Shown here piece after piece: positions 1 to 64,000 of a DNA stretch of 64,000 bases. The position numbers and the translations under genes are program-made. Every line of letters begins with the position of its first letter. Positions within the stretch are counted from its first letter, which is position 1. The notes under the pieces are model-generated. The model ran no database searches. It was not told the origin of the DNA and worked only from the letters and a program-made list of their open reading frames with translations. This DNA is from Methylacidiphilum caldifontis (GTDB taxonomy: Bacteria; Verrucomicrobiota; Verrucomicrobiia; Methylacidiphilales; Methylacidiphilaceae): the NCBI RefSeq assembly GCF_017310505.1, contig NZ_CP065957.1:1612001-1676000 (forward strand). Reading direction: 5' to 3'.

Positions 1-901
1 GCCAGAGTGCTGTCCAGAAAGAGTCTAAAGACATCTCTTGCATGCAACTCTTGGCTCTTTCTAGAATAGCGAATGCAGCATGACCTTCATTAAGATGGCA
101 GATATTGCATTTTATACCCAACTTGGAAAGAAGTTTCCACCCCCCTATGCCTAAGGCAATTTCTTGCAAAATACGCATTTCATTATCCCCTCCATACAGG
201 GTACCAGTTATCGTTCTATCCGATGGGATATTTGCAGGATCATTGCTATCAAGCAGATAAAGAAACACTCTGCCCACAATGACGTACCAGGGGCGTAAGG
301 TGAGAACTCTTCCGGGCAACTGCACTTCTACGGAAAACCATTCTCCTGATTCATTTCTTAGTGGGAAAACGGGTAAGAGCGCAGGATCATTGTAGGGATA
401 AAATTCAATTTGCTCACCCTTGGAATCAATAAGTTGACGAAAATAACCTTGTTGATAAAGAAGTCCAATACCGACAACCGGAAGACCAAGATCACTCGCA
501 GCTTTCAAATAATCTCCGGCAAGGATTCCTAATCCTCCAGAATAGATGGGCAGTTCTTCGCCAAGTCCAAACTCCATGCTGAAATAAGCAATATTATCTT
601 TAAAATGGGGAAAATTTTCTTCAAACCAGGTTTTATGTTCAAAATATTTCTTTCTTTCTTCTAACTGACATTTAAATAGGCTTTGGAATTCAGAATCTTG
701 ACTGAGATCTGTCATTTTCTCTTTAGATAAACTTTCAAGGATGAACCAGGGATTACTTGTTGCGTCCCAAAGCTTGGGATCTATTTTTCGCCAAAGCCTT
801 CTTGATCCTGAAACAGTATGCCATAACATGTCTGAGGCAAGATCTTCTAAGCCTTTTAACTCTTCGGGAATTTCAGGAAAAAGGTAGCGTTGGGATATCA
901 T
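1..901 (-). CDS. glgP: alpha-glucan (glycogen) phosphorylase, N-terminal part
   Basis: Releases glucose-1-phosphate from stored glycogen in the cytoplasm. The reading frame is open to the left edge of the window, so only about the first 300 residues are present. The start is ATG at 901, preceded by a good AGGAG ribosome site. The N-terminus looks like the DUF3417 domain found in the archaeal/thermophile type of phosphorylase. It is followed by YFSMEFGL, IYSGGLGILAGD and HLNEGHAAF, typical of the catalytic fold. The PLP-binding lysine lies beyond the edge. It is divergent from the antiporter gene, with about 155 bp between them. Confidence 0.9.
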   Translation of the reverse strand, partial: MISQRYLFPEIPEELKGLEDLASDMLWHTVSGSRRLWRKIDPKLWDATSNPWFILESLSKEKMTDLSQDSEFQSLFKCQLEERKKYFEHKTWFEENFPHFKDNIAYFSMEFGLGEELPIYSGGLGILAGDYLKAASDLGLPVVGIGLLYQQGYFRQLIDSKGEQIEFYPYNDPALLPVFPLRNESGEWFSVEVQLPGRVLTLRPWYVIVGRVFLYLLDSNDPANIPSDRTITGTLYGGDNEMRILQEIALGIGGWKLLSKLGIKCNICHLNEGHAAFAILERAKSCMQEMSLDSFWTALW

Positions 902-1057
902 GGGCGATCTCCTTTTTTTGATTGCTATCCAAGAGAATCAGGAAAGAAAACATTGAAAAATTATGGTTTAGAATTTTACTATAAGCCACTTAATATAAAA
1001 ACTTAAGAGAAACTTTAATGTTGCGAATTTTTTGAATAAGAGAACAGCAAAAATTAT

Positions 1058-2206
1058 ATGGAATTTTTAGGAAAAACAAACGTTACCCTCAAATACAAGG
1101 ACAAAAAAAAATTTCTTTTATTGTTCCTTTCTCATAAGGCCCTCTTTTTTTCCCTCTTTTCTTTTCTTGTATTGTTTTTTTTAATTAAAGACAAATTTCA
1201 TAAGATAGAAAGTCATTGGGAATTCTTCGTGGGATTGATCTGGTTTTTTAGCCTTGTTTTGTCCAATGCGTTTGTATCTGTCAAACATGCAGAAAAACTC
1301 GCACACCATTTTGGAGAACCCTATGGATCATTGATTCTAACCATTGCTGCCACTGCCATTGAATTTTCCTCTATTTGGGATGTCATGTCTACAAATGTGA
1401 AAAATTTAACTTTTCCACGTGATACCGTTTATTCGATCATAATGATTGTCTTGGGAGGAGTGGTGGGTATAACCCTGCTTGTTGGAGGCATCTATCATAA
1501 GGAACAGAAAATCAATCTGGAAGGATCAAAAGCTTTTCTTAGCGTTATTGTTCCAATGGCCGTTTTAATTTTGATTCTTCCTAATTTTACCCGTTCTAGT
1601 CCTGGGCCCACATTTTCAAAATTTCAAACCTTTTTCTATATCTTTGCTTGCCTTTTCCTTTATCTGATTTTTCTGGTTGTCCAAACGGTAAGTCATAGAA
1701 AATATTTTCTTTTGGATGATCTTGATGCCCTTAAAGAAGAAAGCAGAAAAGAAAAAAAGTTCGCTTTATATCATGGGATAATGCTTATTGTTTCGCTTCT
1801 AGGTGTGGTTTTTTTTGCTGAAAAATTATCTTTTTCTATCAATTATGCTATAGAAAATTTTAAAACTCCAAAAGTTGTTGGTGGCTTTATTGTCGCTTCG
1901 CTTGTGTTGCTTCCTGAATCCATGACAGCCATTAAAGCTGCTATTCATAACAGCCTTCAAAAATCGATGAATATCCTTTTAGGCTCGGTATGCGCGACCA
2001 TCGGATTAACCCTTCCCTTGCTTCTGAGCATAGGTTTGTTAAACAACAGTTCAATAATACTGGGTCTTGGACAAGTAGAAGCTACCTTGCTGCTGTTGAC
2101 TCTTCTTCTTTGTCAGATCACTTTCTCTGGAACAAAAACAAATATATTGCAGGGTGCAGCCCATCTCCTGCTCTTTTTATCATATTTTATTATGATGTTT
2201 GATTGA
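1058..2206 (+). CDS. Ca2+/H+ antiporter, ChaA-like (CaCA superfamily)
   Basis: Predicted inner-membrane cation/proton exchanger of 382 residues with about ten to eleven hydrophobic segments. The two inverted alpha-repeats of the family are visible: EPYGSLILTIAATAIEFSSI near residue 88 and LLPESMTAIKAAIHNSLQKS near residue 285. Each carries the acidic residue used for cation binding. A charged loop, DDLDALKEESRKEKK, separates the halves at about residue 220, as expected for this family. The length fits ChaA/y4hA-type proteins. The substrate (Ca2+, possibly Na+ or K+) cannot be decided from sequence. Confidence 0.88.
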   Translation: MEFLGKTNVTLKYKDKKKFLLLFLSHKALFFSLFSFLVLFFLIKDKFHKIESHWEFFVGLIWFFSLVLSNAFVSVKHAEKLAHHFGEPYGSLILTIAATAIEFSSIWDVMSTNVKNLTFPRDTVYSIIMIVLGGVVGITLLVGGIYHKEQKINLEGSKAFLSVIVPMAVLILILPNFTRSSPGPTFSKFQTFFYIFACLFLYLIFLVVQTVSHRKYFLLDDLDALKEESRKEKKFALYHGIMLIVSLLGVVFFAEKLSFSINYAIENFKTPKVVGGFIVASLVLLPESMTAIKAAIHNSLQKSMNILLGSVCATIGLTLPLLLSIGLLNNSSIILGLGQVEATLLLLTLLLCQITFSGTKTNILQGAAHLLLFLSYFIMMFD

Positions 2207-2254
2207 GTCTTAAAGAAAATTATTCTTCAGAGAATGCTAGCAGGGAATCTAGTC

Positions 2255-4600
2255 TCAATGAGTCGAATGATTTTGTGATTCTATTTCTTTTCTCAATAGA
2301 TGAGCGGCCTCAACCATATTTTTCAGAGAGGGTATGACTTCTTCATAACTGCGAGTTTTAAGACCACAATCAGGATTTACCCATAAAGATTCCTTTGGGA
2401 AAACAGAAAGGGCTTTTCTCAGGATAGCAAGTATTTCTTCAGTGGTTGGGATCCTTGGAGAATGGATGTCCCAAACCCCCAGACCGATATCATTAGGATA
2501 TCTGAACCGTACAAAAGAATCAATCAGTTCAAGGTTTGATCGAGAAGCTTCAAGGGATATGACATCGGCATCGAGTTTCGCAATGGCTTCAATAATGTCC
2601 CCAAATTCAGAGTAACACATATGCGTATGAATCTGGGTGGAATCTTCGACACAGCAGGAAGCGATGCGGAAGCATTCAATAGCCCACTGCAAGTAGTCAT
2701 TCCAATCGATCTTACGCAAAGGCAACCCTTCTCTTAAAGCGGGTTCGTCGATCTGAATCACTCCCAGGCCATTTTGTTCAAGCTCCTTGACTTCATCCCT
2801 GATTGCCAAAGCGATCTGTTTTGCAGTTGTTTTTCTGGGCTGGTCGTCTCGTACAAAGCTCCATTGCAAAATGGTCACAGGTCCTGTAAGCATTCCTTTC
2901 ATGGGTTTTGTTGTAATCGATTGGGCAAACTTGGACCATTTTATGGTCATCGGCATCTGCCTTGAAACATCCCCATAGATAATAGGAGGTTTAACACAGC
3001 GGGAACCATAACTTTGGACCCAACCATTTTCGGTGATGAGAAAACCTTTTAGCTTTTCACCGAAATATTCAACCATATCCGATCTCTCAAATTCACCATG
3101 GACTAAGACATCCAGGCCTATCTCTTCTTGCAATTGAACAACTTTCCTGATCTCTTCTTGAATGAACTGATCGTATTGTTCTTCTGCAATATGTCCAAGC
3201 CGATACTGAGAGCGTATTTTTCTTACTTCTGCCGTCTGAGGAAAAGAGCCAATAGTTGTAGTGGGAAAAAGTGGAAGACCAAGTTTTTTGGCTTGAAGTT
3301 CTTTTCTTTGTCGATAAGGACTTTTTCTAGAAAGATCTGTTTCTTTTAAGGCTGCTAGCCTTTCTTTAACAGATGGATCATGAATTAATCCACTTGTCTT
3401 TCTTTGTTCTATAGCTTTTTGGTTTTCTTTATATTGATCGTCATTCTGGTAATTTTCTCTCAAGGCAAGAGTGGCGAGTGTGCTCAGTTCTTCTATTTTT
3501 TCATCAGCAAAGGCAAGCCAATTCCTGATCTCTGCGTTTATCTTTTTTTCTTCCTTCAAAGATACAGGAACAAAGTGTAAAGAGCAGGAAGGGGCTAGCC
3601 AAAGAAGTTCAGCTGGAATGAACTCTAGAGTATGATGAATAATTTTGAGGGATTGCGAAAAATCATTTTTCCAAACATTTCTTCCATCGATGATTCCCAG
3701 GGAAAGAACCTTGTTTTTATCCCAACTTTGAAGCAAACCCTGGAGTTCATGACCGGCACGGGTGCAATCGTAATGGAGACCATCAATAGGAATAGAGCAC
3801 ACTATTTCTCTATTTTCTTTTAGGGCACCAAAATAAGTCGCCAAAAGAATTTTGAGTGAAGGGGCTGCCAGTTTGAGTCGTGGATAGATTTCATAAAAGG
3901 CTTTCTGCCATTCCGAAGAAATATCTAGAGTCAAAATGGGCTCATCAAGCTCAACCCAATCCGCTCCCAAACTATAAAATTCTTTCAGAATTTCTTCATA
4001 GATGGGAATGATTTTTGCGATCAGTTCATCATTCTTGATTGAAGGATCTTTTTTCTTGCCCAGGAAAAGAAATGAGATAGGCCCTAAAAGTATGGGTTTG
4101 GAGAGATAGCCAAGAAACTTTGCCTGTTTAAATTCTTCAAAAGGTTTTGTTGAAGATAAAGAAAAATGCTGATCTTTCTCAAATTCAGGAACGATGTAGT
4201 GGTAATTCGTATCGAACCACTTGGTCATTTCCATGGGATGAGGAAGAAGAGAAGGATCCTGGCCTTGCCGAGATTTTTCCATACCCCTAGCCATGGTAAA
4301 AAGAAGATCCAAGGAGACAGGGCCGTTACTCTTAAAGCGCTTTGGAACAGCACCGACAAGACATAAAGTATCTAGAACATGGTCATAGAAGCTGAAATCA
4401 TTTGATGAAATAATGGATAATTGGGCCTTATGCTGCTTTTCCCAAGATTCTTTTTTGATGGATTCTGCTGTTTGTATAAGTTCGTGAAGCGAGCTTTTCC
4501 CTTTCCAATAAGACTCTAAAGCAAACTTAAGTTGCCGGCGAGAGCCAATTCGGGGATAACCTAGGATATGAGTATGAAGGCGATTATTGGAATTTGTCAT
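2255..4600 (-). CDS. metE: cobalamin-independent methionine synthase
   Basis: Transfers a methyl group from 5-methyltetrahydropteroyltri-L-glutamate to homocysteine, the last step of methionine synthesis. It has 781 residues, close to the usual 750-790. The N-terminal duplicated barrel begins with LGYPRIGSRRQLKFALESYW. The catalytic half carries TTTIGSFPQT, HGEFERSDMVEYFGE, and the zinc ligands in IHTHMCYSEFGDI (His, Cys) and WVNPDCGLKTRSYEE (Cys). The gene is divergent from rsmA with a 106-bp gap. That gap shows no recognisable SAM or cobalamin riboswitch. Confidence 0.97.
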   Translation of the reverse strand: MTNSNNRLHTHILGYPRIGSRRQLKFALESYWKGKSSLHELIQTAESIKKESWEKQHKAQLSIISSNDFSFYDHVLDTLCLVGAVPKRFKSNGPVSLDLLFTMARGMEKSRQGQDPSLLPHPMEMTKWFDTNYHYIVPEFEKDQHFSLSSTKPFEEFKQAKFLGYLSKPILLGPISFLFLGKKKDPSIKNDELIAKIIPIYEEILKEFYSLGADWVELDEPILTLDISSEWQKAFYEIYPRLKLAAPSLKILLATYFGALKENREIVCSIPIDGLHYDCTRAGHELQGLLQSWDKNKVLSLGIIDGRNVWKNDFSQSLKIIHHTLEFIPAELLWLAPSCSLHFVPVSLKEEKKINAEIRNWLAFADEKIEELSTLATLALRENYQNDDQYKENQKAIEQRKTSGLIHDPSVKERLAALKETDLSRKSPYRQRKELQAKKLGLPLFPTTTIGSFPQTAEVRKIRSQYRLGHIAEEQYDQFIQEEIRKVVQLQEEIGLDVLVHGEFERSDMVEYFGEKLKGFLITENGWVQSYGSRCVKPPIIYGDVSRQMPMTIKWSKFAQSITTKPMKGMLTGPVTILQWSFVRDDQPRKTTAKQIALAIRDEVKELEQNGLGVIQIDEPALREGLPLRKIDWNDYLQWAIECFRIASCCVEDSTQIHTHMCYSEFGDIIEAIAKLDADVISLEASRSNLELIDSFVRFRYPNDIGLGVWDIHSPRIPTTEEILAILRKALSVFPKESLWVNPDCGLKTRSYEEVIPSLKNMVEAAHLLRKEIESQNHSTH

Positions 4601-4706
4601 AGATACTATCCGTTAAAATTAAGATAATTGAATGAAAAATATGAGGATAACCACCTTGTTTGTAAAGTACTGTATCGGAATTTTTTAAATATATTATTTT
4701 ACCCTT

Positions 4707-5552
4707 TTGAGAAATCCTGTCATTTTAATTGAGAACGTGACATTGTTTCAGATTAAAAGTTTATTGTCTTCTTATCATCTTTCACCGAAAAAGAAATGGG
4801 GTCAGAATTTTCTTATTGATCAAAACTTGGCCAAATTGATCGTCAAGGAAACTCTTCAAGGATTGTCTTTACCAAAAGAAGTCTATGAAATTGGTCCTGG
4901 CCTAGGATCTTTGACTGAGTTCTTTTTGCAGGAAGATGTTTTTCTAAAAGCTATTGAAATAGACAGGGGCTTTTGTAAGGTCCTGTTCGATAGATATGGT
5001 GCTAACCATCGGTTTGAACTTATTGAAGCTAATGTTCTCGATTATCTTTTCCCACAGATTAAAAATGATAAAATCCTGGTAGGTAATCTGCCTTATAACA
5101 TATCCAGTCTTTTGTTGGCCAAGCTTGCCCTTCTTTCTGAACCTTTTCCCAGAATGGTCTTCACGGTACAACATGAAGTTGCTTTAAGGCTAATGGCAAA
5201 AATAAAAACCAAAGATTTTGGAGCGTTATCTGTTCTTATGCAGAATTTTTTTAATATTCGAAGGATTAGAAAAATTCCCAAAGAAGTGTTTTATCCCGCT
5301 CCTAGAGTAGAATCAGCCATTCTCTTTCTTGAACCTAAAGATACGGCTTTAACCATGACTGAGCCCGACAAGTATGCCTTTTATGCTTTTGTAAGAAAAT
5401 GTTTTTCTCAGCGAAGGAAAAAATTAGCCAAGAATATAGGCCTTTCTTTAGAAGAAAGACCAGAGGAAATTCCTCCTGGAGATTGGGTGATTCTATGGAA
5501 GGAATTAAAAAAATCCCGTATAGAGAAAAAAGTGGGTAGCTGTATAAACTAA
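4707..5552 (+). CDS. rsmA: 16S rRNA dimethyladenosine transferase
   Basis: Dimethylates the two adjacent adenines near the 3' end of 16S rRNA (KsgA family). Motifs: KKKWGQNFLIDQNLAKLIV, the SAM-binding motif YEIGPGLGSLTEFF, and the catalytic GNLPYNISS. The C-terminal helical domain has the RKCFSQRRKKLAKN segment. The longest frame begins at a TTG (4707) without a convincing ribosome site. A GTG at 4737 or TTG at 4743 are alternatives closer to the conserved start, so the true N-terminus is uncertain by about a dozen residues. Confidence 0.95.
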   Translation: MRNPVILIENVTLFQIKSLLSSYHLSPKKKWGQNFLIDQNLAKLIVKETLQGLSLPKEVYEIGPGLGSLTEFFLQEDVFLKAIEIDRGFCKVLFDRYGANHRFELIEANVLDYLFPQIKNDKILVGNLPYNISSLLLAKLALLSEPFPRMVFTVQHEVALRLMAKIKTKDFGALSVLMQNFFNIRRIRKIPKEVFYPAPRVESAILFLEPKDTALTMTEPDKYAFYAFVRKCFSQRRKKLAKNIGLSLEERPEEIPPGDWVILWKELKKSRIEKKVGSCIN

Positions 5553-5617
5553 ACTTTATTTCCGTATTATTTTGTTTTCATATTAAAAGCACAAAACAAA
5601 TATGCACAGGTTTTTTT

Positions 5618-5770
5618 ATGAACGAAGATAAACCAGAAAAAAAAGATAATCCCCAGAAGAGAAAAGCGGTAGCAGCCGAAAATATTTATTTTTTTATTAT
5701 CATGTTTTTGATCGGCCTACTTTTTGTATTCTTGATCTTTTCGGTAATAAACAAAAAAAGTTATATGTAA
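5618..5770 (+). CDS. 50-residue single-pass membrane microprotein A
   Basis: A short frame of 50 codons, ATG at 5618 to TAA at 5770. A polar, Lys/Glu-rich N-terminus of about 20 residues (MNEDKPEKKDNPQKRKAVAA) precedes one hydrophobic segment (IYFFIIMFLIGLLFVFLIF). A short tail with KKS follows. It is very similar in length, layout and sequence to the next frame 42 bp downstream, which is the main support that both are expressed genes. The family is not recognised. Size and topology are compatible with an accessory subunit of a membrane complex, but nothing in the neighbourhood identifies a partner. Confidence 0.7.
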   Translation: MNEDKPEKKDNPQKRKAVAAENIYFFIIMFLIGLLFVFLIFSVINKKSYM

Positions 5771-5812
5771 AAAAAACTTTTTATTTTGCTTAAATGACAT
5801 TAACATAATGTC

Positions 5813-5965
5813 ATGTCATCAAAAGAAGATCCAGCCAATCGTCGAAAGAAAACGATCTCTTCGGGAGATATTTATTTCTTTATTATAATGTTTGCAATAG
5901 GCCTTTTGTTTCTATTTCTTGCTTTTTCGGTTATCAGCAAAAGTACTGTCCATGTTCATGGATAA
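5813..5965 (+). CDS. 50-residue single-pass membrane microprotein B, paralogue of A
   Basis: A second 50-codon frame, ATG at 5813 to TAA at 5965. A charged N-terminus (MSSKEDPANRRKKT) is followed by IYFFIIMFAIGLLFLFLAF and a short tail, SVISKSTVHVHG. The shared core with microprotein A is IYFFIIMF-IGLLF-FL-FSVI-K-S, so the pair arose by tandem duplication and the protein sequence has been kept. Function is unknown. Read-through from rsmA upstream is possible. The exopolyphosphatase gene starts 88 bp downstream and could share a transcript. Confidence 0.7.
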   Translation: MSSKEDPANRRKKTISSGDIYFFIIMFAIGLLFLFLAFSVISKSTVHVHG

Positions 5966-6053
5966 AAACTTCAAAGATAGTTTCTGGAGGCCTTAAACAA
6001 GAGATCTTTTGTGCTTTTTTTAAAGGGTAAAAGTCTCTTATAATATTTTTCCA

Positions 6054-7535
6054 ATGGATCTGGCTGCATCGGTAGACATAGGCTCACATAGTTTTCATTT
6101 GCTCGTCGTTCAAGTGGAAAACGAATCGATCCGACCAATCGACAAAATTAGAGATCCCGTTTCTCTTGCAGCAGGTTTAGATGAGAACAGGTATCTAAGC
6201 CAAGAATCCATATCAAGAGCTGTAGATACTCTGCGTCGATTCGGAGAAAGGATAAGATTGATTCCTCCTCATCGAGTTAGAGCGGTGGGTACAAATACCC
6301 TTCGCATAGCAAAAAATAGAGAAGAATTTATCAAATGTGCAGAACCAGCCTTAGGTCATCAAATCGATATCATCTCTGGCCATGAAGAAGCTCGTCTTAT
6401 CTATCTTGGGGTTGCTCATTGCATGGAAGATGATGCTCAAAAAAGGCTAGTTGTAGACATTGGGGGAGGGAGTACTGAACTTATATTAGGAGAAGGATTT
6501 TCAGCTCGTCGAGTAGAAAGTCTTTATATCGGGTGTGTGAGCTTATCTAAAGCTTTTTTCCCCGACGGATTCATTACCCCTTCTCGATTGAGAAATGCTG
6601 AAATTATGGCTTTACAAGAATTAGAACCGATAGCAAACACTTTCAAGAAACATGGTTGGCAGAGGACGATTGGATCCAGTGGTACGATTTTAGCTATTCA
6701 AGAAGCTGTACTGGCTGAGGGTTGGTCGAAGAGTGGTATTAGTGCTTTATCGTTGAAAAAATTAAGAAAACATCTTTTAGCTGCAGGCAGCCTAGAGCAG
6801 CTTTCACTTAAAGGAGTGGACTCTGACAGAAAGCAAGTTTTACTGGGTGGATTTGCTATCCTTTCAGCAATTTTTGAGTCTCTTTCTCTGGAGGTGATGG
6901 AAGTTTCGTCGGGTGCTCTTAGGGAAGGGGTAATCTATGATTTGTTGGGCAGGCTTTACCAAAAAGATATTAGGGAGAAAACGGTAAAAGAGCTCATGAA
7001 CCGCTTCCAGGTTGATAAAGCTCAAGCAGAAAGGGTTCGTGCTGTGAGCTGCAGTCTTTATGAAAAAGTTAAAAAAGACTGGAAAATAGAAGGGGATTTT
7101 CAAAGAAGAATGATTATTTGGGCTTCACTCCTTCATGAAATAGGTCTGTTTGTTTCTTATAGTCAATATCACAAACATGGACAATACCTTTTAAATCACC
7201 TGGATATGCCAGGTTTTTCTCTTAGAGATCAACAATGGCTTTCTTTGCTTGTACGCTGCCATAGAAGAAAGTTTCCGCTTTCAGAGCTTCAATTGTTAAG
7301 GCCCGAAGATCGAGAGGCGCTAAGAAAGCTTGGAGTTTTATTAAGACTGGCTGTCTTGCTTAATAGAGTTCGCAGTGATGATGAAATCCCTCAGATAGAT
7401 ATAAAAGTGAACTCTAACCTCATTAAGCTGACATTTCCAGAAGGGTGGCTTCAAAACCACCCGCTGACTACAGCTGATTTAGCCACCGAAGCAAATTATT
7501 TGATCGGTGCGGGTTTTTTCTTGCAATATAGCTGA
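6054..7535 (+). CDS. exopolyphosphatase / guanosine pentaphosphate phosphohydrolase
   Basis: Ppx/GppA family enzyme that trims phosphate from polyphosphate or pppGpp. 493 residues. The ASKHA ATPase fold shows its phosphate-binding motifs: DIGSHSFHLLVVQ near the start and VVDIGGGSTELILGEG near residue 135. A glycine motif IGSSGTI lies near 205 and SSGALREGVIYDLL near 285. The C-terminal third is an HD-like helical domain (ASLLHEIGLF and KHGQYLLNH), as in long Ppx proteins. It runs convergently into zwf with only 10 bp between stop codons. Confidence 0.92.
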   Translation: MDLAASVDIGSHSFHLLVVQVENESIRPIDKIRDPVSLAAGLDENRYLSQESISRAVDTLRRFGERIRLIPPHRVRAVGTNTLRIAKNREEFIKCAEPALGHQIDIISGHEEARLIYLGVAHCMEDDAQKRLVVDIGGGSTELILGEGFSARRVESLYIGCVSLSKAFFPDGFITPSRLRNAEIMALQELEPIANTFKKHGWQRTIGSSGTILAIQEAVLAEGWSKSGISALSLKKLRKHLLAAGSLEQLSLKGVDSDRKQVLLGGFAILSAIFESLSLEVMEVSSGALREGVIYDLLGRLYQKDIREKTVKELMNRFQVDKAQAERVRAVSCSLYEKVKKDWKIEGDFQRRMIIWASLLHEIGLFVSYSQYHKHGQYLLNHLDMPGFSLRDQQWLSLLVRCHRRKFPLSELQLLRPEDREALRKLGVLLRLAVLLNRVRSDDEIPQIDIKVNSNLIKLTFPEGWLQNHPLTTADLATEANYLIGAGFFLQYS

Positions 7536-7545
7536 CTTTTTTGGC

Positions 7546-9063
7546 TCAGTACCCTCCTTCATACCAACTTTTCCCGTCTTTAGCTATAAGCACTTGCGCC
7601 GATTCTGGTCCCCAGCTTCCAGCTGGATAATTAGGAAAATCAATCGGAGGAGTGTTCTCCCAGAATTCAAGAATAGGATCAACAATAGACCAAGCCGCTT
7701 GTGCCTGGTCAGCGCGCATGAATAAAGTTCCATCACCAATAATAACATCCCTCAGAAGGGTTTCGTAAGCTTCAGGAGAACCTTTCTTGAACGCCTCTTG
7801 GTACTTAAATTGAAGATTGACTGGGCTTAAACGAATAACGGGGCCGGGAATTTTTGCATGGAATACCAATGAGATACTCTCCTCGGGTTGGATATTCAGG
7901 ATCATTCTGTTAGGTAACCATTGGTCAAGAGCCCGAGCTGGGAATGCTTGATGAGGAATGGGCTTTAAAGTGACGACTATTTGGGTAACCCTTTTGGCTA
8001 GCCTTTTACCGGTCCTCAAATAAAAAGGAACATTCTGCCAGCGCCAGTTATCAATAAAAAGCTTGATAGCGGCAAAAGTTTCAGTGGAAGAATCGGATTT
8101 AACCCCTGGTTCTTCCCTATAAGCGACGACTTCTTTACCTTTTATCCATCCCCTGCCGTATTGTCCCCGTACAGCAATCTGGTGGACCTCGTCCGGAATG
8201 ATTTTTCTTACGGCATGAAGAACGTCTACTTTTTTATTGCGGATTTCATCAGAATCAAAGGAAACCGGGGGTTCCATCGCTATAAGGCAAAGAAGTTGGA
8301 GCATATGATTTTGCACCATATCCCGAAGGGCTCCAGCATGCTCATAGTACTCTCCTCGAAGTTCTACCCCGACTTCTTCGGCTACCGTAATTTGGACATG
8401 GTCGATGTAGCGACTATCCCAGATCGGTTCCCACCAAGCGTTAGCAAATCGCAGGGCAAGAATATTCTGGACGGTTTCTTTTCCAAGATAATGATCGATC
8501 CTAAAAATTTGAGATTCTTTAAACACTCTTCCAAGGCATTGGTCAAGCTCATTGGCGGACTTAAGATCATGGCCATAAGGCTTTTCAACAACAATTCGAG
8601 AATCTCCAGGAGCCAGAAATAACTGAGCGATGCCTATCTGGGAAACAACCGTTTTTATTAAGCTGGGAGAGACGGCTAGATAAAAAATCCAGTTAGGTTT
8701 TGTTTCCCACTTTGTTCCAATCTGTTCAAGGGTATGTTTTAATGATTCATAGAAAGCTGCTTCAGATAAATCGGCAATGAGATAAGATTCTATTTTTTCA
8801 GAAAAACATGACCACAGAGAACTATCATATTGGGGAGCAAACGTTTCAACTCCATTTCGAATATGTTCCCGATATTCTTCTAGGTTCATCGATTTCCTGT
8901 CTGCAGCGACTATGGCAAAATTCTCTGGAAGCCAATTTGATCTATACAAACTATAGAGTGCCGGGAAAAGCTTTCTCCAACTTAGATCTCCTGCTCCACC
9001 AAAAATGATGAAAATGGTCGCTGCGTTTTGATGGGATTTTTCATTGGTTAGGGTCGTTGTCAT
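7546..9063 (-). CDS. zwf: glucose-6-phosphate 1-dehydrogenase
   Basis: First enzyme of the oxidative pentose-phosphate route: glucose-6-phosphate to 6-phosphogluconolactone with reduction of NADP+. 505 residues, the normal bacterial size. The nucleotide-binding start IFGGAGDLSWRKLFPALY and the active-site signature RIDHYLGKETVQN are present, followed by the large beta+alpha domain with FYLRTGKRLAKR. The gene stands alone on the minus strand, without gnd or pgl next to it. The start is ATG at 9063. Confidence 0.97.
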   Translation of the reverse strand: MTTTLTNEKSHQNAATIFIIFGGAGDLSWRKLFPALYSLYRSNWLPENFAIVAADRKSMNLEEYREHIRNGVETFAPQYDSSLWSCFSEKIESYLIADLSEAAFYESLKHTLEQIGTKWETKPNWIFYLAVSPSLIKTVVSQIGIAQLFLAPGDSRIVVEKPYGHDLKSANELDQCLGRVFKESQIFRIDHYLGKETVQNILALRFANAWWEPIWDSRYIDHVQITVAEEVGVELRGEYYEHAGALRDMVQNHMLQLLCLIAMEPPVSFDSDEIRNKKVDVLHAVRKIIPDEVHQIAVRGQYGRGWIKGKEVVAYREEPGVKSDSSTETFAAIKLFIDNWRWQNVPFYLRTGKRLAKRVTQIVVTLKPIPHQAFPARALDQWLPNRMILNIQPEESISLVFHAKIPGPVIRLSPVNLQFKYQEAFKKGSPEAYETLLRDVIIGDGTLFMRADQAQAAWSIVDPILEFWENTPPIDFPNYPAGSWGPESAQVLIAKDGKSWYEGGY

Positions 9064-9189
9064 ATTCTTAAATACCCAAAATTATTAAATAAGACACAGG
9101 GTTCGTTGTAGATTAGAGAAAAAACAACACTTATATGAACCCTCTTTAAAGATATAAAGTTGCAAAAAAAAACATCTTTGGTTTTTCTT

Positions 9190-9564
9190 TTAGGGTATCT
9201 TTTTAAGAACAACGGGTTTGCCAAATACTTTATGGTTCGGATCGATGAGTTCATCTCCTCGGATGATCAACTGAGCAAAAACTTTATCCGCTGTTCCGAT
9301 TATAATTTTATTGTCCACAACTTTGTATTGTGCTTCCCATTCATCCTTTTCTTGGGGATTTGTAGCTGTTTTGGAACGACGTTCTCCCTTAACTTTACCC
9401 TCCTTGCTTAGGTAAAGAGTGATACAGGTCAGAGATCCATTTTCTTCATTCCAACATCCCGTATATTTGCCTTCAGGACTTGGAGATGAGGGTTGTCGAG
9501 AACAGTTAGCCGAAAAGAAAAGAGTCGTAGTCAATAAGGTCAAGGCTAAAAGAAGATGTTTCAT
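9190..9564 (-). CDS. small putative lipoprotein
   Basis: 124 residues. A Lys-led hydrophobic leader (MKHLLLALTLLTTTLFF) ends at SANC, a plausible though imperfect lipobox, so the mature protein probably begins at Cys21. The remainder is a compact beta-rich domain with YTGCWNEENGSLTCITLYL, containing two further cysteines. It lies just upstream of zwf on the same strand, 126 bp away. No family is recognised; a small envelope lipoprotein is as far as the sequence supports. Confidence 0.72.
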   Translation of the reverse strand: MKHLLLALTLLTTTLFFSANCSRQPSSPSPEGKYTGCWNEENGSLTCITLYLSKEGKVKGERRSKTATNPQEKDEWEAQYKVVDNKIIIGTADKVFAQLIIRGDELIDPNHKVFGKPVVLKKIP

Positions 9565-9884
9565 ATGATATTTCTATTTTGAATTTTTAAGCCTTTTATA
9601 AAAAATAGTTCCTGTAAAAGAGAGAAGAAAGTATTTCTTTTTTGTCTTCTCTTCTGTAGAAAAGTCCAGTAAAAAGAATAAATCACTCCATTATGCTTCG
9701 CATTTATTAGTCTTTCTTCTAATGGATAAGATTAACAATCTATAGAAGAACTCCACACTCCTTCTCCGCAGATTGAGGGCATATTTTTAGCAATTCTTCC
9801 TGAGTTTTCATTTCCTTCTTTTGATTCTAAACTTCTTTTGAAGCGCTGCTCAATACCCAATGAATGACGAAAAAGGACAATAAT
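9565..9884. other. intergenic region between lipoprotein and oxidase genes
   Basis: About 320 bp carrying the divergent promoters of the lipoprotein gene and of the oxidase subunit I gene. It is AT-rich on the lipoprotein side. A very short frame opens at ATG 9860 and stops after seven codons, just before the oxidase start; it overlaps the alternative start at 9864. No stem-loop or known riboswitch was recognised. Confidence 0.5.
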
Positions 9885-11780
9885 ATGGACAATCAGAATT
9901 TCGTTAATGCTGAAAAAAAGGATGTTTCTCATCCTGTTCATCCCTCCTCTGTAGAAAGTGCGCAGGGAGAGCATCACAACCAAAACCATCATGAGGATTT
10001 GCCCTGGTACAGGAAGTACCTGTTTTCTACCGATCACAAGGTTATCGGTATACAGTACATGATTACTTCCTTGATCGTGGCGTTCTTTGGTTTTGGCCTA
10101 ATGATTGTTATGAGATGGCAGCTTTCTTATCCAGGAAAGCCGATTCCTTTTTTTGGAAAAATTCTGGAAAATATCTTTGGAAATGAGATGTTTGCGGGTG
10201 GGGTAATGACCCCTCAAGGCTACAACTCTTTTGGAGCTATCCATGGAACAGTGATGATATTTATGGCTCTTGTTCCCGCTCTTTTTGCTGGGTTTGGAAA
10301 TTTTGTTGTCCCTTTACAGTTAGGTGCTCCAGACATGGCTTTTCCTCGGCTCAACATGGCTAGTTTTTGGTGTTTTTTTGTAGGGGTAGTGATTATCATG
10401 GTGAGTTTTTTTGTTCCTGGAGGAGCAGCGAAATCGGGTTGGACTTCCTATCCTCCTCTTGCTGACTTGGCTGATTCCGGGCCGCATTTTCATCTTCTTT
10501 TTAACGGGCAAACCCTGTGGCTTTTAGGTATGGCTTTTAATATAACGGGTTCCTTGCTTGGAGTAATCAATATGATTACTACGATTTTTCAATTAAGGGT
10601 TCCCGGCTTAAGTTGGATGAGACTTCCTTTTTTCATTTGGGCTGAGTTGGTCACCGCTTTTCTCATGCTACTGGCTTTTCCTCCGCTGGAAGCAGCAGCG
10701 ATCATGCAATTAATGGATAGGTTGGCGGGGACAAGTTTCTTTTCTCCAGACGGGTTAATCGTCAATGGACAACATGCCCATTATAGTGGGGGAGGATCTC
10801 CTTTATTATGGCAACATCTTTTCTGGTTTTTAGGTCATCCCGAAGTTTATGTTCAGATTTTACCTACAATGGGTATTGTTGCCGAAATTCTCGCTAATAA
10901 TACTCGAAAACCCCTCTGGAGTTACAAGATCCTTGTCTACTCGGTTTTGACAATTGGTTTTGTGGGCATGATTGTCTGGGCCCATCACATGTATATGACG
11001 GGAATGGGACAAGCCATAAGCGCATTTTTTCAACTATTCACGACCATTATTTCCATCCCCTCTGTTCTCATTGGCACTGTTTTCCTCATGTCTCTTTGGG
11101 GAGCATCCATTCGGTTTAATCTGCCTATGTTGTTTGCCTTAGCCTGGCTTCCTTTGTTTGGCATCGGGGGGTTGACAGGCATTCCTTTAGGTTGGTCTAC
11201 TTCGGATATGGTTTTGCATGACACTTATTATGTCATTGGTCATTTCCATTATATGATGGCTCCAACTTCAATTATGGCTCTATTTGCAGGAATATATTAC
11301 TGGTATCCAAAGGCAACAGGTAGAGAGATGAATGTTTTATTGGGCAAACTTCATTTTTGGCCTACTTTTATAACCTTCAATGGAGTTTTTATCCCCATGT
11401 TGATTCAAGGTTTTGCAGGTGTGCATAGAAGATGGTATGATGGCGGTCAGGGATGGGAGATGGCCCAAGGAGTGTTGTGGCTTAATCATGTTATGTCCAT
11501 TTCAGCATGGTTGCTCGCTATTGCCCAGATTCCGTTCATTATCAATTTCTTCTGGAGCCTGTTTTATGGAAAGAAGGTTCAATCGGACAATCCTTGGCAG
11601 GGAACAACTCTGGAATGGGCGACACCGACGCCTCCAGGACATGGAAATTTTCTGCAACCTCTTACCGTTTATAGAGGACCCTACGAGTATAGTGTTCCAG
11701 GGGCAGATAAAGATTATTCTCCTCAATGGGAACCCGATGTTAGGCCAAAAGTTCCCCAAGCTAAAGTAGAAAAAGTCTAA
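9885..11780 (+). CDS. ctaD: haem-copper oxidase subunit I (A-type cytochrome oxidase)
   Basis: Catalytic subunit of a terminal oxidase in the inner membrane, reducing O2 to water. A His-rich N-terminus (HHNQNHHED) precedes about twelve helices. Ligand motifs are clear: FGAIHGTVMIF for low-spin haem, GHPEVY (His318, Tyr322; CuB and cross-link), VWAHHMY (CuB) and HDTYYVIGHFHYMM (both haems). APDMAFPR carries the D-channel Asp. The usual K-channel Lys appears replaced by Ile396. Start ATG 9885 is preferred over 9864 because AGGA sits seven bases upstream. Subunits II and III are not adjacent. Confidence 0.93.
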   Translation: MDNQNFVNAEKKDVSHPVHPSSVESAQGEHHNQNHHEDLPWYRKYLFSTDHKVIGIQYMITSLIVAFFGFGLMIVMRWQLSYPGKPIPFFGKILENIFGNEMFAGGVMTPQGYNSFGAIHGTVMIFMALVPALFAGFGNFVVPLQLGAPDMAFPRLNMASFWCFFVGVVIIMVSFFVPGGAAKSGWTSYPPLADLADSGPHFHLLFNGQTLWLLGMAFNITGSLLGVINMITTIFQLRVPGLSWMRLPFFIWAELVTAFLMLLAFPPLEAAAIMQLMDRLAGTSFFSPDGLIVNGQHAHYSGGGSPLLWQHLFWFLGHPEVYVQILPTMGIVAEILANNTRKPLWSYKILVYSVLTIGFVGMIVWAHHMYMTGMGQAISAFFQLFTTIISIPSVLIGTVFLMSLWGASIRFNLPMLFALAWLPLFGIGGLTGIPLGWSTSDMVLHDTYYVIGHFHYMMAPTSIMALFAGIYYWYPKATGREMNVLLGKLHFWPTFITFNGVFIPMLIQGFAGVHRRWYDGGQGWEMAQGVLWLNHVMSISAWLLAIAQIPFIINFFWSLFYGKKVQSDNPWQGTTLEWATPTPPGHGNFLQPLTVYRGPYEYSVPGADKDYSPQWEPDVRPKVPQAKVEKV

Positions 11781-12134
11781 GCAGTATAACCGAGGAAAGC
11801 CACCAAGAGTTCAATCAGATTATTCAATACATGAGGAAAGTGAAAAATGTACAGGATACTGGTATATATTGCGTTGATATCATGAGAGGCAAAAGGTAAA
11901 TAAGTTTAGGCATAATTCTAAACTCTATTTTTTTTGGCTCCTTGATGAAAGAAAGCTTGAAGTGAGTTGTTCTTTTTATCTAGCCTTTTCCCAATGAATT
12001 AGTCTTGTTTTTTCTTTTCGTCTTCGCATGGATTTAAACCCTAAAGCACACAACGAGTTGGTTTTTTACTGAATTGTTTTTGCAGAAAACGATACAGAAA
12101 AAAATTAAGTGGCATAGACTAAGTAATACAGTCC
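11781..12134. other. intergenic region after oxidase subunit I
   Basis: About 350 bp between the oxidase gene and the convergent beta-CASP gene. It is AT-rich, with no frame longer than about 25 codons, no recognised RNA and no convincing terminator hairpin. Confidence 0.5.
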
Positions 12135-13520
12135 TTAGACGTTTATGAGCTGTCCAGGGGGAGGGATGACGAGGTTAATGTGTGGACTTTCTTCTTCTAT
12201 TTTTTGCTTGAACCATTCGAGGGCAGTAGGATCCCCATGGACAAGAATACAAGTTCGGGGTTCCAGAAGTTGAATATAGGATAAAATGTCTTCCCTTTGG
12301 GCATGACTGGTAAGATCAAAATGATCTACTTCACAGAGGACAGGTTGAGGTTTGCTTGAGCTGTTGAGTACCACAAGATTTCCTCGCGGTGTAGCTAATA
12401 GTTGGCCAGCTGGGGACTCAGGGTCACAATAACCGACAAAAAATATGGAGTTTTTTTCGTTGGGTAGGAATTTTTGAGCTAAAATGTTAGAAATGGTATT
12501 TTCGTTCATCATTCCTGAAGTAACCAGATAAAGCTCTCCTTTGACGGGTTGGATTTTATGGGTTTTTTTCCCATTGACGACAATTGGTGCAATGGTATCC
12601 AGTATTTTGAAACCCGGGTATCTTCTTAATGATCTTGAAGAAAGCCTATCATATATTTCAGAAAAACTTCTACTTAACCCTCCAATGTAAATGGGACACT
12701 TTCTTAGTCTTCCCTTTTGTTGTTCAAAGAAAAGAGTAGTGATAATTTCTTGAGTTTTACCAAGTGCAAAAATAGGAATAAGGACTGATCCCCCTCTGTC
12801 GAAAGTATTTTCTATGCGATCGATAAGCCGTTGAATTTCAGTCTGCCTGGTTATACCCTTTTCCATCTCTTGAGCTCCTCGAGTCGACTCGATGATAAGC
12901 ACATCTATACCATCTTGAGGGAAATCGGCTGGAAGCATAAGGGTTTGTTCCTTGAAACTCACATCTCCGGTATAAAAAATCCTCCTGCCTCGGTGGAATA
13001 TACGTACACCTACGGCACCAAGGATATGACCGCTAGGGTAAAACCTAAAGGTAAGGGGTTCATGCTTGGGATTAGGATAACCATTTAATGACCATTCTTT
13101 ATTGATATGACAAATTTGCCATCGCTCGGTCCCATGATCGATTTCCTTGTGAGTATATAGGGGATATTCAGGGATTTGAAGAGCAAGCCTTTGTTTAAGC
13201 ATAACTTCGACCGAATTGTGAAGTAGGGGAAGGGTCAAGTGATAGGTGGGCTCGCTTAAAAAAACTTTTAGATTGGGATATTTTCTGAGGAATAAGGGTA
13301 GAGCTCCAGTATGGTCATGATGTGCATGGCTTATGATGAGGCAATCGACGGGATAATCTTCCAGGCTTTGAAAGTGAGGGGTAGCGAGTTCACCTTCAAT
13401 TTTTGGATGAAGCCCAGCATCAAGAACTAAGTGGCCGTCGTCACCAAAATCTAAAAAATATGAATTAGCACCTATTTCTATGGAACGTGTTAAATTTATA
13501 AATTTCACTAAACTAAGCAA
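12135..13520 (-). CDS. beta-CASP metallo-beta-lactamase-fold RNA-processing nuclease
   Basis: Predicted zinc-dependent ribonuclease related to CPSF73 and the YSH1/RNA-specificity family. 461 residues. The metallo-beta-lactamase zinc motif SHAHHDHTGALPLF is near residue 65. Further His/Asp ligands lie in SGHILGAVGVRIF and YTGDVSF. The beta-CASP insertion follows (residues about 205-350, with SVLIPIFALGKTQEI). The C-terminal SHAQREDILSYI and ILVHGDPTALEWF are the RNA-metabolising MBL signature. The RNA substrate is unknown. It is divergent from the alcohol dehydrogenase gene. Confidence 0.92.
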   Translation of the reverse strand: MLSLVKFINLTRSIEIGANSYFLDFGDDGHLVLDAGLHPKIEGELATPHFQSLEDYPVDCLIISHAHHDHTGALPLFLRKYPNLKVFLSEPTYHLTLPLLHNSVEVMLKQRLALQIPEYPLYTHKEIDHGTERWQICHINKEWSLNGYPNPKHEPLTFRFYPSGHILGAVGVRIFHRGRRIFYTGDVSFKEQTLMLPADFPQDGIDVLIIESTRGAQEMEKGITRQTEIQRLIDRIENTFDRGGSVLIPIFALGKTQEIITTLFFEQQKGRLRKCPIYIGGLSRSFSEIYDRLSSRSLRRYPGFKILDTIAPIVVNGKKTHKIQPVKGELYLVTSGMMNENTISNILAQKFLPNEKNSIFFVGYCDPESPAGQLLATPRGNLVVLNSSSKPQPVLCEVDHFDLTSHAQREDILSYIQLLEPRTCILVHGDPTALEWFKQKIEEESPHINLVIPPPGQLINV

Positions 13521-13637
13521 AAAGGCTGAATCAATTCTATTTTTGTGGTATTAACTTTGTAATTAATGTATTTCTGATCATAAATCAAGAGAAAATCAGT
13601 TCTACTTATAAAGTTTGATTGTCAGGGTAGTTGGAAA

Positions 13638-14651
13638 ATGAAAGCTGTATTGTTAACCAGTCCTTCAGCCTTAGAAGCGAAGCCATTGAAGATAGCCAGT
13701 GTTGGCGATCCTCATCCCATGGATGACGAAGTGTTGGTTAAAATTGAAGCCTGTGGGGTCTGCCGATCTAATCTTCATATGATTGAAGGCGATTGGATGG
13801 AAAGAGGCATACCTGCAAAACTTCCTATTATTCCCGGACATGAAATTGTAGGTAGGGTGGTAGAAATAGGAAACCGGGTTAGCCATTTTAGGAAAGGAGA
13901 TCGAGTAGGGCTTCAACCTCTCTGGTCTACATGTGGTAGATGCTCCTATTGTTGGACGGGAAAAGAGGAATTGTGTCAGCTAAAGGAAATCACCGGGGAA
14001 ACAGTTGATGGCGGTTATGCAGAGTATGTAATTGGCAAAGAAGATCATTTATACCTTGTTCCTGAAGCAATTCCTGCCGTAGAAGCTGCTCCCTTATTCT
14101 GTCCAGGAATTACCGCTTATCATGCCATAAAAAAGGCAGGAGATATAATGGGTAAACGTGTAGCCATTTTTGGTATTGGAGGGGTTGGTCATATGGCTCT
14201 GCAGTTTGCTCGCATTGCGGGAGCCACAACCATTGCTATCTCTAGAAATCCAGAGCACTTGAGAGTGGCAAAGGATTTAGGAGCTGATGAGTGTATAAAT
14301 GGAAATGATAAAAGCTCTTTGGAAAAATTAAAAAAAGAACAAGCGATTGATTGTGGGATTGTTTTTGCCCCTTCCAGTGCAGTGGCACAATTGGCTATGT
14401 CTTTAGTCAAAGCTGGTGGAAAGGTTATTGTGGGGGTTCAGGTTGAGTTGGGAAGCTTTTCTTTTGTCGAGGAAAAAGTGGTATTAGGGACAGTGATTGG
14501 TCCTAGAGAAGAAATGAAAGAAGTCCTGCAACTAGCGGCAGAGGGGAAAATCAAGCCAATATGTCAAGGCTTTTCTCTTGAGGATGCCCCTGAAGCTTTG
14601 ATGAAGCTAAAGAAAGGGGAAATCGTCATGCGGGCTGTTCTTGTAGTATAA
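13638..14651 (+). CDS. zinc-dependent alcohol dehydrogenase
   Basis: Medium-chain dehydrogenase, 337 residues. Catalytic zinc ligands are in CGVCRSNLH and GHEIVGRVVEIG. The structural zinc site C-x2-C-x2-C-x7-C is intact in STCGRCSYCWTGKEELC. The NAD(P)-binding fold shows IFGIGGVGHMALQFAR near residue 172. It most resembles bacterial AdhA/AdhP-type enzymes acting on short primary alcohols. The physiological substrate is not decided, and in a methanotroph it need not be methanol. It is single, on the plus strand. Confidence 0.93.
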   Translation: MKAVLLTSPSALEAKPLKIASVGDPHPMDDEVLVKIEACGVCRSNLHMIEGDWMERGIPAKLPIIPGHEIVGRVVEIGNRVSHFRKGDRVGLQPLWSTCGRCSYCWTGKEELCQLKEITGETVDGGYAEYVIGKEDHLYLVPEAIPAVEAAPLFCPGITAYHAIKKAGDIMGKRVAIFGIGGVGHMALQFARIAGATTIAISRNPEHLRVAKDLGADECINGNDKSSLEKLKKEQAIDCGIVFAPSSAVAQLAMSLVKAGGKVIVGVQVELGSFSFVEEKVVLGTVIGPREEMKEVLQLAAEGKIKPICQGFSLEDAPEALMKLKKGEIVMRAVLVV

Positions 14652-14669
14652 CCCTGCTTGATCTGAGTG

Positions 14670-15488
14670 TTAGTAAAATTTTTTCAAGATATGTGTCATC
14701 TCCCAGCTATTTTTTTGCAGCATAGGGTTTTTTATCTCGATAAAGTTCTTGGTATTCCTTAAGAATTTTTCAAGATCTTCGGGAAGGGGGGAAAAGAATT
14801 GCTGTTTATTTCCCTTCCAAAAGAAAGAAAGGGTGGCAGCATGTAAAGCATGTCGGGGTAGGAGCAATACTTTTCTCATTTCTTCTGTCCAACCCCATTT
14901 TGTGAATTCTAGAAAAAATAAAGGGTTAGGTCCATAGAGTTTATCTCCTACCAGAGGATGTTTGATTGTGGAAAGATGGACCCTAATCTGATGAAGCTTT
15001 CCCGTAATCGGTTTTATCCATAACAAACTATATCCTCCTCCATACCCGATGGGATAAACTTCTGATATGGAGTTAGCCCCATGAGCAACTATTCCTTGAC
15101 GAATAACGATTGAATTTCCATTCGATCCGCCCATGTAGCCGATAGGAGCTTCTATTTTCAAGAAATCAACCTTGAGCTCACCCCAGCAGATCGCTAGGTA
15201 TCCCTTTTGAATAAGCCTTTTTTCCATCTGCCGTCCAAAATAAGAGGCAACAGCCTCATTTTTAGCTACGAGTAAAAGTCCACTTGTTTCACGGTCTAAT
15301 CTATGGATGAGTCTGAAGGAGACATGGGGATGCTGATTTTGCAACCATTCCAAGATACTTGGATTTTTCTTTTTGTATGTGGGATGGGAAAGGAAAAAGG
15401 GGGGTTTGTCTAGGATGAGAAAATCCTCATTTTCAAATATGATCCGTGGGGGATAGGAAGGCTCATAAAAATTCATAAAAAAACTCAA
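14670..15488 (-). CDS. RluA-family pseudouridine synthase
   Basis: Isomerises specific uridines of rRNA or tRNA. 272 residues. The catalytic motif RLIHRLDRETSGLLLVAK holds the catalytic Asp. Other family signatures are FLILDKPPFFLSHPT near the start and KLHQIRVHLSTIKHPLVGDKLYG. No S4 domain is visible in front, so this is the short form (RluA/RluC catalytic domain only). It is convergent with the alcohol dehydrogenase gene. Target site unknown. Confidence 0.93.
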   Translation of the reverse strand: MSFFMNFYEPSYPPRIIFENEDFLILDKPPFFLSHPTYKKKNPSILEWLQNQHPHVSFRLIHRLDRETSGLLLVAKNEAVASYFGRQMEKRLIQKGYLAICWGELKVDFLKIEAPIGYMGGSNGNSIVIRQGIVAHGANSISEVYPIGYGGGYSLLWIKPITGKLHQIRVHLSTIKHPLVGDKLYGPNPLFFLEFTKWGWTEEMRKVLLLPRHALHAATLSFFWKGNKQQFFSPLPEDLEKFLRNTKNFIEIKNPMLQKNSWEMTHILKKFY

Positions 15489-15766
15489 GCTATTGTTTAA
15501 TATATCTTTCTTTGCGTCAATAAAGAGAAAGGATGGATGAGACTTCCATTCCTATTTAGAGAATAGAAATGTTTAACCAAATTTTTATTGATCAGATAAA
15601 CTTTTTAAGCAGATCGAAGGTATTCAGGATTAAATATTATTAAACATTGGCCAAGAATGATATTCTGGGCTAGCTAAATACCCATGGGTCTGTTCAGAGT
15701 TCTAGACCTGAAGCAATACCTCTCTTTAGATAGAGTTGGAGTTCTTATGACAACTACGGAAGAAGC

Positions 15767-16123
15767 TTACTCAACTATCTCGGCATTTTCTATTAAGTTA
15801 AACCCGTCTTTACTGACTACTTTGCCTTTGACAGTAATAGTTTGTTGAGCTTTAGAAACCAATTGCTGGTTTATGGGCTTGTGTTCTCCTACAATCAAGT
15901 AGAGTTTTCCATCTTCTCCCTTTAATCCCACAGGCAATCCAGAACCGATACAGGTTTTTGCACACTTTAAATGTTTTTCTCCTTCGGCCCCATGATCAAT
16001 ATAACAAACCATATCTAGTACTTTTCCTTTGATAACGGTCTTCTCTTCCTGTGCATAGGTAGAAAAGAAAGGATTGAAGGATACCAAAAGTGAGCAAATA
16101 AGGGAAAAAGCAATTTTTTTCAT
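15767..16123 (-). CDS. secreted Cys/His-rich protein of unknown function
   Basis: 118 residues from ATG 16123. The upstream extension to a TTG at 16183 is rejected, because MKKIAFSLICSLLVSF is a normal signal-peptide start with a likely cut after TYAQ. The mature part opens with an OB-like strand (VIKGKVLDMVCYID). It then shows C-x(11)-H-x2-C-x3-C (CYIDHGAEGEKHLKCAKTC) before IGSGLPVGL and a second KGKVVSKDG strand. The Cys/His spacing suggests metal or haem binding in the periplasm, but this is inference; the biochemical role is not recognised. Confidence 0.75.
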   Translation of the reverse strand: MKKIAFSLICSLLVSFNPFFSTYAQEEKTVIKGKVLDMVCYIDHGAEGEKHLKCAKTCIGSGLPVGLKGEDGKLYLIVGEHKPINQQLVSKAQQTITVKGKVVSKDGFNLIENAEIVE

Positions 16124-16908
16124 ACTGTATAAAGCATAATATAATGCAGTGTAATTGACAATAATGTATGCAGAAAAATTCAACTGTATGATCCAGTCAA
16201 TCCCTTATATAAGAATAGGGGTTTGATCATTTTTTCATAAAAATTTTTTTTATGTGCAATCGTGTTAGAGGGTAGTCAAATTTCACATTCCAACAAAGAT
16301 TTTCCTATAGATCCGCCAATATGAATGAAGAAATAACAAGGAGGAGTGAAAAAGGAAAAGAATGTGTCGATACATTCAGATGTATCAAAGAAGAGGCACA
16401 AGATCGGCTGGAAGAGATCCCATGTTGATGAAGTGATCTTGGTTTTAGAAATATATTTGGTCCTGAGGGAAACTTGAAATAAATCAAGAAACATTGTTTG
16501 AAAAGCGCGCGTGGCTTGGTTCAGGCTTTAGCTATGGAAATAGCGCTGAAATCTTATAACGATATGATAGATGTTGCCTTACAATCTCTATGATCCAATA
16601 TCGCTGTAATAAGAATTTCTTTTGAGCGCTGACTTATTCATTTTTCATCTCCAAGTTTATAGTAGAAGAGCTAGATCTCTTTCGAAGCTTGGTATTTTCA
16701 GCGAGGAGCTTGCCCAATTCACTTTATTGAGATTTCTACAGCTCATTTTGCCTTAAAGCTCCATGGATGATTTCTTTGGCATGGATTAGATCTGAGAGGC
16801 TGGGCTAAGCAGTAAACGTCCCTTTAAGAGGAGCAATCTTCGGGGATAATACACCCGGCAAGCAAAAAGGCCATTACCTGACCATGCGTTAGCAAAGGAT
16901 AAGAACCA
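16124..16908. other. gene-free decayed region left of the IS605 element
   Basis: About 780 bp with no convincing intact gene. Short open frames exist on both strands without ribosome sites. On the minus strand (about 16639-16800) a helical, Lys/Glu-rich stretch reads through two stop codons; restoring each to Gln by one base would give one continuous coiled segment, ...QNELxKSQxSELGKLLAEN. The region therefore looks like remnants of one or more dead genes, possibly transposases. The right end is the predicted target side of the IS element. Confidence 0.45.
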
Positions 16909-17060
16909 TTGACATCCTCCCCGGCCTGAAGGCCGGAGATTCCTACGGCGCTCAGGGGTGGCATGGCGCCTCTCCTGGGTCGCTTCGGTGGGTTCCTGCT
17001 TCCGACCGCCAGCGCGGTTCGATCCACAGGCCATCCGGGCTGACGGCTTGCGCCATCCCG
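16909..17060 (-). ncRNA. predicted omega RNA (reRNA) scaffold at the tnpB 3' end
   Basis: In IS605 elements the 3' end of tnpB and the right-end hairpin are transcribed as the guide RNA of TnpB. Here the hairpin at 16923-16938 and the conserved GGAGGATGTCAA end are intact. The scaffold should stop at about 16909 and the guide should be copied from flanking DNA at about 16908 down to 16889. The upstream limit given is arbitrary; the function is inference from the family. Confidence 0.5.
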
Positions 17061-18232
17061 CTGCAAGCGTGCAGCGTGCCCTGCCCTTCGTCCCGCAACA
17101 TTTGCATCCCACAAGAGAGGATGTTGATTGCACCGACCACATCGGCGTTGTCCTCGAAACCACATTCCACACACGCAAACCAGGCCTGCGTCTGGCGGTT
17201 GTCCGCCGAAACGTGTCCGCAGCACGGGCAGGCGCGGCTCGTATTCTGCGGCGGCACGGTGATCAGCCGGCCGCCCCGCCATGCCAGCTTGTAGTCCAGT
17301 TGGCGACCGAACTCGAACCAACCTTGATCCAGGATCGACTTGTTCAGGCCGGACATGGCCCGAACGTTTCGGCCTGGAGCCTCGACAGTGCCCGCCGCCG
17401 ACCCGGACATGTTCCGTACCTGCAAGTCCTCGACGAAGACTACAGCGTGGTTTTTGCTGATCGCTGTCGAGGTCTTATGCAGGTAGTCGCGGCGGACATT
17501 GGCGATGCGTGCGTGGATGCGCCCAACTCTTGCTTTTGCCTTCCTCCAGTTGTTGCTGAATCTGACCCTGCGGCTCAATGACTGCTGCGCCTTGCCCAAG
17601 CGTTGCTCATGCCGCCTGAAGCTGTGGAGCGGGGCGTAGAACGTGCCATCCGAGAGCGTAGCGAAGCGGGCGATCCCCATGTCGATGCCAACCGTACCTC
17701 CTTGCGGGACGATCTGCTCCACCTCCCGCTCGGCCTGGATGCTCACGTACCACTTACCGCATGACTGGCTTACGGTGACGTTCTTGACTACACCGAGCAG
17801 CTCCCGGCTGTTGCGGTAGCGCAGCCAACCGAGCTTGGGCAGAAAGATGCGGTTGTTGTGCTGCTCCAGCTTGATCTGCTTCGGGTCGGGATAGCGGAAG
17901 CTATCCGACATGCCTTTCTTCCTGAAGCGTGGGAAACCAGCCCACTTGGCAAAGAAGTTGGCGTAGGCTCGCTCCAGGTCTTTGAGGGATTGTTGCAAGG
18001 GATGCACCGGAGCGTCCTTGAGCCATGCCGTTTCCGCGCTGTTGCGCCACTCGGTGAGCAGCTTGCACAACCCAGCGTAGCCAAGTTTTTTCTCGCCTCG
18101 CTCGTGGCGCTCCTTCTGCAACGCCAGCGCCCTGTTGTAAACGAACCGGCATGAGCCAGCGAAGCGGCACATTTGCCGCTCTTGCTGGCCGTTTGGCATC
18201 AATTCGTACTTGAAGGCTTGGCGGATAAGCAT
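16952..18232 (-). CDS. tnpB: RNA-guided endonuclease TnpB (IS605 OrfB)
   Basis: 426 residues, full length. The N-terminal helix-turn-helix/WED region starts MLIRQAFKYELMPNGQQ. The RuvC catalytic residues are all present: Asp184 in GIDMGIARFATL, Glu268 in VVFVEDLQVRNM and Asp364 in NADVVGAINIL. The zinc finger CPCCGHVS...CVECGF (Cys335, 338, 354, 357) is intact. The nuclease therefore looks active. The last 40 or so residues differ from the usual tail, and another frame there carries the familiar ending (RKQEPTEAT), so a late frameshift outside the catalytic core is likely. Base composition is far richer in GC than the neighbours, indicating recent acquisition. Confidence 0.93.
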   Translation of the reverse strand: MLIRQAFKYELMPNGQQERQMCRFAGSCRFVYNRALALQKERHERGEKKLGYAGLCKLLTEWRNSAETAWLKDAPVHPLQQSLKDLERAYANFFAKWAGFPRFRKKGMSDSFRYPDPKQIKLEQHNNRIFLPKLGWLRYRNSRELLGVVKNVTVSQSCGKWYVSIQAEREVEQIVPQGGTVGIDMGIARFATLSDGTFYAPLHSFRRHEQRLGKAQQSLSRRVRFSNNWRKAKARVGRIHARIANVRRDYLHKTSTAISKNHAVVFVEDLQVRNMSGSAAGTVEAPGRNVRAMSGLNKSILDQGWFEFGRQLDYKLAWRGGRLITVPPQNTSRACPCCGHVSADNRQTQAWFACVECGFEDNADVVGAINILSCGMQMLRDEGQGTLHACSGMAQAVSPDGLWIEPRWRSEAGTHRSDPGEAPCHP

Positions 18233-18252
18233 GGAAACATTATACTTAGCCT

Positions 18253-18759
18253 ATGGCGCAAAATCAAGATATAAGACATGGACGGCACTGTGTCTTCAAG
18301 ATGCACCTCCATTTGGTCTTCGTGACGAAATACCGCCGCAAAGTGTTCGACGACGACGCCATCAACCGGCTGCGCACGATCTTCGCCAAGGTCTGTGCCG
18401 ACTTTGAGGCGCAACTCGTCGAAATGGACGGCGAGGACGATCACGTCCATCTGCTCGTGGAATATCCGCCCAAGGTCGCCGTCTCCAACCTCATGAACAG
18501 TCTCAAGGGCGTATCCAGCCGGCTGCTGCGCAAGGAGCGGCCCGACATTCAGAGCTGGTACTGGCGCGGTGTGCTGTGGTCGCCGTCGTACTTCGCCTCA
18601 TCCTGCGGGGGCGCGCCGATTTCCATCGTGCGCCAGTACACCAGAGCAGCTGCAGACGCCACACTGGAACCAAGGACGGCTACGCCCTCCGCGCTATCCT
18701 TCCCCGCCCCAAGCGGCGGGGCAAGCCCGCGCACTTGGTCATTCATTGAAAAGGAATAA
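18253..18759 (+). pseudogene. tnpA: IS200-type Y1 transposase TnpA with scrambled C-terminus
   Basis: The HUH single-strand transposase that moves the element. The first 130 residues are normal: GRHCVFKMHLHLVFVTKYRR, the HUH pair in DDHVHLLVEY, and WSPSYFASSCGGAPISIVRQY with the catalytic Tyr. Immediately after that Tyr the frame becomes TRAAADATLEPRT. The usual ending resembling IEQQQTPH is present one frame over, so a single-base insertion near 18640 is likely. The frame then runs through the left-end hairpin into flanking DNA. Whether the altered tail still supports transposition is doubtful. Confidence 0.82.
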
Positions 18760-18874
18760 CCGTTGCACTGGGGATAGGGAAAAGTTCATTGCAGTCAGAG
18801 ATCATTCAAAAAAAATTATAATTTAATCACGATTACCACCTCAAGTAAGCAGAACGAGTATTCTTCATTTTCCC

Positions 18875-20896
18875 TTATTCAATGGTTTCAATGGGTGCAG
18901 AGGGAATAGAAAGAAGAAACATTTTTCCATAAGATCTAGAGAGTATTCTTGAATCGAGAATAGCTATAATTCCCCTATCTTCTTTACTTCTAATTAATCT
19001 ACCTACTCCTTGCCTGAATTTTAAAACGGCTTCGGGAAGGGAGTAATGAAAAAAAGGATTAAAACCCAATTTTTCTAATTGTTCACTTTTAGCTTGGACT
19101 TGAGGATGATCTGGAGAAGAGAAGGGCAGTTTCGTGATAATCACATTTCTTAAAGACTCTCCAGGGACATCGATACCTTGCCAGAAACTATCCATTCCAA
19201 ACAGTACGGCATGCCTAGCTTCTTTGAAAAGATTCAAAAGCCTGTGGCGAGATATTTTTCCATCTTGAACAAAAAGAGGATAACCTGCTTCGGTGAGCTT
19301 TTGACTGAGCACATTCACCATATTTGACAAGGTTTTGCGGTTTGTAAAAAGGACAAGAGCAGATCCTCCAGTTTGTCTTACTAATCTCTCTATCCAATAA
19401 GCAAGAGCTTGTTCATAGGGAGAGGTTTGCGAAGGATCAGGCATATTTTTAGGAATAACAATTTTCATCTGCTTGCCGTAATCAAAAGGCGACTGCAGGG
19501 AAAGAGAACGGCTATAGAGACCAACATGCTGCTGAAAATAGGAAAAACTATTTGCAACTTGTAAGGTAGCACTAGTCATGATTACCGAAATCTCTTTTTC
19601 GTAAAGCAAGGATTGAAGAAGAGGTCCTACATCCAAGGGCGTGGCCAGAAGCTGAACATTCCCATTAAGACTGGGAGGATCAGTAATTTCTATCCAATAA
19701 ACATGATCTGGAATTTTCATTTCAAAAAAGTCAAGAAGAGCGCGCTTTTCAAGCGAAATTTTTTCGATACAGTTTTCTATCTCCTCTTTGATCTCTTTTT
19801 CTTGGACGTTTATGATTTCTGAAGATATTTCTTTTACAAGATTGTCTAAGGTTTCGGGCAGAGGGTTGGGTAGGGGCAAAGGGTTAATAATTCTTTGTTC
19901 CAAAACAGAATGTTGAATAGGGATTTCAGCAATGGACTGGAAAAACAAGCGAAGCTGTTCATAAGCTATTATATTTTTTTCTATCAGGTGTTTGTTTTTT
20001 AGGAAAAGAAGTAGTCCTTTGTGGGTAATCGGATTAAATAGGCGGAAAAGAAGGTTCTGCAACCGGTACTTAGAAACAGAAAATCCAAGCTGGCTTGAAG
20101 CTATTTTTTCAAGAGTGTGGGCCTCGTCAAAGACCACAAAACTTTCACCAAAAGGAGTTCCAATTTCTTTTTGAAACTCGGGATCAACATTTCTTCCAAG
20201 AAGAGAAAAATAAAAGGCATGGTTAACTATGGTCAAGTCCGACTGACTACTTTTCTCTCTAAATCTTTGGTAAAAACAACGGGGGTTATGTGCACAGCTT
20301 TTGCAGTTACATAATCCAGGTTCTGAACATATTTGACTCCAGAGCTGCAACGAAGGAAGAGGATCAAGTTCTTCAATGTCTCCCGTTTTGGTTCTTAGTG
20401 ACCAATTGTATACATTCAGGATGTCCGTTGTTTCATGAGAGGGGAAAAGGTCCGAGCCATGTCGCATCACTTTCTCAAGCCTTTTGGGACAGATGTAGTT
20501 TTGACGTCCCTTAAGGAGCACGACAGAGAAGTCCTTGGCTAACATTTTTTTTAATAGAGGAATATCCTTGTGAAGGAGTTGATCCTGCAAGTTAAGAGTG
20601 TGAGTCGAAATGACGCCTCTTTGTGAAAAATTCTTACAGTAAAAGAGGGAAGAAACCAGATAAGCTAAGCTTTTGCCAGTACCTGTTGGTGCTTCAATAA
20701 CCAGGTGTTGTTTTTTTTCAAGGCTACTGTAAATCTCTTCTGCCATTTGTTTTTGTTGAGGCCGATATTCATAGTGAGCTGCTTGAGACAAGGGACCAGC
20801 GGGAGAAAAAAAAGAAGAGATTAAAGAAGCTCCATCTTGCTTTCTTGGGTCATTAAATTTGCCGTTGGATAGGCTATTTTGACCATCGCTAGACAT
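18875..20896 (-). CDS. dinG: DinG-family ATP-dependent DNA helicase (XPD-like, Fe-S)
   Basis: SF2 5'-3' helicase related to XPD/DinG, 673 residues. Walker A is APTGTGKSLAYL, box II is VVFDEAHTLE, and late motifs are GMDSFWQGIDVPG and FRQGVGRLIR. Four cysteines in ICSEPGLCNCKSCAHNPRC match the 4Fe-4S cluster domain between motifs Ia and II. It probably resolves R-loops, flaps or G-quadruplexes during repair. Start ATG 20896. It lies just upstream of the GC-rich IS element and appears unaffected. Confidence 0.92.
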   Translation of the reverse strand: MSSDGQNSLSNGKFNDPRKQDGASLISSFFSPAGPLSQAAHYEYRPQQKQMAEEIYSSLEKKQHLVIEAPTGTGKSLAYLVSSLFYCKNFSQRGVISTHTLNLQDQLLHKDIPLLKKMLAKDFSVVLLKGRQNYICPKRLEKVMRHGSDLFPSHETTDILNVYNWSLRTKTGDIEELDPLPSLQLWSQICSEPGLCNCKSCAHNPRCFYQRFREKSSQSDLTIVNHAFYFSLLGRNVDPEFQKEIGTPFGESFVVFDEAHTLEKIASSQLGFSVSKYRLQNLLFRLFNPITHKGLLLFLKNKHLIEKNIIAYEQLRLFFQSIAEIPIQHSVLEQRIINPLPLPNPLPETLDNLVKEISSEIINVQEKEIKEEIENCIEKISLEKRALLDFFEMKIPDHVYWIEITDPPSLNGNVQLLATPLDVGPLLQSLLYEKEISVIMTSATLQVANSFSYFQQHVGLYSRSLSLQSPFDYGKQMKIVIPKNMPDPSQTSPYEQALAYWIERLVRQTGGSALVLFTNRKTLSNMVNVLSQKLTEAGYPLFVQDGKISRHRLLNLFKEARHAVLFGMDSFWQGIDVPGESLRNVIITKLPFSSPDHPQVQAKSEQLEKLGFNPFFHYSLPEAVLKFRQGVGRLIRSKEDRGIIAILDSRILSRSYGKMFLLSIPSAPIETIE

Positions 20897-20964
20897 GACT
20901 TATCCCTTTGAAAACTGTCTATCCATAACTCCTTCTTTCTATATTTATCATAGAAGTGTCATAT

Positions 20965-22206
20965 TTACCATTCCCAATGACAGTCAGATAGCCTTGTTTT
21001 GAGTTTTTCCATGATCTCTTTTTCTTCTTGCTCGTTTTTTGCGCTGTAGGTTACGCTCCATCTTAAGAAAGGCCCTGCATCATCCCAAGGTACGGTTGAA
21101 ATAAGTTTTTCCTGGATTAACCATTGGGTGCAATCTTCGGCATTACGAAAAGTGATGTTTTTTCCCTTGGAGTTTACTGATTTTGGGGCTTCGGTATAGA
21201 GGAAAAAGGAAGCTTTAGGTTTTGTTGCCTTGAAGCCAATGTTACGGAGAGTTTCAACCATCAGATCCATTCTCCGGGAATATTTTTGAGCGATCCTTTC
21301 AGTGATTTCGCTGTGATCCAGACAATAGGCATAAGCATGTTGGATGGCAAGAAATTGCCCTGAATCCGTATGATCCTTGACATACCCATAAGCTTTGATG
21401 AGCTTGGGATTGCCAACGACAAAACCACAGCGCCATCCCGTCATGTTGAAATTTTTGCTTGCTGAATGGAGTTCAATCCCCACTTCTTTTGCTCCAGGTA
21501 TTGATAAAAAGCTAAGTGGCTTGCCTTCGAAAACAAGTCCAGCATAAGCAAAGTCGTGAATGACAACGATTCTATGCTTTAAAGCAAAATCAACAACATC
21601 TTCAAAAAATCCCCTGCTGGCTACTGCCCCTGTAGGGTTATTGGGATAATTAAGAACCAAGACCTTAGTCTTAGAAAGAATGTTTTGGGGAACCGAATAA
21701 AGATCAGGTAAAAACTGGTTTTCTTTTTTCAGAGGAAGGTTATAAACTTTGCCTCCATAGTACTGGGCATGAGTGCCAAATACCGGATAACCGGGCACGG
21801 TCATGAGCACGTAATCCCCAGGGTCGATCAGAGCAGCAGGAAGAATGGATAAGGCAGCTTTAATCCCAATCGAATGAATAATTTCGGATTGTGGATCGAC
21901 CTCAACTCCACAAATTCTTTTCATGTATCTGGCCGCTGCTTCTTTGAGAAGTTGACCTCCATTATCCGCATAAAAACGGTTTTCGGCTTTTGCTGCTTCC
22001 TTGGCTAGAACCATTACTGTTTCAGCAGTAGCGGGTTCATCGGGTTCTCCCACTCCAAAATCGAGAAGTTCAATATGAGGATTTTTTTCTTTTGCCGAGC
22101 GCTTGGCTCTCTTGATTTTTTCGAATTTGTATATTTGGGTTGTCTCTCCAAAAGAACTCCCCCCGATTCGTTGAGCAAAAAGAGACTGAATGTAATCGTT
22201 ATTCAT
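20965..22206 (-). CDS. dapL: LL-diaminopimelate aminotransferase
   Basis: Class I/II PLP aminotransferase that makes LL-diaminopimelate from tetrahydrodipicolinate in one step, for lysine and peptidoglycan. 413 residues. LLDFGVGEPDEPA at the start, LNYPNNPTGA and the PLP lysine in SASKNFNMTGWRCGF are clear, with RWSVTYSAK near the end. DapL is the pathway of chlamydiae, plants, cyanobacteria and Verrucomicrobia, so its presence agrees with the suggested lineage. Single gene on the minus strand. Confidence 0.93.
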   Translation of the reverse strand: MNNDYIQSLFAQRIGGSSFGETTQIYKFEKIKRAKRSAKEKNPHIELLDFGVGEPDEPATAETVMVLAKEAAKAENRFYADNGGQLLKEAAARYMKRICGVEVDPQSEIIHSIGIKAALSILPAALIDPGDYVLMTVPGYPVFGTHAQYYGGKVYNLPLKKENQFLPDLYSVPQNILSKTKVLVLNYPNNPTGAVASRGFFEDVVDFALKHRIVVIHDFAYAGLVFEGKPLSFLSIPGAKEVGIELHSASKNFNMTGWRCGFVVGNPKLIKAYGYVKDHTDSGQFLAIQHAYAYCLDHSEITERIAQKYSRRMDLMVETLRNIGFKATKPKASFFLYTEAPKSVNSKGKNITFRNAEDCTQWLIQEKLISTVPWDDAGPFLRWSVTYSAKNEQEEKEIMEKLKTRLSDCHWEW

Positions 22207-22301
22207 AGATCAGTTTATTTACTTTTTAATTTGATAATTAGTCTACAAGGAAAAATTCCTCTGATTTTTTATTGTTATGATTTTTGTCTTTTATAAAAGC
22301 T

Positions 22302-22670
22302 TTAAATCTTTCCGGCTGTCCCGAACCAAAGCCGATAGGCGGCATAAAATAGGAAGATAGACAAGAGTTTTTTGGCAAGAGTTGCTGGTATTTTTTGGAT
22401 GAATATAACTCCAATAATGGCTCCAATAACACCAAAAATGAGAATGGTTCCAAAAATAGTCCAATCAATCTTTTGTAATAATCCATTAAGAGTACTTCCC
22501 GCTAAGGCAATAGGAATGATTAAAGCCAGTGATGTCCCCACAGCTATGTGATAAGGCACGCCAAAAAAAAGAATAAGAGCGGGTACGATAACAGCTCCGC
22601 CACCAATCCCAAAACAGCCGCTTGCAAAGCCAGAGACCAAGCCAAGTAAAATTAAACCTGCCATATTCAT
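22302..22670 (-). CDS. half-length TauE/SafE-type membrane transporter
   Basis: 122 residues with four hydrophobic segments. Only one repeat of the family is present: GLVSGFASGCFGIGGGAVIVPALILFFGVPYHIAVGTSLALI, the conserved glycine-rich first half. Usual members are about 250 residues with two such repeats, so this one would have to pair with itself or be a remnant. The start overlaps the stop of the gene upstream by four bases (ATGA), indicating translational coupling. Sulfite or organosulfur anion export is the family role; the substrate here is unknown. Confidence 0.82.
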   Translation of the reverse strand: MNMAGLILLGLVSGFASGCFGIGGGAVIVPALILFFGVPYHIAVGTSLALIIPIALAGSTLNGLLQKIDWTIFGTILIFGVIGAIIGVIFIQKIPATLAKKLLSIFLFYAAYRLWFGTAGKI

Positions 22671-23458
22671 AATCCGTCCTTTTTTAGCTTTTCATTGTTA
22701 GAGGTTGTGGTCAGATGTTGTTGAAGCATATGATATTCTGAAATCTTTATCATTTCATGCTCCTTTATGCTTTTAAAGGGTAGAGTCAAATGATAAAGAA
22801 AATCAATTATCCCAGGAAAATTACCTTCGGGAAGGCTCTGGGAAACGTAAAAAAATGAAAGTTTTTCTAACCGTGCAAGAAACCAGAACAGATCAACAGG
22901 TTCAGTCAAATTTACCCTGGCCTCACAAACCGAAAAATCTTTCTTATGAACCTTAAGCCTGCCTGAAAGGAAGTTACAGACCTTTTCCATGCGAGTCCGG
23001 TAAGGGATATTTTTTCTAGGAACAAAATCTATAATATAATAGGATTGTCCATCAGGGGACGATTCTTCTCCAACAAGTTTGAGGTTGAACCGATGAACGG
23101 CCTGATGCAAGGAAAAAAGAGTCTCTATGGCTTCACGGGCAACTCGAGCTTCGGAAATAATCAATTTTCTTTCTTTGAGTGGATATTTCTCTAAATTCAG
23201 AGGACTACCCCCGGGACCTATAAAAAAATGGATATCTGTTGTTGAATAAGGATTCCATTTGTGATCCAGCTTTTCCAAGTGAACATCTTCTTTAAAAGAA
23301 CAGTTATGAATAAGGCGGGCCATTTTTTCAGATTCATTGGCAATATGCTGAACGAGAGAATGGATATCAGGATAACAAAAAGCATGCCTATAGAACAAAA
23401 ACCAAGAAAAACAGAAAAAGATATTTAGAAGGAAGCTTGATTGTTTTTTAAGAACCAT
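22667..23458 (-). CDS. exported protein of unknown function
   Basis: 263 residues. A Lys-rich start and long hydrophobic segment (KKQSSFLLNIFFCFSWFLFY) form a signal peptide or anchor, then a mainly beta domain. The pattern FLSGRLKVHKKDFSVCEARVNLTEPVD followed by LEKLSFFYVSQSLPEGNFPGIIDF resembles periplasmic LolA-like or lipoprotein-sorting folds, in which curved strands carry such repeats. That resemblance is by eye. It is coupled to the half-length TauE gene downstream. Confidence 0.65.
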   Translation of the reverse strand: MVLKKQSSFLLNIFFCFSWFLFYRHAFCYPDIHSLVQHIANESEKMARLIHNCSFKEDVHLEKLDHKWNPYSTTDIHFFIGPGGSPLNLEKYPLKERKLIISEARVAREAIETLFSLHQAVHRFNLKLVGEESSPDGQSYYIIDFVPRKNIPYRTRMEKVCNFLSGRLKVHKKDFSVCEARVNLTEPVDLFWFLARLEKLSFFYVSQSLPEGNFPGIIDFLYHLTLPFKSIKEHEMIKISEYHMLQQHLTTTSNNEKLKKDGL

Positions 23459-23540
23459 CGAAATCTGTTGTCACCATCCCTATTTTTTTATTTTAAATCC
23501 TACTCGTTATAGGAACAAAGCAAGTGTTTTCATCGAAAAG

Positions 23541-24344
23541 TTAAGACAAAGACAAAGAGAGCTGTATTCTTTCAATTTTTTTTGCTTTTCCACTTTCCTC
23601 ATCGATTTCAACAAATATACCATCAGTCCTTGGATTTTCCGTGGCTAAGATGAATTTTGTGGGTAATAAAGTGGTGTAACGATGAATGATTGGAGCAATT
23701 TCTCTTCCGATAACTGAATTATGAGCTCCACAAAAGCCTACATCGGTGATGTAAGCTGTGCCTCCAGGGAAAATGGTTTCATCAGCAGTTTGGACATGAG
23801 TATGAGTTCCCACAACAGCAGAAACCTCTCCGTCAAGATATCTGCCAAAAGCTATTTTCTCTGAAGTTGCTTCCGCATGAAAATCAACAAAAATACAAGG
23901 TGTTTCTTTTTTTAACTCGGTAACTATTTTTTTACATATAAGAAAAGGGTTTTCTGTTTGAGGTAACATAAATGTCCTACCCATTGCGCAGACTACAGCT
24001 AGTTTTTTGCCGTTTCCCTTGACAATAATATAACCTTCTCCAGGAGTTCCAGGGGGATAATTGATAGGACGTAGTAGTCTTGGTTCATCTTGAATGAAAG
24101 AAATGATCTCTTTTTGATCCCAGGCATGATCCCCAAGAGTAATCACATCAATACCAAGCCTGAGAAATTCATAGGTAATTTTTGGAGTTATACCATTTCC
24201 TCCAGCTGCATTTTCTCCATTTGCCAAGATGAAATCAGGTTGATAAAACGACCTAATTTTTGGAATAGACAGTCTTAAAGCTTCTCTTCCTACTTCTCCG
24301 ACAACATCACCAAAAAATACAACTTTCAACTTGTTGTGAACCAA
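23541..24344 (-). CDS. YmdB-family metallophosphoesterase (cyclic nucleotide phosphodiesterase)
   Basis: 267 residues of the TIGR00282 family; the Bacillus member hydrolyses 2',3'- and 3',5'-cyclic nucleotides and affects development. Metal-binding motifs in order are FFGDVVGEVGREAL, NGENAAGGNGITP, LGDHAWDQKEI, VDFHAEATSEK and GTHTHVQTADE. All the histidines and aspartates expected for a two-metal site are present. In many bacteria this gene lies beside rny, which is not the case here. Confidence 0.92.
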   Translation of the reverse strand: MVHNKLKVVFFGDVVGEVGREALRLSIPKIRSFYQPDFILANGENAAGGNGITPKITYEFLRLGIDVITLGDHAWDQKEIISFIQDEPRLLRPINYPPGTPGEGYIIVKGNGKKLAVVCAMGRTFMLPQTENPFLICKKIVTELKKETPCIFVDFHAEATSEKIAFGRYLDGEVSAVVGTHTHVQTADETIFPGGTAYITDVGFCGAHNSVIGREIAPIIHRYTTLLPTKFILATENPRTDGIFVEIDEESGKAKKIERIQLSLSLS

Positions 24345-24409
24345 TAAACTTTTTTATGGATGTTGAATAAGAAATCAACTCGATTGTAAAAGAATACGTT
24401 ATTTTTGGG

Positions 24410-24440
24410 TATATGGGCAAATCGTTAATTTGCCCATATA
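24410..24440. terminator. perfect 13-bp inverted repeat, probable bidirectional terminator
   Basis: Arms at 24410-24422 and 24428-24440 are exact complements (TATATGGGCAAAT and its reverse complement), with a 5-base loop. It sits between the stop of the RRM gene (24472) and the start of the YmdB-type gene (24344). It therefore probably ends the RRM transcript and separates the two same-strand genes. A/T runs flank both sides, but no long U-tract follows. Confidence 0.65.
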
Positions 24441-24471
24441 TAATTTTAAAAGAAGGACAAATCCAGAGATT

Positions 24472-24774
24472 TTATCCTCTACGTGATCTTCCCGAATTTT
24501 CTCTGTGTCTATGAGGTCTTTCTTCCCTAGGCTTCGCTTCGTTGACAACGATTTGCCGGCCGCTAACATTTGTTCCGTTAAGATTATTGATAGCTGCTTG
24601 GGCGGCTTGAGATGAATCCATTGTAACAAAAGCAAACCCTCTCGATTGTCCGGTCATTTTATCCACGATAAGATTAATCTCGTTAACTTGCCCATAGGGT
24701 TCAAAGATCTCTCGAAGATCGTTTTCGGAAATTCGAAAGGGAAGATTACCAACATAGAGTCTTGTTCTATTCAT
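24472..24774 (-). CDS. RRM-domain RNA-binding protein
   Basis: 100 residues, one RNA-recognition motif. RNP2 is LYVGNLPF at residue 6 and RNP1 is RGFAFVTM near residue 45, with the aromatic residues that stack on RNA. The C-terminal tail EERPHRHRENSGRSRRG is basic and Arg/Gly-rich. Such small proteins are abundant in cyanobacteria and Verrucomicrobia and often respond to cold or bind RNA non-specifically. The 200 bp upstream, up to fba, is a long AT-rich leader with no recognised structure. Confidence 0.92.
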   Translation of the reverse strand: MNRTRLYVGNLPFRISENDLREIFEPYGQVNEINLIVDKMTGQSRGFAFVTMDSSQAAQAAINNLNGTNVSGRQIVVNEAKPREERPHRHRENSGRSRRG

Positions 24775-24994
24775 AAAACTAACATTTCTTTAAATAATTA
24801 TTTCAAAACGGAGATCGGCATCTAACAACCCTGCTAGCACACTTTTCTCCCTCAGCTGTTCTTACTTGAAACCGATTAGACCGGAGACAAAGCAAAAAAC
24901 AGTAATTAAAAAATCTCTTAATTAAAAGAAAAAGTCAAAAAATCTTTTTCTAAAAAAAAGGATGTTTATTGAGAAGGGCCGTTTTTTTAACCGA

Positions 24995-25969
24995 TTATGC
25001 CGCTTTGTTTTTTCTTTGTTCCAGTATTGCAGCTCTAACTTCAGATAGAGTATTTTTGGATCCTAATTTTTCACTACGACTAGCAATGAAATTGGCGTAT
25101 TCGGTCATAAATACTCTACCTGGGCCGCGGAAATCGAAATCTTCAGGATGATCCCTGAAATATTCTCTGTGAACGCGGGTCCAGACTAGCCTGCCATCGG
25201 TATCAATATTTATTTTGGTTACACCCAGTTTTGCAGCAGGTAAATATTCATCATCGTTAACCCCACAAGCACTGGGATCGAGTTTTCCTCCGGCAGCGTT
25301 GATCCGCATAATTTCGGATTGAGGGACACTTGAACTACCATGCATGACAAGAGGAAAACCAGGCAGTCTTTGTTGAATTTTTTCAAGAACATCGAAATGG
25401 ATCGATTGTCTGCCTTTAAACTTGTAAGCACCGTGACTTGTCCCAATCGCACAGGCTAAAGAATCACAACCTGTAAGTTGAACAAATTCCTTCGCCTGAT
25501 CGGGATCAGTCAGACAAGCATGACCTTCTTCAACTTTAATATCTTCTTCAACTCCTCCAAGCATACCCAGTTCTGCTTCTACGCTTACCCCTTTAGCATG
25601 AGCTCTCTCTACCACACGTCGTGTGATTTCAACATTCTTTTCGAAAGGTTCGTGAGAAGCATCGATCATCACCGAGCTATAGAAACCGGAATCTATACAA
25701 TCATAACAGGTGGCCTCGTCTCCATGATCAAGATGAACAACAAATACAGCATCAGGATAAATCGTTTCTGCAGCTCTTATCATGGCTTCGAGCATTCTTT
25801 TGTCTGCATACTTTCGTGCACCGCGAGAAATTTGAATAACAAATGGTGATTGAGATTGGATAGCTCCACGGAAAAGACCATGAGTTTGTTCCATGTTATT
25901 GATGTTATATGCTCCTACTGCAAATCTTCCGTAAGCAACTTTAAATAGCTCTGCTGCTGTAACAATCAT
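24995..25969 (-). CDS. fba: class II fructose-bisphosphate aldolase
   Basis: Zinc aldolase of glycolysis, gluconeogenesis and the Calvin cycle. 324 residues. Zinc and substrate motifs are VVHLDHGDEATCYDCID, VEAELGMLGGVEED, IGTSHGAYKF and VMHGSSSVPQSEI. The insert AAGGKLDPSACGVNDDEYL is typical of the long class II (CbbA-like) subgroup found with autotrophic carbon fixation. A role in the Calvin cycle is plausible in a Methylacidiphilum-like host but is not shown by the context. Confidence 0.94.
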   Translation of the reverse strand: MIVTAAELFKVAYGRFAVGAYNINNMEQTHGLFRGAIQSQSPFVIQISRGARKYADKRMLEAMIRAAETIYPDAVFVVHLDHGDEATCYDCIDSGFYSSVMIDASHEPFEKNVEITRRVVERAHAKGVSVEAELGMLGGVEEDIKVEEGHACLTDPDQAKEFVQLTGCDSLACAIGTSHGAYKFKGRQSIHFDVLEKIQQRLPGFPLVMHGSSSVPQSEIMRINAAGGKLDPSACGVNDDEYLPAAKLGVTKINIDTDGRLVWTRVHREYFRDHPEDFDFRGPGRVFMTEYANFIASRSEKLGSKNTLSEVRAAILEQRKNKAA

Positions 25970-26053
25970 TCGATGCTCCTTTTTAAGTTTATATTAATTC
26001 TAAAATAATTATTTTTAAAAAAAATACCTTTTTTTGATCCTAAATCTTAATAA

Positions 26054-26914
26054 ATGACTAAATTAAAACATACTATGCTAAGGTCTTTTCAAGAAGAAAA
26101 ATGGTCAAAATCGACCCTTGTTTTAGCTGGTCACGGCTCTTTATATAATCCTGATGCTGCCTTACCTGTCTATATAAATGCTGAAAAAATTAGAAGAAAA
26201 AAATTATTCAAAAATGTTTATGAGACTTTCTGGAAAGAAGAACCTTCTTTCCATCAAACCCTTTTATCGATTCAGTCCCCTTTTATTTATGTTGTTCCTT
26301 TTTTTTTGAGCCATGGTTTTTTTACTGAAAAAGTGATCCCTGCGGAGATGGAATTAAATGGTGCCTATTCAAAAAAAGGTGAAAAAATAATAGGCTATTG
26401 TAAAGCAATAGGTGAAAATCCCAGGGTGGCAGACATTATCATTAAAACCGTCAACCAAACCCTAAATTTCCTGGATAAAGAAGGGTATGCACCAGAGGAA
26501 AGGGATCTTTTATTAGTCAGTCATGGAACAAGAAAGAATGCACAATCCAAAATGACGGCATACAGCCAACTTGAACTCATAAGAAAAAGCAATTTGTTTA
26601 GAGAATGTCATGTGTTATTCCTGGAAGAAGAACCTCGGATTTCTCGTTGGAAAGAATATGTAAAATCCAGATTTGTTTTTACCGTTCCTTTTTTCATTTC
26701 CGAAGGAGATCATTCCTATGTTGATGTCCCTAGACTGATGGGTTTAGAAGTTAAAAAGGGGCTAGCTTTTAGTCATAATCCTCAATATATTGATGGCTTT
26801 TATCTTTGTTATACAAAAGCGGTAGGAACACTGGATGAAATAGATCAAGTTGTAGTCGAGCAAGTTGCCCAATTCGATGAATGTTTTGGAATATTGGCAG
26901 AGATGGCTTGTTGA
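26054..26914 (+). CDS. CbiX-like sirohydrochlorin chelatase domains (first part of a split locus)
   Basis: 286 residues with two CbiX-type halves. The first has LVLAGHGSLYNPDAALPVY and VVPFFLSHGFFTEKVIP; the second has LLLVSHGTRKNAQSK and TVPFFISEGDHSYVDVPRLMG. These His motifs chelate the metal inserted into sirohydrochlorin-type tetrapyrroles. The frame ends 50 bp inside the next one. In Deinococcus DR2241 and relatives these halves are fused to the C-terminal domain that here is a separate frame. No other cobalamin or sirohaem genes are near. Confidence 0.8.
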   Translation: MTKLKHTMLRSFQEEKWSKSTLVLAGHGSLYNPDAALPVYINAEKIRRKKLFKNVYETFWKEEPSFHQTLLSIQSPFIYVVPFFLSHGFFTEKVIPAEMELNGAYSKKGEKIIGYCKAIGENPRVADIIIKTVNQTLNFLDKEGYAPEERDLLLVSHGTRKNAQSKMTAYSQLELIRKSNLFRECHVLFLEEEPRISRWKEYVKSRFVFTVPFFISEGDHSYVDVPRLMGLEVKKGLAFSHNPQYIDGFYLCYTKAVGTLDEIDQVVVEQVAQFDECFGILAEMAC

Positions 26915-27470
26915 GAATCCTCCTCCGATACAAGTAGGTGAACTTCAGGTACTGGAAGGATACTGGATTTGCAATCGAAAGGATTCTTTCAATGATAAGT
27001 TAGTTCCCATTTCTTCTTTGCTTGATTTGAAACTGATGCTACGCATAGACTCAAAAGGCTTGTACCGACCGTTAAAAGGTAAAATTGGAATTATCCAAGG
27101 CTGGAAATTTGGACCTCTTGATACAGAGAATCTTTTTTGTGCCCTAGAGGGGATATACCCTTTTGCTTTAATGCATTGGATCGGTTACAAAGAAAAAACA
27201 TATGTTCCTGTTCCTTTCGAAAGTACGATCAAAAGGCAAGTGGGCATGTACAAAATCATTGCAAGGGCAGATGATTCATTAATCGATCAGGTTGTACAAG
27301 AAACCTGTAGAATGCAATGTCTTCGTCAAAATCTTTGGTGGATAAAACAACCTCTGGAGCTAGCCGAACGTTCTTCAATTCCCTTGGTTTGTCTTGAAGC
27401 CTGTCCTTTTTTCTTGGAACAATGCAGGATAAAGGTTCTTCAAAAGAGACAGTCCAAGATGTTTTCTTAG
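26865..27470 (+). CDS. DR2241-like Fe-S domain protein (second part of a split locus)
   Basis: 201 residues from a TTG at 26865; an ATG at 26877 is also possible. Resembles the C-terminal part of CbiX-DR2241 fusion proteins, which bind a 4Fe-4S cluster. Cysteines in ETCRMQCLRQNLWW and CLEACPFFLEQCR would supply the ligands. It overlaps the chelatase frame by 50 bp in another frame. The start region (NVLEYWQRWLVENPPPIQVGEL) reads like a continuation of the same polypeptide. Either a frameshift split one gene or the two are translated by coupling. Confidence 0.72.
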   Translation: MPNSMNVLEYWQRWLVENPPPIQVGELQVLEGYWICNRKDSFNDKLVPISSLLDLKLMLRIDSKGLYRPLKGKIGIIQGWKFGPLDTENLFCALEGIYPFALMHWIGYKEKTYVPVPFESTIKRQVGMYKIIARADDSLIDQVVQETCRMQCLRQNLWWIKQPLELAERSSIPLVCLEACPFFLEQCRIKVLQKRQSKMFS

Positions 27471-27514
27471 GTTTCTTTTGTTAGCTTAGGGACAGGTGAT
27501 TTGCTGCTGTCTTC

Positions 27515-28801
27515 CTATCCATTTAAGGATTTGTAAAGGACTTTGGATCTCCTCCCATTTTTTTCATACTTTAATTTTCTTTCTAGGGGAAGAATAGAAG
27601 GATCGGCTTCTTTAAACCCACCCTTTTGCATGAAATAGAGATAGGCTCTTGTGGATAAAAGGAAAAGTTGTTTAAATCCTTGTTCGGAAGAGAGTTTTTC
27701 AGCAAATCGAATCAATTTTCTTCCTATGCCTTGGTTTTCATAGTTTTTAGCAACCGATAGACATGCAAGTTCGGCTTGAGAAGTTTTGGGATAGGGATAA
27801 ACAGCGATGCATCCCACGATCTGGTTGTCACGTTCAAAAACATAATAAAAAGGAAGATCTCTGGCGATATCAGTGCCTTTACGGGGCAAGATTTCGTCCG
27901 CTTCGATAGGTTCTTGGATAAGTTTCAAAATCGAACCAATATCTTTTCTGCGTGCCTGCCGTATAGATTCATATTGGTTGGCATAAATCATGGTGCCCAC
28001 ACCACTGTTTGAGAAAATTTCAGAAAGGAGTGCCTCATCCATTCGACCATCCAAAATATGAACCCGGTTTACCCCATTTTTGCATGCATGTATAGCATGT
28101 TCAAGTTTAGATCGAATGGGTTCAGCCATATCCTTTGAAAAGGTTTTATGGAATTCTAGGGCAGAGCTGACATCAAGCTCTCGAATAAGTTTTCCTTCAC
28201 CATTGAGTATTCCTGGATAGGGAGTCAGATAAATAAGCTTTTCAGCCTGAAGTGACTCAGCTACAAATTGGGCAACCGAATCAGAGTTTATCCTGTAACT
28301 CTTACCCTCTCCATCGTAACCGATTGGTCCTATGACTGGAATAATATTTTTTTGTAATAAATATTCGATAAAGGAAACATCGATTTTTTTAATGCGTCCT
28401 GTAAGTTGATAATCTATGCCTCCTACTATACCAAAAGGGTGAGCAACAATAGCATTGGTAGCGCAAGCCCTTAGATCCGAAGTGGAGAGAGCCTCTAATA
28501 TCTGGAATGTCACATTTGAAGAAGCCATTAGGCTTAATTCATAAGTTTTCTGGTCAGTTACTCCTATGCCTGTGGTATCCGAGAGTTGCGTGTTCAAAAG
28601 AATAGAGAGTTGCTTGAGCTGGTGAGCTATCCCGTGGACAAGAACCACTTTAATAGACACACTTCTCAAGACAGCTAAATCCAATACGATATTTGAAAAA
28701 TTCTCGCAAGCCACGATGGCTCCATCAATGGCTATGACAAAAACCTTTTCCCTAAATTGAGGAATATAGGCTAGGATTCCTCTTAGATCAGATACGTTCA
28801 T
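27515..28801 (-). CDS. argA: amino-acid N-acetyltransferase (N-acetylglutamate synthase)
   Basis: First step of arginine synthesis, acetylating glutamate. 428 residues in two domains: an amino-acid-kinase fold (residues about 1-280; VFVIAIDGAIVACENF, VIGPIGYDGEGKSYRINSDSVAQ) and a C-terminal GNAT acetyltransferase (about 290-428; ELACLSVAKNYENQGIGRKL binds acetyl-CoA). This layout is the proteobacterial ArgA type. The regulatory kinase domain usually binds arginine as feedback inhibitor. Single gene, divergent from nothing close. Confidence 0.9.
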   Translation of the reverse strand: MNVSDLRGILAYIPQFREKVFVIAIDGAIVACENFSNIVLDLAVLRSVSIKVVLVHGIAHQLKQLSILLNTQLSDTTGIGVTDQKTYELSLMASSNVTFQILEALSTSDLRACATNAIVAHPFGIVGGIDYQLTGRIKKIDVSFIEYLLQKNIIPVIGPIGYDGEGKSYRINSDSVAQFVAESLQAEKLIYLTPYPGILNGEGKLIRELDVSSALEFHKTFSKDMAEPIRSKLEHAIHACKNGVNRVHILDGRMDEALLSEIFSNSGVGTMIYANQYESIRQARRKDIGSILKLIQEPIEADEILPRKGTDIARDLPFYYVFERDNQIVGCIAVYPYPKTSQAELACLSVAKNYENQGIGRKLIRFAEKLSSEQGFKQLFLLSTRAYLYFMQKGGFKEADPSILPLERKLKYEKNGRRSKVLYKSLNG

Positions 28802-28894
28802 GAGATTAAAATATTAGTGCAACGACACATTTTTTTCTAAACTTCATCTCTTTATTCCATCCCAAAAAGAAGAAAGGGAAAAATTCAAAAAAGT

Positions 28895-29782
28895 TCATGA
28901 ATAATTTTCTTTATGTATTAATTTACAGGCTAATTTAATGGCTGCGATTAGACTCCTTGGGTCGGCTTTATTTTTACCTGCAATATCAAGAGCTACGCCA
29001 TGGTCTGGAGATGTCCTGATTAATGGCAATCCAAGGGTGACATTAACTCCTGAATAAAAGGATACGAGTTTGAAGGGAATTAATCCTTGATCGTGATAAG
29101 AGGCAACCACACCGTCGTATTTGCCAATTAGGGCTTCTCTGAACACGGAATCTGGAGAAATGGGTCCATAGATAGGAAAACCTTTTTCCCTGAGCTCATT
29201 GATGGCTGGAACAAAGATTTCATCCTCTTCATTGCCAAAATTCCCTTTTTCTCCGCAGTGAGGGTTGAGTCCTGCAACGGCTATTTTGAATTTCGATTTT
29301 TTCTTTATTTTTTTCAAAAATTCGAAAAGTAAAACCGATGCAAGCTGTATTTTGTTTTTGTTTATCGATTTGATCGCCTTAAATAGGCTAAGATGAGTGG
29401 ATAATAACGATAGATTAATTTTTGAACTCGACATGGCCATGACCACGTTTTCAAGAGGTACACCCGTCTTTGAAGCAAAAAATTCGGTTTGGCCAGGGTA
29501 AGGAAAGCCTATCTGAAAGAGGTTTTCTTTATGAATCGGAGAGGTGACTATAGCTTGTATTTCTTTTTTTCTCCAAAGCTCATAAGCTTCTTCCAAAGCT
29601 TCCCATGCAGCGGAAGCTGAAAAAGGGGTAAGTTTTCCTGGTTCAAACTTTGCTTTTGGGCCTATCACTCTGTAGTCAAACCGCTTAGGGATTTTATTGC
29701 ATTTCAAGGCCTTATCGACGATTTCAGGGCCTATTCCCGCAGGATCGCCCAGTGTAATTCCAATTGTGGGAATATGCAGCAT
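28895..29782 (-). CDS. pdxA: 4-hydroxythreonine-4-phosphate dehydrogenase
   Basis: Vitamin B6 synthesis: oxidises 4-phosphohydroxythreonine. 295 residues, about 30 shorter than typical, but all motifs are present: ITLGDPAGIGPEIVDKAL, TSPIHKENLF, LNPHCGEKGNFGNEE, SYHDQGLIPFKLV and TSPDHGVALDIAG. These include the His residues binding the metal. It follows the SurA-like gene by 33 bp on the same strand, so mfd, the isomerase and pdxA look like one operon. Confidence 0.95.
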   Translation of the reverse strand: MLHIPTIGITLGDPAGIGPEIVDKALKCNKIPKRFDYRVIGPKAKFEPGKLTPFSASAAWEALEEAYELWRKKEIQAIVTSPIHKENLFQIGFPYPGQTEFFASKTGVPLENVVMAMSSSKINLSLLSTHLSLFKAIKSINKNKIQLASVLLFEFLKKIKKKSKFKIAVAGLNPHCGEKGNFGNEEDEIFVPAINELREKGFPIYGPISPDSVFREALIGKYDGVVASYHDQGLIPFKLVSFYSGVNVTLGLPLIRTSPDHGVALDIAGKNKADPRSLIAAIKLACKLIHKENYS

Positions 29783-29815
29783 CTCACTAGAAAATCTAAC
29801 AATTGTAAAGCAAGT

Positions 29816-30814
29816 TTAAAACATTTTTATAAAAGCTTTCGCTTTTAAATTATCTATCCATTGTTGTTGCAGTTTTTGTCGTTGTTCTTGAATGAGAAGA
29901 CCTTCAATTTGCGTTCGAACATCGGCAAGAGGCTTGAGTCTGCCTTTGCGCTTGTCCTCAAGCCTGATGATATAATAACCGTCAATCGTTTCTATAACTC
30001 CACTTGTTTGTCCTGGATACATGGAAAAAGCTGCATCTGCTATTTCAGGACGCAAACTGTCTTTTGTTACCCAACCTAAATCTCCACCATCCATTCTTTT
30101 TGGCCCTTCGGAGTAAGTCCTCGCCAACTCAGCGAAATCAGCTCCCAACTGAAGCTTGCTTAGGAGTTCAGTTGCCGTTTCTTTTGCCGGATCATATTCT
30201 TCCAATTGGCCATCGACTGTGGCGCGTTTATCCTTAAAAGAGGTTTTTTGTAAGAAAATAATCCTGAGTTTTACCTGAGGAGGCTCAAAAAATTGAGCAA
30301 TGTGATCTTGGTAGTATTTCTCGATCTGGTATGGTGAAATGATTACAGGTTCAGAGACGTTTTTCATTCTCATGGCTTGAACAATGATCTGCTCCAAGAG
30401 CTGTTGTTTATATTGTTCTTCACTTACGCCGTTTGCCTGCAATGTCCTGATAAAGGCGATCCTATCCCCATCAAATTGTGTTCGGATAATGTCCCTGACC
30501 CGGGATTCAATGAAGGAGTCAGGAATAGCATATTTTTTGCTTTTAAAATCCTGAATAATCAGTTCTCTATCGATGAGTGCCCTCAAGGCACTTAGGCGTG
30601 CTTCTTTTATCCGGTCAACCAGTTCAGGTCCCTGGTATGTCTCTCTCAATACCGCTTCATTAGGCTCTACCTGTTTCCTCACTTGAGAAAAGGTGATGAC
30701 CTTGTCATTAACAATAGCAGCAATACCATCGCTAGCCTGGCTTTGAGAGAACAAATTTTGTTTTAAAAAAAAGAAAAAAAAGAAAGTAAATAAAATTAAA
30801 AGGTTTCTAACCAT
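29816..30814 (-). CDS. SurA-like periplasmic peptidyl-prolyl isomerase
   Basis: 332 residues. A signal peptide (LLILFTFFFFFFLKQNLFSQSQA) precedes a SurA N-terminal chaperone region (IAAIVNDKVITFSQVRKQVE). One parvulin rotamase domain follows, at about residues 190-300 (FAELARTYSEGPKRMDGGDLGWVTKDSLRPEIADAAF). Predicted to assist folding of outer-membrane proteins. SurA of E. coli has two parvulin domains; this has one. Its start overlaps the mfd stop by 19 bp, indicating coupled translation. Confidence 0.9.
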   Translation of the reverse strand: MVRNLLILFTFFFFFFLKQNLFSQSQASDGIAAIVNDKVITFSQVRKQVEPNEAVLRETYQGPELVDRIKEARLSALRALIDRELIIQDFKSKKYAIPDSFIESRVRDIIRTQFDGDRIAFIRTLQANGVSEEQYKQQLLEQIIVQAMRMKNVSEPVIISPYQIEKYYQDHIAQFFEPPQVKLRIIFLQKTSFKDKRATVDGQLEEYDPAKETATELLSKLQLGADFAELARTYSEGPKRMDGGDLGWVTKDSLRPEIADAAFSMYPGQTSGVIETIDGYYIIRLEDKRKGRLKPLADVRTQIEGLLIQEQRQKLQQQWIDNLKAKAFIKMF

Positions 30815-33800
30815 TTTTTTATTTGTAGAATTTTATCCTTAGGTTCAGCTTCTATCAAGCGTGGGTATTTGCCTTGCTTTGTGAATAGAAATTCATTGTT
30901 TCTCATTAGCTTCAACTTTTCACCTTCGGTCTCGACTCTTTCTATACCTCTGCTTGCTGCTATGATGCGGATTTCGACAATTGAAAAGAGATACTCTACG
31001 GGTTCTGGCCATGTTCCAAACCTATCTTTCCAACTTAGCTTGATTTCTTCGAGTTCTTGAAGGCTCAATGCTTCTGCTAATTGCCTGTAGGCATGCAATC
31101 TGTCTTGTCTTTTTTCCATGTAGGAAAAAGGAATGTAAGCCAAAGCATGTCTTCCCCCGCCTGGTTCAGGAATCAAGAAATCAAGGGAGACTCGGCATTC
31201 ATTTAAAGATGAGGTTTCTTTACCTTGAATTTTTCGAATGGCTTTTTTTAGCAGTTTGCAATAGAGTTCAAATCCTATCGAGGAAATGTGGCCACTTTGA
31301 GAGGTCCCTAAAAGGTTCCCAGCTCCTCGTATTTCCAGGTCCCTTAAAGCTATCTGGAAGCCAGCACCAAGTTGAGAGTGTTCTTGCATGGCCCTGATTC
31401 GTTTTTTGGCATCAGTTTGAATGAACAAATCTCGTGGGAGCAAAAGATAAGCGTAAGCCTTTTGATTTGATCTTCCTACCCTTCCCCTTAACTGATAGAG
31501 GTCTGCAAGTCCAAACAGATCAGCCCTGTCGATGATAATCGTGTTGGCATTGGGAATATCCAATCCGTTTTCTATTATGCTTGTGGCAAGCAAAACATCC
31601 GTTTTACCTTCTATGAATCTTTCCATAACCTCTTCAAGTTCATGTTTTTTCATTCTTCCATGTCCAATATCCAATTTGATAGAAGGCAAAAGAGCTTTTA
31701 TACGAGATGCAACTTTTTCAATGGTTTTTATCCGATTGTGCAGAAAGTAAACTTGTCCCCCTCGATTTAATTCTCTTTCGATTGCTTGCCGGATGATTCT
31801 TTCATCATAAGGACCGACAATGGTCTCGATGGGATAACGATTGGGAGGAGGGGTTTCAATCAGACTCATGTCCCTGGCTCCGGCCATGGCTAAATAAAGG
31901 GTTCGAGGTATAGGTGTCGCTGAAAGCAATAATACGTCTATTAATCGAAATCTTTCTTTCCATTTTTCTTTTTGCAAAACACCAAATCGTTGTTCTTCAT
32001 CAATGACAATCAGTCCCAAGTTCTTGAACTCCACATCAGTTGACAGAAGCCTGTGTGTTCCGACGACAACGTCTATGGTTCCATTTTTTAGCCCACAAAG
32101 CGTTTCTTTTTCTTCGCTGTTTTTAACAAAACGACAAAGCAAAGCTGTTCGTATCGGGTAATCAGCAAATCTTTCAGTAAGAGTATTGAAATGCTGCTTG
32201 GCAAGGACAGTAGTGGGAGCAAGAAAAACGGCTTGTTTGCCCCCCATTATCGCTTTAAATATTGCCCGAATCGCCACCTCTGTTTTGCCAAAACCGACAT
32301 CGCCGCATATAAGCCTATCCATAGGCTTTTTGCTTTCCATATCTTGCTTTGTTTCTTCTATAGCCTTCAGTTGATCTGGAGTTTCTTCATAAATAAAGGC
32401 TTCTTCGAATTCCCTTTGCCAATGATCATCTTTAGGGAAAGCAAACCCTTCCAGAACTTCTCTTTCTGCGTTGATCTTGAGAAATCTTTCGGCAAGATCT
32501 GTAACCGCTTTTTGTGCAGCATTTTTAGCTCTTATCCATCTGGTTCCTCCTAGAGAGTCGAGCTTGGGCAGTTTTTTTGTGCCCCCAATGTATCGAGAAA
32601 TAAGATAGGCTTGGTCTATGGGAACATAAAGCTTTGCTTTCTGATCAAACTCAAGTTCAACCATTTCAGAGTTAGTTCCATCCATGGTTTTGATGCCCAT
32701 AAACTTGCAGATCCCATGTTGCAAGTGAACGACGATATCTCCTTCTTTCCATTGTTCAAAAATATCGCTGCTTGAAGGTTTTTGTTGATAATCCTTGTTT
32801 TCTTGACCATGCAGCAAAATTTTTTGGTTTTGATACCTTCCAAAAATTTCAGCATCCGTAAGAATTGCAAGCTTAGCTGCAGGCCATGAAAATCCTTTTA
32901 AAAGAGGACTCCTATAAAAGAGAATCTTTTCAGTAGGTATGCCTTGATTATTTAAAATTTCTTTGAGACGGGACTCTTCTCCTTCATTATTGACAAAAAT
33001 AATCACTTCCCATTTTTTTTCTATCCACCTCCCAAGTTCAGTAAGGAAAAGTTGCCATCTTCTTTCTTGGTGGAACCAATCTCCTTTTGGACTCTCAAGG
33101 AAAAGATGACTTTCAAAATGAATGGGTACATCTGGAGCTGGAATTATAGGAGCTGTAGACCAGAACGTAAGAATGGTTTTAGGCAAATAATCATAGAGAG
33201 AGGATTTGCCTTTCTCTATTTCTTCAATATTGAAAAAGCAAACGAAGGATTCTGCAATTGGTTTGAAAGAACGTTGAGTGATAGGATTAAATTGTCTTAG
33301 AGAAACAATTCTATTGCCTTCCCATTCCGTTCTGAGTGGATAGAGACTATCCCAACAAAATATGTCTATGATCGCTCCACGTACCGTGAACTGACCTCTA
33401 CAATCTACAGTATCGACTCTTTCATAACCTGCATCGATAAGCTTTTCCATCAAGATGCTTCTATCTAGCGTATCTCCGACTCGAATTGGCTGGCGTTTTT
33501 CTTTTAAAAGTCCTGGAGAAGGCAGGGCTTCGGCTATGGCCTGTTCGGTAGTAATAATGGCTCCAGATGAAAAATCCAAAAGCCGATAAGCTGTCCTTAA
33601 TCTTTCGGCTAGCAATGTTGGATCCACCAAGACTCCTGTCGAAGCAGGCTCAATTTCGGGAAGGATAAGATAAGGTTGCCCCCAGCATTCTAAACCAAGA
33701 GCAAGTTCGTTGGTTTTTTTTATGTTTTCAGCGATCAGTAGCAGTGGTGTATGATACTCATGAAGAAAAGAAGCGAGGAGAAAAGATTGAGCGGATATGG

Positions 33801-33897
33801 GCAAGGAGTCGATACGCCAGTTGCTTTGCTCAAACAGGTGTTGATGATGTTGTTTTAACAAAGGGTGATCCAGCCATTTTTCGAAAGAAAAAGTCAT
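30796..33897 (-). CDS. mfd: transcription-repair coupling factor
   Basis: Removes stalled RNA polymerase and recruits UvrA to lesions. About 1033 residues from ATG 33897. The longer frame (to 34032) overlaps the upstream gene; the internal ATG has AAGGA upstream and begins at the conserved FSFEKWL. Domains: UvrB-like N-terminus, the polymerase-interacting CarD-like domain (WKEGDIVVHLQHGICKFMGI), and the translocase with Walker A ICGDVGFGKTEVAIRA, VIDEEQRFGV and GRVGRSNQKAYAYLL. The C-terminal TRCF domain begins at about residue 930. First gene of the mfd-isomerase-pdxA operon. Confidence 0.95.
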   Translation of the reverse strand: MTFSFEKWLDHPLLKQHHQHLFEQSNWRIDSLPISAQSFLLASFLHEYHTPLLLIAENIKKTNELALGLECWGQPYLILPEIEPASTGVLVDPTLLAERLRTAYRLLDFSSGAIITTEQAIAEALPSPGLLKEKRQPIRVGDTLDRSILMEKLIDAGYERVDTVDCRGQFTVRGAIIDIFCWDSLYPLRTEWEGNRIVSLRQFNPITQRSFKPIAESFVCFFNIEEIEKGKSSLYDYLPKTILTFWSTAPIIPAPDVPIHFESHLFLESPKGDWFHQERRWQLFLTELGRWIEKKWEVIIFVNNEGEESRLKEILNNQGIPTEKILFYRSPLLKGFSWPAAKLAILTDAEIFGRYQNQKILLHGQENKDYQQKPSSSDIFEQWKEGDIVVHLQHGICKFMGIKTMDGTNSEMVELEFDQKAKLYVPIDQAYLISRYIGGTKKLPKLDSLGGTRWIRAKNAAQKAVTDLAERFLKINAEREVLEGFAFPKDDHWQREFEEAFIYEETPDQLKAIEETKQDMESKKPMDRLICGDVGFGKTEVAIRAIFKAIMGGKQAVFLAPTTVLAKQHFNTLTERFADYPIRTALLCRFVKNSEEKETLCGLKNGTIDVVVGTHRLLSTDVEFKNLGLIVIDEEQRFGVLQKEKWKERFRLIDVLLLSATPIPRTLYLAMAGARDMSLIETPPPNRYPIETIVGPYDERIIRQAIERELNRGGQVYFLHNRIKTIEKVASRIKALLPSIKLDIGHGRMKKHELEEVMERFIEGKTDVLLATSIIENGLDIPNANTIIIDRADLFGLADLYQLRGRVGRSNQKAYAYLLLPRDLFIQTDAKKRIRAMQEHSQLGAGFQIALRDLEIRGAGNLLGTSQSGHISSIGFELYCKLLKKAIRKIQGKETSSLNECRVSLDFLIPEPGGGRHALAYIPFSYMEKRQDRLHAYRQLAEALSLQELEEIKLSWKDRFGTWPEPVEYLFSIVEIRIIAASRGIERVETEGEKLKLMRNNEFLFTKQGKYPRLIEAEPKDKILQIKKWLETF

Positions 33898-33931
33898 TTC
33901 CTTGTTTCCTAGGCCAGAACAAAAATTTTCT

Positions 33932-34258
33932 TTATTCTCCTGCAAGTTTAAACTGGTAGCTGCCATGTTTTCGATCAAAACTGCATATAAAATCACCCCG
34001 CCTGGGAATTGTGTAAAAGCCTTTGTCTTCAATTTCAGAACCCAGATGGCAACAGGAAGATATGCACTCTTCGAATAGTGCGCAGAACTTAACTTCGATT
34101 GATTCAGGGCTAAATCGGTACTCTTCTATGAAAAATTGCACTGCTTCCGAGGGCCATCCCTCTTCGCAATATTGCTCTAAGGGAATAGCTGAAGAAATAC
34201 CTTGGAGCCAATTCATGAATTTTTCCTTGAACAAAGGATCGTCTTCTTTGAAATCCAT
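33932..34258 (-). CDS. conserved-looking hypothetical protein upstream of mfd
   Basis: 108 residues, acidic, four cysteines (KFCALFEECISSCCHL). No signal peptide or membrane segment. It lies 35 bp upstream of the preferred mfd start on the same strand, so it is probably the first gene of that operon. Composition (FKEKFMNWLQGISSAI, EAVQFFIEEYRFSPESIEVKF) looks like a real folded protein rather than a shadow frame. The family is not recognised. Confidence 0.65.
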   Translation of the reverse strand: MDFKEDDPLFKEKFMNWLQGISSAIPLEQYCEEGWPSEAVQFFIEEYRFSPESIEVKFCALFEECISSCCHLGSEIEDKGFYTIPRRGDFICSFDRKHGSYQFKLAGE

Positions 34259-34388
34259 TAATTAAGCAGAAGGTTTTTAAAAATCATAAAAACCAAAAAA
34301 GTTACAATATCAAAAAGTTTTTTGCTAGGTTGCTAAAAGATTTCTTTTCTCACTTCGTTTTATGTGAAAATACCTAATAATTAAAACA

Positions 34389-34802
34389 ATGGGAAATCAA
34401 CTGCGTTTTTTATTGTTTTCTTTGCTTATCCTTGCTTTTTGGGGTTGCGTATACTCCCATTATCTCCCTGAGGAGGGATATATTTATGGGCTGAATCAGG
34501 GAAAAGGTGAAAAAAAGAATATAGATGGTCTGGATGTATGGATAGAAGGCAGGCCCAATCGTCCCTATCATGTATATGGAACTCTTTATGAAAAAAGAGG
34601 AAATGGTCCTTTTGAAAAAGGACCAACTCTTAAAGGAATAGTCAAAAAAGCAAAACAAATGGGAGCCGATGCCCTCATTGTTCTTGTAAAAGAAAGGCAA
34701 TATGTAGGCGATAGTCTTTATGCGACAAAAGTAGGAAGTGGAACTACTGAAACAGTTTACTCCGCACTGCTTGTCCGATATCTTTCCAGAAACTATCAAT
34801 AG
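34389..34802 (+). CDS. putative lipoprotein of unknown function
   Basis: 137 residues. The hydrophobic leader MGNQLRFLLFSLLILAFWGC ends in a lipobox-like FWGC, so Cys20 is probably lipid-modified. The mature part contains RPNRPYHVYGTLYEKRG and LKGIVKKAKQMGADALIVLV, the pattern of small envelope proteins with a mixed alpha/beta fold (family with a conserved GADALI segment). Convergent with sufU, one base between the stop codons. Function unknown. Confidence 0.7.
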   Translation: MGNQLRFLLFSLLILAFWGCVYSHYLPEEGYIYGLNQGKGEKKNIDGLDVWIEGRPNRPYHVYGTLYEKRGNGPFEKGPTLKGIVKKAKQMGADALIVLVKERQYVGDSLYATKVGSGTTETVYSALLVRYLSRNYQ

Positions 34803-34803
34803 A

Positions 34804-35241
34804 TTAAAAATGAGTCAATAATTTATCCAGAGCATGCCAGGGAAGAAGAGCGCATTTTACTCTGATGGGAAAATGCCTTACCCCTTTAAGGCATGCTAAT
34901 TCTTCGGGTAACTCTTCTTTGAGCTTTTCATTGCCCGTTAGGAAACCTTGCAAGTTTTCTTTGAGAGCCTTTATCTGTTCGATCTTTTTCTTTTTGGCAA
35001 CTTCTGTCATCAAGGAAGCTGAAGCCATACAGATGGCACAGCCTTTGCCCTCAAAACAGATCGTTTCGATAATTTGATGCTGAGGATCGAGTTGAGCAAA
35101 AACTCTTATGCTATCTCCACAACTCGGATTTGTGCCTTCGGCCTCGACAAAATTTCCTTCCTTTGGCTTCCCAAAATTTCGAGGGTAACGGCTATGATCT
35201 AATATAATTTCCTGGTATAGTTCTTGTATATCCATAATCAA
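34804..35241 (-). CDS. sufU: SUF-system scaffold/sulfur-transfer protein
   Basis: 145 residues of the IscU-like SufU family. The three ligand cysteines are in NPSCGDSIRVF, GKGCAICMASASL and VKCALLPWHAL, with the Asp of GDS; these bind zinc in SufU. An 18-20 residue insertion relative to IscU is visible between the second and third Cys, as expected. It accepts sulfur from SufS. The gene follows sufS by six bases and forms an operon with it. SufBCD are not in the window. Confidence 0.93.
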   Translation of the reverse strand: MIMDIQELYQEIILDHSRYPRNFGKPKEGNFVEAEGTNPSCGDSIRVFAQLDPQHQIIETICFEGKGCAICMASASLMTEVAKKKKIEQIKALKENLQGFLTGNEKLKEELPEELACLKGVRHFPIRVKCALLPWHALDKLLTHF

Positions 35242-35247
35242 AAAGAA

Positions 35248-36495
35248 TTAGTTGCAGGGTAATTTAAAAAACCGTAAACATTTTTCGGCAATCTCCATGA
35301 ATTGATCCACTTCATTTTGGGTATTGTAAAAATAAAAGCTTGCTCGAACAGTAGAATCTATTCCCAGTTTCGATAACAGGGGTTTGTTACAATGGTGTCC
35401 CCCACGCAACGCGATGCCATAGCGGTCACAAAAGCTAATGAAATCATGAGGATGCAACCCTTTTATAGAGAAAGAAACAATGCCTGCTCTTCTCCCTTTG
35501 GGTCCTAAAGGAATTATGCAGGGTAGAGAAGAAATTTTACTGTAAGCATATGAACCTATTTGTTCATCGTGTAGGGCTATCTTATCCAGCCCAATTTGAC
35601 AAAGATAATCTATTGCCGCTTTCAAGCCTATAGCTTCGGCAATGGGCAGAGTACCCGCTTCAAATTTATGAGGAGGATCTTTCCATCGACTGTCAGAAAA
35701 ATCGGCTTCCAAAACCATGTTTCCGCCAAATTGGTAAGGAGGAATTTTTTCAAGCCATTCTTTTTTCCCATAAAGAACACCTATTCCGGTGGGCCCACAC
35801 ATTTTATGACCAGAGAAAGCCAAGAAATCACACCCTATTTTTTGAACATCTATCAGTCGATGTCCGGCACTTTGCGCTGCATCGACAACACTGATGACCC
35901 CATGTTTTCTGGCAATAGAACAAAGAGATTCGACCGGATTGATCACCCCTAAGGTGTTTGAAACATGAGTAAATGAGAAAACAGCTATGCGATTATGCGT
36001 AAAAATCTCTTCGAGTTTCTCCATTTGGAGACCACCTTCTTTATCCTTGATGGGAAGGTAAAACAGTCGTAGCCCTCTTTGTTTAGCCAATTGCTGCCAA
36101 GGGATGAGATTAGAATGATGTTCCATTTCAGTCAAAAGAATACCCTCAGCAGGTTTTAAAAGAGATCCTAAAGAGGAAGCGACAAGATTGAGCGATTCAG
36201 TCGTTCCTTTTGTAAAAACAATTTCTTCAGGACCTTGTGCATGAATGAAATGGGCGATTTTTTGCCTAGACTCTTCTAAAAGCTCTGTTGCTCTATTGCT
36301 GAGTTCATGAAGTCCTCTATGCACATTAGCATTGGAAGAAAGAAAAAAGTTTGAAAGGGCATCGATAACTTGTCGGGGCTTCTGAGTTGTTGCCGCATTG
36401 TCAAAATATACCAGTGGGTAACCATTAACCCGTTGAGAAAGAATAGGAAAGTCTTTTCTAAAAGTTTCAATGGGTTCCATTCTAAAACCTACCAT
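35248..36495 (-). CDS. sufS: cysteine desulfurase
   Basis: PLP enzyme that takes sulfur from cysteine for Fe-S cluster assembly. 415 residues, group II type. PLP lysine is in DFLAFSGHKMCGPTGIGVLYG, and the catalytic Cys is in LRGGHHCNKPLLSKLG (usually RAGHHCAQP). N-terminal FPILSQRVNGYPLVYFDNAATTQKP is typical. The start may be the internal Met of MEPIETFRKDFP (residue 6). Operon with sufU. Confidence 0.95.
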   Translation of the reverse strand: MVGFRMEPIETFRKDFPILSQRVNGYPLVYFDNAATTQKPRQVIDALSNFFLSSNANVHRGLHELSNRATELLEESRQKIAHFIHAQGPEEIVFTKGTTESLNLVASSLGSLLKPAEGILLTEMEHHSNLIPWQQLAKQRGLRLFYLPIKDKEGGLQMEKLEEIFTHNRIAVFSFTHVSNTLGVINPVESLCSIARKHGVISVVDAAQSAGHRLIDVQKIGCDFLAFSGHKMCGPTGIGVLYGKKEWLEKIPPYQFGGNMVLEADFSDSRWKDPPHKFEAGTLPIAEAIGLKAAIDYLCQIGLDKIALHDEQIGSYAYSKISSLPCIIPLGPKGRRAGIVSFSIKGLHPHDFISFCDRYGIALRGGHHCNKPLLSKLGIDSTVRASFYFYNTQNEVDQFMEIAEKCLRFFKLPCN

Positions 36496-36537
36496 TTAAA
36501 AGTCAAAGGCTCAAGGTTACTGTCATAAGCCTTGTCA

Positions 36538-37878
36538 TTATTCGAAGTAAAATTGATTGAGGACTTTGAGTGCTTTCGCCCACAAGGGTAGTTTTTCAGC
36601 TGCCTCCAAGGAGGATTCAGGATTGGCAATCACCCTCTCGATGAGCAATCCGGAATGAGTGTCATATTTAGTGAATATCTCTTCAAAAGAAAACAAGTAA
36701 TCGGTATAGGTTTTGAGATCCGCAAACCAATATAGGAAAAGGTTTGTCCCCAACAAGATCCGATTTTTCCGTTTTAGGGGCTTTCTAGAATAAAGACAAG
36801 CTTCTTTGCCATGGTTACTAAAACACCAATTTAAAGAAAAGCTCCCTTCAAACGGGAAATATTGGATAACCCTGCCAAACCGATAAAGAACCAGATGGTC
36901 TTTTTGAATCCAACCTACTGTTCCATCAGGTCCAAGTCTTGGAATGAAAGCATCTTCTGTGTCTTTTATTTTTTGGGTTTTCTCTTTTTGATCAACCAGG
37001 ATAATTTCACCCTTTTTGGGGAAAACATTCACTAATGCAGGAGACAGAAGAAAATTTGTTTTTGTAGTTTCTATACCAACAGCTAGCGGAATATCCAGAG
37101 AGGAAAGGTCTTTTGGATCTGAAAACCTGACAGGCATGAAGTCGAAATGAGAAGTAAGCAACCATTCCCATTCTGGGGAAGTTTCAGTCAGTTCTGACTC
37201 CACAAGACGAATAATTCTTTCTTGGCTCTCCAGTTCAAAGGCTTCAATAACTCTGGATTTATCATCGTCTTCTGTTAACATACCGATACAGTCGACCATT
37301 TTGTTTTCCACTGGATCGAAATATTTGAACGGAACCACGCTTTTGATTTTGGGATATTGACCTTGAAAATAGTGAAAATAAATAGGGGTAGGATCATCGT
37401 CAGAATCTTTAACTTCGGCAGCTATAAGTCTTGTCGATTCTACTTTTTGAGCCGATCTTATATTTCCATTTTTTTCAAGCCAAAGAATCCATTTTCCAAA
37501 ACGGAAAAGAAGAAAGTCCTGTGCATCTGGGCTTAAGGTTTTCCATTGCCCTTTATCTTCTGCAAAGCCTAAGGGAATATCGAGAAAGGAAGAATTTTCA
37601 ACCAACAGATTTTTTTTGAACATTGAAGGCCAAAAATGTGGTTCAATGGTCGTAAGGATAGTTTGCAGATCAGAAGGAGATACCCATTGGATCGTATCGA
37701 AAAAAGCATTGACTTCACCAAAGAACCGGGACTGCGGTTTTGGATTGATCTTAAGATCAAAAAGGCCAATACTTGGTAAGGGCTTGATCAACAACTGCTG
37801 GCTATATTCTATTTTATCACTAGCCCGAGAAATATTGAAAAAAACAGTAAGAAAAAAAAGCAAAAAAAGGGTTTTCAC
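36538..37878 (-). CDS. secreted protein of unknown function
   Basis: 446 residues. A clear signal peptide (MKTLFLLFFLTVFFNISRAS) precedes a long soluble domain rich in beta strands and acidic residues. WNPEWEWLL-like aromatic segments are frequent, but there is no recognised catalytic motif and no further membrane segment. The segment LGPDGTVGWIQKDHLVLYRFGRVIQYF could be a propeller-like blade. It lies 43 bp upstream of sufS on the same strand. The family is not recognised. Confidence 0.65.
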   Translation of the reverse strand: MKTLFLLFFLTVFFNISRASDKIEYSQQLLIKPLPSIGLFDLKINPKPQSRFFGEVNAFFDTIQWVSPSDLQTILTTIEPHFWPSMFKKNLLVENSSFLDIPLGFAEDKGQWKTLSPDAQDFLLFRFGKWILWLEKNGNIRSAQKVESTRLIAAEVKDSDDDPTPIYFHYFQGQYPKIKSVVPFKYFDPVENKMVDCIGMLTEDDDKSRVIEAFELESQERIIRLVESELTETSPEWEWLLTSHFDFMPVRFSDPKDLSSLDIPLAVGIETTKTNFLLSPALVNVFPKKGEIILVDQKEKTQKIKDTEDAFIPRLGPDGTVGWIQKDHLVLYRFGRVIQYFPFEGSFSLNWCFSNHGKEACLYSRKPLKRKNRILLGTNLFLYWFADLKTYTDYLFSFEEIFTKYDTHSGLLIERVIANPESSLEAAEKLPLWAKALKVLNQFYFE

Positions 37879-38153
37879 AGCACTCTACTGACTTTTGTCA
37901 TTCAAAAATGGATGTTCATTTAAAAAATTTTTTTAGCTTTTGGCGATTAAGACCTTTGATCATGTTTTATCCATCATTCTCCATGGATACAGCTTGATTA
38001 AGAATAAGGAAGAGGGAAAGTTTCTAGCAAATTTAAGTTTTAGCTCTTTGTCAAACATTTGCTGGTTTGCCATGAAAATGAACTATAAAGCCTAATAATT
38101 GAATGAATAAAGGAAAAACAGATCAAAAAAAGAAAGGTTTTAGGGAAAGCCGA

Positions 38154-39350
38154 CTAGAGTGTTAAGCTGCCTTGGCTAATGAGTTTAAAAGTCTTCTGAG
38201 CGATAACTAACTCTTCGTTTGCTTTGATTATTTTTATTTTGGAAGGGGAATTTTCCTTCGAAATCGTTTCCTTATTGGATTCGTTTCTTAAAGGATCTAG
38301 CCGAATCCCTAAAAAATCAAGGTTTTCACAGATTCTCTTGCGGATCAGGGCGGAATGTTCCCCAATGCCTCCCGTAAAGACAAGAATATCCAGGCCATTC
38401 AAAATGGCAACCAATGCTCCAAGATGTTTTTTTGCTTGGTAAACAAACACTTCTATGGCTTGCTCGGCTTCTTTTGTTGTATCTTCGATAAGCTCTTTCA
38501 TGTCAGAACTAATTCCGCTTATGCCTAATAGGCCTGAGCGGCTATTGAGCAGATTATAAACTTCAGATGCAGTCAAGCCTTTTTCTTTAACGAGATAAAG
38601 AACCGCTCCTGGATCGAGATCTCCACACCGGGTTTCCATAACTAATCCCGATAGAGGAGAAAATCCCATGGTGGTGTCGATACTTTGTCCATTATAGACC
38701 GCTGTCATGCTTGCTCCTCCACCCAAATGAGCAATAATGACTTTTCCCAAAGCCTTTTCTTTTTCCGTTTTTTTCAGTTCTTCCATGACATACTCGCAAG
38801 ATAATCCATGAAAACCGTAACGCACTATGCCCATATCCCTAATTGGTTTTGGAAGAGCATACCAGCGTGCATAAAAGGGAATTGTTCTATGGAATGCGGT
38901 ATCAAAACAACCGACGTTTTTGACATGGGGAATCTGTTTGCGGAAAGACTCTATGGCTAGGATTTGGCTTGGCAAATGTTCCGGAGCAAAAGCTACAAGT
39001 TCCTTTAAATTATCAACTGTTTCAGAAGTAATGAGCCTTGGTTCACTGTAAAGAAGACCCCCATGGACAATCCTGTGGCCTACAGCCAATAGGTTTTCAT
39101 CAAATTTATTTTTTCCAAGAAATCCAAAGAGCTTGGCAATGGCCTCGTCATGATCTTTAAGTTGAAGACATTCCTCTATTACTGTTTGATCCTCTTGGTT
39201 CTTGAATCGGAAAAAACTTTGAGCAAGACCAATCCTTTCAATGTTACCTTTAAGGATAAAGGTTTGGTTTTCGCAGTCAAAAAGTCCGACTTTTAGACTT
39301 GTTGACCCGCTGTTGATAGTAAGGATAAGAGAATGATTTTTTTGCTGCAT
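38154..39350 (-). CDS. ackA: acetate kinase
   Basis: Interconverts acetate and acetyl phosphate using ATP. 398 residues, the family norm. ASKHA motifs: LTINSGSTSLKVGLFD at the start, VGHRIVHGGLLYSEP, FDTAFHRTIPFYARWYALP, HLGGGASMTAVYNGQSIDTTMG and VFTGGIGEHSALIRKRI. Phosphotransacetylase is not next to it. A 275-bp stretch without genes separates it from the secreted protein gene. Confidence 0.96.
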   Translation of the reverse strand: MQQKNHSLILTINSGSTSLKVGLFDCENQTFILKGNIERIGLAQSFFRFKNQEDQTVIEECLQLKDHDEAIAKLFGFLGKNKFDENLLAVGHRIVHGGLLYSEPRLITSETVDNLKELVAFAPEHLPSQILAIESFRKQIPHVKNVGCFDTAFHRTIPFYARWYALPKPIRDMGIVRYGFHGLSCEYVMEELKKTEKEKALGKVIIAHLGGGASMTAVYNGQSIDTTMGFSPLSGLVMETRCGDLDPGAVLYLVKEKGLTASEVYNLLNSRSGLLGISGISSDMKELIEDTTKEAEQAIEVFVYQAKKHLGALVAILNGLDILVFTGGIGEHSALIRKRICENLDFLGIRLDPLRNESNKETISKENSPSKIKIIKANEELVIAQKTFKLISQGSLTL

Positions 39351-39395
39351 GGGCTAATTGGGGAGCAAAAATTTAACTCCTATTTAGGGAAACTG

Positions 39396-40499
39396 TCATC
39401 GTTGGATAAAAGACTTTCCTTTTCTTTCAGCTATAGCCGTATGAAACATCAAAAATTCGGCTATGTTTTCTTTTGTGAGCAGCCCAACTAGTATTCCCTG
39501 CTGGGTAACTGGAATAACCGAATAAGAAAGGGATTGAATTTTTGAGAACACCTCTTCGGCTTTATCCGATGCTTCAACAGTAGGAAAATCCCTAGTCATA
39601 ACTTCGGATACGAGAGCTTCTTGGCCCCTTTGCATGAGCCCCATAAGGAGGTCCGACCGGTAGAGCATACCGACGAGCCTTTCGTTATCGACGACAGGAA
39701 AATCATGCTGCTGGGTGGATAAAGTCATTTCAACGGCTTTTGCCAGGGAATCGTAAGGAGATAACACATGAAATTCCCGCAACATGAGCTGATTGATGGA
39801 TGTTTTACTCAAGGTGAACTTGACTTGGGCCATGTTGGTCTCCTGAGAAGCTCCAAACCATACAAACAGAGCGATCAAAATAAGGAAAGGATTGGAGAAA
39901 AGCCCGATAAAACCAAAGACCAAAGCGATTGTCTGGCCTACTGTAGCAGCAATCCGGGTAGCGTGTAAAAAATCCATTCTTATTCCGAGAAGTCCACGCA
40001 GAATTCTTCCTCCGTCCATGGGGAAAGCGGGGATAAGATTGAATCCAGCTAGAATGAGGTTAGTCCAAAAGAATTGAGCAAGGAGATTGCCCCGGATGAG
40101 GTCTAGCTGGCTAATATCGAATGGAACGCCACTGATAACGATAAGGATGTAGAAGACTAAAGCCAAAATCAAATTGACTGCTGGTCCAGCGATCGCCACA
40201 ATTAGCTCTTGGATGGGGTCTTCGGGAATTTTTTCAAGCCTGGCTAAACCTCCTATAGGCAATAAAGTAATGTCTTTGGTATGAATTTTGAATAGCCGAG
40301 CAGCCCCAGCATGGCCAAGTTCATGTAGAACAATAATAAAAAAAAGGGCAAGGGTGAAAAGAACTCCCAGAACAGCGTCCTCTATTCTTCCTCTCTCTGA
40401 ATAATGAACAATGGCGATCCAGCCAAGAAGAATGAAAAAAGTGAAATGAACGTAAATTTGAATTCCAAAGATCGATCCAATTTTCCAAGAAAATTTCAT
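39396..40499 (-). CDS. membrane site-2 protease (M50) with two CBS domains
   Basis: 367 residues. A zinc metalloprotease core of about six membrane segments carries the HELGH zinc motif (VLHELGHAGAARLF) and the second ligand motif NLIPAFPMDGGRIL. Residues about 230-355 form a CBS pair (HVLSPYDSLAKAVEMTL and MTRDFPTVEASDKAEEVF) that usually senses adenine nucleotides. These proteases cut membrane-anchored regulators; the target here is not known. Downstream of ackA's start, same strand. Confidence 0.92.
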   Translation of the reverse strand: MKFSWKIGSIFGIQIYVHFTFFILLGWIAIVHYSERGRIEDAVLGVLFTLALFFIIVLHELGHAGAARLFKIHTKDITLLPIGGLARLEKIPEDPIQELIVAIAGPAVNLILALVFYILIVISGVPFDISQLDLIRGNLLAQFFWTNLILAGFNLIPAFPMDGGRILRGLLGIRMDFLHATRIAATVGQTIALVFGFIGLFSNPFLILIALFVWFGASQETNMAQVKFTLSKTSINQLMLREFHVLSPYDSLAKAVEMTLSTQQHDFPVVDNERLVGMLYRSDLLMGLMQRGQEALVSEVMTRDFPTVEASDKAEEVFSKIQSLSYSVIPVTQQGILVGLLTKENIAEFLMFHTAIAERKGKSFIQR

Positions 40500-40605
40500 T
40501 AAATAGAATTTTTTTAATTATGATTTTTATTTGCAGAAAAATCATCAATTATCTGTCAAAACATTTCTTTTTATTAATTCAACCTAAAGACGCTGATGAT
40601 TTCGA

Positions 40606-42036
40606 TTAACCTTTGATACATATCAAAGGATCAAGTCGGGCTACAAGTTTAGCAAGATCAGCTTTGTGTGCAGCTTCCACAACATCGCTCACATCTTTGT
40701 ATGCAAGAGGAGCTTCTTCAGCAACCCCACGTTCCGATACCGCTCTGATTATAATTCCTTTCTCTTCAAGGCTACGTATAATTTCTTTTCCTTTCCATTC
40801 CTTTAAAGCTTTCGATCTGCTCATAGCCCTTCCAGCACCATGTACTGCAGAAGAAAAGGCTAACCGTTCGCTCTGCGTTGTACCGACCAATATATATGAA
40901 TGGGTCCCCATACTCCCACCAATGAGCACGGGTTGACCAACGGTCCTGTAATCTTCAGGAATTTCTTGCTGATTAGGACCATAAGCACGTGTCGCTCCTT
41001 TCCTGTGGACATAGAGTTCTTTTAATTGTCCATTAACTTTGTGTTTTTCTACTTTACAAGTATTATGGGACACGTCATAGAGAAGGGGCATTTCGATGCC
41101 TGGGAAGAAAAATAAAAAGACTTTTCTAATGAGATGGGTAATGATCTGCCTGTTGGCAAAAGCGCAATTTATACCTGCACGCATTGCTCCGAGATATCTT
41201 TTGCCTAGTTCAGAAGTAATAGGAGCGCAAGCCAGTTCCCTTTCTGGCAAGTCGATTTTTAACTTTTGAGCACAAACAACCATTTCTTTCAGGTAATCTG
41301 TTCCGATCTGGTGTCCTAATCCTCTTGAGCCGCAATGAATGCTGACTACGATATCCCCTTGTTGCAGTGAAAATACCTTGGCTATTGTCTCATCAAAAAT
41401 CTTGCCGACAACCTGAACTTCAGCATAGTGATTCCCTGAACCGAGTGTGCCCATTTCTCTGGCTTGTCTTTCCTTGGCTAAGTTAGAAACCGCATGGGGA
41501 TCGGCGCCAGGCATGCATCCTTCTTCTTCGATACGACTCAGATCCTTCTGTAGCCCATAACCATTTTCTATCGCCCATTTGGCTCCCCCTACAAGCATTT
41601 TATTCATTTGCTCCTTATCAAGATATATTTTCCCATGACTGCCTACACCAGCTGGGATCTCTTTGAAAAGGAGATCAGCAAGTTTATTTTTAATAGGCTG
41701 GATATCTTTTTCTTGTAGCCCTGTTAGAAGGGTTCTCACTCCACAAGAAATATCGAATCCTACACCTCCTGCCGAGATCACTCCTTCTTCCTCGGGGTCA
41801 TAAGCAGCCACACCTCCTATAGGGAAACCGTAACCCCAGTGAGCATCAGGCATTACGAAAGAAGCTTTTACAATACCTGGAAGAGAAGCAACATTGGAAG
41901 CTTGTTCTGCAACTTTTTGGTCCATTGCCTGGATTATTTTTTCTGAGCCATAAATAATCACTGGAACGCGCATTTTCCCTTGGATAGGGATTTGCCAACA
42001 GTAATCGGAAATTTTTTCAAGCAAAGCCATTTCCAT
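40606..42036 (-). CDS. rtcB: tRNA-splicing-type RNA ligase RtcB
   Basis: Joins RNA 2',3'-cyclic phosphate (or 3'-phosphate) ends to 5'-OH ends with GTP and Mn2+. 476 residues. Metal and active-site motifs: GVGFDISCGVRTL, LGSGNHYAEVQ, SIHCGSRGLGHQIG, YDVSHNTCKVEKH, GGSMGTHSYILVG, and the guanylated His in SAVHGAGRAMSRSKA. The archease gene lies 49 bp upstream on the same strand, a pairing that supports multiple-turnover ligation. In bacteria the role is RNA repair. Confidence 0.96.
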   Translation of the reverse strand: MEMALLEKISDYCWQIPIQGKMRVPVIIYGSEKIIQAMDQKVAEQASNVASLPGIVKASFVMPDAHWGYGFPIGGVAAYDPEEEGVISAGGVGFDISCGVRTLLTGLQEKDIQPIKNKLADLLFKEIPAGVGSHGKIYLDKEQMNKMLVGGAKWAIENGYGLQKDLSRIEEEGCMPGADPHAVSNLAKERQAREMGTLGSGNHYAEVQVVGKIFDETIAKVFSLQQGDIVVSIHCGSRGLGHQIGTDYLKEMVVCAQKLKIDLPERELACAPITSELGKRYLGAMRAGINCAFANRQIITHLIRKVFLFFFPGIEMPLLYDVSHNTCKVEKHKVNGQLKELYVHRKGATRAYGPNQQEIPEDYRTVGQPVLIGGSMGTHSYILVGTTQSERLAFSSAVHGAGRAMSRSKALKEWKGKEIIRSLEEKGIIIRAVSERGVAEEAPLAYKDVSDVVEAAHKADLAKLVARLDPLICIKG

Positions 42037-42085
42037 GTCTTCTCACCCCCTTATTAAAAATAAGCTTCCAAAGAGCAATTTTCAA

Positions 42086-42529
42086 TTAGACGTCTACAAT
42101 ACACTGGGCTATCCATAGACCGTCTTTCCCTTGACCAAAGAAAAGTTCGCTGAATGTTGCTCCTTTAATCTCGACTGCCGGTGAATGTTTGTGTCTGTCA
42201 ACAGTTTCTCCCCAAACAACTCCTTGAAGAGAGGGAAGGCTTAAGCAGATGTCAAACCTGCAAAAAAGCATGTTTTCGGTTGCCATTTTAAAGATGAGGC
42301 TATTTAACCAATCGTAGAGAATCAAGTCATAGCTATCTGCTTCACAGCAAATATTCAAAGCTCTTTGGGGTTCTATTTTTTGTGGGTCGGTAATGACAGA
42401 AATCAAAGCAAAAGAGACAGCTTCGAGAGCTTCCTTGGGGCTGTTGCCAAATCCCCTTATTCCGATATCAGCCATATGGGGAAATGTCTCCCACCGAAAA
42501 GCAGCAGAGTATACGAGACTAAAATTCAT
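42086..42529 (-). CDS. archease, RtcB activator
   Basis: 147 residues of the archease family, which promotes RtcB guanylation. The family start ETFPHMADIGIRGFGNSPKEALEAV (Asp in the metal site) is clear. So are the middle LILYDWLNSLIFKMATENMLF and the late VEIKGATFSELFF. The start may be ATG 42529. It is first of a two-gene operon with rtcB. Confidence 0.94.
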   Translation of the reverse strand: MNFSLVYSAAFRWETFPHMADIGIRGFGNSPKEALEAVSFALISVITDPQKIEPQRALNICCEADSYDLILYDWLNSLIFKMATENMLFCRFDICLSLPSLQGVVWGETVDRHKHSPAVEIKGATFSELFFGQGKDGLWIAQCIVDV

Positions 42530-42641
42530 TAAAAAAAATGTAATCCAAGAATTTTTAACTTAACAGAATGTTTTTCTTTTCTTTGGGGTTTAAAATAAGT
42601 TTATTTTTCAAAAATGAAATAAACATTAACAGCCCAGAAAA

Positions 42642-43298
42642 ATGACCAGAATAATCCCTTCTGAAATGTCTGAAAAGAAACCAAAAGGAGGACAACAAAT
42701 TTCAGGAAGGGCAGCAGATCTTAGGCGTATTCATCTTTCTTTAAGAACATATCATTGGTTTGCAAAGATCCTGAAAAAAAATATTCATCATTTATCCCAT
42801 GGGCTTTTAATTGGGGCCGAGGAGGGGTTTTTAGGGAGGTTTCTTTATAGTGATCCAATACTGCGAGAAAAAATCGAAATAACGGGCTTTGATACGACTC
42901 CACGGCCAATTAAATGGCCTCTTCCATGGAGATGGATCCAAGGAAAACTGCTCGAATTTGATGGCTGGGATCGATATTCTTTTATCCTTGTCAACTGGGT
43001 GTTGTATACTTACGATGATCTTAGTTTACAAAGGATAGGAGAAAAGATCCAGAGCAGTAAAAGCTCTCTGTTAGTCATTTCTGAGCCCTACAGGTCTTAT
43101 TTCCACAGCTTAGAATTATGGTTTTTCAACAAGATAGGACTTATCCGTTACGATTATCCAGAAATTTCTCGTGCGGTGCGAGCAGGATTCCAAGGAAGGG
43201 AATTAATCCAGGCTTTGGAGCTGGAAAACTCCCAGTGGGAAATTTCTCTTAGTTCTCCTTTCTGGATATCTCAAAGGTTGGTTGCCAAACGCTTCTAA
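42642..43298 (+). CDS. putative SAM-dependent methyltransferase
   Basis: 218 residues. The pattern HGLLIGAEEGFLGRFLY, ITGFDTTPRPIKWPLPWRWIQGKLLEF and YSFILVNWVLYTYDDLSLQRIGEKI follows the order of strands in a class I methyltransferase. There, the glycine loop is degenerate, so SAM binding is not certain. No signal peptide. It lies on the plus strand, opposite the glycosyltransferase genes and convergent with them. It could act in lipid or polyketide modification, but nothing shows it. Confidence 0.6.
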   Translation: MTRIIPSEMSEKKPKGGQQISGRAADLRRIHLSLRTYHWFAKILKKNIHHLSHGLLIGAEEGFLGRFLYSDPILREKIEITGFDTTPRPIKWPLPWRWIQGKLLEFDGWDRYSFILVNWVLYTYDDLSLQRIGEKIQSSKSSLLVISEPYRSYFHSLELWFFNKIGLIRYDYPEISRAVRAGFQGRELIQALELENSQWEISLSSPFWISQRLVAKRF

Positions 43299-43410
43299 CT
43301 GTTATGAAGCTTCTATCTTGGAGTCAAACCCACTCACCCTCAATCCAAGCTTGGGAACAAATGCCTCAATACAGTTTATTTAAAAATCTTCAGTTGGCAA
43401 AAAACCATGA

Positions 43411-44154
43411 TTATAGATTCTGCTTAGGCTGCCACTGGAGGATAAGCGAACGGTTCGCTGCATCTTTGTGGTAGGCTCGTGTGCTTTTTCCAAAAAGCAG
43501 AGGATCAAGTGCTGACCCGATATCCAAGTAGATGTTCGTAGGGGCAATCTCCCAAAGAGCATGAATGAGTATCTTGCCTAGAGGACCTGCTGCAACTAAA
43601 AAAAGGGAGTTGTCAGATCGGGTAGCCATCCAGTCAAGATAACCCAAAATTTCATTTTTGTTTTTTACCCAAAATCTTACACAATCTCCCTGTATGGGGA
43701 AAATCTCTTTTACTCCAATTGTTTTATGAATCAAGCGAGGGTCAATTCTAGAGTTGCCTATAAAATAGACATCTTGTGGCCATTGTTGGATGCGTGGAAG
43801 ACATTCTTTAAGGAAAAGATCGTGATTCGCATTAGCAAAAAGAGCAGCGAAGGTTATTTGAGTCAGAGGAGCTTGGATGTAACGCAGAACTTCCTTATGC
43901 ATTTCTGGACTGGTATCCCATGAAGGGACACCATAAAAAAAACGTGAATCCTTTGAAAGAAGAGATTTTCTTAAATCAGCTCTGAATGAAAGGTGCTTTT
44001 TGGGATTATATTCCCATTCTCCTTTGCAGCCCACTTTTTGATTGGCAAGGATTAAAGCTTCTCCATCGTTATATCGACTAAAGGCAAAAGGCATTTTTTC
44101 ATCTAAAAGAGCAAGCATGGTGAAGAAATCTTTCCTGAAATCCTGGATCATCAT
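43411..44154 (-). CDS. GT-D fold (DUF1792-type) putative glycosyltransferase
   Basis: 247 residues from ATG 44154, two bases after the stop of the GT2 gene. The longer frame (to 44295) overlaps that gene and is rejected. It has PFAFSRYNDGEALI, the RxGDGE-like donor-site motif of the GT-D fold, plus FYGVPSWDTSPEMH, VYFIGNSRIDPRLI, FLVAAGPLGKILI and IYLDIGSALDPLLFG. Predicted to add a sugar to a cell-surface glycan or protein, alongside the coupled GT2 enzyme. Acceptor and sugar unknown. Confidence 0.78.
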   Translation of the reverse strand: MMIQDFRKDFFTMLALLDEKMPFAFSRYNDGEALILANQKVGCKGEWEYNPKKHLSFRADLRKSLLSKDSRFFYGVPSWDTSPEMHKEVLRYIQAPLTQITFAALFANANHDLFLKECLPRIQQWPQDVYFIGNSRIDPRLIHKTIGVKEIFPIQGDCVRFWVKNKNEILGYLDWMATRSDNSLFLVAAGPLGKILIHALWEIAPTNIYLDIGSALDPLLFGKSTRAYHKDAANRSLILQWQPKQNL

Positions 44155-44156
44155 GG

Positions 44157-45077
44157 TTAATTTTTTTCTTGCTGTTTGGAGAAAAGGTGTGCCAAGGCTT
44201 GAGAACGGATCGCTTTGTATTTGCATTTTTTCTCGTTGAGCTTGGATGGGGTTAAGATCGCACTCCCTAAAGAAGAAAGAAGAAAGAGTTCCCAATGACT
44301 TTTAATCAGTTGGATAAGAGCGATTCGATCGATGGCTCTTTTTGAATAGTGTTTGTTATAGAAGATATATTCGGCCTGCAGCTTTCTTTCCCATAGCAAC
44401 TGAGCAGAAATGTTCTCAGTGCTATGCCCGCCAATATGAAATGCTTGGATCTGGGGGCAATAGGCTAGAGAAAAACCCAGTTTGCGAATGCGTAGGCACA
44501 GATCCTGGTCTTCCCCGTAAAGGAAAAAGTCTTCATCAAACCCTCCAAGTTCTTCAAGGATCTCTTTTCGAATTGCAAGACATGCTCCCAGAAGTGCAGC
44601 GATTTTGCCTGGGTATACAGGCAGGGACGACATTGCCCATTTTTGGTTGGGATAAGTGAGACTCATGCTAGGTTGTATTTTTCCATCCGGATAATACAGG
44701 GAAGGACCTATAGCCCCTACTTTTTTTTCTTCTTCAAATAGATGGGCCATTTTTTTTAAAAAATAGGGATTTTTAATCATTACATCAGGATTAAGGAACA
44801 AAACAAACCGGCCTTTTGCTCGATCCAAGGGAAGATTGGCGGCTCGTGAAAAGCCCACGTTGATGGGATTGCAGATGACAGTGATTCGATCCGAGAACTC
44901 TTGAAGGATATCTTGTGTCCCATCCGTGGAGTTGTTATCCACGACAAAAATTTCAATTTGAGTTCCTTTTTGACTGAATAAAGCTTCTAAAGAGTTTTTG
45001 ATTACTTTTTTGCTTTGAAAACTGACAATAATGATCGACCAGTCTATAAGGTTATTGATTATCGTCTTTTCCGTCAT
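44157..45077 (-). CDS. family 2 glycosyltransferase, rhamnosyltransferase-like
   Basis: 306 residues. GT2 fold: SIIVSFQSKKVIKNSLEALF, IEIFVVDNNSTDGTQDIL, and the metal-binding DxD-like LFLNPDVMIKNP. GFDEDFFLYGEDQDLCLRIRKLGF carries the catalytic acidic residues. Resembles the WcaA/rhamnosyltransferase group acting on surface polysaccharides. It is tightly coupled to the GT-D gene. No wzx/wzy-type genes are near. Confidence 0.9.
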   Translation of the reverse strand: MTEKTIINNLIDWSIIIVSFQSKKVIKNSLEALFSQKGTQIEIFVVDNNSTDGTQDILQEFSDRITVICNPINVGFSRAANLPLDRAKGRFVLFLNPDVMIKNPYFLKKMAHLFEEEKKVGAIGPSLYYPDGKIQPSMSLTYPNQKWAMSSLPVYPGKIAALLGACLAIRKEILEELGGFDEDFFLYGEDQDLCLRIRKLGFSLAYCPQIQAFHIGGHSTENISAQLLWERKLQAEYIFYNKHYSKRAIDRIALIQLIKSHWELFLLSSLGSAILTPSKLNEKKCKYKAIRSQALAHLFSKQQEKN

Positions 45078-45156
45078 GATCTCAGATAAAAGCTCTTCCC
45101 ATTGTCAATAAGGAGTAAAGAATTTATTTTTTAGATAATCATTTTAGCAAATTTTT

Positions 45157-46248
45157 ATGGACATTGAACATATTTATTTCCATTTCCCCTTTTGTTCCAC
45201 CGTTTGTCCTTATTGCGGATTTTATGCAACAAGAGGGGAAAGACAGGAAATTACTCTTTTGGTGGATGCCTTACTTAAAGAGATTGAAATTCAAGCCAAT
45301 CAATTTCGACTAAATCCCAAGACCCTGTTTGTGGGAGGAGGTACTCCATCAATAGCTAAACCCGATGAGATAGACCGACTGCTTTCGGCTATTTCGAAGC
45401 AATATGTCAAAGAAATAACAATTGAAGCGAATCCTAGGACAGTGACTTTGGAAAAAGCGGCTCGATGGAAACAGTCTGGGATTAACCGGGTAAGCTTGGG
45501 AGTGCAATCCATGAATGAAAAAGAGCTTTTGATTCTAGGAAGAAGGCATAAACCAAGTGATGTTATCGAATCGGTAAACAAGCTTAGAGAAGTGGGCATA
45601 GAAAATATCAATTTCGATTTTATATTTGGCATTCCGGGGCAGAGTGTTGAGTCGTTAAAAAGAACATTGCAACTTGGCTTGGATCTTGGTCCAAAACATG
45701 TTTCTCTTTATGGTTTAACCTACGAGGAAGGTACCCCGTTTTATGAGGATATGAAAAAAGGGAAATACATCCCTGACGAAAGAAAAGAGATCGAAATGCT
45801 CAACTTTGCAGTTCAACTGTTAGCTGATCATGGATTTATTCGGTACGAGATTTCTAATTTTGCTCTTCCTGGCTATCAGTGTCTTCACAATCTGGCTTAT
45901 TGGAAAGGAAAAGATTATTTAGGTATAGGACCGGCTGCCTTTTCTACCGTGGGTAACAGAAGATGGTGCAATGTGGCAGACCATACCAGATATGTAGAGG
46001 AGTTGCAAAAGAAGAGACTTCCTGTGGCTTCAATGGAAATTTTAGATGAAGAGTTGAAAAGAAAGGAGAAAATATTTTTAGCTCTTCGCACTGCAGAAGG
46101 TCTCCCTCTAAGTCAATGTAGTGAAAAGGAAAAAAAGAATATTGAATGGCTCATTAAAGAGGGTTTTGGACAAATTGAAGGAAGTCGCTTTATTTTGAAT
46201 TTCCGTGGTTTTCTTGTTGCCGATAGTATATCGGTTTATTTTATATAA
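45157..46248 (+). CDS. hemW: radical SAM haem-related protein HemW
   Basis: 363 residues. Radical SAM cluster motif PFCSTVCPYCGFYA (C-x3-C-x2-C). Then VGGGTPSIAKPDEIDRLL, EANPRTVT, RVSLGVQSMNEKELLILGR, INFDFIFGIPGQSVESLK and SLYGLTYEEGTPF. HemW binds haem and delivers it to respiratory enzymes; it lacks the N-terminal signature of the true coproporphyrinogen oxidase HemN, so HemW is preferred. It is divergent from the GT2 gene. Confidence 0.92.
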   Translation: MDIEHIYFHFPFCSTVCPYCGFYATRGERQEITLLVDALLKEIEIQANQFRLNPKTLFVGGGTPSIAKPDEIDRLLSAISKQYVKEITIEANPRTVTLEKAARWKQSGINRVSLGVQSMNEKELLILGRRHKPSDVIESVNKLREVGIENINFDFIFGIPGQSVESLKRTLQLGLDLGPKHVSLYGLTYEEGTPFYEDMKKGKYIPDERKEIEMLNFAVQLLADHGFIRYEISNFALPGYQCLHNLAYWKGKDYLGIGPAAFSTVGNRRWCNVADHTRYVEELQKKRLPVASMEILDEELKRKEKIFLALRTAEGLPLSQCSEKEKKNIEWLIKEGFGQIEGSRFILNFRGFLVADSISVYFI

Positions 46249-46425
46249 ATTTTTTGAAATACCACTGACTTAAAAATCTTGTGATTTTGTGACTGCTTCC
46301 CATACCAAAATGTTAAAATATAATCTTTTTAAAAATTAAAGGTGATCTACTAAATTCTTTCTAGACCCAAAAAGAGAGTTATTGCAATCCTAAATTTTTT
46401 ATATTCCTTCCCTTGGGCTTTTTTT

Positions 46426-46788
46426 TTAGGGATTTTTTGTTTTTTCTTGTTTTTTTATGTCTTTTCGATTGACGGGGACATAACCATAAGGGTCGAAACG
46501 GAAAATAATTTCTCCAGGTTTACCCATGTTTAACCGGTCACGTGCCATCCGTTCAATATAACCGGGATCATGCTTGAGAAGGTCTAGTTTACGACTCAAC
46601 TCCTTATTTTTTAACTGTGCTTCAGCGTATTCCTTTGAGAGGAGTTCTTTTTTCTTTTCTAATTGATCGATCTTCCGGATGATGGGAATGAAAACAATGC
46701 AGAGCAGAACGAGAAAGGCGCAAAATATAAGGAACTTCGTCCATTGGACCAAGTAGAGCCAGATATTGAAGGTTTTTAATTTAATCAT
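46426..46788 (-). CDS. septum-formation initiator (FtsB/DivIC-like)
   Basis: 120 residues. One membrane segment (FLIFCAFLVLLCIVFIPII) is followed by a coiled coil at about residues 37-75 (IDQLEKKKELLSKEYAEAQLKNKELSRKLDLLKHDP). The family end GYIERMARDRLNMGKPGEIIFRF is present. Part of the FtsB-FtsL-FtsQ division complex. It sits 11 bp downstream of eno, the usual bacterial arrangement. Confidence 0.92.
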   Translation of the reverse strand: MIKLKTFNIWLYLVQWTKFLIFCAFLVLLCIVFIPIIRKIDQLEKKKELLSKEYAEAQLKNKELSRKLDLLKHDPGYIERMARDRLNMGKPGEIIFRFDPYGYVPVNRKDIKKQEKTKNP

Positions 46789-46799
46789 CTTATAAAATT

Positions 46800-48080
46800 T
46801 TAAAACTCTGTTCCATAAATCGCATTGTCAGCCAATACCTCTTCGATTCTTAGAAGTTGGTTATATTTGCTTAACCTGTCGGAACGACAAAAAGACCCTG
46901 TTTTGATCTGACCCGCATTCAAGGCGACAGCCAGATCAGCGATAAATGGATCTTCACTTTCCCCGGATCGATGACTTACCATGATCCGGTATCCATTTTT
47001 TTTAGCCAACTCTACTGTTTGAAAAGTTTCTGTCAACGTTCCGACTTGGTTCACTTTTATAAGGATGGCATTAGCTACTTTTTCTTCAATTCCTTTTTTA
47101 AGGAATTCTTTGTTAGTCACAAAAAGATCATCACCTACCAGTTGAAGGGTTCCCCCAAGCTGTTGGGTAAGTTGTTTCCAGCCTTCCCAGTCGTTTTCTG
47201 CCATTCCATCCTCGATAGAGATAAGAGGATATTTTTGTGAAAGTTCCCGGTAAAGTTCTACGAGGTGAGAAGGAGGTAATTTGATATTTTGAGATTTTTT
47301 AAAAACATAAATTTTTACGCCTTCTTCGTAGAGTTCCGTGGCTGCAGCATCGAGAGCGTAAAATATATCCTTGCCTGGTGAATAACCCGCTTTTTCTGTG
47401 GCTTCAAGGAGAAGATCTAAGGCTTGAGTGGCTGAAGAAATGGAGGGAGCAAACCCTCCTTCATCGCCTATTCCTGTCCCCAATCTTTTTTCATGAAGTA
47501 TCGTCTTAAGGGTATGAAAAATTTCTACACCATATCTAAGCCCTTCTTTGAAGGAAGGAGCTCCTTTAGGAACGATCATAAATTCCTGGAAATCCAAAGG
47601 GGCATCGGAATGAACTCCCCCGTTTATGAGATTGGCAAAAGGAATAGGTAGAGTAATTGCTTGGGAACCTCCAAGATACTTGAAAAGGGGTACTCCTATA
47701 GCCTTGGCGGCAGCTCGAGCGACACAAAGAGAAACGGCTAAAATGGCATTAGCACCTAAAACCGACTTGTTTTTTGATCCGTCAAGCTCAATTAATATCC
47801 GATCGATTTCGGCTTGGTTGGCCGCATCTTTACCAACAAGCTCCGGAGCTATTCTTTTCTTGATATTGCCAACCGCATTCCAAACTTCCTTTCCTCCATA
47901 GCGGCTTTTGTTGTTATCTCTTAATTCAAGTGCTTCGTGGCTGCCCGTGCTTGCTCCGGATGGTACTATGGCTGTTGCACAGGTACCGTTTTCCAAATGA
48001 ATCTCAGCTTCTACAGTAGGATTCCCCCTCGAATCCAGGACCTGTCTTGCAAGCACTTTGCGTATCAATGTATTAGTCAT
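46800..48080 (-). CDS. eno: enolase
   Basis: 2-phosphoglycerate to phosphoenolpyruvate. 426 residues. [56 protein letters not shown], the metal ligands [10 protein letters not shown] and [10 protein letters not shown], and the catalytic Lys in [15 protein letters not shown]. The ending [29 protein letters not shown] is intact. Operon with the FtsB-like gene. Confidence 0.97.
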
Positions 48081-48151
48081 CTCAACCTTTGGATAACAGA
48101 AAATACAATCCTTTCAAGATGATATTATTAAAGTTTTTAAAATTCAAGGAC

Positions 48152-49732
48152 TTAGTGAATGGAAACAGAATCGGACTGAGGTTTTCTTTTGTCTTTTGCA
48201 AGAAAGAAAGCCAAAGGAATAGAAAGAATACAGATCCAGCCCATAATCTGGAAAATTTCCATGTAAGCAAGAAGGTTCGCCTGGTTGATCAAGCTGGTGT
48301 AGAAAATCTTGAGGGATTGAGCAGTCCCGGTAACGGAGCCATGCATCATGCTGACATAGCCTTCGATTCCCGCAAACCTGTCCGTATAATTGGTACTATT
48401 GGGTACATAATATCCTGCCAGAATTGTCTGGTGAGCTTGAGCTAGTCTTTGGATAAAAGTTTGAACCATCGAAGTGCCTATACTGCCCCCGATGTTGCGA
48501 AAAAGGTTAAAGAGTCCCGTTGCAGCACCAATCTGTTCTTGTCTTAATGTGACGACGGCTGCCGTCGTCAGTGGAATGAAAACAAAGGGTGCACCCAGCC
48601 CATTGATGATATTAGGAATAACGATATTGATTTTAGCGATTTCAAGATTAAAAAAGCCGATTTGGAGAGAAGATATGGCGAGAAACAAAAATCCTATTGC
48701 GACAATAAGTCTCCCGCTGACGATACCAAGGAGCCTGCCCGCTACGAGGGCTCCCACCACAGCCCCTATGCCCCTTGGACTGATGGCTAGTCCACTCTGA
48801 TAAGCTGTATAAGAGATCAAGGTTTGTAAAAAAAGGGGTAATCCAGAAAGAGTGGCATAAAGTACGACTCCAACCACGAAAACCTCAAAAACGGCAATGG
48901 AAAAGTTTTTGTCTTTAAAAATCTTTATATCGACTAAAGGATTATCTGTTTTAATTTCACGGTAAATAAAACAGACCATACCCAGAAGAGAAAGTCCACC
49001 CATCCACCTTAACCAAACCGCATCGAACCAGTTGTCCTCTTGGCCTTTGTCCAAAAGTACTTGGAGACAACCCAGCCATAAACAGAGAAAAGAAAAGCCG
49101 ATAATATCCAATTTTCTTTTCGCGTTTCTTTGTATATAAGGAGGGTCTTCAACGGTGATTTTAGAGGCTATGATCGCCAAGATACCCACCGGTAGATTGA
49201 TAAAAAAACACCATCTCCAGTTGAGGTTATCGGTTAGCCATCCTCCAAAAACAGGTCCTAATATTGGAGCAACTACGACTCCCAAGGCAAAAAGGCCCAT
49301 GGCTTGTCCTCTTTTTTCAGGAGGAAAACTTTCAAGCAATATTGCCTGGGATATGGGTTGAAGACCTCCCCCACCAGCTCCTTGTAAAATTCTTGATAGA
49401 ATCAAGATCCCTAGATTGGGTGCACTGCCGCAGATTGCAGAACTCAGGGTAAAGGTAGAGATACAAGCAATGAGCAACCTTTTTCTTCCAAAAGTTCTTC
49501 CAAGCCAGTCTGTCATAGGCAAGACGACTGCATTGGAAACGAGATAACTGGTAAGCACCCATGTAGCTTGGGAATTACTGGCCGCAAGTCCACCGGCTAT
49601 GTAAGGAAGAGCCACGTTAAGTATTGTCGTGTCCAGCACTTCCATGAACGTGGCTAACATCACCGAAAGGGCGATGATCCAAGGGTTGTGCTTGGGCTTC
49701 CATTGAATTTCGTCTGTTGGCTGACCATCCAT
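48152..49732 (-). CDS. DHA2-family multidrug exporter (EmrB/QacA-like MFS)
   Basis: 526 residues, about 14 membrane segments, which fits the DHA2 subgroup. Signature motifs: LDTTILNVALPYIAGGL in the first helix, DWLGRTFGRKRLL (motif A), RILQGAGGGGLQPISQ (motif B) and GPVFGGWLTDNLNWRWCFFINLPVG (motif C). The EmrA-type membrane fusion protein and TolC are not adjacent, so the rest of the pump would be elsewhere. Substrates unknown. Confidence 0.92.
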   Translation of the reverse strand: MDGQPTDEIQWKPKHNPWIIALSVMLATFMEVLDTTILNVALPYIAGGLAASNSQATWVLTSYLVSNAVVLPMTDWLGRTFGRKRLLIACISTFTLSSAICGSAPNLGILILSRILQGAGGGGLQPISQAILLESFPPEKRGQAMGLFALGVVVAPILGPVFGGWLTDNLNWRWCFFINLPVGILAIIASKITVEDPPYIQRNAKRKLDIIGFSFLCLWLGCLQVLLDKGQEDNWFDAVWLRWMGGLSLLGMVCFIYREIKTDNPLVDIKIFKDKNFSIAVFEVFVVGVVLYATLSGLPLFLQTLISYTAYQSGLAISPRGIGAVVGALVAGRLLGIVSGRLIVAIGFLFLAISSLQIGFFNLEIAKINIVIPNIINGLGAPFVFIPLTTAAVVTLRQEQIGAATGLFNLFRNIGGSIGTSMVQTFIQRLAQAHQTILAGYYVPNSTNYTDRFAGIEGYVSMMHGSVTGTAQSLKIFYTSLINQANLLAYMEIFQIMGWICILSIPLAFFLAKDKRKPQSDSVSIH

Positions 49733-49905
49733 AGCGGAGAAGCTTTCAAAGATTATTCAGCTTTTATGACAATAGGAAACACTTTGAGTCTTGAAAGAGA
49801 ACAGGTTCTATAAAAAACCAATGTTCCAACTAAAATTTCTCAAAAGAAGGGCATAGTAAAGAAAAAGCTTTCAAAATGACAATAAAAAAATTATTTTTTT
49901 TATAA

Positions 49906-50448
49906 ATGGATTTAATCCTTGTACAAAATGCGGAAGCACTTCCAAAGGAGCAGAATCCAGATCGTCCTTTGACAGCACAAGGTATTAATACCGCTTCTCA
50001 GCTAGGAAACTTCTTGAAATCCATGGGGTTGAATCCAAAAAAAATTTATCATTCTCCAAAAGAAAGAAGCCAGCAAACTGCTGAAATCATTGGAAGGTTT
50101 TTTTCAAACAAAGTAAAATTACATCTTTTCAAAGGGCTTCTTCCTGGAGATTCAGTTTCTGATCTTCTCAAGGAAATTAAGAAAATAAAAGAGGATTCGA
50201 TTATTGTTGGCCATGAACCCACACTTTCAAAACTTGCTGTAAGACTTCTTGTAAGAACAAAAATTTCTTCTTTCTTCCAGATGGAACCAGGTTGTTGTCT
50301 ATGGTTAAGTTATGACAATGAGACCAAGGAATGGTCTCTGAGGGGGTTTTTTAGAAGCCAAAGCTTATCTGTCCTTTTCGATAATAGAGTAAATGGGAGA
50401 ACAAAAAGATCTAAAATCCCCATAAACCAGAATACCCAAACCCTGTAG
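49906..50448 (+). CDS. SixA-like histidine phosphatase, catalytic His replaced
   Basis: 180 residues; the SixA fold normally removes phosphate from histidine phosphotransfer domains. The family start RHG/QHG motif here is LVQNAEA, with Asn at position 8 where the phosphate-accepting His belongs. The codon reads AAT. Other conserved parts remain: DRPLTAQGINTASQLG, YHSPKERSQQTAEII and the second His in IIVGHEPTLSKLAVRLL. The lost residue predicts loss of phosphatase activity, perhaps leaving a phosphate-binding regulator. The C-terminal 25 residues are basic. Confidence 0.82.
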   Translation: MDLILVQNAEALPKEQNPDRPLTAQGINTASQLGNFLKSMGLNPKKIYHSPKERSQQTAEIIGRFFSNKVKLHLFKGLLPGDSVSDLLKEIKKIKEDSIIVGHEPTLSKLAVRLLVRTKISSFFQMEPGCCLWLSYDNETKEWSLRGFFRSQSLSVLFDNRVNGRTKRSKIPINQNTQTL

Positions 50449-50553
50449 CTTTCCTTTTTAATTATACTTGGATCAAGATATACACGAAGCATTCAACTTG
50501 CAGAGCACTTTCCACAATCAGATAAGATAAAGGATCCTCAGTGCTAAACTGCA

Positions 50554-51129
50554 CTATCCACAACTTTTCTTTTCTAAGCTATTCTCGAAATAGGTCATCA
50601 AGTTGGCAGGTAGTTCTTGAAGGGGCTTTTGGCTAACAGGCTGCAGGTCATCAATATTCAGTAGGGCTTTCAAAATGATCTCAACGAGCATGGGTAGGGG
50701 AGGATAGGAATATAGTTTGCCTTTGTAATACTAATCACGGCAGTCAATTGGAATGTTATTCTGGGTAAGGCTGCTGCAGGACTCACAAAGGGACTCTTGA
50801 ACGTTTTGAACGGTATCATGGCCGTTAATTCTAATCGTCGGTGATGACAATAAGGCTTTTTCTTTTGCATCTTCTAAAGAGAAAACAACCGTTTCTTTGT
50901 ATTCAAGTTCAATTCCTAAAATTTGAGCAACCGGCCTTAGGATTTCTATAGCCTTTTTTAATTTTTTAGCTGTGGGAATACAACGGTTACATCGACTAAG
51001 ATCTATAGCTAGTAATTCAATAGATAATTTCTTGTTTGAAGCGATATTGTCATCTGCATTCCCACAAAACTCTTGGGTTTGGGTTGTTTTACAATCACAA
51101 AAGACAGCTGTGTTATCGTTGCAGTTCAT
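50554..51129 (-). pseudogene. DUF2703 protein interrupted by in-frame TAG
   Basis: The first 132 codons (51129-50734) encode a Cys-rich N-terminus, then LSIELLAIDLSRCNRCIPTAKKLKKAI and SSPTIRINGHDTVQNVQESLCESC, the DUF2703 pattern (thioredoxin-like, Cys pairs, often near arsenic or metal genes). A TAG stops the frame at 50733-50731. The same frame then continues for 58 codons to another TAG at 50554, reading YYKGKLYSYPPLPMLVEIIL. Family members usually have Trp at this point (CRxWxYxGK), so TGG changed to TAG. Read-through is possible but unsupported. Confidence 0.78.
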
Positions 51130-51661
51130 GGGTTGCTCTTCTTTAAGGTAAAAGCCATTTTCCTGGATAGAGGTTGAAGGGGTGCAAAAATCTTTTTAAC
51201 ATTAATATGGTATTAATCCACTTTCTTGTCCATTTATTAGATCTGTAAAGATCGAAGGATTGAAAACAGAATCCCCGAGTCATAAATTAATGTATTTGGA
51301 GTTCAAGATTCAGATCAATTTGATGGTCCCTTCCTTTTTGCTCGTCGATTTGCTCAACCTTAAGCATTTCAAAAAGAAAATAAATAGTTAAGGTTTCAAA
51401 AAGGGGAAGAAGAAGGTGGTTTTTTATTTCTATCCGGTCCTGTTCGGTTTCTTACCCTTGTTTACTCGACACTCGAGCAATGTAGCGGAGATAGCCTGTT
51501 CCTGGATTGAGTTACCGGAGGTGTAAAAAAGTAATGGACAGGTTGTTCTGACTGGGGAAGTGAATATCTGGAAATATTTCTTAACTCTTAAAGCTAAAAC
51601 TGGCTATATTTATTTCTAGATAATACTCATGCTAGAAAAAAATATGTCCAGTTGAGATCAT
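51130..51661. other. intergenic region at the left edge of the accessory island
   Basis: About 530 bp, AT-rich on the left and rising in GC to the right. No frame of useful length, no tRNA and no integrase. It holds the promoter and start region of the AAA_14 ATPase gene. The boundary between core and island probably lies here, but no direct repeat that would mark it could be identified by eye. Confidence 0.5.
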
Positions 51662-52975
51662 ATGATAGAAACGATCAAAACAATTATGCTAGATTTCCAG
51701 GAAACCCGGCTGGAGACCGGAGTGCCTCGGCGTTTGCGTATCGAAACCGTTCATGGCAAGGCTGCCGTCTGTATCGGCGTACGCCGGAGCGGCAAATCGA
51801 CATACATGTTTCAGGTTATCCAGCGGCTGTTGGACAGTGGAGTTTCTCGGCAAAACATCTTGTATCTGAACTTTTTCGACGACCGCTTGCACAACCTGCG
51901 GCAGGATAGCCTTGGTTTGATCCCTGAGGCCTATTACTCCATCTACCCAGAGAAGAAAAATACTGAGACAGTCTACTGCTTTTTCGACGAGATTCAGGCT
52001 GTCCTCGGTTGGGAGCCATTCGTTGACCGTTTGTTGCGCACGGAAAAATGCGAAGTATATCTTACTGGTTCGTCGTCCAGGATGCTATCTAAGGAGATAG
52101 CGACTCAGATGCGCGGAAGAGCCCTCTCATGGGAGATATTTCCATTTTCGTTCAGGGAATTTCTAGATTCCAAGGGAATCGAGAGCGGGGGTGCGCTGAC
52201 GACAAAAAAGAGGCTCCTCGTCCAAAAAGCTTTCGATGAATACTGGGAGACTGGCGGATTCCCCGAGGTCATTAGTCTAGGTCGGAACCTAAGGATCAAA
52301 ACCCACCAGGAATATTTTCACGCCATCCTTTTTCGTGATTTGGTCGAACGCCACGACATTTCACACCCAAAGGCAGTGACTGATCTAGCGCACTGGCTTG
52401 TGGATAACACCGCATCACTTTACTCGGTCAACAATCTTACGGGTTATCTCAAGTCGTTAGGCCACAAGGCTCCGAAGTCCGCGGTGTCGGATTATCTGAA
52501 ATGGTTCGAGGACGCTTATTTCCTGTTCACCGTGCGCATATTTGACCCGTCTTTGGCGCGTAGCAACACCAATCCGAAAAAGGTCTACTGCATTGATCAC
52601 GCACTGGTCACTTCGGTGTCGTCCGGAATTCTGATCAACTCTGGACACCTTCTCGAAAACCTCATTTTCACCGCTCTCAGGCGCCTTCATCAGGAAATCT
52701 ACTATTACAAGACCAAGAATGGCCGGGAGGTCGATTTCATCGTCCCAATACGCGGCCGGCCCAATATGCTGGTTCAGGTGTGCGAGTCTCTAGCAGAACC
52801 GCAGACAAGGAAACGGGAGATTGCGGCTTTGAGTGAGGCAATGAATGAGCTGGGTCTTAAAGTCGGAACTATCGTAACCCGGAAAGACGATGAGCGGATA
52901 AAGATCGGCGTGGGGACAATCGAAGTAATCCCAGCATGGAGGTTCCTTTTTGAACTACCGGACGTTTCGGAATAG
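51662..52975 (+). CDS. AAA_14/DUF4143 ATPase
   Basis: 437 residues. Walker A is GVRRSGKST (residues 39-47), Walker B is VYCFFDEIQAVLGW, and sensor-like LTGSSSRML and RGRALSWEIFPFSFREFL follow. The AAA_14 N-terminal domain is followed by DUF4143 (about 215-430), which ends in a nuclease-like EVDFIVPIRGRPNMLVQVCESL. Such proteins are common in accessory regions, sometimes with toxin or defence genes; the biochemical role is not established. The gene is complete, GC-richer than the core, and opens the island. Confidence 0.88.
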   Translation: MIETIKTIMLDFQETRLETGVPRRLRIETVHGKAAVCIGVRRSGKSTYMFQVIQRLLDSGVSRQNILYLNFFDDRLHNLRQDSLGLIPEAYYSIYPEKKNTETVYCFFDEIQAVLGWEPFVDRLLRTEKCEVYLTGSSSRMLSKEIATQMRGRALSWEIFPFSFREFLDSKGIESGGALTTKKRLLVQKAFDEYWETGGFPEVISLGRNLRIKTHQEYFHAILFRDLVERHDISHPKAVTDLAHWLVDNTASLYSVNNLTGYLKSLGHKAPKSAVSDYLKWFEDAYFLFTVRIFDPSLARSNTNPKKVYCIDHALVTSVSSGILINSGHLLENLIFTALRRLHQEIYYYKTKNGREVDFIVPIRGRPNMLVQVCESLAEPQTRKREIAALSEAMNELGLKVGTIVTRKDDERIKIGVGTIEVIPAWRFLFELPDVSE

Positions 52976-53871
52976 TTGCATGAGATTTCTTATACTGATC
53001 AGTGACATGCTGAAACTTGGGTGATTGATGAACTGGACGATTAGTCAAGTCTGGTGCGGTTATCCATGGAGAGGACTTTGTTTTTTTTGCTATAGGAATT
53101 TCAATCGCTTCTCGGTCTGGAAGCTTCGGCTTCACGTCACACATTCTGGCTTGTCGAGAACTGAACAGAACGGAATCCTGACGCATTCCTGAAAAGCACG
53201 ATCAAGATGATAAAGGCATACAGCTTGCTCGACCTGTTTTAATCCATTCTTAAATGGTCTGAATCGGTCCATGTTTCGGTCGACCTGGGAAAACCACAAA
53301 GACAAGGAGACATTCGAGCGACTCTTGCAGGACGACGTCGCTTTAAAAAATATGCTTTTATCCATTGGCACCGTGGAAATGTATTTCCTTGCTCTAAGAT
53401 GATGCAATGGCCAATCACGGGTGGTGGTGGGAAAATATTTAATATCTCATCTGCCAAGAGATAGAAAACTCGGTCGTCGGAAATGGCTTTGGAGAGAGTC
53501 CAAATCCAATGCGGCAGGAGGATGACAGATGATTTGATGGACACAAGAAGGATATCCTGAGTTAGTGCTTGGCGCCCCACGCTGCAACGGAGAGATTAGC
53601 AATCCCGTCCACAATGACTACATATACCTCATGCATGGGTTGAAGTCGCATATCGGGCGACTACACGGCGGCATCCTTGCCCGATAGCCAAACACGGTAT
53701 ACAATCTGGATCCAGGGCGTTTGGATCTAGATGACACAGTAGAGCTCCTCATGCTTTCTGTGCCATACAAGTCACAGATCTTTGGGACAAGCGCTCCATC
53801 ACTTGTACAGGAACTAATCCTCCGGTAATGAATTCACCCAGAAGTTCTTCAAGAACTTTCTTGTGCCGAGA
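52976..53871. other. decayed accessory DNA without an intact gene
   Basis: About 900 bp of mid-GC sequence. Several short open stretches read like protein but switch frame or stop. Plus strand about 53262-53400 includes TWENHKDKETFERLLQDD. Minus strand around 53760-53855 includes KVLEELLGEFITGGLVPVQV. No family could be named for either, and no start or ribosome site is convincing. Interpreted as remains of dead genes between the ATPase and the AAA_13 fragment. Confidence 0.5.
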
Positions 53872-54344
53872 TCATGTTGTTTTGTTCTCATTCTTGTTAC
53901 TCTTTGTAACCAGAGACTCCATTGCCGAAAAATGTTTCTCATCTTCTGATTTCATGAGATCCAACAAATCTTTCAAGACTTCTTGTGCTTCACTTAATAT
54001 AGACAAATCGTGCTCTGGCTCTCCGATTTCTCCATAATGCGAGTGAGTATGTAGGAATCGCAGTATACGTGTCTTCTTGCAATCATTGAAGTTGATGGAT
54101 TGAAATGCTGCCAAAGCTTACCCGCCTTCTTTGGATAACGGAAAGACAAGAATGCTTCCAAGAGCCGTCTCGAGATATTTGGCAACACATAATTTTGCTG
54201 TAGTTCTGTTTGGCGATTTCTCATAGCATTTCGATATATGTAGGCGAACAGATAGTGAGACTCGGATTCATAATTCTCAAGGAGGGGATCAAGCCACAGG
54301 AGCTTTGTACATCTGCTATCTTGCTCGACACCACAATCGAGCAT
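53872..54344 (-). pseudogene. C-terminal fragment of an AAA_13 (PrrC/RloC-type) ATPase, frameshifted
   Basis: Two overlapping frames give parts of one domain. The first has SHYLFAYIYRNA and YVLPNISRRLLEAFLSFRYPKK. After about 54115 the continuation is one frame over: FNDCKKTRILRFLHTHSHYGEIG, then LSEAQEVLKDLLDLM. This order matches the C-terminal lobe of AAA_13 ATPases, found in anticodon nucleases such as PrrC and RloC. The N-terminal ATPase half and any nuclease domain are missing, so this is a dead remnant of a probable defence gene. Confidence 0.75.
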
Positions 54345-54461
54345 GAAGAATCGCGCAGGTCATAAATTGACATCATTTTTTTTTGACCCTTAAGATCACT
54401 CGCTGGTCAGCTGTTCATCCTCACGCATAATTTTACGTTCTTTCGTCAGGTCCATAATTGC

Positions 54462-54925
54462 TCAAGCGGCTTTCTTATGATTCTGTAAGCCGTTCTGCTT
54501 GAGGAACTGCGGATTAAGCTCCTGTAAGGACAGTGGCTTCCTGATGGGCTTTGCTTGAGAGTTCGAGGCCTTCTCTTCGTTGCCGAGAACCAACTCCTGG
54601 CACCCGTCCACCAGGGCATCCTCGTCGTCCGGGGTGATAAGCCGCTTGAAGAAACCAGCGTCAGCCGGTCTTCCGGGCGGACCGTTGGGACGGTTGGAGC
54701 GGAGTAGGACGCGCTTCTGCCACCTGACCTCCCGTTCGGAAGCGCGATCGTGTAGAAAAGGCCCGTTCCCGGAATGCCCACCTTGGCCCGCTTGCCCCTC
54801 GGACCGATGGTGAACTTCGCCCCGCGCGGTCCGAACGAGAGGGACCCGCCCGACTTACTCAGGTCCAGGGTCACGCCTGGTGCGATCCTGATTCGTCTAC
54901 AGAAGCTGAAGCTCATCTGGAACAT
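54462..54925 (-). pseudogene. DUF4236 protein with a frameshift
   Basis: The first 60 residues are a clear DUF4236 domain: MSFSFCRRIRIAPGVTLDLS, SGGSLSFGPRGAKFTIG and KVGIPGTGLFYT, two short beta repeats. After about 54655 the annotated frame turns into Ser/Arg-rich text. The next frame continues sensibly with FFKRLITPDDEDALVDG and ELVLGNEEKASNS to a stop at 54462. One indel therefore splits the gene. Start at 54925 or 54916. DUF4236 proteins are small accessory proteins without a known function. Confidence 0.8.
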
Positions 54926-54929
54926 CCTG

Positions 54930-55163
54930 TTATCCTTCGGGTGGATAAGGATCCTTGCCGTATGTGTGTTCCGTCTGGATCGTACCGCCCTGCTTGTGGA
55001 TGATCACCTGTCCAAGCGCCTGCTTCTTCGCCAATTCCTTGGCAAGGGCTATGGCCTCGGTCTTCGTATCGTGGCTGCTGGACGCCCTTGACCCATTCTC
55101 TTCTTTGACGTTCCAGCCGCCGTCGGTCCGAGGGGTCACATGGTAAGTCTTACTCCTCGACAT
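54930..55163 (-). CDS. DUF2188-domain small protein
   Basis: 77 residues from ATG 55163, which has GGAGG eight or so bases upstream; longer starts overlap the helicase gene and are rejected. The whole protein is the DUF2188 pattern: KTYHVTPRTDGGWNVKEENG, TKTEAIALAKELAKKQALGQVIIHKQGG and EHTYGKDPYP. The domain is found in small mobile-region proteins of unknown role. The gene follows the helicase by about 90 bp and precedes DUF4236 by 5 bp, so the three may have formed one operon. Confidence 0.85.
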   Translation of the reverse strand: MSRSKTYHVTPRTDGGWNVKEENGSRASSSHDTKTEAIALAKELAKKQALGQVIIHKQGGTIQTEHTYGKDPYPPEG

Positions 55164-55251
55164 CGTCTCCATCCTCCTTTTGGCTATTCCGTGGACTTTG
55201 CGCACCAACGTTCGGTGACAGTCTGCCTTCCAAGGATTCCAATCCGTTTCC

Positions 55252-58200
55252 TCATCGTACACCGCGCGGGCCGAAGTACTCAATGCGTACCGTACCAGGT
55301 AGCTGTCCGACACACGCCTCGACTATGTCCTCTCGGGAGCTCTCGAGAGGAGAACGAAGTCGTCCAAGCGGTGTGAAGTCCAGCTGTAATACCCATCCAC
55401 CACCTTGTGGATCGGTAGTGGTATCCACGATGACGTGAGATCCTGGTTCAGGTGGTGAGGCTGGGTCGAGCCAATCTACGTATACCGTCTGCCTGGATCG
55501 GCGCCATCGAACTCGATTACCTTGTCTGATCGTCTCGATGAAACGGAGCCATGTGGAGCGTCCTTCAGGCGTAAGCCAGTCTTCCTGTCCACTTCGGGCT
55601 TGGACTTCGTCGGATTCCAGCCAACCCAGCATCCCCATCCTATCTACGAAGTTGGCATCGGTCGACTCGACGGCCGCCTTGGCCATGTCCCTTGAGTTCA
55701 GCCCCGAACGAAGCAACGTTATCACCGACAGGTTGGCACTCCCTGCTTCAACGGCCATTGCAGCGAGCCCACGAATGTTATCTGCACCGTCATGTCCTAT
55801 CGTGGTAGCGTGTACGCGCACGGCCTCCATTGCCCAGGCGAGTCGGTACATCACCGCGTCCTGAAGAAAGTCGACACCTTCCTCACCTCCAATGTCAACG
55901 ACTTCTGCAGCCGATCTTCCGGAAATCCAGGCCTTGAGCGCATCCCGCCAAGCATCTGGCATCTTGGTGGGTCGAAACGGAACTGTTTGGAACACCATAC
56001 CAGCGAATTGTACGATGGCGTCCGCTGCACTCGTCTCGTCGTTGCCATTGATCATAGTCTCTGCTGCAAGGAGTGCTCCAACCAGCTCTTCCATGTGCTC
56101 GTCCAAAAAACGACCACCTTGTAGACCGAGACCCGCAACTTGGTAGCCTCTCCGCTGTGCCGTTGTCGTGCGCGACCAGATCAACCTGGCCCTCGCTGCG
56201 AGGAATCGACGGATGAGATTCTGGATGCGGGCTTCCTGTCTTGCGATCTGCCGAGTAAAGAGAGAGCCATCGAGCACGACATCAAGCTGTCGCTCGAGTT
56301 CGTCAATGGCTGTCTCGATATCAAGGAGACCCAATATTGCCGCATCCAGCGACGCGACATCACGTTCCCATTCAGACTCAGAGACTTCGGTGCGCTCTCC
56401 CACGAGTTCCGAGTAATCCCAGGCTTCTCCGTGGCCAGTTACGTATTCGATGACCTCCTCAATCGAGACATCTGCAGCTCTTGCGATTCGCTCAAAAAGC
56501 AAAGCTGTAAGACGGAGCAACCCGCTTTCGATCTCGGAAGCCCTCGCCTGTGCTACGAGTTCTTCCCATTGTTGGTTCACCCACCTTCTCTTCCTTTGAT
56601 TTCTCTCCCATACGACATGAAGCACCAATTCTTCTAAGTCCACGAACGCCCGTCCCGCACGGCCGGCCACGTTTGCGAACTTCACTGGTGAGATCTTCTC
56701 TCCCTGGGTACGCCATATTGATGGAACGAGAAGCACGCTTGCAGACAGGTTGAGTCCTTGAGCAAGGGTCGGTGATGCGATGGTCACACGACAATCTCCC
56801 GACTGCAGCAGCCGTTCGACCTCCGAGAGGAACTGACGAGGCAAACCTCCGTGGTGGATTGCGACACCGTATTCCAAGCACCGTACTGCCGGATGATTTG
56901 GCCCAAGCCACTCTTTTCCAGTGGCAATCACCTCACGGATACGCGGCGTGACATCTCCAAGCCGCGAAAGCACTCCTTGACGTCTACACTTGAGAATGAG
57001 TTTTCCGAGAGACTCCACCGAGTCTCTGCGAGCACAATAGATCATGACGTCCTTACCATGGCCAGTAAACTGCCATGCCGTCGCAAGTGTCAATTCGTTC
57101 TTGTTCTGGGGAAAGGTATTCCTCCTCATCAAACCTGACGGGGGAGGTTTGGCTTCAACGAATCGCGGGACATACGACTCCTCTTCCTCGACTCGGACCT
57201 GAAGCCGCGCAGCGCGACCCTCCCATTGGATCCATCCGAATCGCTGTCGGGTCGGTCGCCATTCGGAATGTACGGGTTCTCCGGGCCTATCACGTCGAAT
57301 CCATGCCACTAAGTCGGTCATCTTCTCCGTCTCTGGGAACAATGCCGACATGCACACGATACGTCGATTACCTGCGTCGTCTCGCCGGAGGAGACGTTGC
57401 ACCAGGGCCTCATACCGCACCTCCCGCTCCCCGGGCCCGAGCATGTGCCCTTCGTCGAGGACGATCAAACCGACGTCATCGATGATCGTCGGATGGTTTC
57501 GAAGAGCGAAGTCCAGTTTCTCGGGTGTCGATACGACGATCTCCTTCGTGCGTAGCGTGTCTGCGTCAGTGGCTTCGACCCCGGCCGATCCATACAAGGA
57601 AGATACGGGAAACCCCAGAGGAACGAAGGTATCGGAGAGAGGTCCCGTTCGACTTGAGCGGACAGCGCTCGCAATGAAGTCACGTACACGACACGTTTGC
57701 CAGACGCCAGAGCCCTGAGGATACAGAGCTCTGCAATTCGCGTTTTCCCAGCGCTGGTCGGCAGGGCGATGATCAGGTCGTCTGCGGGATCAATGGCGCG
57801 CTCGGCTGCCGTGATCTGTGATGGCCAGAGTTCGATTGCAGCTCGTCTGTTTCTGCGGAGGCGATGAATGTAATCTCTCCGCAGTCCGTTCCAGCGTTCA
57901 TCTGGATGATCAGGAGGCAGCTTCGGGAGACGTTCATGGAGGCTGTGATCCCAGAGATCGTCGATGAGATGGGAAGCAAGGGTGAGAATCCACCAGTGAG
58001 AGATCACATGGAGATCGGCTGCAGCCGCCGCCCCCGCCAGTAGTAATTGCTTGGCTCGATCTGCAGATGCCGTGGTTCCGGTACGCAATGCGTGATCGAA
58101 AAACGCAAGGCCACGCATGAGCGATGTCGTCAGGATATCGTCGATCGCATCGTACTCATCGTAGTCGTCGTCGGTCTGCAGACGTTCTGCTACCGCAGCA

Positions 58201-58709
58201 TCACGATGTACCTCGTCCTGCAACCATGTCGAGAGCTGTTCGTGGAGCTCGTCCAGCGAGCGCCGCATCAATCGCGCGAGAGCCAGCTCGGAGGGTGATG
58301 TATTTGTTTCGATGGTACCATCCGGCAGAATCGAATAGGCGCGAGCCGCATATTGAGCAAGATGAAAGGCTACGGCAGCGGTCACCCTATGAAAGCCGGA
58401 ATCAGGCCGTCCTGGTCCCCCTTGGTGAACGGCACTCTCGATGGCTTCGCCTGCGCATAGGAAAGCTCGTTTGAGATGGGGACTGTTAGGGGAAACACCT
58501 CGCAGCCGGAGCGACATCGCAAGGACGGTGTGTCCGAAATCGAGGAGGTCTTCCGTCAGTGTCAAGGGGAAGCTAGGGGATCCAGGAGGAAGAGCACCGT
58601 TACGCCAGATGAGCCCGCGAGCCAATCCCTTGTCCAAGAGCCGATCGCGGAAACCTGGGTCGATCGCTTGCTGGATTCGGGATTCGAGTACTGTAACCGG
58701 CTCTGGCAT
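55252..58709 (-). pseudogene. large Ski2-like DEAD/DEAH helicase, split by a frameshift
   Basis: About 1150 codons in two frames. The N-terminal frame (58709-57465) has an all-helical region (HLAQYAARAYSIL, HVISHWWILTLASHLIDDL), then Walker A LPTSAGKTRIAELC and VYVTSLRALSAQVERDL. The C-terminal frame (to 55252) continues with VVSTPEKLDFAL, LIVLDEGHMLG, MSALFPE, HHGGLPRQ and NVAGRAGRAFVDLEELVLHV. The break, near 57634, is a single extra base after ERDLS. The helical-plus-Ski2 layout resembles HamB-type defence helicases, but no HamA (DUF1837) gene is seen. Base composition is GC-rich. Confidence 0.85.
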
Positions 58710-59210
58710 CTACAGATCCTCGTATATCAGTTGGATGAAATCACCATAGTCATCGGTTCATCCTCCGCGGGAGCCGCAGGGGATGATATGCGTGGGCATC
58801 TCCAGCAGAAGCGGGGCTCACACCGCGGTAAGGATCGATACAGGTCGTTTGCGGATCTGCCCACAGACAGGCCTAGCGACATCCACAACGGTCTCCGCTT
58901 TGCGGCATTCCGCCATATGGTGGTTAGCATCACGCTGGTCTGCCGGTTGCGGCGCCGGCCTTCGCTGGGTTATCTTCCGGAGAGGAATTTGAAACGTCGG
59001 GTGGATACCCCGCCTGCAACCTTACTGTTAAACAAGACGGGCTGTGAAACGGAGAATCGGAGAGTTCGAAGAGGATATGCGTGGATTGTGCCTGCAACCG
59101 TGAGGGTTGTGCTTTGACCACACGTGCTTCATCTCGAACCGGAGAATCAAGGGGGATGTACGCGGGACCTCGCGGTAACCAATAACCGCCAGAATCAGTA
59201 AATTGAAATC
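58710..59210. other. right end of the accessory island, no intact gene
   Basis: About 500 bp between the helicase start and tRNA-Asn. It is GC-rich, and short open frames occur on both strands without starts or recognised domains. Near 58976-59000 the minus strand reads TTTCAAATTCCTCTCCGGA, loosely like the T-arm and acceptor end of the tRNA-Asn gene, which could be an old attachment scar. No integrase. Confidence 0.45.
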
Positions 59211-59285
59211 TGGCTCCGGAGGTAGGATTCGAACCTACGACCAAACGGTTAACAGCCGTCCGCTCTACCACTGAGCTACTCCGGA
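59211..59285 (-). tRNA. tRNA-Asn (GTT anticodon)
   Basis: 75 bases including an encoded CCA. Acceptor arms TCCGGAG / CTCCGGA pair perfectly; the D arm is GCTC-AGTGGTA-GAGC. The anticodon arm is GACGG-CTGTTAA-CCGTT with GTT (Asn), and the T arm is GTAGG-TTCGAAT-CCTAC. The 3' end faces the GC-rich island, which is the usual geometry for integration into a tRNA gene. The promoter lies in the AT-rich 59286-59472 interval. Confidence 0.97.
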
Positions 59286-59472
59286 ATGTGTTTTTTATCC
59301 TTTATTTATTGTATTACCCCTTATAAAAGAGCTGATAACATAAAAAATAAAATTTTCTTCTAAAATTAACATAAAAAATGCTTGTTGTGCATTTTTTCCT
59401 TTAACCGCGGTGCAGTTACCCTTTTTCTTTTTCAATTCAAGGGTTGATAATTAAATTAAAAAAAAGGGAAAC

Positions 59473-60249
59473 TTGCAATTCCAAAATAAAAATTTTTCCA
59501 TCGTGAAAAAGGAAAGGCTAGATTTATTATTGGTAAAAAAAAATTTAGTAGGTTCAAGGCAAGAAGCACAGAGACTTATTCTTGCTGGCAAAGTGTCGGC
59601 AAGGGGCAAGCCTGGACTAGTTTTAAAGCCGAGTCAACTCTTTGATCCCAATCAGGATTTTGAAATCTCCGAAAGGGAAAAATATGTAAGCAGAGGTGGT
59701 TATAAGCTTGAGGTCTTGTTTCAAGCGCTTTCCATTGATCTTGATGGGAAGGTCTGCCTGGATGTAGGCTCTTCAACAGGGGGTTTTACAGATTGCATTC
59801 TGCAAAACGGAGCACGGGCTGTTTATTGTGTTGATGTTGGTAAAGGACTATTGCATTGGAAAATAAGATCCGATTTGCGAGTCAAAGTGATGGAAGGGAT
59901 AAATGCAAGGTTTTTAAAAAAAGAAGATTTTGATACTCTATTTGATTTTATCAGTGTCGATGTCTCTTTCATTTCCCTAAGATTGATTCTTCCCCGGCTA
60001 TTTCCATTGCTTCAACCTGGAGGCTTGATATGTGCTTTGATTAAGCCACAATTTGAAGCGGGTAAAAAAGATATACCCAAGAACGGGGTGATCAAAGACG
60101 AAACCGTAAGAAACCGAGTTATAGAGGAGCTGAAACTTTGGTTAGAGGAAAATTTTCCCATGAGAACCTCATTGGTTATTCCCTCTCCGGTGTTAGGTCA
60201 AGAGGGCAATCAGGAATATTTGTGGGTTATTGAAAGAAAAACGACCTGA
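59473..60249 (+). CDS. tlyA: TlyA-family rRNA 2'-O-methyltransferase
   Basis: 258 residues. N-terminal S4 RNA-binding domain (KKERLDLLLVKKNLVGSRQEAQRLILAGKV) is followed by an FtsJ-like methyltransferase: VSRGGYKLEVLFQ, VCLDVGSSTGGFTDCIL, VYCVDVGKGLLHW and ISVDVSFISLRLILPRL. TlyA 2'-O-methylates 16S and/or 23S rRNA. The start may be TTG 59473 or GTG 59503 (VKKERLD, the more usual N-terminus). It overlaps the extended uvrA frame by 20 bp; with ATG 60284 the two genes are 34 bp apart. Confidence 0.92.
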   Translation: MQFQNKNFSIVKKERLDLLLVKKNLVGSRQEAQRLILAGKVSARGKPGLVLKPSQLFDPNQDFEISEREKYVSRGGYKLEVLFQALSIDLDGKVCLDVGSSTGGFTDCILQNGARAVYCVDVGKGLLHWKIRSDLRVKVMEGINARFLKKEDFDTLFDFISVDVSFISLRLILPRLFPLLQPGGLICALIKPQFEAGKKDIPKNGVIKDETVRNRVIEELKLWLEENFPMRTSLVIPSPVLGQEGNQEYLWVIERKTT

Positions 60250-60283
60250 ACTTTTGTGGACAGTCAAAGACTTAGGTATTGGA

Positions 60284-63115
60284 ATGGAAAACTCGTTCAT
60301 TCATGTCAGGGGAGCCAAGGAACATAACCTAAAGAACATTTCTTTAAGCATTCCCAAAAACCGTTTTACAGTTGTCACTGGAGTAAGTGGATCAGGAAAA
60401 TCTTCTCTAGCCTTTGATACACTCCATGCTGAAGCCCAGAGAAGATACATGGAAAGCCTTTCGGTCTATTCCAGACAATTTCTTGAACAGTTCGAAAAAC
60501 CGGAAGTGGATGCTATTGATGGGATTATTCCCAGTATTGCCATTGAACAAAAAACATCCAAAGGTTCACCGCGTTCCACGGTTGCCACAATCACCAATAT
60601 TTATGATTATTTAAAGCTTCTTTTTGCTTACATAGGCCAACCCCATCATCCTGTAACAGGCAAAAAACTCAAAAAATATACCATCGAGGAAATGGCTGAA
60701 AAGCTACTGTCGTTGCCCATGGGAACTTCGGTTATGCTTTTAGCCCCCCTTATAAAAAAGGCAAAAGAAGATTTTATCCCCTTGTTGGAACAGATGCAAA
60801 AAGAAGGATTTTTAAGGGCAAGAATAGGTGGCCAGCTAATAGAAATTGAAGAAGCAAGAAGCTATTCTGAAGAAAATGTGCACAAAGTTGAAGTAGTCGT
60901 TGACAGGATTCAGATTGAACCTGATGTTAAAAGCCGGCTTTACGATTCCTTGGAATTGGCTTTAAGGGTGGGCAAGGGGGTGGTATGTGCGGTCTTCAAA
61001 GATAATGATGGGAAAGAGACCGAACTGCAGATGAGTAATCTCCATTACGATCCAGAAACCGGTTATCTGTTTCAAGATCTTAGTCCAAAACATTTTTCTT
61101 ATAATTCTCCTTTTGGAGCTTGTCCTTCCTGTCATGGTTTAGGGACAGAAGTTGATTTTGATCCTGATTTGATTATCCCAGATCCATCGGTGCCTTTGAA
61201 AGACAATCCTTTTGTTCCATGGGAGAAAATGGGGGGAGTATTTTTAAAAGTATTCCTTGAAGATTTGCTTGAACAAGCCTCGATTTATGGAGAATCCCCA
61301 GACAAAAGCTGGAAGGATTGTTCGGAGGAATTTAAAAAGACTATTCTCTACGGAACCACTTCTAATAAAAAAAAGAGCAAGAAACCTTTTGAAGGAGTAA
61401 TTCCGGCACTACGTAGAATATTCAAGGAAAGCAGCTCTGCACTGCTTAAATCTCGGCTCAAGGACTTTCTTTTCTCGGTTCCCTGTAGAGTGTGCCAGGG
61501 GCAAAGACTTAATCCCGAAATTCTTTCAGTGACCATTGAGATCGAGGGTTGGCCAGCCTTCAACATATCCCAAGCCATGCTTTTGACTGCTTTCGACTCT
61601 TTGGACTGGGCTAAATCCTTATATAGCCTTCACAAAGAGGATAAGGGAGCGAGAGAAATCCTCTCTGGCCTAATAACTCGTCTTGAGAACCTTGTAGAAC
61701 TTGGAGTGGGATATCTAGAGTTGAATCGACAAAGTTCCACTCTTTCAGGAGGAGAGTCCCAGAGAGTGAGACTTGCTTCGCTGCTTTCCGGTGAATTGAC
61801 AGGCCTCCTTTATGTCCTGGATGAACCAAGTATTGGTCTCCATCCCCGGGATACAGCCAAGCTGATCAAGATGATTAAAAAACTGAAGGAACTGGGAAAT
61901 ACTATTCTTGTCGTCGAACATGATGAATACACTATAAGAGAGGCCGATTTCATTGTGGAACTAGGACCCGGAGCTGGAACCAAGGGGGGGGAACTCATCT
62001 ATACGGGGCCTTTTGAAGAACTATTGAAATCCAAGAAGTCTTTGACAGGAGCATACTTGAGAGGAGAACTTTCCATTCCCGTTCCACCAAAACGAAGAAA
62101 ACCCAGGGCAAAATGGATCCGTCTTTATGGAGTCAAGGAGCATAATTTAAAAAATATCGATGTTTCTATTCCCGTTGGCCTCTTTTGTTGCGTTACTGGG
62201 GTCAGTGGTTCAGGTAAGAGTACACTTGTTAACGATGTATTAGCCAAGATCTTCTTGAAACATCTTCAAGATCCTAAGATTGAACCGGGCTCTTTTGACC
62301 GGGTAGAGGGGCTTTCCTTGATAAAAAAAATTGTTGTCATCGATCAATCCCCCATAGCGCGTTCGATGCGGTCAAATCCTGCAAGTTACAGCGGGGTTTT
62401 AACTCTTATCAGAGAGCTTTTTGCAAAGCTTCCCAAGTCAAAAATATTGGGTTTTTCAGCTACCCGGTTTAGCTTTAATGTTCCGGGTGGTCGATGTGAA
62501 CGCTGTAAAGGTGAAGGGGTTATCGAGGTGGAGATGGCTTTCCTTTCTCCTGTGTATGTCGTATGTGAAGCTTGCCAGGGCAAAAGATTTAACCGAGAGA
62601 CTCTGGAAGTAACCTATCGAGGTAAAAATATAGCTGATATTCTCGATATGACTATAGAGGAGGGATGCGCTTTTTTCAGGAATATCCCTGAGCTGTTCGA
62701 AAAGCTTGAACTTATGGCTAACGTGGGACTTGGGTATTTAAAACTAGGCCAACCTTTCTCTACGCTTTCAGGGGGAGAAGCTCAAAGAATAAAACTTGCT
62801 GTGGAACTCTTGAAAGGATCAGAGGGCAAAACCCTTTATATCCTTGATGAACCGACCACAGGTCTTCATTTTGCGGATATAGATCTTTTGCTTAGGCTCT
62901 TGCACAATCTTGTGGATAGGGGTAATACAGTGGTTGTCATCGAACATAATCTTGAGGTTATCAAATCAGCGGATTATGTTATTGATTTAGGCCCAGAAGG
63001 CGGGAGCGGTGGGGGATATGTTGTTGTTGCAGGCAGTCCAGAAGAGGTTGCAGGGGAAAAAGCGAGCTGGACGGGAAAGTATCTCCAGCCTTTAGTTAAG
63101 CAAAATAGATCATAA
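60284..63115 (+). CDS. uvrA: excinuclease ABC subunit A
   Basis: DNA-damage recognition subunit of nucleotide excision repair. 943 residues from ATG 60284; the extended TTG start at 60230 overlaps tlyA and adds no conserved residues. Two ABC modules: Walker A VTGVSGSGKSSLAFDTLHAE and VTGVSGSGKSTLVNDVLA, signatures LSGGESQRVRLAS and LSGGEAQRIKLAV. Zinc modules are CPSCHGLGTEVDFD with CRVCQGQRL, and CERCKGEGVIEVEM with CEACQGKRF. Its stop overlaps the next start (TAATG). With mfd in the same window, transcription-coupled repair is represented. Confidence 0.97.
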   Translation: MENSFIHVRGAKEHNLKNISLSIPKNRFTVVTGVSGSGKSSLAFDTLHAEAQRRYMESLSVYSRQFLEQFEKPEVDAIDGIIPSIAIEQKTSKGSPRSTVATITNIYDYLKLLFAYIGQPHHPVTGKKLKKYTIEEMAEKLLSLPMGTSVMLLAPLIKKAKEDFIPLLEQMQKEGFLRARIGGQLIEIEEARSYSEENVHKVEVVVDRIQIEPDVKSRLYDSLELALRVGKGVVCAVFKDNDGKETELQMSNLHYDPETGYLFQDLSPKHFSYNSPFGACPSCHGLGTEVDFDPDLIIPDPSVPLKDNPFVPWEKMGGVFLKVFLEDLLEQASIYGESPDKSWKDCSEEFKKTILYGTTSNKKKSKKPFEGVIPALRRIFKESSSALLKSRLKDFLFSVPCRVCQGQRLNPEILSVTIEIEGWPAFNISQAMLLTAFDSLDWAKSLYSLHKEDKGAREILSGLITRLENLVELGVGYLELNRQSSTLSGGESQRVRLASLLSGELTGLLYVLDEPSIGLHPRDTAKLIKMIKKLKELGNTILVVEHDEYTIREADFIVELGPGAGTKGGELIYTGPFEELLKSKKSLTGAYLRGELSIPVPPKRRKPRAKWIRLYGVKEHNLKNIDVSIPVGLFCCVTGVSGSGKSTLVNDVLAKIFLKHLQDPKIEPGSFDRVEGLSLIKKIVVIDQSPIARSMRSNPASYSGVLTLIRELFAKLPKSKILGFSATRFSFNVPGGRCERCKGEGVIEVEMAFLSPVYVVCEACQGKRFNRETLEVTYRGKNIADILDMTIEEGCAFFRNIPELFEKLELMANVGLGYLKLGQPFSTLSGGEAQRIKLAVELLKGSEGKTLYILDEPTTGLHFADIDLLLRLLHNLVDRGNTVVVIEHNLEVIKSADYVIDLGPEGGSGGGYVVVAGSPEEVAGEKASWTGKYLQPLVKQNRS

Positions 63116-64000
63116 TGAGAAGAAAAATATTCTTTGTTTTTCTCTTTTTGAGTTTTTTTTCCTGCTTTTTTTTCAACAGTAGTTATGCCTTGAGTCCTGA
63201 AGAAGCCGCTTTCGAACAAATTCGAAATTCCATGGACGATACTCTATTGAGTCGTGCCATTGATTTATCCAAGGAATTTGAGAAAAATTATCCTCGTTCT
63301 TCTTATCTTCCATCAGTTTATATTATGCATGCCGAAGCCCTTTATTTTCGGGCTTGTTACGAAGAGCTGATCGCCTTGTTTGCCCAACAATCCCTAGCTC
63401 AATTTTCATTTGAAGAGTTGGGTAAAGTGGCTTTCTGGAAAGCGGAAGCGTACCGAGCATTGGGAAAATGGCCACAAGCTGTGGGCGAATATGAAGTAGC
63501 TGAAAAATATCTTCTGGATAGTTTTCTTCTGGAGAAAGTCTGGCTTAGAAAAGGCTTCTGCTTGTGGCAAGAGGGAAAGATACAGCAAGCTAAAGAACTG
63601 TTAAGTAAAGTCATCCACTCCAACAATTCCTCTGTGAGTGCTGAAGCTCTATTAGTTCTAGGTAAGCTTTCATTGAACCTGGGTAAAGAAAAGGAAGCTA
63701 AAGAGTATTTCCAATCTGTTATCGCTCGGAGTGCTTATTCGGCCTACGCCGTTGAAGCCAAGTACTGGATAGGGCTATTGCTTGAACATAGCTATCCCCA
63801 AGAAGCGGCCTCCTTTTTCGAATTTGTCGTGAATAATGCCAGCTTTTCCAGGGATATGACTGTTCAAGGGTTTCTTGAACTAGGTAAAACCTACATGGCC
63901 TTGGAGGAAACGGGCAAGGCGATGCTTTCTTTTGAAAAAGGGCTAAACCTATGTACAAAAGAAAATTTGCAACTTCTTTTTGTAAAATATTATCTGAAAG
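63115..64000 (+). CDS. secreted TPR-repeat protein (right end cut)
   Basis: Starts ATG 63115 inside the uvrA stop (TAATG) and is open to the window edge: at least 295 residues. A signal peptide (KIFFVFLFLSFFSCFFFNSSYA) precedes repeated 34-residue helical pairs, for example KVAFWKAEAYRALGKWPQAV, AEALLVLGKLSLNLGKEKEA and GFLELGKTYMALEETGKAM, each with the A/G/A-Y spacing of TPR motifs. Similar periplasmic TPR proteins (BamD/YbgF-like or outer-membrane assembly factors) bind partners in the envelope. The function is not decided. Confidence 0.85.
   Translation, partial: MRRKIFFVFLFLSFFSCFFFNSSYALSPEEAAFEQIRNSMDDTLLSRAIDLSKEFEKNYPRSSYLPSVYIMHAEALYFRACYEELIALFAQQSLAQFSFEELGKVAFWKAEAYRALGKWPQAVGEYEVAEKYLLDSFLLEKVWLRKGFCLWQEGKIQQAKELLSKVIHSNNSSVSAEALLVLGKLSLNLGKEKEAKEYFQSVIARSAYSAYAVEAKYWIGLLLEHSYPQEAASFFEFVVNNASFSRDMTVQGFLELGKTYMALEETGKAMLSFEKGLNLCTKENLQLLFVKYYLK

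Follow-up and report, generated by a model that had tools for sequence, protein, structure and literature searches.

Two tandem single-helix membrane microproteins of Methylacidiphilum caldifontis and their relatives in acid-loving methane-oxidising Verrucomicrobia

The window, that is the whole stretch of 64,000 nucleotides of Methylacidiphilum caldifontis DNA analysed here, contains two consecutive forward-strand frames of 50 codons with similar products, and the question raised by this locus is whether they are real genes and what such a pair of small membrane proteins might do. Both frames, pointed out in a preliminary description, are present and are arranged with their neighbours as follows (coordinates of the window).

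4740..5552, + strand: rsmA/ksgA (16S rRNA dimethyltransferase), upstream neighbour of A, context only
5618..5770, + strand: ORF A, 50 aa, basic N-terminus, one transmembrane helix, C-terminus KKSYM, no TVHVHG tail
5771..5812, + strand: A-B spacer, 42 nt, 42-43 nt long in 5/5 Methylacidiphilum species, without predicted terminator
5813..5965, + strand: ORF B, 50 aa, one transmembrane helix, C-terminal tail TVHVHG
6054..7535, + strand: ppx/gppA-type phosphatase gene, downstream neighbour of B, context only

The products fall in the known broad class of small single-span membrane proteins, having fewer than about 60 aa, one predicted helix and a conserved coding sequence. The single membrane segment proposed for them was recovered in an AlphaFold2 single-sequence model of ORF B, which comprises one helix (residues 17-49, mean pLDDT 78), and the hydrophobic core begins at about residue 19 of the 50. 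They would most likely span the inner membrane once with the N-terminus inside and the C-terminus outside, as expected from the basic N-terminus under the positive-inside rule. Two of the traits first described are of narrower scope: the length of exactly 50 codons holds in this species and is not shared by the genus, where lengths are 49-51 aa (A 50-51 and B 49-50 in the other species), the equal length of A and B being a coincidence of this species; and the charged N-termini are basic in Methylacidiphilum but combine acidic and basic residues in the sister genus.

In the five Methylacidiphilum genomes both frames are open, and the order rsmA - A - B - ppx/gppA is kept in the four other than this one, with a gap of 42-43 nt. 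The same pair is carried by a contig of Methylacidiphilum sp. Yel, the sole relative in a scan of genome contigs. Beyond the frames the alignment between species collapses quickly, and within them changes are mostly at synonymous sites (Fisher tests of synonymous versus non-synonymous differences in A and B, p = 6e-3 to 1e-13). Between species of the genus, dN/dS by the NG86 method lay between 0.06 and 0.30 for A and did not exceed about 0.08 for B; several comparisons were saturated at dS, and these figures come only from those with finite dS. Translation of both frames, as claimed beforehand, is thus borne out by selection across species: homologous frames are present in related genomes and Ka/Ks lies far below 1. 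Judging from these comparisons, A and B are real genes under purifying selection.

The paralogy claimed for A and B also stands. The shared core IYFFIIMF-IGLLF-FL-FSVI-K comprises 21 identities with an ungapped score of 114. In 5000 segment-wise shuffles preserving the composition of each segment, scores averaged 37.9 and never exceeded 82, which places A and B 11.8 standard deviations above composition-matched expectation. The tandem arrangement is supported as a duplication, the sister genus having a single copy. Of 26 core residues A and B have 18-21 in common with each other and 6-13 with the sister-genus proteins, so that the duplication most likely arose in Methylacidiphilum after the two genera had separated, the alternative being gene conversion between the two copies. 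The C-terminal ends are ...YSVLNHDTVNIHGH in the sister genus, ...FSVISKSTVHVHG in B and ...FSVINKKSYM in A, and the sister-genus proteins finish in TVNIHGH, comparable to TVHVHG of B. Most likely, then, B is the ancestral-type copy and A the duplicate that lost the tail. A hetero-oligomer of A and B would be possible.

A third and looser relative, of 55 aa and ending in ...FSAINQSSPYERMFHR, was identified at L060:3772-3939 (C1:75771-75938 of the same genome), flanked by a Slp-family lipoprotein gene and a glycosyltransferase gene and kept in all five Methylacidiphilum genomes. The four of these that were read share an identical C-terminal end, SSPYERMFHR. Its profile score was equalled by 4-13 of 2000 composition-preserving shuffles, and homology to the A/B family is probable on that comparison.

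A and B are probably co-transcribed. No promoter or terminator was predicted between them, and the promoter scan gave no sigma-70-like site upstream of either. The constant spacing of 42-43 nt and the lack of a predicted terminator suggest one A-B transcript, the constant gap fitting co-transcription more easily than independent regulation. A candidate operator before B, the perfect 9-nt inverted repeat ATGACATTA-aca-TAATGTCAT at about 5793-5813, was discarded, as the other four species lack it.

Outside Methylacidiphilum, one full-length relative of 58-73 aa was identified in each of seven genomes of a sister genus of the same family (G006-G012). By inference this genus is Methylacidimicrobium, because G006 has a local GC content of about 64% and carries two pmoC copies side by side, with a multicopper oxidase gene close to them; such an arrangement of pmoC and oxidase genes has been described for M. 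thermophilum AP8 (PMC7907005). Core residues F, F, L, S and V are invariant in the 11 family sequences compared. The order (62 genomes) comprises 13 genomes with pmoC, 12 of which carry the family, and 49 that lack pmoC, none of which does. The exception is G005, which has pmoC and no detectable family member, an absence that may reflect an assembly gap or strong divergence; owing to it, the family was not detected everywhere that the lineage has particulate methane monooxygenase (pMMO). The match is compatible with shared ancestry alone, since the 13 pmoC-bearing genomes form one clade, a single family. No convincing relative turned up elsewhere in the order or among 388 genomes of the phylum, and the matches of a phylum-wide profile search outside the family were discarded as weak, partial and mostly located in long frames. 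Within the genomes searched, the family is restricted to acid-loving methane-oxidising Verrucomicrobia. G010 has in addition a degenerate second copy, interrupted by a frameshift and by a stop, on contig C82 (L159:5614-5785, minus strand) and apart from the pmo locus.

The surroundings of the small gene differ between the two genera. In the sister genus the order is pmoA-pmoC (divergent), a class I methyltransferase gene and the small gene in the six contigs that were long enough, the methyltransferase gene adjoining the small gene in all seven; the small gene starts about 1 kb from the start of pmoC. PmoA, PmoC and the methyltransferase were identified via Pfam. Neither rsmA nor ppx lies beside the small gene there, and the best match to this methyltransferase in Methylacidiphilum, with about 36% identity, is not a close orthologue. 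Linkage to pmoCAB is seen in the sister genus and absent in Methylacidiphilum, where the A/B pair lies about 0.4-0.55 Mb from every pmoC. Going by operon order and numbering, the pmo operon that adjoins the small gene seems to be the one with hardly any expression in M. thermophilum AP8 growing at its maximal rate (PMC7907005), the match of G006 to AP8 being itself inferred.

The reading preferred here is that A and B are co-transcribed tandem duplicates serving as accessory single helices of a larger inner-membrane complex, a tentative proposal with somewhat less than an even chance of being right. Each would be a small stabilising or assembly helix packing against the complex through the invariant F, F, L, S and V, the TV[HN][IV]HG tail of B would make a periplasmic contact, and A, as an alternative form, would share the helix and lack the tail. 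The reason for the preference is that the invariant helix residues together with the conserved tail suggest a fixed partner, at the membrane and at its outer face. Conservation along the helix is not significantly periodic towards one side (p = 0.2), and a single packing face is thus not borne out. The proximity to pmoC in the sister genus gives indirect support to an accessory subunit, and the best candidate partner is pMMO or its copper-handling apparatus, although this particular pairing is unlikely. Counting against it are the distance of the pair from pmoC in Methylacidiphilum, the undetected family member in G005, the descent of all pMMO genomes from one family and the poor expression of the operon that seems to adjoin the small gene in AP8. 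Less likely still is the specific version in which A/B and their single-copy relatives would be a fourth subunit of the verrucomicrobial pMMO not described before, or its copper-delivery helix, an analogue of the archaeal AmoX/Y/Z, and the tailed and tail-less versions could match the several isoenzymes of Methylacidiphilum.

The main rival to an accessory helix is a free microprotein with a regulatory or stress role, like YohP, MgtR or small proteins of the KdpF type: A and B would then act transiently on the membrane itself, on a transporter or on a protease substrate, and would not be stable parts of an enzyme complex. It is a serious possibility, if a doubtful one: the size, the single helix and the lack of an operon partner common to both genera agree with it, and small membrane proteins, a common class, are frequently induced by stress (PMC10903887, PMC12719787). 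However, the C-terminal motif and the helix core are kept across two genera, and the sister-genus copy remains near pmoC, which suggests a fixed partner.

It is rather improbable that the pair belongs to another respiratory complex, such as cytochrome c oxidase, or to the Sec translocon. A cytochrome c oxidase subunit I gene starts at 9864, about 4 kb downstream, however zwf and a predicted lipoprotein gene, on the other strand, intervene, and no such locus surrounds the sister-genus copy. Resemblances to Asp4 and SecE, which would favour Sec, were weak: the best Asp4 score was 16.2 bits versus a cut-off of 27.7, and SecE was matched only by the distant third paralogue, with 13 versus 22.7. 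A PDB profile search gave generic helices only (best E = 0.07) and no relative of solved structure.

That the likeness is convergent helix composition in frames that are not genes is extremely improbable. F/I/L-rich hydrophobic segments can be alike by chance, and the weak matches in other genomes are of such kind, but for A and B this is ruled out by the shuffles (z = 11.8), by the synonymous excess and by the fact that five species keep the frames, the gap and the tail motif.

No Pfam or NCBIfam model scored above its curated cut-off for the family, and no mention of the pair was found in the literature searched. CydX, AcrZ, KdpF and YohP are likewise under about 60 aa with a single helix, and no sequence relation to them was found with Pfam or NCBIfam; such proteins are often accessory to a larger membrane complex or related to stress. 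Closest in kind, and in kind only, are AmoX, AmoY and AmoZ of the archaeal ammonia monooxygenase, likewise small, mainly helical membrane proteins of one copper-monooxygenase lineage, with genes linked to the enzyme in some genomes and dispersed in others (PMC10030591). Those are subunits established by native gels and cross-linking, whereas an accessory role of A/B is proposed from sequence; they are also larger (AmoY about 9.6 kDa, AmoZ about 12.8 kDa; PMC10030591), and in the A/B family linkage to the enzyme genes occurs in one genus only. PmoD, a copper protein of methanotrophs, is another accessory gene product tied to pMMO, much larger than A/B and with a periplasmic copper-binding domain (PMC6189053); no sequence resemblance to it was noticed. 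The PmoD gene of the present genome, by our own identification, adjoins a pmoC copy.

Were the link to pMMO true, it would mean a lineage-specific subunit added to an enzyme of debated native composition. The isolated enzyme is less active than in cells (PMC6189053), and the native subtomogram map from a proteobacterial methanotroph contains densities that the model does not fit (PMC9445010). Even without that link, the small genes form a clearly delimited family that the annotation libraries searched do not contain and that is easily tested in cultured Methylacidiphilum.

Farther along the sister-genus locus are a conserved protein without Pfam match and a small His/Met-rich protein of secreted type, and in G006 also the multicopper oxidase. 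In two sister-genus genomes an inserted transposase-like gene separates the small gene from the next one downstream (L050:5350-6110, L055:5458-6804). The protein without Pfam match has a Methylacidiphilum orthologue about 10 kb from the pmo cluster. A protein conserved near pmo in both genera (L158:6476-7000) is encoded at C1:2170475-2170999 of the present genome, following a TonB-dependent-receptor-like gene. The His/Met-rich protein (EHHGxSMELHHMHLVINHAV...; L050:6860-7276, L049:4545-4955) is possibly copper-binding.
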